NCBI GenBank assembly: GCA_032622095.1
Contig: CP136064.1
Span: 127,521,605-127,585,604, forward strand
DNA: 64,000 nucleotides
Source of the DNA: Siphonodentalium dalli
Taxonomy: Eukaryota > Mollusca > Scaphopoda > Gadilida > Siphonodentaliidae
Direction of reading: 5' to 3'
How positions within the stretch are numbered: the first letter of the stretch is position 1; every line of letters starts with the position of its first letter. Shown piece after piece: positions 1 to 64,000 of this stretch. Below the pieces are notes generated by a model. That model was not told the origin of the DNA. It searched no databases and saw only the letters and a program-made list of their open reading frames with translations. The position numbers were made by a program, and so were the translations under genes.

Positions 1-325
1 CTTCAATTTTCTAACGGTATTTCCGCCTAACAGATTGATGAAATATTCTCAAAGTTCAAGGCCGACAAACGGAAACTTTAAGTTCCGATTGAAAGATCGC
101 AGAGTCATTTTAAGATTACTTCTTGGAAAACCAGTAAAAGCGTCATGACATCAAGAAGTACACCATGACGTCACTACCTACACCGGCGCGCAAAATTCCA
201 GACAGGACTGCGTCGATGGCCAGACAGCTGAGACTCGTATTACATGGCAGGCTAAATACCCACATTTACGTTATATGTGATTATTTACATACACTGTATA
301 TATCATTTTCTTGTGTCCCATTATA
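1..325. other. No gene seen
   Basis: There is no supported coding region. A palindromic CRE-like TGACGTCA lies at 166-173, with nothing around it to show that it is functional. Confidence 0.5.
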
Positions 326-1040
326 AGGGTGGATAGTGGATACACACATGCATGTAATTTCTGTATGTTAAATACATGTATTTTACATGGCCACACCAAT
401 AATTGACAACATTAATCACCTGCGCGCGAGCGGTTCATTGTTAACAGGCCAGACAAGTGAGTAGTACTAAGCGAAGTCAAATTGTCTTCTATCAGTACAT
501 TTAAGACCAGTCCAAAACATGTCTTCTCTTACGGATGCGGACATTAGTCAAGTCTGTGTGATACATACGTCTGGCATATACAGGCTTGATGTAGAACATT
601 TTCAACCATGATGCTTGTTTGGGTGGGGTCTCGAAAGCTTCAAATCACTAAGGGACTTAGTTGAATGTATCGGTCGGAATAATCTGCGCAAGAAGGTACA
701 ATATGATATGTTTTACTTAAATAGCTCCGAGTTAGCCACCCCGCCTGGTAGCTTTCGGGGTCATATATAGCCCCTGCATGCGTCGGGGAAATCCTGATCC
801 ACCACTGCTATAAATAAGAGAGGACTGGTAATTATTTAAATAGAAAGTCTACCACATGGGTTATCCCACGAACAATTATTTTAAGTGGCCTGGCCTGGCC
901 TGGAACTAGAACTCAGTGCGTTCAACGCGTAGGCAATGATTGGGTTGTCAGTGGACACATATTACATCGTCTGTATGATCCATGGAAAACGCCAAATACA
1001 CGATAATTACAGAGATTACATGCATGTGTGTATCCACCCT
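326..1040. mobile_element. Foldback/TIR element with TA target, about 0.7 kb
   Basis: The inverted ends read AGGGTGGATA...CACACATGCATG on the left and its complement ending CATGTGTGTATCCACCCT on the right, flanked by TA on both sides (324-325, 1041-1042). The left arm carries an extra GTGGATA. There is no coding capacity. The TA target suggests a Tc1/mariner-type origin. Confidence 0.55.
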
Positions 1041-1369
1041 TAGGGTTTATCATCAAATCCTTCTATAAAGATAACAATTCAGCCGATAATCCCATGAACA
1101 GTAACAAGCGGGCGCAAATTACGTTTACGTACATGATCATATTAGAGATTGATCTAGTCCACCATGTCCTGAATTAACATTAATATAGATTTTTTCAATG
1201 ATTAATTGTATTTCTGTAGAATTTATTTAAGAGGCATACCCTAATAATGGAAATTACAGAACAGATTGAATAAACACTATAAATCAGTACAACTATTAGT
1301 TTGTCCTTCATCGAATATGGCAGCAAGATGCCTGACATGGAAGTTATTATTCATCATTGTTGTCACCTA

Positions 1370-1590
1370 CAGTAATGCCCAAAGTATATGATGAATAAAT
1401 CCTTTAACCACAGCAGAATTATGGGAAATTTTTCAGGATTTAGTTGGAAATATGGCTTGTTGCCATTCATCAGAAAGCTCTCACCGAGAGCTTTCTAATG
1501 AATGGCAGCAAGCCATATTTCATACTAAATCCTGAAAAATTTCCCATAATTCTGCTGTAGTTTAGGGGTCGATTATTTAGGATATTACTG
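1370..1590. mobile_element. Hairpin MITE family M1 (Tc1/mariner-like), diverged full copy
   Basis: The ends are CAGTAATGCCC and ATTACTG with TA flanks. The two arms are near-perfect complements meeting at CTCTCACCGAGAG. Its arms match the copies at 18478, 23293, 41116, 41744, 45540, 52890 and 56811. Confidence 0.85.
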
Positions 1591-2505
1591 TATATAAATA
1601 ACTCAACCAATAAGGATAGCAATTGAGCTATGTATATATTTTTGCTAGCTGACAATGAATCCCGTCCCCATATAGTCAATTGAGAAGATAAATTTTAAGT
1701 TTCAAGGTTGTGAATGTTAAATGTCAAAATCTCCTTCAAAACTCATTTGTTCTATCTCCAATTTTAGCAGCATCCGATAGGAGTTGTTGGAATAGCTCAT
1801 TAGTCGAATAGCTTGCAGATATCTTTTGAAAATATAGAAAAAACGAATGTTGAATTTGCCAGAGGTTTGTATTTGGCTTGTATTTTGGTTTGATGGTCTT
1901 CAATTATCTGGGCGTCAGATTTGTTGAAATTGGGTCAATAGGGCCTGAGCTAGTGACTGAACATCTTACCAACTATGGAAGCCCATTTGGGGTATCTATA
2001 ATTTAGTGAATCCATTCAGGCATTCCATGTTGAGATGTAATGGACAGGTTTAGGTGCACATCAGGCACGAATTGTTTCACATGAATAATGGTGTTATATA
2101 AAGAAATGCATGGCAGTTTTAATGTGGTCATAGAATTTTGACCCTGATGAAAAATCAGCAATGGGTTCATATGGAGTTTGCCGAATTTTTTTATCGCGGT
2201 CAAAACCCATGACTAAGTTAAATCCACTGTTTATTAATATATTTACATAAATAAATAAAGAAGTAGGATCATCCTTATTTATTAAATTTTTTTAAAAACA
2301 GAATCAGGGGAGTTGATAATCTCTCAAATCATCCACTCAATACATTTAGGCCCACTGGCATGTTGAAATCACCGAGATGGGACATGAATATGTCTGCTAA
2401 CAATGGCAGACAGTATAATTATAGGATTATGTGCCACATTGTGGCCATTTGGGGGTATGGCTATAATGTAACTCTGGGAAAAGCAGAAACAATATTATCT
2501 ATCTA
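1591..2505. other. No gene seen; AT-rich
   Basis: Only short open frames without recognisable domains are present. A (TATC)n run at about 2496-2510 abuts the first Helitron. Confidence 0.5.
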
Positions 2506-3567
2506 TCTATACTATATATTTTGAGACTTCGTATATATGTGTGTGTGTGTGTGTGTACTTCATAGAATCCAAAACGCGTGTACAGATTGAGATCAAATTT
2601 CGTATGTAAGTGTAAAATCCCACCGACACCGGCGTAGTCGTGTTTTCGAGAAGCTCTGATCACCCTTTATCCACTCCCAAATCACAGCAAAGGCACGGCG
2701 GGGGTTAATCAAGTGATTATTTAATGAGCGTTTGTTTTTGACGCATCTCTATAAAGAGCGTCTGTTTCCCATTCAACGTTATTCGCATCTGCAGAGTTAC
2801 ACGGGAACGCAAACGTTATCGCTCGAAATTTATTTCCTGCGAGCACGGATGGCGCGCTTTGTTTTTACAGTATATACCTTTGGTATATACCGAAATCATC
2901 CCAGATAATCACGAATATAGCATCAGATTTCTCCCCAGATATACCGTTATTAAGCTACTGGAATCTGCCAATCTACGGGAAATTCCAGGGAATGCCGATT
3001 GAGCTCAAACTTGCTACCTACGGGAAGTGTCATATATATGAGTGTGTCCTTTATAGACTCTGACCGATTGAGCTCAAACTTGCTAAATAAGAAATTAGCC
3101 CCCAAGCCGTAAATATCAACAACAACGATATTACTAAATACACGTTTTCGGCAATGTGAGAGTTTTCGGGGAGCCGTGATGCCAACAACAACGACCCGAA
3201 GACAGATTTCCCGACGGGAAGCGTTTGTTTTAAATTCAATGCAATGTTATCGTAGAGAGATTTCACGAAACAAAGAATGCGTTGTCTGTCGTTCCTAGGA
3301 AGGGGGGATTTCTACGTGTAAATTTTTCCGCCAGAAACAAAAAAATTAATTAAAACAATTTACAATTTAATTAAAACAATTTAAAGTTAAAAAAAATTTA
3401 CAATAAAAAAACAATTCAGAAAAAATATATATTAAATTTAAATAACATTAAATTCATATTCAAAAATAAAAAACAAAAATAAATAAAAACAAAATAATTA
3501 CAAAAATGTCATGTTTCTGAAACAAAGCCATGGGACGAATGCCGCCAGTGGCGGGCTAACCTGCTAG
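2506..3567 (+). mobile_element. Non-autonomous Helitron, copy 1 of a head-to-tail trio
   Basis: It begins TCTATACTATATATTTTGAG after an A and ends with a hairpin CGCCAGTGGCG, then GGCTAACCTG, then CTAG followed by T. A 5' TC, a 3' hairpin shortly before CTRR and insertion between A and T are Helitron hallmarks. It has no Rep/helicase frame, includes a (GT)n tract and an AT-rich 3' half, and the next copy begins at the following base. Confidence 0.8.
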
Positions 3568-4560
3568 TCTATACTATATATTTTGAGACTTCCGTATGTG
3601 TGTGTGTACTTTATAGAATCGAAAACGGCTGGCTCGATTGAGTTCAAACTTCCCATCTAAGGGTAAAAACCCACGAACACCGTAGTTGTCGCGTTTTGGA
3701 GAAGTTCTGAGCACCCTTTATCCACTCCCAAATCACTGCAAAGGCACGGCGTGGGTTAATCAAGTGTTTGTTTTTTACGCATCGCTATAAAGAGTGTCTG
3801 TTTACCATTCAACGTTATTAGCATCTGCAGAGAGATATACGGGAACATTGAGTGGTTTCCTATGCGGGGAGATTTATTGGATGCCATAGTACTCTTACAA
3901 CATCATTGTTATAGTATGTATGACACTTAGGTCAGGGCTTAGGGGGGGTAGTTATAGGCATAATGCTTCTCAGAAATCCCGGTTACAAACCAACACTCAC
4001 AATTTCGTATTTACGCAAACGTATACGGGAACAAGTGCTTTCCTATTTTTAGAACGCAACACATGATACCAAACAAAATTACGTCGCGTTGGTGATGGCG
4101 TTCATGACGGGATTAATTGACTGTCCGCTCTTTGCGAGGATGGGGTTCGCGACGGGATTAACTTTGCGGGGACTATTGACCATCTCGTAAGGGTGGACAA
4201 CCTCTGTCAGGGGCTGCTCAATGGCCACGTGCAGGTTAAATAAAATCATACCTCTTCTGGGTCTGGGCGTGTATAGACATGAGTGTGTAGTGTTCCTAAG
4301 AACGCGGAGCGTGTTGTGTTATGTCTGTCGTTCCTAGGAACGGGGGAATTTTTCATCGGGTCAGTCTTAACCTTCAAACGGGTACCCACAAATTATATGT
4401 TGTGACCCCGACATGACCTTGACCTTGAAAATGATCAATTCAAGGTCAAATCGGGTAAAATATTGAAAAACCCAATATAAACTCATTGAAAAACACAAAC
4501 AAAACATAAAACATTGTCATGTTTCTGACAAAGCACGCCAGTGGCGGGCTAACCTGCTAG
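3568..4560 (+). mobile_element. Non-autonomous Helitron, copy 2
   Basis: It has the same 5' end (TCTATACTATATATTTTGAG) and 3' end (CGCCAGTGGCG hairpin, then CTAG) as copy 1. The 5' halves align closely; the interiors differ (copy 2 has extra sequence at about 3860-4450). No transposase is present. Confidence 0.8.
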
Positions 4561-4808
4561 TCTATTATATATTTTGGAACTTCTGTCCGTATGTATGTAT
4601 GTATTATAGACTCAAAAACTTCTCGACCGATCAAACCGATCTCGGGGAACAATATGGGCGGGTCCAATTTCATGTGCGACTGTCCTTGACCTAGCTCATA
4701 AAGGCATGTTTCTGGACCGATCGAACAATAGTTTGTCCAGATGCTGTAGGCCCTATTATATTCTCCAGACAGAGGCGATCACAAACAGATCCCTAAATAG
4801 CCAGCTAG
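4561..4808 (+). mobile_element. Helitron-like short copy 3
   Basis: It starts TCTATTATATATTTTGGAAC at the base after copy 2 and reaches a CTAG at 4805-4808. The interior is different, and the usual 3' hairpin is not seen, so the right end is uncertain. Confidence 0.45.
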
Positions 4809-5254
4809 TATGTGTATAAATATAATATGGCAAGTTTCATGTTGACTAAATAAATACCATGGAACTCTCAGCATGGATTTTATTGGCAGTAGAACATAAC
4901 TACCTCACTTCTGCATACTTTATCACCACATGTATATATTAAGTGTTATAGTATGTTGGGGTTTGAAGTGTAAGTCTCCAATTGGCTCCACACTTCAGAT
5001 CACACATTTCAGATATGATTAGCGAGATTTCTTCCTCCGGTATAGACAAGTCAAAGGTAAGGTTTGTATAAATATATTTATTAAGTATCTTGATAAACAG
5101 ATGATTCAATTACACAATTACTGTTTGTAGAAATATAAAGACCTTTTAGTATAAACATGTATACTGAGACAATTACCATCTGAGCGAATATTAAACTAAT
5201 AACTGATACTTTCTCCATGAAATAACACTTTCAGATCAAATAACTGCTCATTAA

Positions 5255-5427
5255 TTAACCCTTTCTTTAACTAAACACTCACACATGGATACAATAGGAT
5301 ACTTCTACAATTATTATCTGTTGTCTGCTTATATTTCCTAAACATCCCTCAAAATGGATGATAGACCATTCCAATGTATACTTTTATACATGTAACTGAA
5401 TAAGATATTTAGTAAAGAAAGGGTTAA
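5255..5427. mobile_element. TTAA-flanked MITE, family PB (piggyBac-like)
   Basis: Both ends are TTAACCCTTTCTTTA in inverted orientation, so the TTAA target sites form the outer border. This is the cleanest copy of a family also seen at 14121, 22366, 42514, 59588 and 63804. It has no coding capacity. Confidence 0.7.
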
Positions 5428-5985
5428 AATGGGCATGACTCATTGGATCCTCCAAATTATGTATATGTAATTTGGGAGGAGGAATATCAAAACATTCCCA
5501 CGCAGATTTTCGACCAAACACAGAAAAAGATGTTAAGTTTCTCATATCTGTCGTAAATTTCATATCGTGCCAGTTACGATGGGCCCTATGCTATAAAGCT
5601 TCATAATTTATCAACTACCAGACAGGTACTATAGATAATGTGCGAGGATAAAGCATTAGTAATAAGACTCCCACCACAAGGAAGTGCATGCGGGCGTGTA
5701 GTATTGCCGATTATAGTACTCACAATTTTACCGTCTTGTAAATTACACATGTAGAAATTTTATAGTACTGGCCACTGGTCTGAATTTTTAGAATTAGTAA
5801 TTAGTCCACCATCTATATTGTGTAATCTTAATGAAAAAACCCATGCCTTCAAATTAGTCTCACTAATGTGACTGACAATTAAATTGTCAATGACACTGTA
5901 GCTTAACTTGAAGAGGATAATCTCATACATTATACAGTTTAAATGTTTAACCAGACCAGAGGTCAACCCGATTAGCCATATGAAG
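5428..5985. other. No gene seen
   Basis: This stretch is AT-rich and non-coding in appearance. The only open frame is short and featureless. Confidence 0.45.
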
Positions 5986-7300
5986 TTCGATTAAAAATGT
6001 TGGCTGTAGAGTGTGTTGATATATTTAGTCATGCAAAGATGGATGCCGGCAGCCATGTTTTTTTATAAACAAATTTTCATATTTGATAGCTCCCATCTAG
6101 AAGTATTCCTAAACATGCTTGTAAATTTTAAAGACATTTCTCCAATAAATGTGGGCTGCAGAATGTGCTGATGGATTAAAATGTGAAATCAAAGATGGCC
6201 ACTGGAGGACACGTTTTTTTTTTTTATTGAATATGGGAAAATTAGTGGCTCACATCTAGATGTCAGCCCGAAGATCTATATAAAGATTGGTGATGATCGT
6301 ATGAGGGATGTGATCTATAGGGTGTGCCAAAGGTTTTAGCCATGCAAATAGTATCCAAGATGGCCATTGGCAGCCAAGTTTTTTTTATGGAATTCAGAAT
6401 TTTTTTATGACTCCCATCAAGTGGTCGCCAAAAAGATTCACATGAATATTTGGTGATGATTGGATAGGGGATGTGGTCCATGGGCTGTGCCAAATGATTA
6501 ACCATGCAAAGAGTAAAATCCAAGATGGCTGCCAGCAGCCATGTTTTTCAAAGAAAATCATAGCTCCCATCTGGAGGTGATCCTAAATATTCCTATAAAT
6601 TTTCAGAACAACTCTCCAATAAATGTGGACTGCAGGGTGTGTCGATGTATTCAAATTTGAAATCCAAGATGGTTTCTGGCAGCCATGTTTTTTTTTTTAA
6701 ATTTCAGAATAAATTGATGGCTCCCATCTAGAAGTCTGCCCAAAGATCTATCTAAAGTTTGGTGTGTGGTCTGTATGGTTTGCCAAAGGATTTAGTCATG
6801 CAAAGAGTAAAATCCAATGAGGCTGATTTAGGCTTGTTTTTCAACATCAGAACAAAATTGAGGGCTCCCAATGGGTTTATACGAAGTGCTGCTTTCTCTT
6901 CATAAATGGTGGTACCTTCCACTCACATCAGCTCTATTACAATTACCAATAGGACATTCATTACCATTTTATTTAGGTATATATATTTATAAAATAAACA
7001 GAAATAGAAACTCATAAAAACTATGTAATCTTCATCATAAAAATGATTTTTGGAACATGAACAAAATTGGGCATACCTACTGCAAAAATCTCCCGGATTG
7101 ACATTTTCAAAACTTAACAGGTCTGGCTCCCATCTAGAGGTCACCCCGGAGATCGATAAGAAGTTTGGTGATGATAGGATGAGAGATGTGGCCTGTAGAG
7201 TGCACTTAAGGTACTAATTGATGGATGCATGGACTCCAACCCATGGCAATAGCTCAAACTTGACTTTGTCAAGTTGAGCTAAAAATGAGAATTACCAGTT
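5986..7300. repeat. CAAGATGGC-type interspersed repeat (R1), several internal units
   Basis: About five degenerate units of 130-180 bp each carry a 'CCAAGATGGC...AGCCATGTTTTT' core followed by 'GCTCCCATCTAGA'. The unit ends near 7240-7290 in GCAATAGCTCAAACTTGAC and GAGCTAAAAATG, a tail common in bivalve repeats. Copies recur at 11660, 13690 and 43045. Confidence 0.7.
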
Positions 7301-8283
7301 ACAACTTGAGTCTTAGAACTACAACATGACTTTAACTGTCATAGTTTGATATCTGTCCGGGGAAACAATGGCCACGGGCAATTGAAATTAGACCCTGAGC
7401 TAGCCGAGGTGGAATCCTTCATTGGCATATGCTCCAGAAAAAAATTATAAACTATAAATATACAAACACATGGTTTAAAAAAAATTTGGTCTAAGAAACG
7501 GGAAATTGACTTTGCATGGCCTAATTGAAACATATTTTTTTTCCATTTCTGATTGTGAGCAATTGCGGGAATAAACATAAATTAAATCAGTGTGAGTTGT
7601 TATATTAGTATTGAAAGATGGTATTTTTTGTTGGTTTAGGTCATGAAACCACATGGTTGCGAAATCTTATTCTACATCACACCATTAAGCTTCAAAATGA
7701 CAACATTCATTCATCCTATGATAATCTGAAAGTGTTATTAATTATTCTGATTAATTACAATAAATCTTGTAAACACTGTGACCAGTAGGTAGCCTTAACA
7801 TTTTTACAGAACGTTTATCGACAAAGCAGTTAAATTTGGCAAGTGGAACTTTTAATTGGGCAGTATCAGCTCTGATCTGTTAGGTTCGTTAGATATTGAA
7901 GGAATATATAATAACGATATTGTTTCCGACAGCCAAGTGGAAGACTGGCACGTCTTGGATATAAGTAGACGGTATTGGAGAGTTAACAGTGCCTCTCAAA
8001 TGGGGCATGGAAATTACTTACATACCTTCATTTAAACGACAATTCATCCATTTGAAGTTTTGTCAAAACAGAGTACATGGTCCATATCAAAATGGACTTT
8101 TTCATTTGATACTACCATTTTAATTATACTGAATTGATATATTCTGGCTTCGGTACGAAACAATGTCTTTGTTGGTAGGTAAGCTGCTTTTAAATCACAT
8201 GTTGACATCTCAAGTTGCAAACATTAGGGAAACCAAGACTGACACCAATCTCTGTGTCTCTCCCCAGATGACTGTATTTAATA
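7301..8283. other. No gene seen
   Basis: The AT-rich sequence shows no supported gene and no recognised repeat. Confidence 0.4.
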
Positions 8284-8441
8284 CAGTAATGCCCTAAATA
8301 ATCGACTCCTTAACCCCAGCAGAATTATGGGTAATTTTCAGGATTGATTCGGAAATATGGCTTGTTGCCATTCATAGGAAAGCTCTCACTGAGAGCTTTC
8401 CAATGATGTCGATTAAGGAGTCGATTATTTAGGGCATTACA
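8284..8441. mobile_element. Hairpin MITE M1, copy with shortened right arm
   Basis: The left end CAGTAATGCCCTAAATAATC is intact. The right arm is shortened by an internal deletion just after the apex (GCTTTCCAATGATGTCGATT), but the outer end GATTATTTAGGGCATTAC is kept. Confidence 0.8.
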
Positions 8442-9489
8442 ATATGTGAAGAACATTATGGAGACCAATAGAGGATCTTAACATCTTATGCTGACCATTC
8501 TTTACTGTTGCCAGAAAATACGTCACTGTGGTTGATTAACGGGAACATTGTGTGAGATGTATGGCTTAGAGCCTATGTTAAACTGAGTCTTGTACACCAA
8601 GCCATCAATGTTACACCATGTTACCGGCAAGCCCCCACAATAGCTTTTGATGTCACGTTTCCATTTGTTGCAATAATGAAGACCTAATAATGTGAACGTA
8701 TTTGGAATATATGGCTGCTATTAGCCTACTATTCATCAAGGAAAGACATGTCTATATCGTCGTTGGGCTTCCAAAAGGCCGTACCTGCCATTTTGGCGCG
8801 AAACTTTTCATTGCATTTTCTGAATCTACATGTTTGATTACATAAGTTCCTGAGATAACTTGTCAATATTTGATGTATATAAATGCCATTTTTTTAAGTT
8901 TTCAGGGAAATTCGTTTCTAAAATGTCTTATCTGTGTTCCCTGCGAAACATATTTGTTAATTCTGAAATGTCCTATATTTTATTTTCGAAACCGTTCCTG
9001 GTAGGATAATTCTGATTGGATTGTTTTGAAGGAGAATGGCCGGAGGGCGTATCCTCCTTATCCTGAGTGACAGACTAACGAAGACGCGGCTATCGTCAAA
9101 ATTAAAATGTCTTATAGAAAAGATTCTATTTTTAACTTCTAAAAGTGTTGTATAACACAATTAAATCATGTTTTCTCATCAACTAGAAGATAATTGAATA
9201 TGACAGTGTTTCTATTATAACAACTGTGATATAAAATGTTATTGTGCAAAGTTATTGGCAGACACCATTTCTTGTTCCAGAGATAAATAATGTTTGTGTC
9301 TCGATCCTGAACAATTTAATTTTCCTGAGGTACGACCTTTTAGAAGCCCACCGACTATATGGTTATGGTCACCTTTGAGCAGAACTGTTATTACTACCTT
9401 TAAATAGTTTGATATGCACATTATCCTTAGTTTGATAAGCACATTATCCAACAAATTTAAAACAACATGTTAGGGAACCCTCCGGTTAA
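8442..9489. other. No gene seen; downstream of the predicted 3' UTR
   Basis: No coding feature or clear repeat is recognised here. Confidence 0.4.
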
Positions 9490-10202
9490 TTTATTAAGAA
9501 CTAAACTAGAAATCGCATTATAAAATGATTGTACCAATGATGAAACTGATGACATGCACTGTAGTCTGAAAAAAAAGCTACGAGTTTCCTTTGACATGTT
9601 TTCCAAATTAATTCATCTCCAAAGTTAAAGAGAAAATTGAAATTGAAGATAGAGTAAGCATTTCCAGATACCAGTGAAAATGAGAATTTGTTTTGTTTTC
9701 ATAAAGAACACCATGCATAGACGGTTTCTTTTCTCTGAAAAGCTAAGAACATTGCGTGTAAATTGTATCTATAATATTAATTGCAAAACTGAGTGAATAT
9801 TGCACAGATAAAATGCCTACTGAATCATTTCTTATTAATGAGACTTCACAACTGGACAAATTCACTGATATAAATATTCAGCTTCAGGATTTTCCCCTTA
9901 ATTTTTGCTGCAGCGGCGATGGAGTTCTCAAGAGAAAAGTCTATTTTGCGAAAATACTGTCATTCTGAGTGATTTTTTAATCTGTCAAAGGTCACTTGAG
10001 CTATAAGAGAAAATATGTTGGAAATCAGTTGCCAATGCCTCTTTGTTAAATCTGTTCCATCGTATAACTAGCTAGGTTACTGGTCCTGTGGTATTCAAGC
10101 ATGCGGAGCACTCTTAGAGTATACTGTATTCTGTCAGACAGAAAGCCTTTGAATCTGGAGATCTGTTATAATGGCAGTCGGGAATCGGTAGCTTGTTAGT
10201 CA
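9490..10202 (-). other. PLEKHG5: Probable PLEKHG5 3' UTR
   Basis: This AT-rich sequence follows the stop at 10203-10205 on the minus strand. Possible polyadenylation signals on that strand are ATTAAA at 9976-9981 and AATAAA at 9490-9495. The true end is not known from sequence alone. Confidence 0.4.
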
Positions 10203-10212
10203 TTACACCTCA
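10203..10212 (-). CDS. PLEKHG5: PLEKHG5 terminal coding exon: 10 bases giving Ser-Glu-Val-stop
   Basis: Searching downstream of the 12570 donor for a phase-2 exon ending in the family PDZ ligand finds one strong site. It has a pyrimidine-rich acceptor (CTCTTTCTGTTTTTCCAG) followed by T GAG GTG TAA. Joined to the TC left by the previous exon it completes Ser and adds Glu-Val-stop, so the protein ends ESSEV. Vertebrate PLEKHG5 also ends SEV and uses it to bind PDZ proteins of the MUPP1/PATJ type. The coding part is only 10 bases, so support comes from acceptor quality, phase and the family ending; cDNA would settle it. Confidence 0.82.
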
Positions 10213-13200
10213 CTGGAAAAACAGAAAGAGAAACTGTTCGATATAATAGGACAGGATAATTTTATTTACAATACACACACATGAATATCAAACATATTAC
10301 ATGTATAAACAATAAACACAGGTATGTTTCATATTGCTCGGGGGTGACATATAGCTCTGCCATATCCCTGGTGGTATAGATATTGCTACTATATGTGTTA
10401 GAAGATGGCGCATATTCATTTCTAGGTGAATATACACACTTCATTGCATGTAGAAATAATATCACGGTTGTGTTAAAGGCACTGTTGTATTGGATGGGTG
10501 CCAACACGGATCAATTGCTCAAAGAAAATAGGTAAGTAAATTCTGGTTTTGAGTGGTTCGATGGGAAAGTCTTTTATTTGGTTAAATATTTTATGTGCCA
10601 TACAAGTCTCCAGAATTGATAATATAAATAAGATTTTAACACTTTTAGACTTGTTGTGAAATTTTATTCACGAGATTCCAACCGTTCTGGGAGTCTTTCT
10701 CAAGTGTTTCTTTACACATGAGAAAGACCCAAGGCCTTGAAGGGTCGGAAGCTTGTGTATAAAATTTCACAACAAGTCTATAATGGAGTTACAATCTTTT
10801 ATTTAGGAAATGTCTTGGGAAATATAGCATACTAGCATGTCAGCCCGCCACTGGCGTGGTTGGTCAGAAACATGACATTTAAAAAAAAAAAAATTTGTTT
10901 AATTCTGCCTTTTTTAATTTTTTGTTTTTCAATGAGTTAATTCTGCCTTTTTAATCAAGAGAAATGATGGTACCCGTCCCTAAAAGAGGTATGATTTACG
11001 GTACATCGGGCGGAAAAACTGACCCGATGAAAATCTCCCCCTTCCTAGGAACGACAGACATAATTAAGAATCACACAACACGCATTTTTTGTTTTAATTG
11101 AATTTTTTGTTTTTCAATGAGTTAATTCTGCCTTTTTAATCAAGAGAAATAATGGTACCCGTCCCTAGGGCGGAAAAACTGACCCGATGAAATTTTCCCC
11201 CGTCCCAAAAAGAGGTATGATTCGATGAAAATCTCCCCCGTTCCTAGGAACGACAGACATAAGAATCACACGACACGCATTTGTTGTTTTCCAATGAGTT
11301 AATTCTGCCTTTTTAATCAAGATAAATGCATTCCGGTTCCGGTGCGTTTTGCATCCGTAGTTTCGTACGCATAGGTGACCGTTTAGCAACGCCGATGGCA
11401 ATAAAGAGCGTTACTCGGTTAACAACGCCAAATTTGGTCAATATAAAGAGCGTAACTGCCTTAACCCCCGCAGTGCCGAGGACGGTGATTTTGATGATTG
11501 TGGAGAATGAGTGCTCAGAGCTTCTCCAAAACGCCACGACGACGATTCCCGTGGGATTTTACCATTAGATGGGAAGTTTGAGCCCAATCGAGCCAGCCGT
11601 TTTCGATTCTATAGAGGACAAATATATATACGGAAGTCTCAAAATATATAGTAGATCAGGAACTCACTGCATGTGGCATGGTAGGGTTCAGTGGTTAATA
11701 TATGTACAGAATGGCAGAGAGATATGGAAGGAATGGGGTTGCAGGGTGTGGCAATTGGTTCAAATTTGAAATCCAAAATGGCTGCTGTTGGCCATGTTTT
11801 TTAATGAATATCGAAAAAAATTGATGTCTCCCTTTTAGGGGTCACCCAAAAGATCCATATGAAGTTTGGTGATGATCGGACAAAGGATGCGGCCTGTAAG
11901 GTGAGCCAAAGGAAATTGTTGATGGATGCATGCACAGACGCATGCACGACGGATGCCAACCCATCGCAATAGCTCAAACATTACAAAGTAAAGTGGAGCT
12001 AAAAATCCCCCAATAAAGTGATCATAGACACATTTTTTACTGAGTTCGCTAATGCAATTCATCATGAAGGTCGTGTATGAATAACAAATTTGAATCGGGA
12101 AACCAGTATGTTCGATCTCAGTTTGGAAATATAAAATGCAAATAAAGTGGTTGCATGCGCGTGGTTTCGGAACCATGCATGCCTGAGAAACGGGAAATTG
12201 ACCTTTTATTACTCAATGGATTTTTTTTGTTCATTAACCCTTTCAGTGCCAAGTCCGACTCTAAGAGCTCTTTCCATCAATGTATCACATTATTATAATC
12301 AATAAATTTGAAAAATGATCAAGGAAATATGGGTTGATACAAAAATCGGACTTGGCACTGAAAGGGTTAAACAAAAGTATACCTTCAAATGACATTATTT
12401 ATTGCGAGTTATGTTTAGATGATACAAGTGCAGAAAACAGAAGACTTCCAATCATTAATATGTAGGTGTTTAGATAATAAGTTCAATAATTGGCCTATCT
12501 GAACATTCCCAAAGTTAACTAGCCGCTATTGCATGAGTATTGAATCGTAAAATAGTTGAATATACTTACGAGGATTCAACTGCAGTACTCAACAACAGCT
12601 GTTTCTTGATGCGCATCATCTGAGCTCGTGACAGCTTCTGTCTCTGCTCTGTCTTAGGAAGCTCGACAGAGGTAATTCCGTCAGAGGGCTCACTCGTCGT
12701 CGTCGACAAGTCTTGTAACAAGTTACTCAAATCTGACGTGGAGAAAGACTTTGATTGTTCATCTGGAGCTAATACTGCAGTCTCATTGCCCGATTCAGAC
12801 ATATTGAAGGAATCATCGTCGTCATGTAAAGAGGTATCACAGCTAGCAATATCGTCCAGAGCTTCGCTGTCTGGACTTAAATGCACGGAACACGAGGAAC
12901 TAAATCCACTAGAACTATGAAAGCTACGTATTGAGTCATTGCTTTGGCATTTAGCTTTCAAAGTACCAGAACGGCCATCCATGGCAGGGTCAACAGTTCC
13001 GTTGTTCCAGGAAAGTCTCTTATATATTGAATTATCCTTGTCTTTAAGACAACTAATTTCCTGTATCGAGTCTGCGGTACGGTACCGTTTCTCAGTTCGT
13101 GAAGACCGCCTCTGGCTCATTTTAGCCTTTGAGGGAACCGCATCAGCATCGATAAGTGGGGAGTCATATGCACCACTATCATCGTTGACATCTGTCCTAG

Positions 13201-16200
13201 ATGGTAATGACGTTGTTGATAGAGCAGGACTGCGGCCATTTCGTAGCTTCTCCAGATTAGGAGAAGAGTTGCTCTCCGTGAGGGCCTTGAACAGATTTTT
13301 CTTCAATGAATCATCGCTTCCTGAAATGGCGTGTTGCGAAATGACCGGAGATTGTGATGCCGATCGTGGAGTGTCACTTGTGGAAGTGTTGACACTTGAA
13401 GTTCTAATTGGAATTATTTCTGTGGTTCCTGAAATATCACAGACGGATTCTTCATCTAACTTCTGGGTTTCTTTTCTGTATGATGTGTAGGTTGCCTGAA
13501 AGAGATTTGGAAATTTACCTTACATCATGCTTACAGAGCTGCATACTAATATGCCAAAGGCACATACCCTGAATCCATGATATAATAACATGAAAGTGTC
13601 AAGACTTGGAGAGTAGATAATGTCATACATTACAGTCAATGGAGTGATAAGGCATACAGAAAGTTGAAATGTTTAAGTAATACCAGAGGTCAACCAGAAG
13701 AGTCAAATGAAGTTTGGGATCAATTGGATGAAAAAAGTTGGCTGTAGGGCATACCAATTATTTAGTGTTGCAAGATTTAAATCCAAGATGGCAGGGCAGG
13801 GCAGCCAAATTTTTCATAAAAAATTGTTCAAATTCAATAGCTTTCATCCACAGGTGATCCTAATCACGTCTGTAAAATTTCAAAACATTCTCCAATAAAT
13901 GTGGGCTGCAGGTTAAGCCAATGAATTTAAAAGCAAAATCCAAGATGGCTGCTGGCATTTCTTTCTAAAAATAATTCATGGCTCCCATCCGGAGGTCATC
14001 TCAAAGATCAATATAAAGTTTTGTGAGGATCGGATGAGGGGCATTGCCGGTATGGTGTGCCAAAGGAAATTGTTGACAGATACAAGCTAAAAATGACAAA
14101 TATCTGTGGCCAAGTCAGCGTTAACCATTTCTTTACTTAATGGATTATCCCATTCGGTTTCAAAAGTATACATTCGAATGGTCTATTATTCATCTGGAGG
14201 GTTGTTCACTCGTCGAAGAGTATTTAGTAAAGAAAGGGCTGCAGACAGGTTAACATTAATGTATCGCAGGAGTTTGGTGTGATATAATAGTACTACAAAA
14301 AATGTAACTTTTGTTTGCACATCACGACATGACAAATTATTGAAATAATGTCAATCAGTCTGAACAACTCAGCTCTTCTACTTTTATATCATTGCCAACA
14401 ACTGCAGTTTGTAGAACAGCAAATATGACATCAATATTCCTTCATTTGAATAGCCCATCAAAATGCACAATCAGACAGGTGAAAACATTTCAAAACTCAT
14501 AACATTGTCATCATGAACATTATCTCCATAATAGGTCTGTTCTGCCAACATGCCTGCAAATAGTGCATCTGTCATTTGCAGAATGAGGTCCCCAGAAGGT
14601 GAATTTAGTGATGATAAACCCACACAGCAGGCTAGCATCATCAATTCACCCTCTGGGGACGACCTCATTCTGTTTAAGCCTCATCTTCTATGAAGTATCT
14701 ATAGTCTTAAATTAACATTGTTTTAGTTACTTTTTCCCTTTTGGGAAGTTTCTATATCCCCTAATTTGCAGAAGAAAAAATGCATAATCGAGGTGACTAA
14801 TGGGTGAACATCACCAACTTCAAACTGGGGAACTTCAATCTGATCATCGATCTCCATTAGCAGTTGAGGCCCAAGCCGAATGAGTTTCCAGAGGGTGAAT
14901 TTGGTGATGCTAGCCCGCTTAGCGGAATAGCATCACTAAATTCACCCTCTGGGAACCTCATTCTGCAAATGACCGACACACTATTTGCAGACTTGTCTGC
15001 TATTAACATAGCTCTATTATTGACCATGTTGACAAATTCTCTATTTTGCTTTGTTTCACAAAGTGTATTAACTAGAAAGGTAGAATATGAAGAAAGTATA
15101 TCACTTCAAATGAACAAATATAACGGGATTGGAGAACAAGTGCTGACAATCAGTAAGTGCTTCTCTTCCTATAATAACACTGCTAATAAAAGTATCTATC
15201 TACAAGACCCATACCTGAGCTTGTCTGATCTTCTCTACCCAACTTCGTATTCCACCCTGATCACCATGAAAAATGAAAGCTGTTGCTGGCACATGATATT
15301 CGTTCAGATATATCATTAAGAAAGACCCTGCAATTAGATACATGTATTTATTAAAGATCCAGAGGTGGAGCTGCGGCAAAAGGTAATGTGTGCTTGAATA
15401 GATCCCACAACCCAAATGTGGTTAAAATCTAATAACGTTTATTGGCGCTAGCATGCATACATCATTCTGTCTTCTGCAGCATTGTCAGATTTGCTTTCCT
15501 ATTATTTGGAATTGATTTAATGATAAATAGTCACATAAATGAAATGAGATTAAAATTTCAAAAATAATTCATCCACAAAAATAGTTTAGTTAAAAAATTG
15601 GAACAATCCAAAAAGCATGAAGGATCATACTGAGTTTAGCTGTTATCTCTTCAAAGATTTACTTATTATTATACTCAAACACCTCTTTTCGACCTGACCT
15701 GCACATGATATTCAGTCTTGGGTGTATTAATTCCACCTCTTTTCGACCTGACCTGCACATGATATTCAGTCTTGGGTGTATTAATTCCACCTCTTTTCGA
15801 CCTGACCTGCACATGATATTCAGTCTTGGGTGTATTAATTCCACCTCTTTTCGACCTGACCTGCACATGATATTCAGTCTTGTGTGTATTAATTCCACCT
15901 CTTTTCGACCTGACCTGCACATGATATTCAGTCTTGGGTGTATTAATTCCACCTCTTTTCGACCTGACCTGCACATGATATTCAGTCTTGAGTGTATTAA
16001 TTCCACCTCTTTTCGACCTGACCTGCACATGATATTCAGTCTTGGGTGTATTAATTCCACCTCTTTTCGACCTGACCTGCACATGATATTCAGTCTTGGG
16101 TGTATTAATTCCACCTCTTTTCGACCTGACCTGCACATGATATTCAGTCTTGTGTGTATTAATTCCACCTCTTTTCGACCTGACCTGCACATGATATTCA

Positions 16201-19200
16201 GTCTTGGGTGTATTAATTCCACCTCTTTTCGACCTGACCTGCAGATGATATTCAGTCTTGGGTGTATTAATTCCACCGATTTCGACCTGACCTGCACATG
16301 ATATTCAGTCTTGGGTGTATTAATTCCACCGATTTCGACCTGACCTGCACATGATATTCAGTCTTGGGTGTATTAATTCCACCTCTTTTCGACCTGACCT
16401 GCACATGATATTCAGTCTTGGGTGTATTAATTCCACCGATTTCGACCTGACCTGCACATGATATTCAGTCTTGGGTGTATTAATTCCACCGATTTTGATT
16501 AAAGATGAGACTACCTCATTAACATGGAGAATTATTAAGTTATTACCATACCTTTATCCTTGAGTTCATGCACGATGAGTCGGTCGACTCTCATTGGAGG
16601 TTTTATTATTTTGTACTTGAATCGTTTGCTTGTTTTGCATATAAGAAACAGATCTGTGAACAGGAAGCAATCCACATCACTCTGAAAGCAATATAAAAGC
16701 AATTGAGATTTTATAGCTAATGCCAACTTAATAAAAATATAATGTGTGTCAAGCACTCCCTCATCACTTAAACAGGGTTTCATAAAAAACTTGTTATTCG
16801 CAAATTTATCAAATATTTCTCCATATGTTCAAAGCTCAAAATATAGAGGAATAAAATGATGTCCAAGATGGCCACCATTTTTCAGAATGGGCATAATGCC
16901 CATTTCATCTCAGTTTTGGGTAGATAATATTGTGTGGAATGTATAAAAATATGATATTTTTAAGATGCTACAATATTATGGGATGGTACTGCTTGGACTG
17001 ACGGGGTGTGGGGTAAACAGGGAATTACTTTACACCGCGACATCAGATGAAACTCTTTACATTTCGTAATAAAGAACTTTGACAAAACAGACATCGCTAG
17101 GACTAGGTGAAAATAACAGACAATATGGTTTAATGAGCACCATGCTATTTTAACACAAATTAATTTTGTGAATAATACTTAAAAGACATACCTTCCCTGC
17201 TTGATTGCATTCCTTAAATTTGAGGCCAGAGTTGAAGATGAGAGTTCTGATCTGATCATCAGTACATCCTGGCATAGGAGCAGTCAGATCAAAATTTGAG
17301 TTATACTCTGCAATAATCTGAAAGTGAAAGGAAAATTTGCTAAACCATCCACATTTGTATCTAAATTTAGGAGGGCTAAATATATTTAGAGTTTACATCA
17401 TACTTTTTTTTAAATCTACATGATTCATGCCAACTGGTGTTTGAATATGATTTTATAGCATTTGTGTTAGTTACATTTAATGCAACCAAAATATTGATGA
17501 GAAAGGTATTGTTTGTTTTGCATGATACATGCACTGATGCATATACAGGAGAAAGTGTCGTGTAATATTTACCAGGGTTTTTTCCGCTGTGCGGTAGTAA
17601 AACGGACCCAGTTTTAGTGCCCAAAATATATAAACAGAATGCAAGTCAATATAATAAGTACAGGTCCGGGTTGTGTATTTATTTCTGATCACCGGTCACC
17701 AATGCCACAAACTGCAACAGATCATACATAAGATAGCAGCCATCTGTGTTTTACTGTTGACTATTAAAAATATTTATGAAACAAAGAGTCATTCCTTAAA
17801 ATGAGGGAACGAGGGTTGTCTTCTGTTCATAGATGATAAATTCAGTCAAATGTCTTAATATTAAGTATTAAGGGAAAGTGTTGTGATTTTCATGTTACGG
17901 TGATAATTTAATAGCCAAATACAAACACCCAGCACTATTCTCTGGTGCAAGGAAGTAAGGTTTTTTTTTGGACATGGCTCGAATATAATCAACCACTCTG
18001 GTGTAAGGAAATTTTGGACATGGAATTTAAAAATCTGCATACGATGGGCCAAAACCATGGCCCTATCTTAGATTCCACGGACAATACATTTTAACCCTAG
18101 CGGAAACCCTGCATTTAATAATCTTGAAGCCTGCTATTACCCGGACGCATTCTTCAGATGTGGACTCCACAGCTTCATATGGCTCTATCTTCGTCATCAG
18201 CGTTAACAATTTGTCTCGCTCATGCTGTCTTCTCATCAGGTTGTTGACATTTGCAACAGCTCTATCTACACAACTAATCTGAAAAAATATAGACAAATAA
18301 TGAACACTAGTATCTTTCTCACTACGGCCCTTAACCTCTTAACTTCCTCTGATGGATGACATCATGATATCATGTGCTGAAACGTTGATGCGCTAAGGGA
18401 ATTTTAGAGGAAAAATATCAGGGGATCGAATATCAGGAAAATCATAAATCTTACTTCATGTAAAGCCTGTTGCCATACAGTAATGCCCTAAATAATTGAC
18501 TCCTTAACCACAGAAGAATTATGGGTAATTTTTCAGGATTTAGTCGGAAATATGGCTTGTTGCCATTCATCGGAAAGCTCTCAGTGAGATCTTTCTGATG
18601 AATGGCCAGAAGCCATATTTCCGACTAAATCCTGAAAAATTACCCATAATTCTGCTTTGGTTAAGTAGTCAATTATTTAGGGCATTACTGTATATAAACA
18701 CTCCTAGAACACCATACACGGTTAACCTCTTCACTGCTAATGACGTTGTGATGTCGTGTGCTGGGCATTTGACGTTATGGTCATTTTCCAGTGGGAAAAT
18801 ATAATGGGAATATAATGAAAACCATAAAACTGACTCTATAGAATGGCTATCATCTTCACAATCGTGGAACATCATACAACTTTGAGATACAGTTGTTCTG
18901 ATGTACCAATCTCTGAGTTCCTGTTATGAACCATGGCCGAGTGTTAGTGCGCTGAAGTAGGTCCATACTCAGTACGGACGTATAGCCTACAGCGTGACAT
19001 GTTACGTCTGTACTCAGTTCCCTCTATGAATGATGGCTGTCTGCTGGATCGCTCAAATAGATCCGTACTTAGTACAGCACACAGCATGACATTTTACATA
19101 TGTATTCAGAATGGATGTAAATCACCCAAGAGGTTAACCAGGCCTCAGCTCACAAGGCGACTCGGGCGAGATTGTCGCCTTACTGTCGCTGACTTCGCCC

Positions 19201-22200
19201 TATTGTCGCTCTAAGGCGAAATCGAAGTCGCCTTCAATTTTAGGGGGATTTATTTTATTTTTTTTCTATTTTTTTTCTCGTTTTTTTTCCCGGACATGTC
19301 CGTATATAGATGAATTGTGGCGGCCATCCCAAAAAGACGATGCAGAGACAAAGACCCAAGCGTTTAAAATAAAAAATAAAATATGACCTTTTGCATGTTT
19401 TGTGTTGTTATTCAGTCGCCATTGTTCCCTTTGCGGTAATGAATGTTAATCACGAATGTTTTGACACGCTGAAAACACGATGAGATGTTCGCATCTGTGT
19501 TGTTACTGACCATCGTGAGTGTCACACATAAATGTTTTAATTAACTTAAAAGACCGCCGTCCCGCTTTTCAGATATAAAACAATTACAACATTATCAGAG
19601 TATGTACCAGACGCTTTGGAAGTTCGTTTCGGTAACGCGTCGGACTTTTTGAAGAGACCGCGTCAGACTTTTTGAAGAGACCACTTCCGTAAATAAATGC
19701 TTTAATCGGATTATACCAGTGATGTTGGCATTAATTAAGGAGGCCATTAATTAATAAAAGCTTTTGCAACTCCTTTGTTAGTTAGTCCTTATTGTTTATT
19801 TTAGCGGACGCCCACATTACAGCCGTGACCAAATTAAACTTACAAAGTTACATGCATCATGATTCAGACTGTACAAACGTATCTTCCAAGCTGCAGTCTA
19901 GGAAATAATACTACTTTCATTTAGTTAAAAAATTAACTACTAGTACTACTGTAACTTGATAATTGTCTTGCTTAAATGATAGCTACACAAAACATTTCCA
20001 AAATTTTTAAATGTATAATAACAATTAATTAGGCTAATTTCAGATAAAGTCAATTTTTTTTAGTTTTATTTCTTATTTTATCTTTTTAAAAAATTTATTT
20101 GTCAGATGTTATAAAACAAAGCGATATTTGAAAATTGTCAATTTTTGGTAGTCTCCCCACTTCTCCCTGAAGTCTCCCTAAATTTCCTGAAGTCTCCCTA
20201 AATTTCCTGGAGGGAGACTTCAAGTCTCCCTGTTCTGGACCCATAGGCTGAGGCCAACGACCACTAATATGTGGACCATAACAAAGGATATCATGATATG
20301 ACATGTCATGCTTCAGTTATTATCCTAAACATTCACAAAAACAATTTTAAATGTCGATCAAGGACCATAATTCTGGTAGCTAGCCGCGAAAGAAACCTGC
20401 AATATGTGGATGTCCTTTTCCCAATGCTACCTGTCACTATACCAAAGGACACTACTAGTATAACCCGACAAGCGATCCTTCAGTTAATGCAAAACTTTCA
20501 CATTAAAAGTCAAACGCGGATCATAACTCTGGTAGACAATGCTGGACAAAACTTGTGGTACAGTAATGCTCTAATTAATCGACTCCTTAACCACAGCAGA
20601 ATTATGGGTAACTTTTCAGGATTTAGTCGGAAATATGGCTTGTTGCCATTCATTGGAAAGCTCTCGCCCTTGTAAGTGCATATCATTTCCACGATGACTG
20701 TTGTCGAACCAAAAGAATATCAAACTTAACCTGAGTGTAATTCGTAATTCAAAATGTTTGTACAGACAACAGGACGGACATAGATCATGACTGTATACTC
20801 TGAATCTCAACGGATGTCAGATACATACTGAATTGAACTGCATTGGCTAAGGTTGTGATTCTGTCCCTTTAGGATCTGGGTATCAGTATCTTGGTGTTTG
20901 CGGCAAGCATTAAGACAGAACTTACCATTTCAAGGAGATCACGCCTGTCATGGTCGTTTTCTGTTTTCCGTAGTATTGCTTGTAATAAAAGGGAATATTT
21001 CGTCATCCGCTGCATTGGTTTGACTAGCAGATCTGTAAGTTTGAGCCGTCTACACTTAGTCTGTTTCTCTGCCCACTGAAATTAAAATATGACCATTTTA
21101 TTGTAAAGACATCAATTAAGTTTATTCAGATCTGTAGCAGGTAACCAGTTTCTGAATTGATGTACATGTATAGAACCAAGTAAGTGGTATTTTCTTAGTT
21201 AGTTGACATCCCAGATTAATTCACCATTGAGACCCATTATTTTGATCTCAAAACACCTAAAATATGCTATAGGGCCTAAATATCTTGATGATTAAAAAAC
21301 CTATGTTCACATCAACATGTTGTATGCATGTCCTGTCTCATTGACAAGCTTTTTACCGAGTTTGCAGGCACAATGCAACACATGTTGAACAAATGCTTAA
21401 CCCTTTCAGTGCCAAGTCCGATTTTTGTAACCCATATTTCCTTGATCATTTTTCAAATTTATTGATTATAATAATGTGACACATTGATGGAAAGAGCTCT
21501 AACAAGAGCTTTCCGATGAATGGCAACAAGCCATATTTCCGACTAAATCCTAAAAAATTACCCATAATTCTGCTGTGGTTAAGGAGTTGATTACTTATAA
21601 CATTACTGTACATATATGACAAGCACTCTAGTTTTGATTAATCTCTAGATTAATCTCTAGGGCCTTCTTATTTAAACATACCTCGATGAAAGTCTTGAAT
21701 AACTCATTTTCATTGTTTTGATGCTTCGTGTACTCCAGACAAGCCCGCTGCTCCAGGCAGTATGTGGTGTACGGACTGAAACTTTCCTGAAACTGCATAG
21801 AAAAGAAGGCAATTTTAAGAAAGGCACAACAGCAAATAACATCATTGTTTATTTTATCAAAGCTTTATACTGTCATATTATGGACTTATTTTAACGTATG
21901 AGCTTAACAAATTTGTGATTTACTTAACGATTCAATTACAGCTCTATGTATTAAATTCAGATTTAAGAAAAATCTTAGTTGTCACCTAATTCAGACTTGT
22001 GAATGGTATCCCTTTGAAATTCAACAGCACTTATAGTTCAGGAAAGGAGGACTAGATTTCTATCGTAGTTATAGGACAAGGTGGCAAAACAAATCTGTTG
22101 AATTTCTAACCTGGAGGAACTATGATTTCAGAATGGGAAAATTTATCAACTCAGAGCACCTTAACACTTTCAGTGCAAAGTCCGATTTTTGTATCAACCC

Positions 22201-25200
22201 ATATTTCTCTAAGAGCTCTTTCCATCAATGTATCACATTATTATAATCAATAAATTTGAAAAATGATCAAGGAAATATGGGTTGATACAAAAATCGGACT
22301 TGGCACTGAAAGGGTTAATATAAATGTTAGGTGCAAATTAAAACTTGATTTAATTAATGTATGGTTTAACCCCTTCTTTACTAAATGGAATCTCCAATTC
22401 AGTAAAATAGTGTACATCTATTATTCATCTGGGGGGTGTTCAGGAAATATAAGCTGCTGATAGCCAGGCGAATAGATAATACAAGTGCAGAAGAATTCCT
22501 ATTCATATGGTCATTTGTTGAACTTATTATCTGAACATTTTTTAAGGAAACTACTTGTCAATGAGTATTTAGTAATGAAAGGATGCGTGTACTCACTTTT
22601 CTAAAAACACCTGTCATGTAACTGGGTTTGAGTGGTTTATGGACTCACATTTCTAAATGCACATGTCTTGTAACTGGGTTTGAGTGGTTTATGGACTCAC
22701 ATTTCTAAATGCACCTGTCATGTAACTGGGTTTAAGTGGTTTATGTACTCACTTTTCTAAAAGCACCTGTCATATAACTGGGTTTGAGTGGTTTATGGAC
22801 TCGCATTTCTAAATGCACCTATCATGTAACTGGGTTTGAGTGGTTTATGGACTCACATTTCTAAATGCACCTGTCATGTAACTGGGTTTGAGTGGTTTAT
22901 GGACTCACATTTCTAAATGCACCTGTCATGTAACTGGGTTTGAGTGGTTTATGTACTCACTTTTCTAAATGCATCTGTCATGTAACTGGGTTTGAGTGGT
23001 TTATGAGATTCCCTCGATGACTTGAGAGTGTCGACCAAACCATCAGACCAGAACTGACAATTAACAGCCACCACATCCTCTATGTTACTGAACAGTTTCT
23101 CCGTTTCAATCTGAAATAACAACATAAATCATAAGAGCATGATGACCGAATGTAATGCCATTTTTGTGCCCGGGCTTGTAAGTGATATTGGTTTTTTTTT
23201 ATGTTTTCACAAATGAAGGAATGGGGTTGTTATAGGGAATCCTAAGTTTCCGTGCAGTTATGTTATCAAAGCACCCCTCTAAATGATGAATACAGTAATG
23301 CCCTAAATCATTGACTCCATAATGATAGCAGAATTATGGGTAACTTTTCAGGATTTAGTCGGAAATTTGGCTTGTTGGCATTCATCAGAAAACTCTCACT
23401 GAGAGCTTTGTGATGAATGGCAACAAGCCATATTTCTGACTAAATCCTGAAAAGTTACCCATAATTCTGCTGTCATTAAGGAGTCGAATATTTAGGGCAT
23501 TACTGTAATTGACTATTCAAAGTATATGTTTATAATTGAATGGGAAAATCTATTCAGTGATGAAAGAGTTAACATCCATACAGGTTTTCTTATTAGTGTG
23601 CAAAGAGTATTTTATTTCTGTATGAAAATATAGTAATTTTCTTGTGTACCATTCAGGTATTCAGTATTCACTAATATATTGTTGGTTTCCTCAATTTGAA
23701 TTACAATCAAATTGCTGATGATTGTATTACTATAACGTTTAATTAATATAGTTTGTATATAATAGCATACGATTAATCTTACCTCACAGAGAATGGACTC
23801 CCGTTGAAGGTCATGGAGGACGCGCATGAAGAGCTGCAGAAAACAGAACACTAATGGTTAAGCTTCATAATCTCAAGAGGCCATGTATTAAATTTATTTA
23901 TACCAAATTGCCTATGCTATTGTGTGTATAACACCTATTTTGCAAATTTCATCTTTACACCCCACTGTGGATATAAATTTCTACTTTGGGTGTCAATTTT
24001 CAAATACCATTTAATGGGTTAAATCTTTACACCCATAGTAGAACTACATCATAGTTAGTAAAATAGTTCTTCCATTACATTCATTTAAAATTGTATGTTG
24101 TTATATCAATTAAATACCAGGAGCATTGCCTGTATTTCAATCAAACATAGCTTGCTAGTGTTATATTAATTATAGGAAATGTACAAATGAAAATACCAAG
24201 TGAATGATGGCTTAGAAACTGGTCAACATCATGACATAAAAGTATGCATCCCTATGTGTGACGCAGATTCCTTATAGCATCGTGTTTATGTCTCTCAGTG
24301 AAGATATAAATTAAAAGAAACAGCGGATTAGTTAAATTCGCAGAATAAATACAAAATAAAAATTATGGCATAATACATCTATAGTAGGTGAGAGTAACAA
24401 ATTTCACCACGTTGTAATGTGATTCTCGCCAAAAGTATCTCAGTTAAAACCACAATTCCACTCGTGTTGAATTTTTTTTTTACTCTCGGCTACTATATTT
24501 ACATTCTAGTTTATGAAAAAATTCTTGACATTTAAAAAAAATGCAGATTTCATTTTCACAACATTATCCAAATAATATCATGTCATCAGGTGTCGAAAAA
24601 ACATGGTTAATGACAAAAAAAAATGATATGCAGAATGTCATCAAAACAGTGACAAGAATAGAACAAACTAGAGATTTCTAAGTCGAAACAGGGGGATAAC
24701 TCCACCAAAAAGAATTGGAGGACAGATGTCATAATGCACAGGTTCCCATGGTACTAAATACTAAAAATTACGCATGTTGAGAAAAAGTAAAAAAATTAAA
24801 TAAAAAGGGGGATTAAAATAAAAAAAAGTCAGATTGAGCTAATAATTGAGACGAAACAGTCGACTGAAAAATGTAGGAATACAATCCTGGACAAAGTTGT
24901 GTCCATCAGATGGATGGACAAGCTGATTCCTATATACCCCCATAACTTTGTTACAGATGGTATAAAACCAGAATAGAAGTGGAAGATTGACAGACACAAC
25001 CATCACTATATAAACCACAGGTCTATCTAACTTTGTTACATCTCAAGCAACAATTACTGATAAATAACTGAATAGACAAAAACTATTTCCTAGATAAAAC
25101 TATTTCAATTAAGGGAGCGTCTCAAAAGTCTTTGCGGAATTCCGAAAGTATTTTCCGAAAACAAATGACGTTATGAACACTTTGCGGAAAACTGTTTGCG

Positions 25201-28200
25201 GAAATTTTTTCGGTAATTACGTTCCTTCTTTCGGAAAATAGCACTAAGGTTTGCGGAAAAGAAGACGACGTTTGCGGATTTTTTTCGGAATATGTCCGAC
25301 GTTTTCGGAATTTGCGGAAATAATTGCGGAATTCACCCCAACGTTATCGAAATTTTAGTTTCCTCTTTCGGAATTTGCGGAAATAATTGCGGAATTCACC
25401 CCAACGTTATCGGAATTTTAGTTTCCTCTTTCGGAAATAATTGCGGAATTCACCCTAACGTTATCGGGATTTGAATGCATGCGGACCTCGTTCCGGAAAA
25501 TTTGCGGAATATATTCATGGGTGTCGGGCCGGTAAAATCGTAAACATCACCGCATACTAGAGTATATAGGTCTATTGCTATTGGGTTCGTTTATTTATTA
25601 GGTTTACAGTGTTTATTAACTTAATAAAAACAATACAGAAATTAAAACACTTTTCCTTGACGAATCTTGGTATGGCTTCATCAAGCAGTCATTGCCACAG
25701 CTATATAGTCAAATCGTGTTTTAATTCACAAGCACGAATCATGTATATGGCATGCAGGGAGTGAGTACCGGTACCCTATATAAACCTCCTGACATGTACT
25801 CAGATATATTTGACACGAGAGTGCGCAATTATCGCTACATGTATAACAAGTTCCATGACACTGGAAAAGTTCACGGCTGACCTAGTTAATTATAGCAATG
25901 ATGTCAGTTTGACACTGTTTGCAATGTCAACACTGTCCTCCCCATTGAAGTCCGTGCAATGCGTGTAGGCCTACTGACTTCTTTCATTAATAGTCGCATT
26001 GCGATTGGTTAGACAACAAACAAACACCGACGTCAATCATAGTATTTCAGGTATTGTTCCCACCCGGCCTCTATCCCAGTCTGAATGGAGTTACCACTGA
26101 TTGGTTAAATCGAGCTCTGCCCATGCAAAGTGCATGTCTTTTGTGGATTCCGTTTTCGTTAGCTAACGACCAGAATATGCGATGAGGTGTGACTGCATGC
26201 ATCCTTTATATTTCACTTAAATATATGATATATGTTGCCTATTGTGGACCCCCCCCCAACTTTTCGCAAGTAGGGGAACCTAATACAGTCGTAATAGTAT
26301 ATAATACTGCCAATTTTCGAATCTAGTTATCGCCATAGAATGACATATTTTTTTATCTTCCGAAACACTTATTTGCATATTACATTTTACATACATTAGG
26401 TCCCGGCTTTAATTCGGCTTTACTCCTAACAATTTAATAAAGAGCGTTCCGTAGTTTTTTCATGAATCCTAATGGTTAGTAAAAACTAAAAAAGCGCAGG
26501 AAATTTCGATACAAATCTCCAGTGCAAAGGTTATACGCGAAGCAGTCATATTTAACTGACAAGTGTACACGTGCATATATAGGCCTATATGGGCTACTAG
26601 TTATAAGTAGCTGTAAATGAATGTTGTTTTCTTTAATACGGCTACACTTGATTTTTTTTAAATTGAAAAATAGACCAACATTCTATTATGTATCTTCAGC
26701 CAGATAAATACGTATTGTTCCCAATACTGCATTATTATGTCACACCCAACTATATTTGCAACTGTAACGTTTACTCAGGCGATTTGCATTGGAAGACATG
26801 TCCATTCAAATTAATCCGACCACTTTTTTTCTGGACATATTGTGTGAATTCAACTGCGAAAATTAATGTGACCTTCAATTAATAATTCCGTCAGAAACGG
26901 CATGGGTAGAAATTAAGTACAAATCTCAGTATAAGCAGGTCATACACTGACACACTTGGGTAACTTTGACAAGCCAATAAAGATTACCAATGTGGTCAGT
27001 TGATGAACTATATCATATTATTCATATATTTATATCATTAAGAGGAGGTAAACCTATTATATGCCCATTTACAGTAGTAATCTTACGAACATTGCCACAA
27101 AAAAGTTAATAAAACCCCTGATTGGGAACTTGTTAATCGCCATTATTTTTGCGCGCATCTGTATCTCTCAAATGCCAGGTGCACGCGAATTACGTCAGCA
27201 CGAGGACCGTGTAGCAATGAACATGGTTTGCTACATCGTATACCGTTGTTTGAGTGAACATGATTGTATGTCACTTTCTCGGCGATATTCTCATTCAAGT
27301 TTAATCAAAAGTCCACTGGCATGATGCCCCGCGACTTTGTCTTTATAGTAACTATTGAAAAGATTTGAACATACATTCAAGAATGGTGGTCAACAATGCT
27401 CGATTTCACCAATTCCCATAATACACCGCGCGCTGGGCGGTTCCGGTTTACGCTGTACAAGTAGATTCGCATTTTGCAGGATTATAAAGTCAAATTTGAA
27501 CGAGAGAATTACCTATATCCCCTGATGATAATAGAGCAGTTCACAATAATTTAGCTTTCCGCAGTAGAAACCACAAACTGCCAAAAGAACTCGGCGCTTG
27601 GACGAATAGGCCTAGGCCTACGGATTATTCGGACAGAATCTGCACTCTCTGTAATCTCGAAATCGGCGATGAATACCACATGGTACTGAATTGTAGGGAA
27701 CTCATGTTCCATGTAAAAATGGCTGAGATTAAAGCATCATTCATTCATTCAACTTTGCAAACTAAGAATAAAATATCTGAAACCCGACTTCTATCAGAGA
27801 CCAAACACTTATAAATTAGCCGCTCTATTTAACTCCTGAAATCATATATATTGTATTTATGTATACAACTCTTCTGTAATGTCTATAATTGACGACCAGA
27901 ATAAACTTAATTGAATTGAATTGGATAGCCGGGACAACTCTGTTGGCCGGGACAACTTGGTCCATGTAACAGCATAGATTTTTAGTCTATGCTAACAGCG
28001 AGTCATCCCGGCTAGACATGGAACGTTACACGATTCGTTGTGACTTACATGACGTCAGCCAATAGAATGTTCGCGTCATGTGAGTGACGTCTAATGACCA
28101 CCCACATTACGCCGTGACTCGGTGATTGACAGCTAGTTTTGTGCACGTCAACCGAGTAGTCCCGGTTGACCGAGTTGTCTCGACTCATTTAACAGCGCGA

Positions 28201-31200
28201 CCGAGTTGTCCTGGCAGACCGAGTTCACTCGGCTAGCCGAATTGTCCCGGCTCATGTAACAAGCCCCTTAGGCTCATAAAATGTTCGCGGACGAAACATA
28301 CCTTACCACGCACAAACGCTCTTTATTTTTTATTGTGAAGAAAATTCTGGCCGGCAGTAAATTCCAAAAGGAGGCCCACATGGACGGATGTAGTCAATGT
28401 AATTTCAAACCAAATAATTATAGTTTAAATTAGTGTAATTTAATTTAGTATATCGGTAGGACGTCGACTATATACTTATAAGATTATCACACCTTGTCGC
28501 CTGACGTATCAGATCTCCAACACACTGAATAGATCGTCTGGCTAAACAATGGGCTCAATCAAACCACATTTATAGTGCACTCTTTGTGTTTTTCAACACA
28601 TTCTAAAAATGGCAAGTACACCGCGACCGAAAGGCAAGTATACCGCGGTCGAACGGCAAGTATACCGCGGCCGGACGGCAAGTATAGGCCTACACCGCGG
28701 CCGAACGGCAATTAAACCGCGGACCAACTGCAGTTAGCCGGTGTGGCCGCGATGTTGTTGCGCAGTTCGGCCGCGGTGGAAACACAAACCGCACCGCGGT
28801 TAAGTGGACACTTGTTTTGTCCAGCGTGGTAGCTAATTGCTTGTTATGGAAATCCCTCATTTAGGTGAGAAGCACCCCAGTATATCGGGTATATAAACGA
28901 TAATAGTAAAACTATTCTGATAAAAACTATCGTAATGATAGAAGAGTTTATAAAACTGTGGATACAGTGTATTGAATTATCATATTAAAATATAGCACGT
29001 TTGTTTGTTGTTCGAGCAATTATATTTACAGTGCCCAATTAACAATCCATTTAATGCCTTGTGTGTCAGGTTCGCGTTTGTGATGCGTCTTGTCTCGAGA
29101 TTTAATTGCGACGTGACGATTTGCGGAAGTATATTTCGCCGGAACAATTTTCCGGACACTTCGCCGAGATTTGGGACAGTTCGCCGGAAACTGACGACAA
29201 CTTCACCGAAGGTCGGGACTATTCGCCGTAATTTAAGACATTTCGCCAAGATTTTCGACTTTTCGCCGGAATAGACGACTGTTCGCCGAAATAAATTTAC
29301 TTATATGTGGGACAATTGAAAATTTCTGACTTTTATCGCAAGTTATTGCATTATTGTGCGCATACACAGTTTTATGACAAGCAATATCCTACACAACTCA
29401 ACATTCGTAGTTGTATCCATCTTGGATGGATATGGTAAATGTTGTTGTTGTTGGGTAGTTTCCGGCCGCAGGCCGGGTAGGATGGTCGGAACGCATTATG
29501 CAATTCCCTTCACCCTATGGTAAATGTTGTAAAGCCAGTGATATATATACCATATGAAAGTCGCTAAAACAACCTAGTTACTATACGGATCACCACCGCT
29601 AAAACAACATAGGTCTATAGGCTACTTACTACGTACGGATCACCAATGGCTTCGGGTGAATTGTAATATGTAATATGAACACACCTCAGGTAACAGTATT
29701 GTCGGTAAAACACAAATGATGGTAATAATCACACGTGCGAGGAAGGAAGAATGGCTTCGGGTGAATTGTAATATGAACACACCTCAGGTGACAGTATTGT
29801 CGGTAAAACACAAATGATGGTAATAATCACACGTGCCAGGAAGGAAGCCCGAAGTTTGTTTTCATAGTACCTATGTCAAACAGTCTTCACTAATGACTAA
29901 TTAGCAGTTCGCAGGATTATAATACCTATGTCAATCAGTCTTCACTAATGACTAATTACGGGATTATAATATTCCGGCGAACTGTCACTCCGTCGAAAAT
30001 GACTTTCGGCGAAATGTCCATTCCGGCGAAATTTACTTCCGACGAGGAGTCCAGTCCCCAATCATGAATTTTCAACGTTTTCGGAAAATTACTTTTCGCA
30101 ATGTCGGCGTTACGGACTTTGCGAAAAATAATGGAATGTTTGCGGAATTCTTTATTTAACGTTTCGGTAATTTTTGCGGAAAACTCAATTTAACGTTTCG
30201 GTAATTTTTGCGGAAAACTCATGGCGTTTGCGGAAATCTTTATGTAACGTTTCGGTAATTTTGCGGAAAACTCATGGCGTTTTTCGGAACATTTGCGGAA
30301 AAATTCAGACGATAGCGTTGCGGAAATCACGACGTTTCGGAAAATATTTGCGGATTCCGCAAAGACTTTTGAGACGCTCCCTAAAAGGTTCACATGTTGG
30401 TCAATCTGTCTACCAAGAAAATGAACAGTAAATGAAGGAATAAAGATTGAACAATAGAGTCCATGGGTGGACACACAAATAGAGCCAAACAAGTGGACAG
30501 ACAGACAAGTTGATTCCAGTGTACCATCACCAAAATGATAGTTGAAGCGATTTCCAAAATAGGGTGAGCTAATAATTTTTTGCTCAAGCAAATATTTCAT
30601 CAGATAGATTGTCATAGATTGTCAAAAGAGCTGGCAAAAGAAATATGATCTGATAACAGTGTGTATGGCTCAACATTTCACACCAGGCCTTTATATCCCC
30701 CCCCCCCCCCCCTTCTTCAAGTCTGAGCCCAAAATACGGAAATGTGCCCAAAATAGACATGCAAATGCACTTTCTGACATTACATAGTCATGTTTATATA
30801 TTACTGAGAACCACTACATTAATACCACATTTGTATCAATGGACTATTATCATGGAATCAATCATTCTCGGAAATTGATTGTAAGGATTTCAAGTTTTTT
30901 GGTTCAAATTTAAAAAAAAAATTCAACCAGGACAAACCATGGTTCACTCTGATGAGCCCAAATTTGACCAATCTAAAGACCTGGTTAACATTGTGGAATA
31001 GATTGATCTATTTTAAAAATAGAATAATTGGTGTCTTCATATGTGCATGTGTACCTTATATTTTAAGACAAACTAGAGGTGTGACTGTCCAATGGGACTA
31101 AGGATACCCCCCCCCCCCCCTGTTTTAAAAATACTAAGATGTTTCACATGTCAGTAAACATTTAGTTAAAATAATAAAATAACAGTTCCCATTGCAGGTG

Positions 31201-34200
31201 TACAACCCTAACCCTAATGTTAAACCTATTGACCGAAAAACGTAGGAATAAAAGCTTGGACAAAATTATGCATGTTGCGAAAATGTTCTAAGTCGAAAAA
31301 GGGGAATAACTCCACACAAAAAAGTCGGACAGACATCCTAATCGCAGGTGCTCAGGTTCCCATGGTACTTAATATCAGTGCCAAGATTAAAAAACATTGA
31401 CCGAAAAATGTAGGAATAAAAGCTCGGACAAAATTATGCATGTTGCAAATAATTTCTAAGTCGAAAAAGGAGGATAACTCCACCAAAAAATGTCGGACAG
31501 ACGTCATAATCGCAGGTGCACAAGTTCCCGTGGTACTAAATATCTGTGCCACGTTTTTAAAAAATTGACGTAAAAATGTAGGAATTATAGCTCGGACAAA
31601 AGTATACATGTTGCAAAAAAATTCTAAGTCGAAAAAGGGGGGATAACTCCACCAAAAAAAGCCAGACAGACGTCATAATCGCAGGTGCACAGGTTCCATG
31701 GTGGTTGATGTCTGTGCCAAGTTTCACGGAAATTGATAAAAAAAAACGACTGAGAAAAATACAGGCAAATTTGTGTCCACGGACGGTCGACGGACAGACA
31801 AGCTGACTCCAGTATACCCCCCTTAACTTCGTTGCGGGGGGGTATAATTATCCATACATATAGTGACTCTGAATAACAATGGCTAAAGAGCAGTAAAACT
31901 CAGGTAAACAATATAACACATAACTCAGACACCTTTTTTTTTGTCATCTGAAGAAATCCCAATTGTGAATTTTCTGTGATTATTATTTTTTTTTATCATG
32001 TTCTATAATGTTTAAAATGAAAATAAAAATGAAGCCTCCCTTAATGTTTTCCTGAATAAATGCCTCAGAACACACAGCTTTATTTTTTTAATGGCCAATG
32101 TAAAAATAGCTTCAACGGGTTTAGGTTGCTCTACTATAAGGGCATATCAGATAAAGGTGCTTGAGTGCATATGCAGAACAAGATTATACTGGCTATTATC
32201 TAACAAGAACAAGTGCACTGAATGGTACAGTAACGCCCTAAATAATCGACTCCTTAACCACAGCAGAGTTATGGGTAACTTTTCAGTATTTAGTCGGAAA
32301 TATGGCTTGTTGCCATTCACCGGAAAGCTCTCAGTGACCAATACATTATAAGAAATAACGCTTGTTTAGATGAAGGTTGTGAGTTAAATATTATAATTGA
32401 AAAGTTTAAAGACAAATTTACTATAACATGTGCAACCCCCTAATTGAGAAGACAAATTGACAGTAACTTTACATTAACAATAACCTGTCATTGTTTGTGA
32501 CCCAATCACTCTCGCCCTAACTTCTAGCTTTAATATGCAGCACCTAAATGAGATGACAAATTGACAGTAACTTACATCAGTGATAACCCGCATTGATTGG
32601 ATATGTGTGAGCTCCGTTTGAAGCAGCTCCCATATTGCTTCCTGTTGATCATTCTGCCGTTTCGAGAAATCCTGTAAAAAGTTTAAGCAAATATAAATTA
32701 AAGAAAAGCAATGAGTATGATGATTATAAAGCACAGTAATTGCATCCTGATTTTATACAGACCCTCAATAATTCAGTGATCTCGACTATGCATTTTGCAG
32801 TTTTAGATGGTCGGGGTTTCTGTTAACCCTTTACCCAACAAACCGGCCAAAACCGGCCAAATAAAGCTTCAACAGCCTAAAATATCTTCGGTCTGTCTCA
32901 ATAAAACCATACAAATATGGATATCATTGGAACCGGCTCCTTGACCACATTGTGATGGTTACAGTTATGCCCTGTGCCAATGCATTCTCTTATATATGCG
33001 AGTCGATCATAGGTCGCCTCGCATATATAAGAGAATGCATTGGCCTAACAAAAAATCTTTTTTCTTTTTTAACACTTTTTACCATTTTTTCTTACATTCT
33101 TTAACAATTTTATAATTTTTAATGTGTTAAGCCAATGCATTCTCTTATATATGCGAGGAGACCCATGGTCGACTCGCATATATAAGAGAATGCATTGGCA
33201 CAGGGCCCGTCTGTTGGGTAAAGGGTTAAGTTCTGACAAAAGACTTTGGGACAGATTATAATATAAGATTTAAAACTTTTAGAGTTCTATTTCTATCTTT
33301 ATATGTAACATTTAATATATTATGTCAAAGCATTAGCATAGGGTGTTGCTGAGGAATGAAAAAAGTAGCAAGAGATGGTTCCATACATGTACAGGACGAA
33401 TTGAGTGATTGTTTTTATTAGTCTATATAATACAATTTAGTAACTCTTTGAGTACCATGACTAACAAGGATTTATGACTCTGTTGAATGAATGAAAAACT
33501 AGGGATATCAATATGAATAAATTGTAAAGTCAAATTCCTGATATATTTTTTTAAATGATAAAAGTTTTCCTGGTTATATAATTGGGGACATCAATAAATA
33601 CTTTCAATTATTGGTAAAGTTAATTAAATAAAAACTCACATTTGCATCAACTACCTCAGTCCAATGTTTCTCTATCTCGAAAATTGGCTCGTCTGGGAAT
33701 GTTTTGAGATCGTCATTCTCGTACCCATTGAGAATTTCATTCAGCTGCTCAAACTTATCTCTTTCCTGGAAAAGAAACAGCATTTATTTACTCAAGAACA
33801 TAATGGGTGTAATTGAATATGCGTTCTTGAGCGTTAGCAAACTGTAGACCACCATAATAGGATCTTCATGAAAATTCAAACACCAAGAACTGACCCAGAA
33901 CAATGTAAAATGTTCGTGGCTCAATATTTTCACTCCTCGTATATTTGGGAAGTGAGAATTTCAACCTATCCAAGAACGCAGATTCAAATATGATATGCAT
34001 ATCCAAATTGTTATACATGCAGATGCTTTCAACCATTATGATGCAAGTTGGCACATCTTGTTTAGTCGAAGGTAATGATCGCTGCTCGATTATTTTTCTG
34101 TAAAGATCAAATTCATCCAGATGAAGATACAATTCAATGATCTTTAACCCTTTCATGACTGGAACTTCCTGAAATTTTTTGAAAACCCTGTGCCAAATCA

Positions 34201-37200
34201 TTTTCTTATATATGTGAGTCTTCCATATGGAACCTCATATATATAAGAGAATGCATTGGACTAACAGTATTTACCTTGACCTTGTAAGCCAGTGTATTCT
34301 CTTATATATATGCAAGGCTGCTATGGGAGACTCGCAAATATCAGAGAATGCACTGGCACAAGATCTTTAATGCTGCACTAGCACATCTCCCGTCATGAAA
34401 GGGTTAAATAGGACCAAAATCACACATAATTACTATTTCAATTCAACACAGTATAGTTAATAATCTCATCAAAGCCCTGGGCGAGTGTCTTGTCCTTTCC
34501 ATGTGAAAATATCATAAATTGCAGTAAACTGTATGAATTTTACAATAAATAGTCTGTAGTGCATAAAATTTGAACATGTTGGGGTCAAATTATTGTTCAT
34601 TAGCAACCACAGCATAAAGTTTCAAGCCAAATCAAGGGGATGTGAACAGGATACAGTATTGACTGACAACACATACAGCATGATTTGGGCCATGGAAGCA
34701 TCTTTTATTTCATTGGGGTTATTCTCAATGGTTTTTTTTACTCAGTGCAAGATTTTCGAATTACACGCGCTTTAATACCTTTTTCGCGCGAATCAGCTTC
34801 GATGTTTGTTTATGTAAGTGCATGAATTTTGTAAACAAGTTTATCTGAACTGTTTTCACATTAATAGTAGTTTGTATAGGAATTATGAGGATATAAATGG
34901 TTGTAGTATTATTTCTATTAAGGATAGGTTTGTTTACTTTTTGGTCATTAACTTAGTTTGTTATTTGGAAAGAACTATTTTTTATGTGGAGGTGAAGAAG
35001 TACGGAGTACTACGTAGGTAATATTATTACTCTAGATTTTGGTTAGATCAGGTGCAAAACTTTTCATCAACCTCCTCTTCCCCATCGCTTCCTCTTTTAG
35101 GTGGGAAATCAGTTGTTTTTCTCAATTTTTATTTTCATGTTCATATAACTTGTTTTGAATGTTTTTGTTTTTTTTAGTAATGTTGTATGTTTATATTTGT
35201 GTGGTGGTACAGCTTCCACTCAGTCCTTTGTATAATTTATATATAGTTAATTAAGAAAATTACACAACGTCATTAAAGGGTAATTTTAGTTTAGTTTTTC
35301 TATCCACAACTTGCTCATGTGTCTAGAAAAACATCTTTTAGACAGCATTGTAATGTTTTCATGTGTTTAAAGCTATAGACAAAATAAAACATAAAACAAA
35401 ATAATGAACGACAACTGTACTCAATATACATAAAGACGCTGTTTGGAGTCAATAATGTTAAAATCATAAATAACTAATCTTGAGTCATTGAAAAATCACC
35501 TTGAATGAACTTGAACGCAATCTTATCCCATGAGGAATATGGAGATGCAGATGTGACAGATTACTCCCATGATGACGAATAGTCATCATTTATAACAGAT
35601 TAAATGCAGCAACATTAAACTCCAAGTTAAAAGAAATCCGAAAATGAAATATCCTGTCACCAAATATCATGAAAACACAGCATGTACGTAGTACCAAGAT
35701 AGCTTTGTGAATTGAGACTACACATCCAGGTACCTATCCTATAAACACTTGCATTATAAGTGTTGTAGTCCTGATAACTGACGTAGGATATTGAGTCAAT
35801 AAGAAATATAATCCAACAATGGAGACATTGGTATATGAATAGAAAATGATGGGAATACAGGTATGCAATATAATTGTACTCTACCCCAGGGACAAATAAA
35901 GGTTTCGTGGGGAAAAGGTTAATTCTTTACAAGGTGTTGAGTAGGTGTCATTCAGAGATTATGGAATAAACATTGCATTTCACGTCATAGACCTCAAAAT
36001 GTATACCTGCATGACGCGATTGAATTATTATAGATTACAAAAGGCATATCAGATCCGGTCTCTGTATGAACAAGACTAATCTGCCAAATGTAAAATGTGT
36101 CATTAGGCCATATTTTTCACATATTTGGTTTACGGTTATGGTCGGCTCCAAAAATAAAAGTGGAGAAAATTCCTGATGCATATTTCTTTTGGTCACATTA
36201 TAAAGTAGGATTTTTTCAACCTCAAAATTAAAAAAAATAAACTTGGAAAATGGAAACAGAGACATTAATATCATGGGAATACACATCTATATATATATAT
36301 ACAAGAGTAGGAGCCCCAGACCCGATTTCAATCAAATTTGGTGAGGTGACTCGGGGTAACCTGGCTCAGAGTTTATCGGCATTAGTTTTTTAAACTTTTG
36401 ATCTTTAAAAATTTAATAATAAAAAAAAAATTTAATTAAGATTTCGTTTTTTAGATCAAACTGTTTAAGTTTAAATGATCAAAATATGTGTGAAGCGCAC
36501 AAACGGGCCACCTCTGTCTAAGGTCAAAATATGAACAAAGCGCACAGGGGCCGCAACCCCTGATGAACAAAGGTGCCACAGGCCCCTCTAACGCTGAAGG
36601 GAGCCTGTTTCAGCTATGGCGTACTCTACCCCAGGGGCAAATAATACCAACAACTTCAGTTAAAATCATCGATCTAGAACAGAATATATAACTGTTCACA
36701 AAAAGTAAAGATGGTTGGACAGAGATATAACATGGCATAAAACCAGAATCTATCCACTGGTGAAACATTAATATGGATTTGAATTATGACAATGATTGGG
36801 TGAAATATATCTTATGATCACATGGGATAGCATGTGTCTACGGATTGTGTGGCCATGCAATATTATATGGTTAAATGCCAAATAAATTGAAATAATAGCA
36901 GCATTGTATTACTGGGATCTATGCAGACCAGCTGTCAGAGTAAAATTAATTATCTTGGGTGTGACATATGTAAATAATACTGGCTCTTCAAATTAATTGT
37001 CTAAAGTGGTGCCTGTGTTTACAAAAGCAGCCAAACTTCATGTTTTCAGGTACACATTATTATCTAGCACTAGGCTGGGTTCTCATCATTAACTTATCGA
37101 CATTAGAGCATATGCATTTTAGAGATTTTAAAATGAGAACATCACCTCTAATTTTATAAGAATAACCAATAAGTGTTTTATAACAGTGTTCATTTATGAA

Positions 37201-40200
37201 TCTGGATCATGGAAGGGTTAATTTAGAATTTCTGGCTAGTTGCAACAGTATAGCCATATCTGAGACAGGTATATTTATCTGCTTATTGCACAGATTATTC
37301 ACATTGGCTACAGGGGGGAGTCTGGAAAAAAATTGCACATATAGGGCCCAAAAAGGTTTTTTTCCGACCCGAGGGACCCACCACCCCATTTGTGCAAAAA
37401 AAATACCCGGGGCCACCCCCCTTTCTCATGTTTTTATCAAAATTTCAGAGTTTTTTTTTAGCCGTTCTTCAATAACTGTGTTAACTGCCTTTCAATCCCA
37501 TTCCACTATTCTTTTTTGGTGCAAACTCTTGCTGTGTACCATTAAGACTCAAGCAATAACATGCTTAATTGGTAAACACAGATCAGAAAAACGAAAAATA
37601 AACTGTATTTCCAGGTGTTTCCTGGTGTTTTCAGTATCTAACAATAATAATAAAGCATTGTGTAGGTACACTATATGTCACAAATTGCCCTAGACCCCAT
37701 TATAGCCTTAATATATCGAGTGTGTTGTGTCTGACAGAGAACACTGGCCAGTGTAAATAGTGGTAAACAGCTCAGGGGGTTCCACAATTATTTGTGCATG
37801 ACCAAAGAACTCTTTAGTCTTATCCACTGAGGTGGGGTGGGGGAGGGGAATTGTTTTTGGTTAGGTATACACCTAGATATATGGTTATTATACCCCCCGA
37901 TATTAGTCGGCGGGTATATAGTTGACGTCTCGAGCCATCCGTGTGTTCGTCTGTACAAACATTTTGCATTATAACTCAAGAGTCGGTTGTCATATTTTGA
38001 TGCCCTATTGCATGGTGACGGATCAGAAATGGGGAACGAATATGCATAATATCACGGGTTGTGACCATCAATGCCTACCAGAGTTATGGGCCCTGTTCGA
38101 CTTTATGAAATTCAGTCCGTACATAGTTTTTGCAATATAAGTTAAGTGTCGGTTGTCAAATTTTGATGTGGTTTGGTATGGTGATAGACCAGAATGATAG
38201 GGGAAGGATGTATGCACATATTACTGCATATCACAGGTTTCGCCTATAAATGCATACCAGAGTTTATATACCGGCCTTGTTCCATCCGTAAACACGTTTT
38301 GCATTATTATAACTCAAAACCATGGGTTAAGTTTCCTGAACGCTATTACAGTGGTCCACTGTGAAGTGGGCCGGGATCCTGTGAAATCCAGAATGTTTCT
38401 AAATCTGAGGCTAAAGAGTCACCATAGCTGCATATATAGCCCTATACCAACAAGCATGGTACTAACATGCTTACAAACAACATTACATGGTCAGTGCTTG
38501 TAAATTGTATGAAAAAAAAACATTTTGGAAAAAAAAAAATTCGGCCTCTGGACCACCCACCCACCCCGTCCCTATATACGGAATTTTTTTGCAGACTCCC
38601 CCCTGTTGGCTAGCCAATATTTGAGTTTGATATTAATAGCATGTCTCTACAGGGAGGGAAGAGTTCATATAATTTTCTAAACCAATTAATCAATCAATAC
38701 CTAAATCCATATAGGTGAATCGTGTGCCAAGATAAACCTCGATATTAAAGGAACATGAGGAAGATCTGATGAAAAGTATTTGAATTATTGCATCGGATAT
38801 AGCATGTGTCTCTGAAATGTATGGGAAAGGTTAAATCTTTTCTAAATCAATCAACCAATCGATACCAAACACTATACAGGTGATGGGTGTGTCATCATAA
38901 ACCTGCACATAAAATATGAACAAGATTTAATAAATAAAATACTTGAGTTATCGCATTGGATAGCAAGTGTATACGGACAGACAAATGGACAGACAAACAA
39001 CAGATGGTTGATCCAGACGACAGCATTATGTGCACCACACATGACATGCAGAGACGTGGCGAAAGGGGGGTTTGGGGGGGGTGTCTCACCCCCCCAAATT
39101 TGGTCAAAATTTTCAACAGTTGGAAATTTCATACCTGCCAAAACATTAGTTGGAAAGTTCATACCAACAATAGGTTGAAAATGTTCTTGTAGTTTGATTT
39201 TCAAACAATTTATTAGGGGGAATTAATTATTTTGGACCAATATTTGCATATTTTCCTAATTTTTGTCAAAATTTTGGATTGAAATGATCATCAGTTGAAA
39301 ATTTTCCAACCTTGGGGGGTGACAGGTTGGAAAGCTTGTGTCCTGGTCACTCCCCCGTGGCCAGTCAAAAACTGCTAGTTAATTTAAGAAAACAATATTG
39401 TCATACATTTGGTCAACATTGTCATTGGAAATGTCATCAATTGGAAATTTTCCAACCTAGTGGTGGTGTCAGGTTGGAAATTTCCAACTCTAGGAAGGCT
39501 TGAGGCTAGCCTAGATGCTAGGATTTTGCGATTTTCTTGTTCAGATTTCAAACTTTTCGCACACTGGGCCGGACCGACCTGTCATTGTCCCTCCCCCGCG
39601 GCCAATACAAAACTGCTAATTACTTTAACAAAACAATATTTTACTACATTTGGTCAAACTTGTGGACTGAAATGGTCATCTGTTGGAGAATTTTCCAACC
39701 TGAGGGTGAGTATGAGGTTTGAAATTTCCAACACTAGGAAAGCTTCAGTTGAGGCCAGTCTAGATGCTAGGATTTGCGATTTTATTGTATAGTTTTCAAA
39801 ATTTTCTCACAACGGGCCGAACAACCATGGTCAGCCCGGTGTGTCCTGGTCTCTTGCCTGTAGCCGTGTGCATTTGGCTGGAGTTAGACCACTAGATGTT
39901 AGGATTTATGCAATTTTTGAGGTTAAAATGGGAATATAGAACTATGGTTTATGAATATATAGGATATTAGGCCTGAGCACTGAGGAGGTGCAAGGGGGTG
40001 CAAATGGAATTATGCAAAACTTGCGTTTGGTCTGATTTTGATTCAAGGGGGGGGGGGGGGGGGTGCAGTTGGAATTTCCAAGGTGGACACCCCCCGAACC
40101 ACGTCCCTGATGACATGGATACACACAACATGGATACACATAAAACATTAATTGTTCATATGTGGTCCATCTGTACTCATATTGAAAAGATATGCACCCA

Positions 40201-43200
40201 ATAACTCCAATGACAAAAAATAGTAGTGAAATTAATAATGGCACCACAACGGTATAATCAACTGCAAAATATACCACAATTAGAGCAAAAGTTGACACTC
40301 AAATAGGGTTGTCTAGGGTTGGGTGACATATGCTGTCAGCCATAAAGAAATGTACCACAATGAAAAGGCAATTTATAAAAAATTAACAGTCCTTTGTTTC
40401 GACTACATTAATGCGTAATATCACATAATGTATATAATAGGTTTATTATGAACCACTATATTATATGTCCTCAGGTGGAAATTATACTCCTTGTTTCATA
40501 CTTTACTATATAGCCGATCTATAGGATATTAAAATTTGAAAGGCGGTCGGTGATTCCAGGTATGCAGATATTATAGGTAGGCTTAAGAATTGTTCAACCA
40601 TTTTTGGTAATCTGCCAGTGCACAGTACAAAGTTTCCAATGAGTTTTTGTTCACAATTGTCGGATACGCATGGGAAATATTCATGTAATTTGAGTTGAAT
40701 TCTATGATAGATTTATATATGTGAACATGCACTGAACTGGAGTATGGCCACTAGCGAATTCTTCCCATCAGTCAAAGTTTTGAGGTGCATTAAAAACTCA
40801 TGTAAAACACAAACCATTAAGCAGTTAATACATCTAATCATGACATAACACGGATTGTAGAGACACACTAATTTGTTGGTTGTAATACTTTTCTATCATT
40901 TACACTTCATATTAATTGGATGGAAATGTACAGATTTCAACACCCTGCCATTTGTTGAACTTATTATCTGAACATTTCTGAGGGGAACTGCTCGTCAATG
41001 AGTCTTAAGTCAAGAAAGGGTTAAGGGCGCACTTTGTGTTCAGAATTGTGTGAACTTTACCATTTACTATAATTGAGTGGAAAAAAACCAATGAGCACAA
41101 TTGTGACACCAGGTACAGATATGCCCCAAGTAATCGACTCCTTAAACACAGCAGAATTATGGGTAACTTTTCAGGATTTAGTCGGAAATATGGCTTGTTG
41201 CCATTCATCGGAGAGCTTTCCAATGAATGGCAACAAGCCATATTTCCGACTAAATCCTGAAAAGTTACCCATAATTCTGCTGTGTTTAAGGAGTCGATTA
41301 CTTTGGGCATTACTGTATTGACACCAGGCTTTTATATACAATGTTTATGAAAATGTTCAGAAATAAGTCCTCTTTTTAACATGTCTAAAGAACTGTTTCT
41401 GCTCCATTAATATAGGAAATCTATAGGAAAAGTCTTTGTAAGCATTTACTATTAATTCATTAGACACAAGATATCAATCCCCCCATGACTGGAGCTTCCT
41501 AAAATTAATTTTGCGAAAAACCCTGTGCCAATGCATTCTCTTACATATGCGAGTCCCCATAGGGAGCCTCACATATATAATGGCCTACCAATATTTACCT
41601 TGATTTGTTAAGCCAGTACATTCTCTTATATATGCAAGGCTCTCCCTATGGGAGACTTGTATATATGCGAGAATGCATTGGCACAGGATCTTTAATGCTG
41701 CACCAGTGCAGCTCCCGCCATGAAAGGGTTAATGATATATATACAGTAATGCCCTAAGTAATCGACCCATTAACAACAGCAGAATTATGGGTAACGTTTC
41801 AGGATTTAGTCGGAAATATGGCTTGTTGCCATTCATCGGAAAGCTCTCGGGGAGAGCTTTCTGATGAATGGCAACAAGCCATATTTCCGACTAAATCCTG
41901 AAAAGTTACCCATAATTCTGCTGTGGTTAAGAAGTCGGTTACTTAGTGCATTACTGTATATATAAGACTATTTTTCTAAGCTGACTCAGCAGGGAAATAT
42001 TTCCTTTGTTTTCAATATTTTCCTTCACCTTAAAAATATTTCATTATAGAGTGGTAAATATTTAGAAACGGAAGCTAAAAGTAAATTATCAAATGTTATC
42101 GCAAGACATTTAAGTTTTCTTCAACAAAGAGCTCACACTCTATGAACTTGTTCACAGTCTTGCGAAGAGAGAATATTATGGACAATGAATAAAGATTACA
42201 GGAAAACTTATTGACTCAAGAGATTAGAATACAAGAGGTTTTACGTAATCTTCCGAATGACATTGTGTGCACCATCCAGCTAATATTTGCCAATACACAA
42301 TAAGACACCATATGATGAGACAGGAATTCAATGCTGAGATCTACACCTGCGAGCAAAGATCTGTGTTGACCCCAAGTTCACATTTGGCTTCTGTAGTCCT
42401 CAATGACACAATATCACATTCTTATCATTTTTTGGTAAAAAAAAAACAAAAAAAACAACCCAATCTGAATAAAGGCAAATATAGATGCTCCTAGTTTTAT
42501 GTGGTATCTGTTTTTAACCTATTAATCCAATCTATACTGAATGGATTTTCCCATCCAGTTATAAAAGTATACATTGGAATTGTCTATTATTCATCTGGAG
42601 GGGTTTTCAGGAAAAATAAGCAGCCAATGAGAAATTCTCTGATAATAAGTTCAACAAACGGCATTGTTGAGTTTATTATCTGAACATTTCCTATGGGAGG
42701 ATAACTACTAATCTATGATTATTTAGTATAGAGAGGGCTAAAGCCAGTTAGTATGGTGCTTTTAACTTTCACTCCACAGGTCTTGTTAAAATATCCAAGT
42801 AGACATTTTTCACATGAAGACAATCGAGGAAACAGAAAAAAGTTTATAAAAGTCGAAAATAAACCATATAATAGTCAGGTGAAGTAAAAAACAAGGGTTG
42901 CACCTGGTTGCGCATCAAAGATGGATTGGTAAAGTTTTTTTTGCCCATAAGAGTGGATCTGTCTGAAAGAGAATCACTAAAAATGGATGAATTATTAAAA
43001 GAACCATAACTCAGAAATAAGGGCCATAACTCAGGTAAAAACAAGATAATAGCCAGCGGCCATGTTTTTCATCGAAACCAATCAGATTTGATAGTTCCTA
43101 GGTGATAGAGCCCGAAGCCGCCATCGTACGCCGCCGCCGCCAGCCATATTGGCTACAAGCCGCCGCCAGCCATATTATTTCTAACGCCAGCCACATTTAA

Positions 43201-46200
43201 AAATCTCCGCCGCCGGAATTGTAAAATGGCTGAGCCGTGTGCATGGGCTTATATGTCAAGCACAACTGTTCTGTGAATCGCAAAGAACTAAACCGCATTG
43301 CCTAATATTGGTATACTCGCATGGACATAGCATGGTTGTTATATTATCAGAACACATGGCTCCTTAATGTGGAATAGACTATCCCAATGCATGCTTTCAT
43401 ATAACTGAATGGGCGCATCCATTCGGTATTGAAAGGGTTAAAATATAAATTGTTTATATCGACAACACCCAGTCTAAGACATCACTGGCATTTGTCAATA
43501 TATACACATAAGAATAGAAAATAGTTTGAAATATTATATATCATTACTATCGGGTTCATCATTCAATGATGCATGCATATATCGCAAGATGGCAGTGGTG
43601 ATAGCAGTCAGAAGTCCCAATGTAACTACTTATACCGATTAGATAGTAGGCCTATATCCATGCCAATCCTTCGTGAATTTTCGCCATAATGGAAAAGCCC
43701 AACATCAAAAGATTACGTGTGGTCTCGAATTATACGGGTTCACCACAAACGCTAAAAAAACGGCGTCTATAACCGGTAACAGGGGATTAGGAACATTTCG
43801 GAAACGAAAATACGCTGAATGATAACATCTCAGCCGGCTGAGCCGCCATATTTCGTCAGCCACGAACGTCGTGACTGAGCCGGCTTAGCTAGTTAACCAG
43901 CCACGAAAATCGGTTGAGCCAGCCATGAAAACTATTTGTCGTGGCTTCGGGGTCTACTAGGTGATGTGATCCTAAACAAGCCTGTAAAGTTTCAAAAACA
44001 ATTCTCCAATATATGTGGGCTGCAGGGTGTACCACGTGCTGATGGATTTGTAATTGAAATCCAAGATGGCTGCTGGCAGCTATGTTTTCTTAAACAAATC
44101 GGGAAAAAGGGAGGCTCCCATCTAGAGGTCACCCGAAGAGCCATATGAATTTTGATGATGATTGGATGAGAAATGTGACCTTTAAGGTGTGCCAAAGGAT
44201 TTAGTCATAAAAAGAATAAAGTCCTAGATGCATGGCCACTGACAGCCATGTTTTTAACAGAATACAGAAAAAATAGAAAGCACCCATCTAGAGGTCACCC
44301 CGAGGATCCATATGAAGTGTGGTGATGATCAGATGAGGGATATGCTCTGTAGGGTGTGCTAAAGGATTTAGTGCAAAGAGTTAAATCCAAGATGGCTGCC
44401 GATCGCCATGTATTTCATTGAAAATCATTCAAATTTGATAGCTCCCATCTAGAGATGATCCTAAAAGTGGTCTGTAGGGTGTGCCAAAGGATTTAGTGAT
44501 GCAAAGAGTAAAATCCAAGATGGCTGCAAGCAGCCATGTTTTTCATTGAAAATCGGTCAAATTTGACAGCTCCCATCTAGAGGTGATCCTAGATCCATAT
44601 ACCGAATATCGTTGAAATCCGTCGAAGTTTGTATGAGTTAGTGAACGACCAAAACCACTAAAAATAGTCAAACTAAGGCCCATAATGCTCGTATGAAATA
44701 TTGGACAAACCTGGTTTTCGAAATCGAGCTAGATATTGTTGCAACAGACCCATATACCAAATATCAATTAAATTGGTTGATGTTTGTTTGAGTTATCGCA
44801 TTTATAACGGTCTCGCATCCATCTGGAATGCCGGCTCCCTCGGACGCCCGCCTGCCTACCGACCTCGCCAAAGCATAAGTCGAGTTTTTGAAAAAACTTG
44901 ACTAAAAACAGACTGATACCATAATCAAAGTCTCATGAAATCCCACCCATTAAGTTTGTATATTCCATGAATTAATAATATAATATAATATACGTACTAA
45001 ACTTCCTTGCTAATAAAAGTCTATCATGTTTTAAAGTTTATTTTAAAAACTTGATAGATTTATGACTGCATTTAGAGAGACAGAATTCTCACAAAGTCAC
45101 ATGTCCCAGACCTTATTTACCACAATTGGATTGTCAAGGCTTATTTAGTATAGGTCAATAGTTGGCCTGAATAGGTCAAACTATGACCCGATTCTTTGAA
45201 AAGATATACGCTTAATGTTGGGAAATAATTACCGAAGATTACTTAATTGTCGTAATAAATCATACAGCGTTTTGTCGTGTTTTATGGCACATGACTCTAA
45301 CCTCTATCGGAAAGGAAATCAATCGTTTGAAGCCAGAAGAGTATTGTTCGATAAAGAATATAAGGTTTATGATTCATGTTACCCTTTAAAGTGATAGACC
45401 CAGTTTCATTGTTAGGCTGGTTGATTGTAGTATTATAAACCTTTAGTAAACAGCTTTACAAATGTATCTATGTCAGTAGATCTTTTCATGGTCATACGAC
45501 AACAAATTTATTTAACAAAAGTAATATTATTCTGACATACAGTAATGCCCTACATAATCGACTCCTTAACCACAGCAGAATTATGGGTAACTTTTCAGGA
45601 TTTAGTCGGAAATATGGCTTGTTGCCATTCATTGGAAAGCTCTCAGTGAGAGCGTTCCGATGAATGGCAACAAGCCATATTTCCGACTAAATCCTGAAAA
45701 GTTACCCATAATTCTGCTGTGGTTAAAGAGTCGATTATTTAGGGCATTACTGTTTAATTTTTCTCCATTTCAAATCCAGCAGCTCAGAGAAATCAGAAAT
45801 GATGTTCAGTTTAATCCAAATGCAAATCAGTGGCATCAGTTCTTTCAATTTTCCAGATGTGATGGACTGGGGTTACTGTAAGGAAATATTGTCCAAAACA
45901 ATAAAAGGCCGCAGGTCCCCCGAATAAGGTGGCATTATTTGACAGGTGACAATTTTTTAAATAAAATTTTTATTCTGGTAACAAAACTTTGCTTCCAACT
46001 TTCTATATTGTTAATGCTGATTATGCACCTAGTTTATTTAATTGCACAGATTAATCTATGAAGTTATTAAAACCAAAATAATCAACAAGGGTCATAACTG
46101 TGTTAAAAATGAGTGGACCAGACAGGAATTCAAAATTTACCTGTATTTTCATGTAAGTAATCCATATAACAAATTTGAAAACAAACAGATAACTAAAACT

Positions 46201-49200
46201 AAAGTTATCATCTGCAAACCAAAATAATCGGCAAATTCTAAATAGAAAAGACATCTGGTAAAAATGGGCGGACCAAAACCCAAAATCGAACTTGATCTGT
46301 GCCCTTTATAACAAATAAGTTCACATACACCAAATATTATTTAATTTCATTAATTATTACTGAAGATATCATCCACTATCATCTGGAATGGATGGACCAG
46401 TGATTTCTATGGTGATTAGAATTTATTTCGGAGGACAACATATGATAAACCAAGTCCTGGTTGCTCAATATATACATTATATAGTAATAAAGAGTGTTTT
46501 TTGTTAATATTTCGGACCTTTGTTCTCCTGAAGTGTGTATAAACTAGACAAAAGATTATAGGCCACTTTTAATTTATGTCTTCTTAAATCAAACCTAGTA
46601 TTTCCTGGCATGGTTACTATTGACATGACAATTTAAACACGGAGTGTAAAATATGATTGTTTGGTTTTAATACACCGAAACACGCAGCTAAGATATTTTG
46701 TGTCATATGAATTATTTACCTTGTGATTCCGAAATTTGAAGCTATTCTGATTGAAACCTTTTCTGTTTTCCACTGTCATGTTGTCGCAAACTTATGTCCA
46801 TACAAGATAATTATTAACAGAAAGAAATCCCAGATAATATAGTCCCTTTTGCACTTTCAGAGTGCATGCGCTACCTGCTGGGAATTAATGAATCATTTAT
46901 GTGCACGTTTATACCAGAACACGAAGATAATACATCCTTGTCAGTCATTAACTGCAGTGGCTTTTCAAGTTTATTGCGGAGGACTGTTTGCTTGAGACTG
47001 TACATGGATGACTTGACTTATGACGGAAACAAGCCATCAGTCTATATTGACTGCCTATGAATAGTATACCACTTAATAAGTGACATGCCCAACAGCATTC
47101 TTAATCTGAAGAAAATCCACTATGTAAAGACCATTTAAACTATACACTATTAGGGAGCGAGTTGTTATTGTTAGTGAATGGTAGCTAAGAATTATATCTA
47201 AATTGTATTGCACTAATGTGCCAAGGACAATATAGGATATGCATCAAATATTAAAACAAATTTTATTCTTGATAGCACATGGATACCCAAATATGAGTTA
47301 AGATTTTTCTAATAAGAACATGTAAACATGTTGTTTACAAATATTAGAAGAAATTAAGCGTAAATTATCACAATTAGGAGTGACAATATAGGGATGATTT
47401 GAATGATATAATTGAAGTCACATGCTGGTTTTAAACATTTGTTCATGATTAAATTTTATCTTGGGTCCAATTTAAATATGAATTCAAATATAATTATTTG
47501 TAGATTTGGGTTTAGATATCAATTAAATAGCTAGATTATTATGAAACTAAAGAGAACAATCGGTGTTTCAGCAGACTATTATGAAACTAAAAAGTACAAT
47601 CGGTGTTTCAGCAGACTATTATGAAACTAAAGAGAACAATCGGTGTTTCAGCAGATTATTATGAAACTAAAGAGAACAATTGGTGTTTCAGCAGATTATT
47701 ATGAAACTAAAGAGAACAATCGGTGTTTCAGCAGATTATTATGAAACTAAAGAGAACAATCGGTGTTTCAGCAGACTATTATGAAACTAAAGAGAACAAT
47801 CGGTGTTTCAGCAGACTATTATGAAACTAAAGAGAACAATCGGTGTTTCAGCAGACTATTATGAAACTAAAGAGAACAATCGGTGTTTCAGCAGATTATT
47901 ATGAAACTAAAGAGAACAATCGGTGTTTCAGCAGATTATTATGAAACTAAAGAGAACAATCGGTGTTTCATCAGATTATTATGAAACTAAAGAGAACAAT
48001 CGGTGTTTCAGCAGATTATTATGAAACTAAAGAGAACAATCGGTGTTTCAGCAGACTATTATGAAACTAAAGAGAACAATCGGTGTTTCAGCAGACTATT
48101 ATGAAACTAAAGAGAACAATCGGTGTTTCAGCAGACTATTATGAAACTAAAGAGAACAATCGGTGTTTCAGCAGACTATTATGAAACTAAAGAGAACAAT
48201 CGGTGTTTCAGCAGATTATTATGAAACTAAAAAGTACAATCGGTGTTTCAGCAGACTATTATGAAACTAAAGAGAACAATCGGTGTTTCAGCAGATTATT
48301 ATGAAACTAAAGAGAACAATCGGTGTTTCAGCAGACTATTATGAAACTAAAGAGAACAATCGGTGTTTCAGCAGACTATTATGAAACTAAAGAGAACAAT
48401 CGGTGTTTCAGCAGACTATTATGAAACTAAAGAGAACAATCGGTGTTTCAGCAGATTATTATGAAACTAAAGAGAACAATCGGTGTTTCAGCAGACTATT
48501 ATGAAACTAAAGAGAACAATCGGTGTTTCAGCAGACTATTATGAAACTAAAGAGAACAATCGGTGTTTCAGCAGACTATTATGAAACTAAAGAGAACAAT
48601 CGGTGTTTCAGCAGACTATTATGAAACTAAAGAGAACAATCGGTGTTTCAGCAGACTATTATGAAACTAAAGAGAACAATCGGTGTTTCAGCAGACTATT
48701 ATGAAACTAAAGAGAACAATCGGTGTTTCAGCAGACTATTATGAAACTAAAGAGAACAATCGGTGTTTCAGCAGATTATTATGAAACTAAAAAGTACAAT
48801 CGGTGTTTCAGCAGACTATTATGAAACTAAAGAGAACAATCGGTGTTTCAGCAGACTATTATGAAACTAAAGAGAACAATCGGTGTTTCAGCAGACTATT
48901 ATGAAACTAAAAAGTACAATCGGTGTTTCAGCAGACTATTATGAAACTAAAGAGAACAATCGGTGTTTCAGCAGACTATTATGAAACTAAAGAGAACAAT
49001 CGGTGTTTCAGCAGACTATTATGAAACTAAAGAGAACAATCGGTGTTTCAGCAGATTATTATGAAACTAAAAAGTACAATCGGTGTTTCAGCAGACTATT
49101 ATGAAACTAAAGAGAACAATCGGTGTTTCAGCAGATTATTATGAAACTAAAGAGAACAATCGGTGTTTCAGCAGATTATTATGAAACTAAAGAGAACAAT

Positions 49201-52200
49201 CGGTGTTTCAGCAGATTATTATAAAACTATTTTAAAAGAGAGCAATCAGTGTTTCAGCAGATTCCCCAAGACACTTTTATAGATGAGACAATGAAAAACA
49301 TCAATACAAAGACGGAGAATGAACTACTACACATGTGGGTGAATTTTGAAAGAAGCGCAGATCAAAATTTAGGATACAGCGAGAAAGAAACCGCGTATCT
49401 CAAAGTATTGTAAATTATAAATAAAATTTTTAAAGAGATATATTGACAACAATGGTTGTAACTTCTATAGTCAAATGTTTTGTTATTCTATTACCCTGAT
49501 AACAAAGTTTGAGTATTTAGTGATATTCAGTATCTATTTATTGCCTATTGTCAGGGTTTCCACTATTCGGATGATTGAGTTGTTCAACTGCAAACCGTAT
49601 CAAAGGTCAAGGTTGGCGATTATCGCAATACGATAGGGGAACACTCCGACGTTCATATTCAGATCATCATTTTTGTAACTCGCTGAAGTTTCATGGGAAA
49701 ATAGCTGTTTTAAATTTATTTGTCATTCCATATATATTTATCACCCCATTTATTATTCCTTTTCATGAAAATAAAATAAAACAAGTTCTTATGCATGAAA
49801 TTGGCGATAACATTGTCCCCAGAGTACATTGTACTTGTGATAGTTACGTTACACACATGGTATTCCCCTATTGCGATAATCGCCAACTGAAAAGGGTATC
49901 GGAATGCGAACCAGATATTCGTACGGCCTGTTTTTCGTACTGATATTCTGAAGCATAGTTGATAACTAAGAGCTCAGCCCCCTCACTATGCTGGTTTGAC
50001 TGCTGCCATCACATGCATTTTCATAATTAAATCTAAAAAAAATTATTTAAGTGTTTTGTCAGTTTCAATTCATTCTGGCTTGATCTAGCAATTTACAAAT
50101 GAATATCATTAGACAGTTTCTCAGAATAACACAGAATGAATTTTAACCAACAAAAATTGAAACATATAGTGATTTCTTCCATATTCTGTGTATGTGATGG
50201 CAGTGATCAGGCCAGCATCGCAGGGGACTGAACTCTGCCTTGCAATTTGAGTTGGTACATGTAGCCATGCATGGGGGTAGGAAATATCTGTATTCAACTG
50301 AAACTTCAACATATCATGAGTCGTGACGTCATGGGCCTGGAACCGAGTGCGTGGAAGTTTGCTAAGGTCTGTTTGGGCTACATGGGGGTAGGAAATATCC
50401 GTATTCAACTGAAACTTCAACATATCATGAGTCGTGATGTCATGGGAACCGAGTGCGTGGAAGTGATGATTGATTTGTCTTTGACTTATGCCGATATATA
50501 AAGCGTTATGATAGAGGACTGTGTCATTGTCAGGGAAGGGAATGAGGCTGCTGGACAGCCGGCCTCTCATAGTAGCAGAAACCCTGCTTTTGTTGCAAAA
50601 TAACTGGAGAAAGCCCTGCCTACACACAAAAAATTTACTGAAACCTCAAAATAAACATTAATTCTTCATTCCAGGTCTTTCGGATTGAAAATTTACACAT
50701 GGCATAAAGTCAGGCCTATATATATGAACTTATTTTCTCAAGCTTGATCTCACCTTTAACCTGTACATTTTTGTTGTCCAGCTAATTAAGTCTATCTCTC
50801 CAGCAAAAAAACAAATCCAGAATACGCCAGAGTCTTGAGTCCTTTTCAAATATTCATAACAATTAAATTATCTCTATCTATTTTCCACTGAAATGATTCT
50901 TGTGTCCTAGCTTTGGGCTAAAGTTCATTTCAATATCCTGATATTCCAAAGCTAAGTGACAATGAATAACTAATGTTACATACATAAAACATAAAAGCTT
51001 TCACTCAAGTATTCCAAGAACATATGTCCTAAATACTCATCATAAAAAGAAATGTGAAATTTCTCTCAAGTATTCCTAGTTTTTGTCCAGATCATCGAAT
51101 ATTCAACATAAAACCAAATGTGAATATTGTTTCAAGTACTCTGATTAATGTCCGAAATACTTAAAATGAACTGCAACAGTCAGGAAAATCGAACATATAA
51201 AGCTGTGAAAGCTTTCATTGTTACAAAGGGAATAATCAATGGCCCAGAGAATTATGCAGACATAGTCCAAATCCCCATAAAATTAATCTGCATTGAGGAT
51301 TTGCTCTAGACATTCTGAGCTCTCTAGGGAGATTTTGTTATTAATTATAGCCTCCCAGATTTACCAGTTATGGGCTGGATGATTTTATTGATCCCAGATC
51401 ATTTTCTTACTTGACTTTACAGTGATTAATTAAGGTGTGACATGTGGCCAAGGTGTTAATGGCTTCTACATATCGATCAAAACTCATTTTTCACTGGAAC
51501 ATCTGAGATATTGCAATAGAATGGTAAATTTTTTATAATCATGAAAGGTATTCCGATTGGGCAGATTTTATGGCAGATCAATATATGTTGTATCATGGCT
51601 GATGACTGGGTTTGAGAATTAAAGGTGTTTTAACTCCCTCCATGCCATAAATTATATTTCAAGTTTAAAACGACATATAAAAGAATATAATCTTTATGCC
51701 TCAAAGTAAACTAGTAACTGCTTTCTTGTGATCAAATCAGGTTGATACATATATATTATATTCATTTCAAACTTTATATGTTGTAAAACCACTTCTTCAA
51801 ATGATAAGAAACTGTCACATCAAGCCAGTGTCTAGTGAAGCAAATAAATTATTACTAGTGATGGGATGTTTTGAAATTTTGACTCGGTTTTGTTTTTGAC
51901 TAAAAGAGTTGACTCGGTTTTCATTTTGGTTTTTGTCATGGATTGCATATATGTGTTGAGAGGAAAGCTGAATGTGCCAAGATTCGGTTGGTATTAATCA
52001 AGTAAGAAGACATTTGTGCCGAGATCAAGGGGGTCGTGTGATGATGAATATAATTGGGCCGATTCACAATTTCCCACTCATGTGTGATATTGCCACTGAG
52101 TATAAAGTAGTTCAAGATATTTTGTTAAGTATTATGTGAATTTTGAACTACTGAGTCAGCTGATAGCTACTGGCACAACAAGACTCAAGAGTACAGTAAC

Positions 52201-55200
52201 AACACGAACTTGTCGGGATTCAGGAAGCATAAAAAGACATGTTTCTGTGACATAATTAGGTCAGTGAGGCATCTTCACCTCGGTAATAGACTATATACCC
52301 GCCCTTGGTCTCTCTACGTTATCAGAACTCTTTAAGAGCCAGGGCCCCTCCCCTGGTGCATACCCCAGGGTAAAAAAAATGGGGGGTGGAGGTCGGTACA
52401 TGGGGGTAAATGCTGGTGTAAACATATTTATTTCCGAATGGAATAGAATTTAACATAAGTTCAGGCATACATAGATTGGTTCATGTTTGCTGGTTTGGTT
52501 AAACTGTTAATAGGGAGTCTCTCATCGAGGCATGTATAATAGCAAACAGGGATTTTTTGGCGACCTGTTCATTCGACTGTTGAAAAAGAACAAAAACATT
52601 TGCTTATGATAATGATAACAACAAGATAGCTGATAGACCAAGTCTTTTGATCACAACATCTTGAGATATTGGTTGGGATGATGCTGTTTTTTGGACTGAG
52701 TCCCATCTCGTTACTCTTCTATAATGGACATTACGCCCAGAATCATGGGCGGGAGTTATCTTGCTTGTGTGTCTTCGGATTAGGTCAAATGGAAGCTTTG
52801 CTTATATGAACAGAGGGCAGCCTTCCCAAGCATGATGATATCAAACATGCATCTATCAGAGGTCCGTTAGATATCAAAGCAACAAGATACAGTAATGCTC
52901 TAAATAATCGACTCCTTAACCACAGCAGAATTATGGGTAACTTTTCAGGATTTAGTCGGAAATATGGCTTGTTGCCATTCATCAGTAAGCTCTCCCCGAG
53001 AGCTTTCCGATGAATGGCAACAAGCCATATTTCCGACTAAATCCTGAAAAGTTACCCATAATTCTGCTGTGGTTAAGGAGTCCATTACTTAGGGCATAAC
53101 TGTATATAAGTAAACAAAGTATTGTTTTCCAGAGAATTTCTATGTTTCCCATTATCAGAAAATGCATGTAAAAAATACAGTAAACAATTGAATCTTCACT
53201 ATTCCTTTTTATATCACGGTAATTATCATTTTGAAGACAGATAATTGCGGACATGTCAGATTAATCACATTCAGAGGTTTAGGGGTCATCTCAAAACTCT
53301 AATCGGTACCGATTGACATTTACCGATTGTAATCAAGCCTTTTGAATCGGAAACAATCGGTAAGTCGGATAGCGTAGTTACGTTTAGAGCGTCATGAACG
53401 GAAAAATCGGTACCGATTCTACCGATCAATGCACAAGACATCAAAAGAGGGAACGCCACAGTCGGTAAGACAATCGGTGAAATCGGTACCGATTGAGACG
53501 TTTAACGTTCGATTTCTGTTACATGAAAGAGTGAACGCCGCAGTCGGTAAGACAATCGGTGAAATCGGTACTGATTGAGACGTTTTACATTGTATCGTCG
53601 TTGTATGAAAGCAACACGCATCTGTCGTTGTTAACCCCAGAACAGAGATCATCGGGGATTCCCCCCGGAAAAAATCCTATGACCCCTACACATTTACGAT
53701 AATGGGACAATCCTGGATCAACTCTGTGCACTACTTTTACTTTGCACGCGCTTAAATTAAAAAAATTTAAATGCACGTCTTATATGAGATATAAAAGTGA
53801 CCATTATAAAATCCGCACACTGTGTGAATAATATTTTATTCAAAATACAAATGGATTAATGTTAAATCTACGCTAAACAGTACTTTTTCGGCACTATTTT
53901 GACCAATTCTCTCGTATTCCTCCGCACACATTTTCGGAAGTTTGTTTTGCGTGCATACTGTCATTTTTGAAGTCAATGTGACGTTTTCGAAGCATTATCA
54001 ACTTAATCAAGGTGAATCGACACACATCAAACAAAATTATTATTTATATTTTATTTTTTACAAAGACAAAAAGCCGTTCTGTCCTTTTGTTTTCAATTAT
54101 AAATAGTAATCTAACAGACACTCGAAAGCATGTGTTTGTCAAAAAGTAAACAGATTCGAGGTACCTGGCACATGCAGTGAGCCGACGATTTGCAGTATGT
54201 TTTCATATACTTATTCAATCGGTAATTTTGTTTCTAAGCATCGTGTAAATGGAATAGAGATGGGCGGTTAACCGTGGAATCAGTTCGGTTTCGGTTGTCG
54301 GGAAAAACAGGAAATGACAACCGTGGTAAGTTGGAAAAACCCGTAGTTTCGGTTGTCACAACTTCCTGTAATCATGGCAGAACACGACGAACAAACGAGT
54401 CCTGTGTGGAAATATTTTTCAAAGAAAGATAAGAAATCTAAGTGTGCCGCCTGTAATATATGCAGAAAGGAGTTCGCATGGTGAAATCGCGCGACGAATT
54501 AATTACGTTGCTTCCGTGTACACCTATTTTCGCCATAGTAAACACAACATGTTATTTTAAGCATTAAGGCCGTACAAATACTCTGAAAGGTGAATTTGAT
54601 AACGAGGATACGATATGAAAAGGTATCAATGATTGTTACCCCGCATTCCCTATTAGTTTTTATCACTGTTTAGATGTTAAATCGTCAAATATATTTGTGC
54701 GCCGTTGATTAAAAATGTTATGCCGGAATCGGAGCCGGAATGAATTATAACGTTTGTCGGTAAACTGTTGAGAAATAGCACTCATTCAGGTGACTTGTAT
54801 TGGATGCATGTATACTGTATAGTGTGTACAATATTATGTTCCCTAAATATGGTAATAGGCATATAGCCAGATAATGTGATTGAGAGATTCTAGTCATGTT
54901 TTATTTTCATTTTGTTGTTTATTTCAAATTTTATTTTTCAAATCATAACTATACACATATATCTAGTCACACACATTAGTTTTATGCCAATATAAATGAT
55001 CATTATATTATTTCACACTTATGATCATATGATGCTGAATTGCAGTCATATACAATACACAGACTCACTTGCATTCTAGCACTGCCACTCGACATGGACA
55101 TTAACAATACACATGTAATAGTAACAATATGATACATAATTTAATATTATAAAAGGACATGTACCTCACAAGTTATGGTGATACAATTGGTGTGTTTTCT

Positions 55201-57221
55201 TTGTAATATGATGAAGCATAATTAGATTTTGTTCACATTAGTAATTTTTATTAATAAAAACCGAAACCGAAACCGAGACTCAACTCTTTTTCCACAACCG
55301 AAACCGAAACCGAGGCAAAATTTCACAACCGCCCATCTCTAAAATGGAACCAGTGTTCTGAAAAAAGTGCACGTGTTCCGATATACTATTTGTTGCAGAA
55401 CACCGGTCTTTCAAATTACCAATTGAATAACTATAAGAAAACATGGATGGCGACGAGTCAAGAGTGTTTTAAGCTCCGTTAATTTAGCATCCGGAACGAT
55501 TTTATCGCTGCAGAGTTGTAGCTGAGTATGTTATTTATAGGAAACATGCGACATATGCCCAGTATTTTGTGTTTAATGTTTTTATTTGAGATATGTTTGT
55601 CCGGGCACCTGGTTAAGCCTGCATAACTTGAGTTTATTATATTAGGATACCGAATTATAAACTCGATTAAACCCTTATTTTTATACGAGAGTTGACTGTA
55701 AGGAAACCTTGGTCTAGTTATTACTAGACTGAATACAGGCCTACGTGGTACGGGTATTAACTTGAAAACAAATACATAAAAAAATTAAATCATGTGTTGC
55801 CAGAACAATAGTGAATTACTCAGGTGATGCGCCAATTAGCGACATTATATTTGAGTACTGGTAATGTTCTGATCGGTAGATTCGGTACAGATTGTGACCG
55901 TCAAAAATGTCATTTCTACGTTGTAATCGGTATTTTATCGGTAGAAATGACTTCCACAATCGGTGTTTTTTGCCATTTTACCGATTTTAATGACCCCTTA
56001 CATGAATGCCCTGACTCCACATGTACATGTAGTACATCTTTTGAATGAAAGTCCATTATAGAAGAGCAACAGGGCTGGACTTTGTCCAAAACAGCATAAT
56101 CCCAACCAATATCCCAAGCTGTTGTGGACTGAGAAGTCTCGGTGTAGATAGCCGAGTCAAAATTGAAACATTCCAACACATTATTGATAATAGAAGCCGT
56201 TATATGAGGGTAACAATAAATGTAAAAAGAAAAGTGCATCGGTTGAAATGGAATCACTTCAAATTTTCGGTCGGTTCTGTTTAAAAAATGAAACAGAGTT
56301 GTTTTCTCAGTTAACCGCCCATCACTATTATTACACACCTACTGCTATCCTTCGGTTGATTAAGGTACTCCAGCTTGAGTGGTAATTTCACACAAATGCA
56401 CAAGAGAGATCCCAACAGCTTGTGTTTCATGCCAGAAAACCGAACAGGTACTACAACAATAATTCAACTCCGTATCGTGTTGATCAGTGAATGACTCACT
56501 AGTATGGAAACCAAACAGAAACAATTATTTGATAGAATATTGACTGCTAGTGTGTAATAAACACAGATACATGCATGTGAAGGAGGTGAACTTTATAACA
56601 CTTGTTGGTTATGACCAAAGTTACAATTTGAGTCTGACAGCTCTCAATATAACATTGCACCACAACAAACTCATGCAATATTATGTTCACCACATTCACA
56701 TGCCTGTGTGGTTCTGTCTGTACCTATACCATCATGAGATGTGCTTTAGTGGATCATTACAGGCTGACCTCCAACATAAAAGAATGCCCTAAATAATCAA
56801 CTCCAACATACAATAATGCCATAAATAATTGACTTATGGATAATTTTTCAGGATTTAGTCGGAAATATGGCTTGTTGCCATTCATCGAAATGCTCTCACT
56901 GAGCTTTCCGATGAATGGCAACAAGCCATATTTCTGACTAAATCATGAAAAATTACCCATAATTCTCCTTTGTTAAGTCGATTATTTAGGGTATTACTGT
57001 AGCACCCCGACTTCACATCACAGATGTGCAGCGCCACTTTCAGGCGACCATCTGAATTTAGTGCATACCTTGCTGATTGGGTTGAACAGGTTAGTGAGTT
57101 TGCTTTGGACTTTCATCTTGCGACCATCTGCTGCAGAAAGTGTGTTGTGTGGGCTCAATGAAGGCCATAAAGTGGTTTCATCAATAGAGAGATTGTTCAT
57201 TCGTCGACTTTTCAAACTGCC
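10203..57221 (-). CDS. PLEKHG5: PLEKHG5 (Syx/GEF720) RhoGEF ortholog, 13 coding exons, 5' end not in window
   Basis: This is a Rho guanine nucleotide exchange factor; in vertebrates PLEKHG5 activates RhoA at cell junctions and on membranes. Exons (minus order): 57221-57069, 33765-33640, 32671-32576, 23833-23783, 23110-22961, 21792-21682, 21075-20926, 18278-18141, 17317-17192, 16681-16552, 15327-15215, 13495-12570, 10212-10203. All have AG/GT borders and they join without frame break into 759 residues. Domains: basic linker 1-93, DH about 98-292 with the conserved KPMQRMTKYSLLL helix at 248-260, PH about 345-448 with CFLFTD and the late Trp of SWVEKIRQAQ, Ser-rich tail, and KLSRAQMMRIKKQLLLS just before a terminal SEV. 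The match to remembered human PLEKHG5 is collinear across DH, PH and C-terminus. The family N-terminus is missing here and presumably lies past 64000. Intron sizes run from about 0.5 to 23.3 kb. Confidence 0.93.
10648..10778. mobile_element. Small hairpin MITE with TA target (family M2)
   Basis: The inverted ends GACTTGTTGTGAAATTTTA and TAAAATTTCACAACAAGTC are perfectly complementary over 19 bases and are flanked by TA (10646-10647 and 10779-10780). Size and target suggest a Tc1/mariner-type MITE. It lies in the last PLEKHG5 intron. Confidence 0.8.
10832..11655 (-). mobile_element. Non-autonomous Helitron, inverted relative to the 2.5-4.8 kb trio
   Basis: Read on the minus strand it begins TCTACTATATATTTTGAGAC after an A and ends with the CGCCAGTGGCG hairpin, then CTAG. 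It is the same family as the copies at 2506 and 3568. Its interior holds short repeats of a segment containing TTCCTAGGAACGACAGACAT. Confidence 0.78.
11660..12005. repeat. R1 (CAAGATGGC-type) repeat, 3' part
   Basis: It contains AAATCCAAAATGGCTGCTGT, the 'CATATGAAGTTTGGTGATGA' segment and the tail GCAATAGCTCAAACAT...GAGCTAAAAAT that ends the 5986-7300 copy. Confidence 0.65.
12234..12370. mobile_element. TTAA-flanked hairpin MITE, family PA
   Basis: The ends are TTAACCCTTTCAGTGCCAAG and its complement, with the TTAA target on both sides. The left arm has lost an inner segment that the copy at 22161 keeps. Confidence 0.8.
12398..12403 (-). promoter_or_regulatory. Candidate intronic polyadenylation signal
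   Basis: AATAAA on the minus strand lies about 170 bases past the in-frame TAA in the 12570 donor. Its use would give a short alternative 3' end whose protein lacks the Glu-Val PDZ ligand. The hexamer is common by chance in AT-rich DNA. Confidence 0.25.
12570..13495 (-). CDS. PLEKHG5: PLEKHG5 exon: long Ser-rich C-terminal tail
   Basis: This is the largest exon, 926 bp, entering phase 0 and leaving phase 2, residues 449-756. It is low in structure and rich in Ser/Thr/Asp, with likely phosphorylation clusters (for example SSGFSSSCS, DDDDSFNMSES). It ends with KLSRAQMMRIKKQLLLS, matching the KLTLAQLYRIRTTLLLNS element close to the vertebrate C-terminus. The donor is TC|GTAAGTA. If the intron is retained, the frame meets TAA inside the donor and gives a tail ending ESS. 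Plus-strand open frames over this exon are antisense shadows. Confidence 0.94.
13690..14100. repeat. R1 (CAAGATGGC-type) repeat
   Basis: Two units with TCCAAGATGGC cores (about 13783 and 13938) are followed by GGCTCCCATCCGGAGGTCAT. It lies between the long tail exon and the PH exon. Confidence 0.65.
14121..14240. mobile_element. TTAA MITE family PB, short copy
   Basis: It starts TTAACCATTTCTTTACTTAA and ends with AGTATTTAGTAAAGAAAGGG. The interior matches other PB copies (GGTCTATTATTCATCTGGAG). Confidence 0.6.
14554..14990. mobile_element. Double-ended hairpin element H (two palindromes around a core)
   Basis: Each end holds a palindrome built from GCAGAATGAGGTCCCCAGA and its complement around a GATGCTAGC-like apex (14577-14674 and 14876-14970). 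The outer ends CTGCAAATAGTG and CACTATTTGCAG are inverted. A roughly 200-bp core (CCTCATCTTCT...GCATAATCGAGG) separates the palindromes. The same plan occurs at 62471-63260, and the core recurs at about 58676. Confidence 0.65.
15215..15327 (-). CDS. PLEKHG5: PLEKHG5 exon: PH domain C-terminal strands and helix
   Basis: This exon is 113 bp, entering phase 1 and leaving phase 0, completing Gly411 and giving 412-448. SFLMIYLNEYHV matches SFLLIYLNEFHS of vertebrate PLEKHG5, and SWVEKIRQAQ is the PH C-terminal helix with its invariant Trp (residue 440). The acceptor is TAATTGCAG and the donor CAG|GTATGG. Confidence 0.96.
15661..16497. repeat. 54-bp minisatellite, about 15 copies
   Basis: The unit runs TTCGACCTGACCTGCACATG then ATATTCAGTCTTGGGTGTAT then TAATTCCACCTCTT. 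Most copies are near-identical; a CCGATTTCGACC variant one base shorter recurs in the last units, and GTGTGT or AGTGT variants are scattered. Because 54 is a multiple of 3, long open frames arise on both strands, but they are an artefact of the repeat. It lies in the intron between the two PH exons. Confidence 0.95.
16552..16681 (-). CDS. PLEKHG5: PLEKHG5 exon: PH domain core
   Basis: This exon is 130 bp, entering phase 0 and leaving phase 1, residues 368-410 plus the first base of Gly411. It reads SDVDCFLFTDLFLICK and then IIKPPMRVDRLIVHEL, matching DVYCFLFTDLLLVTK and RVIRPPLLVDKIVCREL of the family. The donor is AAAG|GTATGG. The intron that follows it holds the 54-bp minisatellite (15661-16497). 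Confidence 0.96.
16800..17160. other. Intron; no gene seen
   Basis: A single CCAAGATGGCCACC motif occurs at about 16862, and the rest is AT-rich. Confidence 0.4.
17192..17317 (-). CDS. PLEKHG5: PLEKHG5 exon: first strands of the PH domain
   Basis: This exon is 126 bp, phase 0/0, residues 326-367. It contains FDLTAPMPG, close to LDLTAPIPG of vertebrate PLEKHG5, then IRTLIFNSGLKFKE, the first PH strand. The acceptor is CACTTTCAG and the donor AAG|GTATG. Confidence 0.94.
17318..18140. other. Intron between DH-end and PH-start exons; no gene seen
   Basis: Only short featureless open frames are present. Confidence 0.4.
18141..18278 (-). CDS. PLEKHG5: PLEKHG5 exon: end of DH and DH-PH linker
   Basis: This exon is 138 bp, phase 0/0, residues 280-325. 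It encodes RAVANVNNLMRRQHERDKL, the last long DH helix, then IEPYEAVESTSEE, nearly the same as IDAYEVVESSSDE in the vertebrate protein. The acceptor has a TTTTTTCAG tract and the donor is CGG|GTAATA. Confidence 0.95.
18478..18690. mobile_element. Hairpin MITE M1, full copy
   Basis: The ends are CAGTAATGCCCTAAATAATT and GGCATTACTG with TA flanks. Its arms are almost perfectly complementary around CTCTCAGTGAGATC. Confidence 0.9.
18722..19137. mobile_element. TTAA-flanked element, family PE
   Basis: The ends are TTAACCTCTT and AAGAGGTTAA. The interior carries ATGACGTTGTGATGTCGTGT and TTTTCCAGTGGGAAAATATA. A second, incomplete copy starts at 58917. Confidence 0.55.
19139..20255. mobile_element. 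Possible DNA transposon with GGCCTCAGC ends and iterated end motifs
   Basis: The left end GGCCTCAGCTCACAAGGCGA and the right end GGCTGAGGCC are inverted over about 9 bases. The left side repeats GTCGCC/GGCGA several times and the right side repeats AGTCTCCC several times. No convincing target duplication is seen and there is no transposase. Confidence 0.4.
20561..20668. mobile_element. Hairpin MITE M1, left-arm-only copy
   Basis: One arm runs from CAGTAATGCTCTAATTAATC to the apex GGAAAGCTCTC and then stops. The right arm is missing. Confidence 0.8.
20926..21075 (-). CDS. PLEKHG5: PLEKHG5 exon: DH catalytic helix (CR3)
   Basis: This exon is 150 bp, phase 0/0, residues 230-279. It carries RRLKLTDLLVKPMQRMTKY, the most conserved DH region, where the Gln-Arg and Lys-Tyr positions help contact the Rho switch region. 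It continues SLLLQAILRKTEND. All hallmark residues are present, so an active exchange factor is expected. The acceptor is ATTTCAG and the donor ATG|GTAAG. Confidence 0.96.
21397..21608. mobile_element. Chimeric hairpin: PA left arm joined to M1 right arm
   Basis: The first half matches TTAA family PA, starting TTAACCCTTTCAGTGCCAAG. At GGAAAGAGCTCT it switches to the right arm of M1 (GAGCTTTCCGATGAATGGCA...ACATTACTG, TA). Both parent apices share GGAAAG(A)GCTCT, so the switch occurred at microhomology. Confidence 0.8.
21682..21792 (-). CDS. PLEKHG5: PLEKHG5 exon: DH helix 3-4 region
   Basis: This exon is 111 bp, phase 0/0, residues 193-229. It includes FSPYTTYCLEQRACLEYTK, matching FKPYIRYCMEEEGCMEYMR of vertebrate PLEKHG5. 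The acceptor is TATGCAG and the donor GAG|GTATG. A chimeric hairpin element ends only about 75 bp past its donor (21608). Confidence 0.94.
22161..22318. mobile_element. TTAA hairpin MITE family PA, complete copy
   Basis: The ends are TTAACACTTTCAGTGCAAAG and its near complement, with long arms reaching AACCCATATTTC. The apex region holds TCTAAGAGCTCTTTCCATC. TTAA lies on both sides. Confidence 0.85.
22366..22584. mobile_element. TTAA MITE family PB
   Basis: It starts TTAACCCCTTCTTTACTAAA and ends AGTATTTAGTAATGAAAGG. It includes GAACTTATTATCTGAACATT, shared with the copies at 42514, 59588 and 63804. Confidence 0.6.
22591..23006. repeat. 52-bp tandem array of an exon/donor boundary, 8 units
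   Basis: There are eight exact-length units (starts at 22591, 22643, 22695, 22747, 22799, 22851, 22903, 22955). On the minus strand each unit is the last 46 bases of the DH exon plus its GTGAGT donor; one unit (22799) has the donor changed to GCGAGT. The unit nearest the exon body supplies the true exon end. Confidence 0.95.
22961..23110 (-). CDS. PLEKHG5: PLEKHG5 exon: mid DH; its 3' end is the parent of a 52-bp tandem array
   Basis: This exon is 150 bp, phase 0/0, residues 143-192. It starts IETEKLFSNIEDV, matching VEAERLFSNIPEI of the family, and ends SYMTDAFRK before donor GTGAGT. The last 46 exon bases plus the 6-base donor form a 52-bp unit that is repeated in tandem into the intron (22591-23006). 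I chose the donor at 22955-22960 because it gives phase 0 into the next exon and the family-like ending. Reading through into the next unit meets TAA within four codons. Confidence 0.92.
23293..23505. mobile_element. Hairpin MITE M1, full copy
   Basis: The ends are CAGTAATGCCCTAAATCATT and GGGCATTACTG with TA on both sides. It sits in the 0.67-kb intron between two DH exons. Confidence 0.9.
23783..23833 (-). CDS. PLEKHG5: PLEKHG5 exon: DH helix 1-2 linker (51-bp short exon)
   Basis: This is a very short 51-bp exon, phase 0/0, residues 126-142 (LFMRVLHDLQRESILCE). It matches the LFLCCLLNLQESGLLCE stretch of vertebrate PLEKHG5. The acceptor has a good pyrimidine tract (TTCTGTTTTCTGCAG) and the donor is GAG|GTAAG. 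It lies between an 8.7-kb intron carrying the Harbinger-like element and a 0.67-kb intron carrying a hairpin MITE. Confidence 0.92.
23834..25109. repeat. Intron; partial 'GATAACTCCACCAAAAA' repeat at 24660-24960
   Basis: The segment at 24660-24960 matches the tandem repeat at 31230-31850 (AAGTCGAAA, GGATAACTCCACCAAAAA, GCACAGGTTCCCATGGTACT). The rest shows no gene. Confidence 0.5.
27545..27931 (+). pseudogene. 5'-truncated LINE tail: C-terminal zinc-knuckle of a reverse transcriptase ORF
   Basis: A 90-codon frame (to the stop at 27812) reads FRSRNHKLPKELGAW and then ICTLCNLEIGDEYHMVLNC, a C-X2-C-X8-H-X4-C motif. This matches the zinc-knuckle that closes many animal LINE ORF2 proteins. The 3' end finishes in AATTGAATTGAATTGG (27915-27931), a short tandem tail typical of LINE insertion. 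The reverse transcriptase and endonuclease domains are absent. Confidence 0.7.
27932..28265. repeat. Inverted-repeat element with CCGGGACAAC/GTTGTCCCGG motifs
   Basis: GCCGGGACAAC is repeated on the left, and ATTGTCCCGGCTCATGTAAC and related GACCGAGTTGTC copies are repeated on the right. It lies inside the Harbinger-like element. The exact borders are not resolved. Confidence 0.4.
28608..28800. repeat. ACCGCGG-rich short tandem repeat
   Basis: Four to five imperfect copies of 'GGCAAGTATACCGCGGCCGAAC' (given here in parts: GGCAAGTATA, then CCGCGGCCGAAC) are followed by inverted GCCGCGGTGG. It may mark the end of another small element. Confidence 0.5.
29120..30050. repeat. Region bounded by TTCGCC / GGCGAA arrays
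   Basis: The left array (29130-29290) has about seven copies of TTCGCC(GGAA), and the right array (29970-30040) has inverted GGCGAA copies. Between them is a roughly 100-bp direct duplication (29645-29744 and 29750-29848) containing GGCTTCGGGTGAATTGTAAT. This looks like another small DNA element nested in the Harbinger-like one. Confidence 0.5.
31230..31850. repeat. Tandem repeat, three units of about 165-190 bp, bivalve-type
   Basis: Units at about 31235, 31395 and 31565 share GACCGAAAAATGTAGGAATA, CTAAGTCGAAAAAGG, GATAACTCCACCAAAAAA and GACAGACGTCATAATCGCAG. The last ends at GGACAGACAAGCTGACTCCA and GGGGGGTATAAT. Confidence 0.7.
32228..32336. mobile_element. Hairpin MITE M1, left-arm-only copy
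   Basis: It runs from CAGTAACGCCCTAAATAATC to the apex GGAAAGCTCTCAGTGA and stops there, like the copy at 20561. Confidence 0.8.
32576..32671 (-). CDS. PLEKHG5: PLEKHG5 exon: start of DH domain (CR1)
   Basis: This exon is 96 bp, phase 0/0, residues 94-125. The acceptor is TTTTTACAG and the donor GAT|GTAAGT. It encodes QQEAIWELLQTELTHIQSMR, the first helix (conserved region 1) of the Dbl-homology domain, which contacts the GTPase switch regions. It includes the Glu of TEL that Dbl proteins conserve and ends in RVITD, identical to the family. Confidence 0.95.
32823..33229. mobile_element. TTAA-flanked double-hairpin element, family PD
   Basis: The ends are TTAACCCTTTACCCAACA and its complement TGTTGGGTAAAGGGTTAA. 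Two roughly 70-base hairpins (32976-33046 and 33131-33202) are built from GCCAATGCATTCTCTTATAT, then ATGCGAG, and its complement. The hairpins match families at 34144, 41477 and 60308 whose ends differ. Confidence 0.8.
33640..33765 (-). CDS. PLEKHG5: PLEKHG5 exon: acidic pre-DH segment
   Basis: This exon is 126 bp, phase 0/0, residues 52-93. The acceptor is TTTTCCAG and the donor AAT|GTGAGT. It begins ERDKFEQLNEIL, matching the EVDKMEQLEGKL segment of vertebrate PLEKHG5, and ends with HWTEVVDAN, matching SWRELIDGH. It leads directly into the DH domain encoded by the next exon. Confidence 0.9.
34144..34407. mobile_element. TTAA-flanked double-hairpin element, family PC
   Basis: The ends are TTAACCCTTTCATGACTGGA and CGTCATGAAAGGGTTAA. 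Two hairpins with the ATTCTCTTATATATG stem flank ACCTTGACCTTGTAAGCCAG. Confidence 0.8.
34408..36285. other. Intron; no gene seen
   Basis: Short open frames at 34593 and 34818 have no recognisable domain and no codon character. A duplicated phrase CTCTACCCCAGG occurs at 35880 and again at 36625. Confidence 0.4.
36286..37190. other. Intron; possible Helitron-like 5' end, no gene
   Basis: A (TA)n run is followed by CAAGAGTAGGAGCCCCAGAC and GGTGAGGTGACTCGGGG, which resembles an element start, but no matching 3' hairpin was found. Confidence 0.25.
37311..38605. mobile_element. hAT-like non-autonomous element, 1.3 kb
   Basis: The inverted ends CAGGGGGGAGTCTG, then AAAAAAATT, match over about 25 bases. 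The direct repeat TTGGCTA flanks it (37304-37310, 38606-38612). The interior includes a GGGTATATAGTTGACGTCTC-type bivalve repeat (about 37890-38340). There is no transposase; the open frame at 37196-37693 crosses the element border and is not a gene. Confidence 0.7.
39049..40109. mobile_element. hAT-like non-autonomous element with exact 8-bp duplication
   Basis: The ends are CAGAGACGTGGCGAAAGGGG and CCCCCCGAACCACGTCCCTG (inverted), with ATGACATG directly repeated on both sides (39041-39048 and 40110-40117). Long G runs lie just inside both ends. A GTTGGAAATTTCCAAC-type motif recurs about every 120-180 bp. No transposase is present. Confidence 0.88.
40930..41026. mobile_element. TTAA MITE family PB, right part only
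   Basis: GAACTTATTATCTGAACATT is followed by GTCAATGAGTCTTAAGTCAA and AGAAAGGGTTAA. Confidence 0.5.
41116..41315. mobile_element. Hairpin MITE M1, nearly perfect palindrome
   Basis: The arms are complementary over about 90 bases each around GGAGAGCTTTCC. The left end is altered (CAGATATGCCCC) and the right end GGGCATTACTG is kept, with TA flanks. Confidence 0.88.
41477..41732. mobile_element. Double-hairpin TTAA element, family PC
   Basis: The right end GCCATGAAAGGGTTAA is intact. The left end begins CCCCCCATGACTGGAGCTTC without a clear TTAA. Two CATTCTCTTAYATATGC stems are present, the second arm of the first hairpin being shortened. Confidence 0.7.
41744..41956. mobile_element. Hairpin MITE M1, full copy
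   Basis: The ends are CAGTAATGCCCTAAGTAATC and GTGCATTACTG with TA flanks, beginning 11 bases after the 41732 end of a PC element. Confidence 0.9.
42514..42740. mobile_element. TTAA MITE family PB
   Basis: The left end TTAACCTATTAATCCAATCT is diverged. The interior carries GTCTATTATTCATCTGGAGG and the hairpin GATAATAAGTTCAACAAACG...GTTGAGTTTATTATC. The right end is GAGAGGGCTAA. Confidence 0.6.
43045..44910. repeat. R1 (CAAGATGGC-type) repeat block, interrupted by a hAT element
   Basis: Units with TCCAAGATGGCTGC cores occur at about 44071, 44390 and 44515, each followed by TTGATAGCTCCCATCTAGAG. The first unit (43052-43105) is split from the rest by the insertion at 43106-43956. The block ends with ACGCCCGCCTGCCTACCG and AAAAAACTTGACTAAAAA. 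Confidence 0.7.
43106..43956. mobile_element. hAT-like non-autonomous element with exact 8-bp duplication
   Basis: The ends are TAGAGCCCGAAGCC and GGCTTCGGGGTCTA (inverted), with CTAGGTGA directly repeated on each side (43098-43105 and 43957-43964). Subterminal arrays are GCCGCC/GCCAGCCATATT on the left and CAGCCACGAA/GAGCCGGC on the right. It is 851 bp with no transposase and splits an R1 repeat, so it is younger than that repeat. Confidence 0.9.
44911..45539. other. Intron; no gene seen
   Basis: The AT-rich sequence shows no recognised element. Confidence 0.4.
45540..45752. mobile_element. Hairpin MITE M1, full copy
   Basis: The ends are CAGTAATGCCCTACATAATC and AGGGCATTACTG. The arms are near-perfect around CTCTCAGTGAGAGCG. 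Confidence 0.9.
45900..47530. other. Intron; no gene seen
   Basis: A short bivalve-type GGGTCATAACTGTG repeat lies at about 46090-46300. No exon matching the PLEKHG5 phase and family sequence was found. Confidence 0.4.
47534..49263. repeat. 40-bp minisatellite, about 42 copies
   Basis: The unit is ATTATGAAACTAAAGAGAAC then AATCGGTGTTTCAGCAGACT. Copies are almost identical. The last position alternates C/T (GACT or GATT), and a rarer form has AAAAGTACAAT (about 47592, 48231, 48791, 48911, 49071). The right end decays at 49222-49263. It has no coding meaning; it lies in the 23.3-kb intron. Confidence 0.97.
49611..49887. mobile_element. Short TIR element (MITE), family unknown
   Basis: GTTGGCGATTATCGCAATAC at 49612 is inverted at 49863-49887 (TTGCGATAATCGCCAAC), then both continue TAGGGGAA. 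The 122-codon open frame across it is incidental. The target duplication is not resolved. Confidence 0.6.
50268..50463. repeat. Direct duplication of about 90 bp
   Basis: CATGGGGGTAGGAAATATC through CCGAGTGCGTGGAAGT occurs twice (50270-50359 and 50378-50463). The first copy contains CRE-like TGACGTCA, changed to TGATGTCA in the second. Confidence 0.75.
50650..51848. other. Intron; no gene seen
   Basis: This stretch is AT-rich, with no recognised exon or element. Confidence 0.4.
52890..53102. mobile_element. Hairpin MITE M1, full copy inside the outer hAT
   Basis: The ends are CAGTAATGCTCTAAATAATC and AGGGCATAACTG with TA flanks. The arms are near-perfect around CTCTCCCCGAGAG. Confidence 0.9.
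54255..55341. mobile_element. Inner hAT element with exact 8-bp duplication
   Basis: The ends are TAGAGATGGGCGGTT and AACCGCCCATCTCTA, with AAATGGAA directly repeated at 54247-54254 and 55342-55349. Subterminal GGTTTCGGTT/AACCGAAACCGA arrays lie inside both ends. A remnant of a BED-finger transposase start lies at 54374. Most of the transposase is gone. Confidence 0.93.
54374..54484 (+). pseudogene. hAT transposase N-terminal BED-finger remnant
   Basis: A 36-codon frame starts with ATG and reads EQTSPVWKYFSKKDKKSK, then CAACNICRKEFAW, then stop. The VWKYF aromatic cluster and the Cys-X2-Cys are the opening of the BED zinc finger that starts hAT transposases. The His pair and the catalytic domain are absent. 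Confidence 0.75.
56811..56999. mobile_element. Hairpin MITE M1 with a duplicated left tip
   Basis: The body is an M1 palindrome around CTCTCACTGAG, ending GGGTATTACTG with TA. A second left-end fragment (AATGCCCTAAATAATCAACT, 56783-56802) lies just before it. It ends about 70 bp below the donor of the 57069-57221 exon. Confidence 0.8.
57069..57221 (-). CDS. PLEKHG5: PLEKHG5 exon: basic, serine-rich linker upstream of DH
   Basis: This exon is 153 bp, phase 0 at both ends, 51 residues (1-51 of the visible protein). The acceptor follows TTATTACAG and the donor is AAG|GTATGC. It contains SLKSRRMNNLS and GRKMKVQSKLTNLFNPISK, which resemble the Arg/Ser-rich stretch before the DH domain in vertebrate PLEKHG5 (RRESLDIL... 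RFSGFF). Such basic patches often bind membranes or 14-3-3 proteins, but that is inference. The next exon that fits is 23.3 kb away at 33765; the phases match, though a short cassette exon in between cannot be excluded. Confidence 0.8.
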
Positions 57222-57539
57222 CTGTAATAAATAAGGTGGAAGCTTCAATGTTATTCTGTTATTTCCATGTGGTCAAAGCCTGAAATATCGATGGTGCTCA
57301 TATTAAACATGTCAGTTCCGCAATAAAAGCTGATAATACTCTGTGACAACCAAGGATCATCTGAATATGTACATGTATATTAAACTTAATATTGAGATAA
57401 GTGACTTCTCCCAATTCATGAATTAAGGAGAAGTCATATAATTTCAATTTCATCAACAGGCCTCTATGACCTTTAAAAAGCATGTGAGTAGCTATCAGCC
57501 AAATTATTTAAATGCGAAAAATTTCTGCTATTTTTATAC

Positions 57540-58200
57540 AATTTTTCAGAAAATATCTAAATTTCAAGAAAAATCAGCCTTATTGGCTATTTAACTGAAT
57601 AACCACTTTTTACAAGTTGTTGGAAATTCTAATCGAAATAGCTGACAAAGTAAACATTTAATACTTTCATAATTATGAAAAACTCCTGTGTCAGAGTGAC
57701 GAGTCGCCATCTGAGAATGTAACGTCATAATCATGTAATTGCAATAATTATAGACTGTGACTCGGATGGCGACTCGGATGGATATGGTGGTTGGTATTCA
57801 AAATGATTAACATCACAAAAACTGACAAATCATTTTGAATTTTGGATATTACGTTCAGGAGAGATCTATGTCTAATTGATTGAGAGGAAGAAATATTTTA
57901 ACAGTTGGTGCAGTTTTGATGCTGAAATAGGACTTGAAATGAGTGGTGGTATCGGGAGTCTGTTTGACTCTGAATTGGCCAGCTTTCCAATGGAAAGTTT
58001 CCATACGTGTCTATATTATTAAAGTATGTGTACTTTTATGGGCAGATTTTAATAAGAATTAATTAATTTCCAACAATTATTAAAGTAATGGTTTGTGTAT
58101 TTTATTCGCAATTTTGATCAGAATTTCCAACAACAGTGCTTTTTACAATCCAGTTAAAAATATTAAATTGAAAATTCTAAAACTCTAAAATAATTAAACC
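57540..58200. repeat. Inverted-repeat region, unclassified
   Basis: TTTTACAAGTTGTTGGAAATTC near 57608 (given in parts: TTTTACAAGTT, GTTGGAAATTC) is inverted at 58128-58160 (GAATTTCCAACAACAGTGC, TTTTTAC). A GACTCGGATGGCGACTCG phrase and its complement (GTCGCCATCTGAGA) occur inside. Borders and class are unclear. Confidence 0.4.
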
Positions 58201-58675
58201 ATCAGAAACATGAAGAATTCAATTTCTTACCAATTAAAAATTAATTATTTACTTCAGAAGCAAACAGATGATCAACATCCAGCATTAAATCACTCATCAA
58301 CGTTCAGACTATAAGTCATAAAGAGATGTAAATATAATCATGGAAACAGGTTTACATAACAACAGTTCACAAATTAGTGGCAACAACTGTCAACAATATA
58401 AACAGGGCTGTGACAGGTGATGCATAATTAAAGGTGGGTGGGAAAAACAAGGTAATTAATTCACTCTAAATGCAGTTATAATCTGTGCACCATCTGCCCA
58501 TTCACTTCTCAGTTTAATGAGCAGTCACTTGCATGCTGTACACTTAGCATGGCTAACGAGCAGTCTCTTGCATGCTGTACAGGTAGCCTGGGGTTATATG
58601 CACATTAATGTGCATTTATAAAACTATTAAATATATGTGAATGATGTGTATGATTTTTTATTAAATTAAATGCTG

Positions 58676-58855
58676 AGGCCTCATCTTCTCTGGAAAGTTT
58701 CTTTACTATTAAATTTCTATAGAAACTTCTTCACATAGATTCTATTTCTTTATAAGTTTAGTTTCTCTATATATACAACATCATGAAAATGTTATAGATG
58801 GCACAAGGATTATGCCCATCAGTTACAACAACAACAACATATTTTCTTTACTAAA
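58676..58855. repeat. Core of element H without hairpins (empty SINE site)
   Basis: GCCTCATCTTCTCTGGAAAG, then TTTCTCTATATATACAACAT and ATGGCACAAGGATTATG, match the core of the 14554 and 62471 copies. It shows the uninterrupted sequence where a SINE is inserted at 62615. Confidence 0.6.
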
Positions 58856-58916
58856 TACAGGCCATTGCAATATAGAACTGATGGGAGAATCCATTTTAAT
58901 AGTAGTGAAGAAAATG

Positions 58917-59300
58917 TTAACCTCTTCGCTGCTATGACGTCAATAACTTTTACGGACGTAAAGTGCACGTCGTGTGCTATATGGTCCGTAGGTACTACGG
59001 ACCAACTTCAGAACACTAGCAGTAGGCCATTAATCTGGAACTCAGAGATAGGTGCATCGGAATAACAGTATCTCGAAGTTTCAAACAATGTATGATGTTC
59101 CAAGATTGGGAACAATAATAGCCTTTCAATTAGTCAGTTTTGTGGTTCTTGTGATATTCCCCTTATATTTTCCACTGGAAAATGGCAATAACGTCAACAG
59201 CTCAGCACAAGACATAATGTCATTTAGCAAAGAAGGTAATGTCATACCATATGGTCAGGCCGATAGCTTGATGCACACCATGCAGTCGGTACTTGTAGGG
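58917..59300. mobile_element. TTAA element family PE, right end lost
   Basis: It starts TTAACCTCTTCGCTGCTATG. The interior TATTTTCCACTGGAAAATGG and ATAACGTCAACAGC matches the 18722 copy in inverted order. No AAGAGGTTAA end is found. Confidence 0.45.
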
Positions 59301-59587
59301 AAATTCAAGTAAGTTCAACATACACCCTAATGTTTTGTTGAATTTATCTGAACACCCCAACAAATTGTTAAATGGAGATCTATAAGGCATTGTACATTTG
59401 TTTATACAATCTGCACATCCCATCAATCATTAGACCATTCAAATGTACTCATTACTATACATGCTGACCCAAGTGACAAAGCTGTCAACAAGTAACTATT
59501 CTTTGATTTTAATTCCTATGACTTCAAACAATTAAACAAAATTCATATCCAGATGTAAAAAGCTGCTAGTTCTTGAGTAAATCTTTT

Positions 59588-59835
59588 ATAACTAAATGGA
59601 TTCTCTCATTCAGTGATAAAAGTATAAATTGGAATGGTCTATTATTCATCTAGGTAATACGAGCAGACAACATACAGATGAACCTCAAATACAAGTACAG
59701 AAAGATTCATATTCTTTGGTGGGAAATGTTCAGATAATAAGTTCAACAATGGTAGTATGTTGAACTTATTATCTGGACATTTCCTGAGGGAACTACATGT
59801 ACTCGTCAATGAGTATTCAGTGAAGAAATGGTTAA
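59588..59835. mobile_element. TTAA MITE family PB with internal hairpin
   Basis: ATAACTAAATGGATTCTCTC begins the copy and AGTATTCAGTGAAGAAATGG then TTAA ends it. A 41-base hairpin at 59733-59773 pairs GATAATAAGTTCAACA with its complement. Confidence 0.6.
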
Positions 59836-60307
59836 GTGTCAAACTGCTGACAGTAAAGGTGTAATCCAGACCACGTAGGTGTTGCGTGACTCATATGAAA
59901 CACATTACGCTTTTTTCTATGGCATGAAATTAAATTAATTAAAGCACGCATCTAATAGGCGCATCTAATAGGCGTGCATAAAATATTTATCAAGGGCAGT
60001 CCAAGTGCACCAGCCTAATATATATTCATTGATGACCTAGACTGCAATATAAGACAGGTCTCACTGCACTGGAGGTAAGATTGAAATGTTTCAATTGATT
60101 TATTAAGACATCAGCCTCTCATATTAATTAATCCATCAGTGTTGGCCTTTTGTGGAGTGACATTGAGACGTTGCTAACGATGCCCTCCAGTTACTGCAAT
60201 CAAAGGTAAAATGTTTATAAAGAAAAAACGCAAGCAGAACTATGGCACAGATCACGTTATACATCTGCACATCATTCGTTGGGAGATTTTAAAATGAAGC
60301 ACTTGTA

Positions 60308-60564
60308 TTAACCCCTTCATGGCTGAAGCTTTCGGATTTGTTTTGTTTGTAAACCCTGTGCCAATGCATTCTCTTATATATGCGAGTCTCCCATAGGAAG
60401 CCTCGCATATACAAGAGAATACATTGGCCTTGACCTTGACCTTGTAAGCCAGTGCATTCTCTTATATATGCGAGGCTCCCTATGGGAGACTCATATATAA
60501 GAGAATGCACTAGCATAGGATCTTTAATGTGGCACTGGCACAGCTCCCATCGTAAAAGGGTTAA
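60308..60564. mobile_element. TTAA double-hairpin element family PC, complete copy
   Basis: The ends are TTAACCCCTTCATGGCTGAA and CGTAAAAGGGTTAA. Two hairpins of about 70 bases (60357-60430 and 60447-60513) share the CATTCTCTTATATATGCGAG stem, separated by CCTTGACCTTGACCTTG. Confidence 0.85.
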
Positions 60565-61379
60565 AGTGCAACTTTACGTTTTTCATATATACAAGTATGA
60601 GGATTGCCAAATCAGAATGAATGGTCCAGTAAAATTGAACAATTGGTCTGTCAAGTTAAATAACGATTTAGCAATTCATAAATCATCAAATTGAACATAA
60701 CAAAGGTTCACATTGATCAAAATATGTTGATAAATACATTAAATGTTTAGTACATTAATATTTAAATTATATATCTTATTACCTCAGAATAACAGGACAC
60801 ATTTTTATTCCAGCTTGTAACAATAAAGAGTGCACTGCTAATATCTTTCTCATATGGCAAAACTTATATACCTTATACTATCACTTCTATGCAGAACATT
60901 TAAGGCAGTTAAGGTATTCCTATGCCTTCAGTATAAAGTCTATTGGAGGCATAAAAAGTCCACAGAACCTTATAAAATCAAAAAAGTTTCTGCAATTAAA
61001 TAGACACTTGAAGATTAAGAGTCATGTAGGTGAAGCCTGTAAATGCCAGGTGTAAAATACGGTATACATATACTGCAGTATATAACAGTACTGTTCCATA
61101 AATGTGTTCAAAACATGACTCTGTCAATATAGGGACAATATCCGATTATTCTCTGACATGTGCATCCTTTCAAATACAAACGAAACAAGAGATGGACTGT
61201 TGTCAAGTACATACCCCCTTGTGGCATACCGCCTAGTGTGGGCATACATATAACCTGTGACTGATATACTCAGACATACGGACTGTAAAGAAAGCATTTA
61301 AAAAATATAATTGTGTGGTATTCTAGGTGTAAATGGCCATAACTATGCAAAAAGCTCAGTGGAACACACGCATATGAAC

Positions 61380-61935
61380 AGACATCGGACGGACCAAAAA
61401 GCCAACATTTCCAAATAAACAAACATGAATAACTCTAGAATGGAAATTCCGAACAAAACGATGCAACCCTCTATTTAATGTACTCATAGTAGTGAACATC
61501 AGTACCAAATTTCATTGAGATACCAGCACAACTGTTGAAGTTATGACATGAACAAACACCAGACGGACCAAAAAGCCAACATTTCCAGATAAACAAAGAT
61601 GAATAACTCTAGAATGGAAAATCAGAACAAAACGATGGAACCCCCTATTTAATGTCCTCATAGTAGTGAACATCCATACCAAATTTCATTGAGATCCCAG
61701 TACAACTGTTTAAGTTATGACATGATCAGACACCAGACAGACCAAAAAGCCAACATTTCCAGATAAACAAAGATGAATAACTCTGGAATGGAAAATCCGA
61801 ACAAAACGATGGAACCCTCTATTTAACGTCCTCATAGTAGTGAACATCCATACCTAATTTTATTGAGATCCGAGCACTACTGTTCAAGTTATGACATGAA
61901 CAGACATCGGACGGATGGACGGACAGGTGCAAAAA
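61380..61935. repeat. 175-bp tandem repeat, three units
   Basis: The units start at about 61380, 61556 and 61731, each with GACGGACCAAAAAGCCAACA, GAATAACTCTAGAATGGAAA, CATAGTAGTGAACATC and ACCAAATTTCATTGAGAT. The array ends in GGACGGATGGACGGACAGG. The AATAACTC phrase is typical of bivalve repeats. Confidence 0.85.
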
Positions 61936-62470
61936 AAGGGGGTATAATGACTGAATTTGTACCCACAAGTTATCCACAAAAGAAATCGAGCACAGTCTCC
62001 ATATTAATAAATAAAAACAATACTGGGTAATTTATAGGTTAATTAAAACATGAAATTCATTTAACATGAGGATACTTAGTTAGACTAATTATCATGTCAT
62101 ATATTTTGGTTTATATGAAGTATCATACATTTGATGTGTAAAAACTGATTAAAGTGATACATCAGTTTCATGATGAAGCATATTAATGTGACTCCCTCTG
62201 TTATAATATAGAGAAGATATTTAAGTCACAATTATGGACTCCTGAAAAAAATATAAGATGCATATAAATTCCTAAAATAAATATTAGGCAGGACTGTTAT
62301 CAAACTCAATCAATATATCCATGAGAAGAAGCCATAAAAAAAATTTGGTCAATATGGAATAATGTACATTAGGAGTTATTGTGCTTTATATTGTAGCAAA
62401 GATAGATGAACAGACAGGTGGACAGACACCAAATGTCATTCATAATACCACAGGTTGAGTGCCCATATAC

Positions 62471-63260
62471 AACCAAAATATGGTGCCAGACATTTGCAGA
62501 ATGAGGTTCCCAGAGGGATAATTTAGTGACGCTACCCCACACAGCCAGCTAGCATAACTAAATTCACCCTCTGTGAACCTCATTCTGCTTTAATATAGCC
62601 CCATCTTCTCTGGAGGGGCCTCAGTGGCTCAATCAGTTAGGGTACAACTCCAAGTCATTTCGCTCTCCAGTGCTGGCGAAAGGGTTCAAATCCACATTTT
62701 TCCATCATGGACTTTGTAACTCAAAATCGTTATCTGGTGGAGTTGACAGTTACTCGTGGATGGCCAGTGGTTTGCCACACATGGTCTGCGAGTTTATCAG
62801 CCATTGAAATCACTGTTAGATTAGCCATAAGTGTGCGCCACTAAAACTGGCAATGTCGTGATATGGCCTTAGTTGCTGAAAGAGACATTAAACCACAATC
62901 AATTAATCAATCAACCATCTTCACTGGGAAGTATCTTTATTATCAACTTAACCAAGTTTTTTTAGTTTCTTTAGAAACATTCTTCTTCCTTTTTAGTTCA
63001 GTTTCTCTATATCCCCAATTTGGCAGATGGCACAATTAATGCATAATCAAGGTATCCAATGGATACACATCACCATCCGGGAAATTAAATAGGAGTCTAG
63101 GTCTCTAGTAGAGAGTAGATGAGGTCATACAGAATGAGTCCCCCCCCCCCCCCCCCCCCCCACCAGGCTGAATTTGGCGATGATAGCCAGCAAGTAGCAT
63201 CACTAAATTCACCCTCTGGGGACCTCATTCTGCAAATGTCCGGCCCATATTTACAGGTTT
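62471..63260. mobile_element. Hairpin element H, copy interrupted by a SINE
   Basis: The left palindrome (62493-62590) and right palindrome (63122-63240) are built from GCAGAATGAGGTTCCCAGAG and its complement. The core matches 14700-14860 and 58676-58855. The right palindrome contains a long C run (63139-63161). It is split by the SINE at 62615-62914. Confidence 0.7.
62615..62914 (+). mobile_element. tRNA-derived SINE with 13-bp target duplication
   Basis: The head GGGGCCTCAGTGGCTCAATC contains a Pol III A box (TGGCTCAATCAGTTAGG from 62625), and the B box GGTTCAAATCC lies at 62683-62693. The body ends GAGACATTAAACCACAATC with an (AATC)n-like tail. CCATCTTCTCTGG (62601-62613) and CCATCTTCACTGG (62915-62927) are the target duplication. 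One mismatch implies a fairly recent insertion. Confidence 0.88.
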
Positions 63261-63803
63261 GCAATGTACACAACTCGACAAAAAACAAAAAACAATCTAT
63301 GAGTTTAGTCTTGGGAGAGAGTTGGTCTCAATACTTTACAATCTAGGTCCCTGTGACTGGATAATTTTAGTGACATAAAAACCAAATGACCCACAAGATA
63401 GTACAATACAAAGTATCAAAGTGTCAATAAAATAACAATTTCTTGCCTACTGGTTTTGTGTAGAAGAGTCTCACATTTAATGTTTATGCTGGGCCTGGTC
63501 ACACATTTAAATTAGAGGGGTTGACTCAACAGAGTGCCATGTTAAATGTAATTTGATTGAGGTAGCTAAACATACCCTGGGGTTAAAATCCTAGAATAAT
63601 AAGCTCTATAATCATGTTTTATGTGTCGGTATTTAGTTCAGGACAATCAATGTTATAAAGATTGCCTTGGTATACTGCTAGTTTCTTTATACAAGTATTT
63701 AGGGGAGAATATTTTCAGGCCACAAAATAAGTTGATTTTTTTCATGCATATCTTGGAATTTGGAAGTTATAGATGAATGATTTGGAATGTTATTAGCCTT
63801 ACT

Positions 63804-64000
63804 ATACTAAATACTCATTGATTAATAGTTCCCTTAAGAAATATTCAGATAATAAGTTCAATTAATGGCTATAACTTATTATCTGAACATGAATATGAAT
63901 ATGAATATGAATCTTTCAACACTTGCATTTTTTTCAGTCTGTTTGCTCGTTTTTCCTGAACACCCTTCCAATTTAATAGTGGACCATGCCAAATGTATAT
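63804..64000. mobile_element. TTAA MITE family PB, inverted, cut by the window end
   Basis: ACTAAATACTCATTGATTAA is followed by the GATAATAAGTTCAATTAATG hairpin and CCAATTTAATAGTGGACCAT. A short (GAATAT)n run lies at about 63890-63910. Confidence 0.5.

Follow-up and report, generated by a model that had tools for sequence, protein, structure and literature searches.

The window that we have analyzed, a stretch of 64,000 nucleotides from the scaphopod Siphonodentalium dalli, carries a minus-strand gene for which a chain of nine exons, running from 23833 to 12570, can be assembled using AG...GT sites with matching phases. The joined reading frame has 631 residues and is open throughout. The search for exons covered the gene from 23833 onward. 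In the first 334 residues, the Pfam RhoGEF family (PF00621) is matched in one stretch, at residues 9-166, with an E-value of 2.5e-34 and 119.4 bits against a cut-off of 27.6 bits. The PH_5 match after the DH domain is weak in the same residues, with 20.2 bits, and lies under its cut-off of 30. The best relatives of the protein in the PDB are the Rho guanine nucleotide exchange factors 12, 11 and 1. A search of the assembly with 323 residues gives nine matches, seven of which are exons of the host gene and two of which are weak matches on contig C1 (46% and 38% identity). We see no recent paralogue in this search, and a second gene copy is rejected because, besides the gene's own exons, there are just these two C1 matches. 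A scan with NCBIfam, a library for prokaryotes, gives no match.

Exon b of this gene lies within the DH domain (Table 1). It is directly preceded by TTATTTCAG and directly followed by GTGAGT, with a coding end that reads ...AFRK and the donor at 22960, and the next coding exon, exon c, starts in phase 0 with the residues FQESFSPY. A tandem array crosses the boundary of exon b with its intron. TRF calls it at 22591-23005 with period 52, 8.0 copies, 93% matches and 0% indels, and an in-register cut of the minus strand, from 23005 down to 22590, yields eight 52-mers without indels. Unit 1 consists of the last 45 nt of exon b followed by GTGAGTA. Thus, the original prediction of an exon/intron boundary of a RhoGEF DH exon, tandemly amplified into eight donor units, is borne out by the Pfam match, the TRF call and the register cut. 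The unit was rightly described as 52 bp of exon end plus donor, but it divides into 45 exon and 7 intron bases instead of 46 and 6. Similarly, the interval 22591-23110 that had been given does hold the array, but the array itself is 22590-23005 and the remainder is unrepeated exon.

Table 1. Positions of the array, its donors and neighboring features in the window
Feature	Position	Strand	Details or basis
Array, eight 52-bp units (45 exon bases + GTGAGT or GCGAGT + A or C)	22590..23005	-	TRF, register cut, unit comparison
Exon b, within DH domain	22961..23110	-	150 nt, phase 0 in and 0 out; last 45 nt in unit 1
Exon c, next coding exon, in frame with donor 1	21682..21792	-	Joined gene model
Donor 1, GTGAGT, sole frame-keeping donor	22955..22960	-	Gene model, unit comparison
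Donor 2, GTGAGT	22903..22908	-	Unit comparison
Donor 3, GTGAGT	22851..22856	-	Unit comparison
Donor 4, altered to GCGAGT	22799..22804	-	Unit comparison
Donor 5, GTGAGT	22747..22752	-	Unit comparison
Donor 6, GTGAGT	22695..22700	-	Unit comparison
Donor 7, GTGAGT	22643..22648	-	Unit comparison
Donor 8, GTGAGT	22591..22596	-	Unit comparison
TAA stop reached by exons ending at donors 2-8	22949..22951	-	Counted from 22960
Dispersed repeat (MITE-like by our own reading), adjoins distal end of array	22366..22582	.	Assembly matches

The units are 88.5-100% identical in pairs, with a mean difference of 6.7%, and they fall into two types. Units 1, 5 and 8 are of type A, with the junction AAA^GTGAGTA (the caret marks the exon end), and units 2, 3, 4, 6 and 7 are of type B, with the junction AAT^G(T/C)GAGTC. 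The splice signal is a GT donor in seven units and a GC donor in one; this is the GCGAGT of unit 4, the single altered donor that had been predicted. Private changes are present in unit 8 and likewise in units 4, 5 and 7. The codon GAT (Asp) is found in unit 1 alone, its place being taken in units 2-8 by GGT in six and TGT in one. This change creates a second possible donor in units 2-6 and 8, CAG^GTG (TAG^GTG in unit 4), which unit 1 does not have. From the unit sequences, the bases CA can be read as common to both ends of the duplicated segment.

The dispersed repeat at the distal end of the array has many copies in the assembly and is itself arrayed at loci L002 and L007, in units of about 66-68 bp. 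In a search that skips very common words, the sole match of the 52-bp array in the assembly is itself, and on this ground we reject a mobile-element origin of the array. Other repeats are found in the window. Within the host gene, a 54-bp x 15 array at 15680-16490 begins 62 bp past the exon g donor. The unit of this array has the 13-base word GAATATCATGTGC in common with exon h (15301), the exon that follows, though this may be a coincidence. TRF also reports a 40-bp x 42 array with 97% matches at 47533-49229, and a short repeat with a translation like LNHSRIMGNFSGFSRKYGLLPFI recurs several times, for example at 41054-41257, 45439-45660 and 52810-53010. No telomere repeat is seen in the inspected parts of six contig ends.

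The choice of donor decides whether the DH domain is kept. Only donor 1, joined in frame to exon c, gives intact DH sequence. Exons that end at donors 2-8 would be 202-514 nt long, and every one of them reads ...AFRK-VST-stop inside the DH domain, so the truncation by downstream donors that the original prediction foresaw is what the reading frame gives. We compared the donors by a rough position score, based on human donor frequencies, and by pairing with the 5' end of U1. The score is 9.0 for donors 1, 5 and 8, 8.8 for donors 2, 3, 6 and 7, and 1.8 for donor 4, and the eight other donors of the host gene score 4.8-10.3. The weakest in the gene is that of exon e, CGG^GTAATA at 18141 (4.8), and this exon end may be misplaced. 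The U1 pairing is -7.1 for donors 1, 5 and 8, -5.5 for donors 2, 3, 6 and 7, and -1.8 for donor 4. Donor 1 thus outpairs its next three donors (-5.5, -5.5 and -1.8). The internal CAG^GTG sites pair at -7.2 to -7.3, with a lower rough score of 5.1-5.5. Strength alone does not secure donor 1, since donors 5 and 8 are its equals, donors 2, 3, 6 and 7 are near-equal by score, and the internal sites pair slightly better with U1. The 528-nt exon plus array has no unusual RNA fold (z +1.08; 88 of 100 shuffles are at least as good), so the idea that RNA structure hides donors 2-8 is unsupported.

To place the array in its genomic setting, we examined 100 domain-exon loci of the same genome from three domain families. 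Sixty loci have flanks of 1.5 kb (30 of 33 RhoGEF matches and 30 of 33 TBC matches) and 40 have flanks of 350 bp (40 of 63 UCH matches); one of them, L021, is another exon of the host gene. Arrays were called with TRF at a period of at least 20, at least 1.8 copies and a score of at least 100. The counts that follow come from a sample picked by match strength and partly by hand, with control exon ends placed by eye, and its points are not independent, as some are neighbors or near copies (e.g., L050/L051, L053/L072, L057/L067, L064/L065 and L028/L032). Arrays lie over 9 of 200 match edges. Inside the matches, the counts are 8 per 200 points at 15 bp, 4 per 200 at 30 bp and 3 per 178 at 60 bp. 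Outside, the counts at 15, 30, 60, 100, 200, 300 and 345 bp are 10, 12, 14, 13, 12, 15 and 13 per 200, and those at 500, 700, 900, 1100 and 1300 bp are 9, 12, 13, 7 and 10 per 120. Base coverage by arrays follows the same course: it is 1.6% deep inside the matches, rises to 3.3% over the 40 bp just within their edges and to 5.3% over the 40 bp just beyond them, and reaches 6.6-9.2% farther out. Tandem arrays are therefore common in the introns of this genome and scarcer inside exons, and they cross exon edges at or slightly below the intron rate. A preference of arrays for splice junctions is rejected, as the count at the edges is not above that of the intron. Set against the 12-15 per 200 at 60-345 bp outside and the 4 per 200 at 30 bp inside, the count at the edges is what one would expect if arrays can persist as far as the junction but are eliminated within exons.

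Nine arrays that repeat a splice junction are found in 8 of the 100 loci, as read by eye and by word-match counts; six are on the acceptor side and three on the donor side (Table 2). The eight loci probably represent six genes, because L030 and L039 are neighbors on contig C8 and L090 and L100 are 17 kb apart on contig C5. These nine arrays and the nine covered edges are not the same set: L056 has a covered left edge (50 bp, 2 copies) that is not classed as a junction array, and the acceptor array of L030 lies inside its match and so outside the covered edges. Multiplication of donors had been considered unusual for a conserved gene; given this frequency of junction arrays, it is not so in this genome.

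Table 2. Junction-repeating arrays in the sample of 100 domain-exon loci
Locus	Side	Copies and spacing	Spacings not a multiple of three
L030	Acceptor	2 copies, 71 bp	1/1
L035 (marginal: unit has only about 3 exon bases)	Acceptor	5 word matches; nearest three 55 and 62 bp apart	4/4
L056	Acceptor	32 copies, 47 bp, reaching end of fetched stretch	31/31
L090	Acceptor	12 copies, 28 or 31 bp	11/11
L100	Acceptor	6 copies, 54-63 bp	1/5
L108	Acceptor	2 word matches 102 bp apart; TRF 2.6 copies	0/1
L030	Donor	2 word matches 34 bp apart; TRF 2.6 copies	1/1
L039	Donor	2 adjacent copies 50 bp apart and 3 farther	3/4
L058	Donor	9 copies, mostly about 100 bp apart	6/8

The copies of L100 contain in-frame stops, and a stop is also met past the first donor of L039 and of L058. 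Loss of frame is not universal among the junction arrays, since the next acceptor copy of L108, 102 bp off, keeps the frame, meets no stop and could lengthen the protein by 34 residues. Copies far from the exon have lost conserved codons in both L030 and L108. The distal acceptor copy of L030 has Trp and His for the two Arg of the exon copy, and AAAG for ACAG, and the copies of L108 appear to become worse with increasing distance from the exon.

We suggest that the array in exon b began when a short segment, reaching 45 bp into the exon and 7 bp into the intron, was duplicated in tandem, and that slippage or unequal exchange later expanded it. The extra copies would have come to lie on the intron side, so that the ancestral exon end and donor, those of unit 1, would remain intact. 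Exon definition would mostly pick the exon-proximal donor of the 150-nt exon, and units 2-8 would act as intron. Where donors 2-8 are used, the TAA just behind donor 1 would be met and the transcript would be expected to undergo nonsense-mediated decay. The cost of the array would then be at most some output, and a regulatory role is not required. More generally, a duplication that crosses a junction may spare the exon-side donor or acceptor, and stray use of the copies may mostly be silenced by a stop.

Hence we consider it likely that the array is a tolerated minisatellite of the kind called a mirage in amphioxus, with the exon-proximal donor mostly used and stray use leading to nonsense-mediated decay, and the normal splicing of the host gene is probably mostly undisturbed. 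We favor this reading since donor 1 alone gives an intact DH domain and outpairs the three donors that follow it, since junction arrays recur in the sampled loci, and since the far copies of L030 and L108 have lost conserved codons. It also agrees with the amphioxus mirages, which are reported without disturbance of splicing (PMC3087553, PMC3902484).

Alternatively, splicing could be leaky and dose-dependent, such that donors 2-8 take a noticeable share and the unit number tunes the amount of functional RhoGEF mRNA without any regulated switch. The equal or near-equal strength of several donors, the six extra CAG^GTG or TAG^GTG sites and the truncation in every exon that ends at donors 2-8 all fit with this, as does human CBS, where more units are reported with lower activity (PMC5188458). 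However, the amphioxus mirages for which there are RNA data are reported to splice normally (PMC3087553, PMC3902484), and we regard leaky splicing as unlikely. The original prediction went further and proposed a splicing buffer or switch for RhoGEF activity, here taken as one maintained by selection. A poison-exon switch would indeed require an identical early stop behind all downstream donors, which is present, and GTGAGT is retained in six of the seven extra donors. Nevertheless, among units 2-8 one of the six hexamer columns is variable, compared with 9 of the 46 remaining columns, and with too few columns to discriminate, this conservation is no better than expected of recent copies. In addition, the exon-plus-array RNA lacks a special fold and like arrays exist at other, unrelated exons. 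With no sign of regulation in the sequence and normal splicing reported for amphioxus mirages, the proposal of a switch is not upheld and appears very improbable to us. An assembly error that inflated the unit number has the slimmest chance. One amphioxus mirage is reported to have been misassembled in a draft genome (PMC3087553), but here the units differ from each other by private changes and the many arrays of varied unit length in this assembly are unlike one error, though the exact unit count may still be off.

Taken singly, the host array is ordinary. Together with the nine others, it forms a set of natural constructs in which one splice site is present in 2 to 32 copies in a row, most of them with built-in frame or stop reporters. 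They could tell which site the spliceosome prefers, be it the one nearest the exon, the strongest or the one transcribed first, and what amount of leak genes can bear. We see about even chances for the broader proposition that several per cent of the exons of this animal bear splice-junction minisatellites, at acceptor as well as donor ends and with up to 32 or more near-identical acceptors in a row, and that splicing uses almost only the exon-proximal site. If true, the genome as a whole would serve as a natural test of the way in which exon definition chooses one site among many alike, and mirages would follow generally from a heavy load of minisatellites, not from a peculiarity of lancelets. 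In the literature searched, we met with no whole-genome tally of junction arrays comparable to the present sample, which is not proof of absence.

The host array belongs to an already published class of exon-boundary minisatellites. Its closest counterparts are the amphioxus mirages, described in Adh3 with units of 10-72 bp and in the globins BflGb6 (150-160 bp) and BflGb9, where the BflGb6 mirage has 6 and 3 units in two haplotypes and the data are said to suggest normal splicing (PMC3087553). Further examples are reported in troponin C and PGBD5 (PMC3902484). As described, these mirages and the host array are both minisatellite-like repeats that span the border between an exon and its intron, and many of their units carry splice signals. 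Like the junction arrays of this genome, the mirages are found on either side of exons. The 52-bp unit falls within the range given for Adh3 and is shorter than that of the globin. Edge units are stated to escape homogenization in amphioxus. In humans, the designation of the 31-bp VNTR of CBS, c.1444_1467+7(16_21), implies 16-21 repeats of 24 exon plus 7 intron bases (PMC2630376), and its unit is therefore built like ours (45 + 7) from the last exon bases and the first intron bases. A review describes this stretch as non-coding and places it where exon 13 meets intron 13 (PMC5188458). The CBS repeat is polymorphic in people. Human duplicated genes are also reported to have variable minisatellites at exon-intron boundaries, with 27 intron modifications (PMC2812944). 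They share with the host array the tandem repeats at these boundaries, but that report concerns RNAs with new introns or retained repeats in recent paralogues, whereas ours concerns a single gene and is drawn from DNA alone. It has been proposed that nonsense-mediated decay shelters new introns (PMC2809761). In potato RdRp, an intron is reported to have been gained by tandem duplication over an intron-exon boundary (PMC4974935). There, as in the host array, a junction-crossing duplication took splicing signals along; in potato a new intron arose, whereas in the host gene the copies lie in an old intron and donors alone were multiplied.
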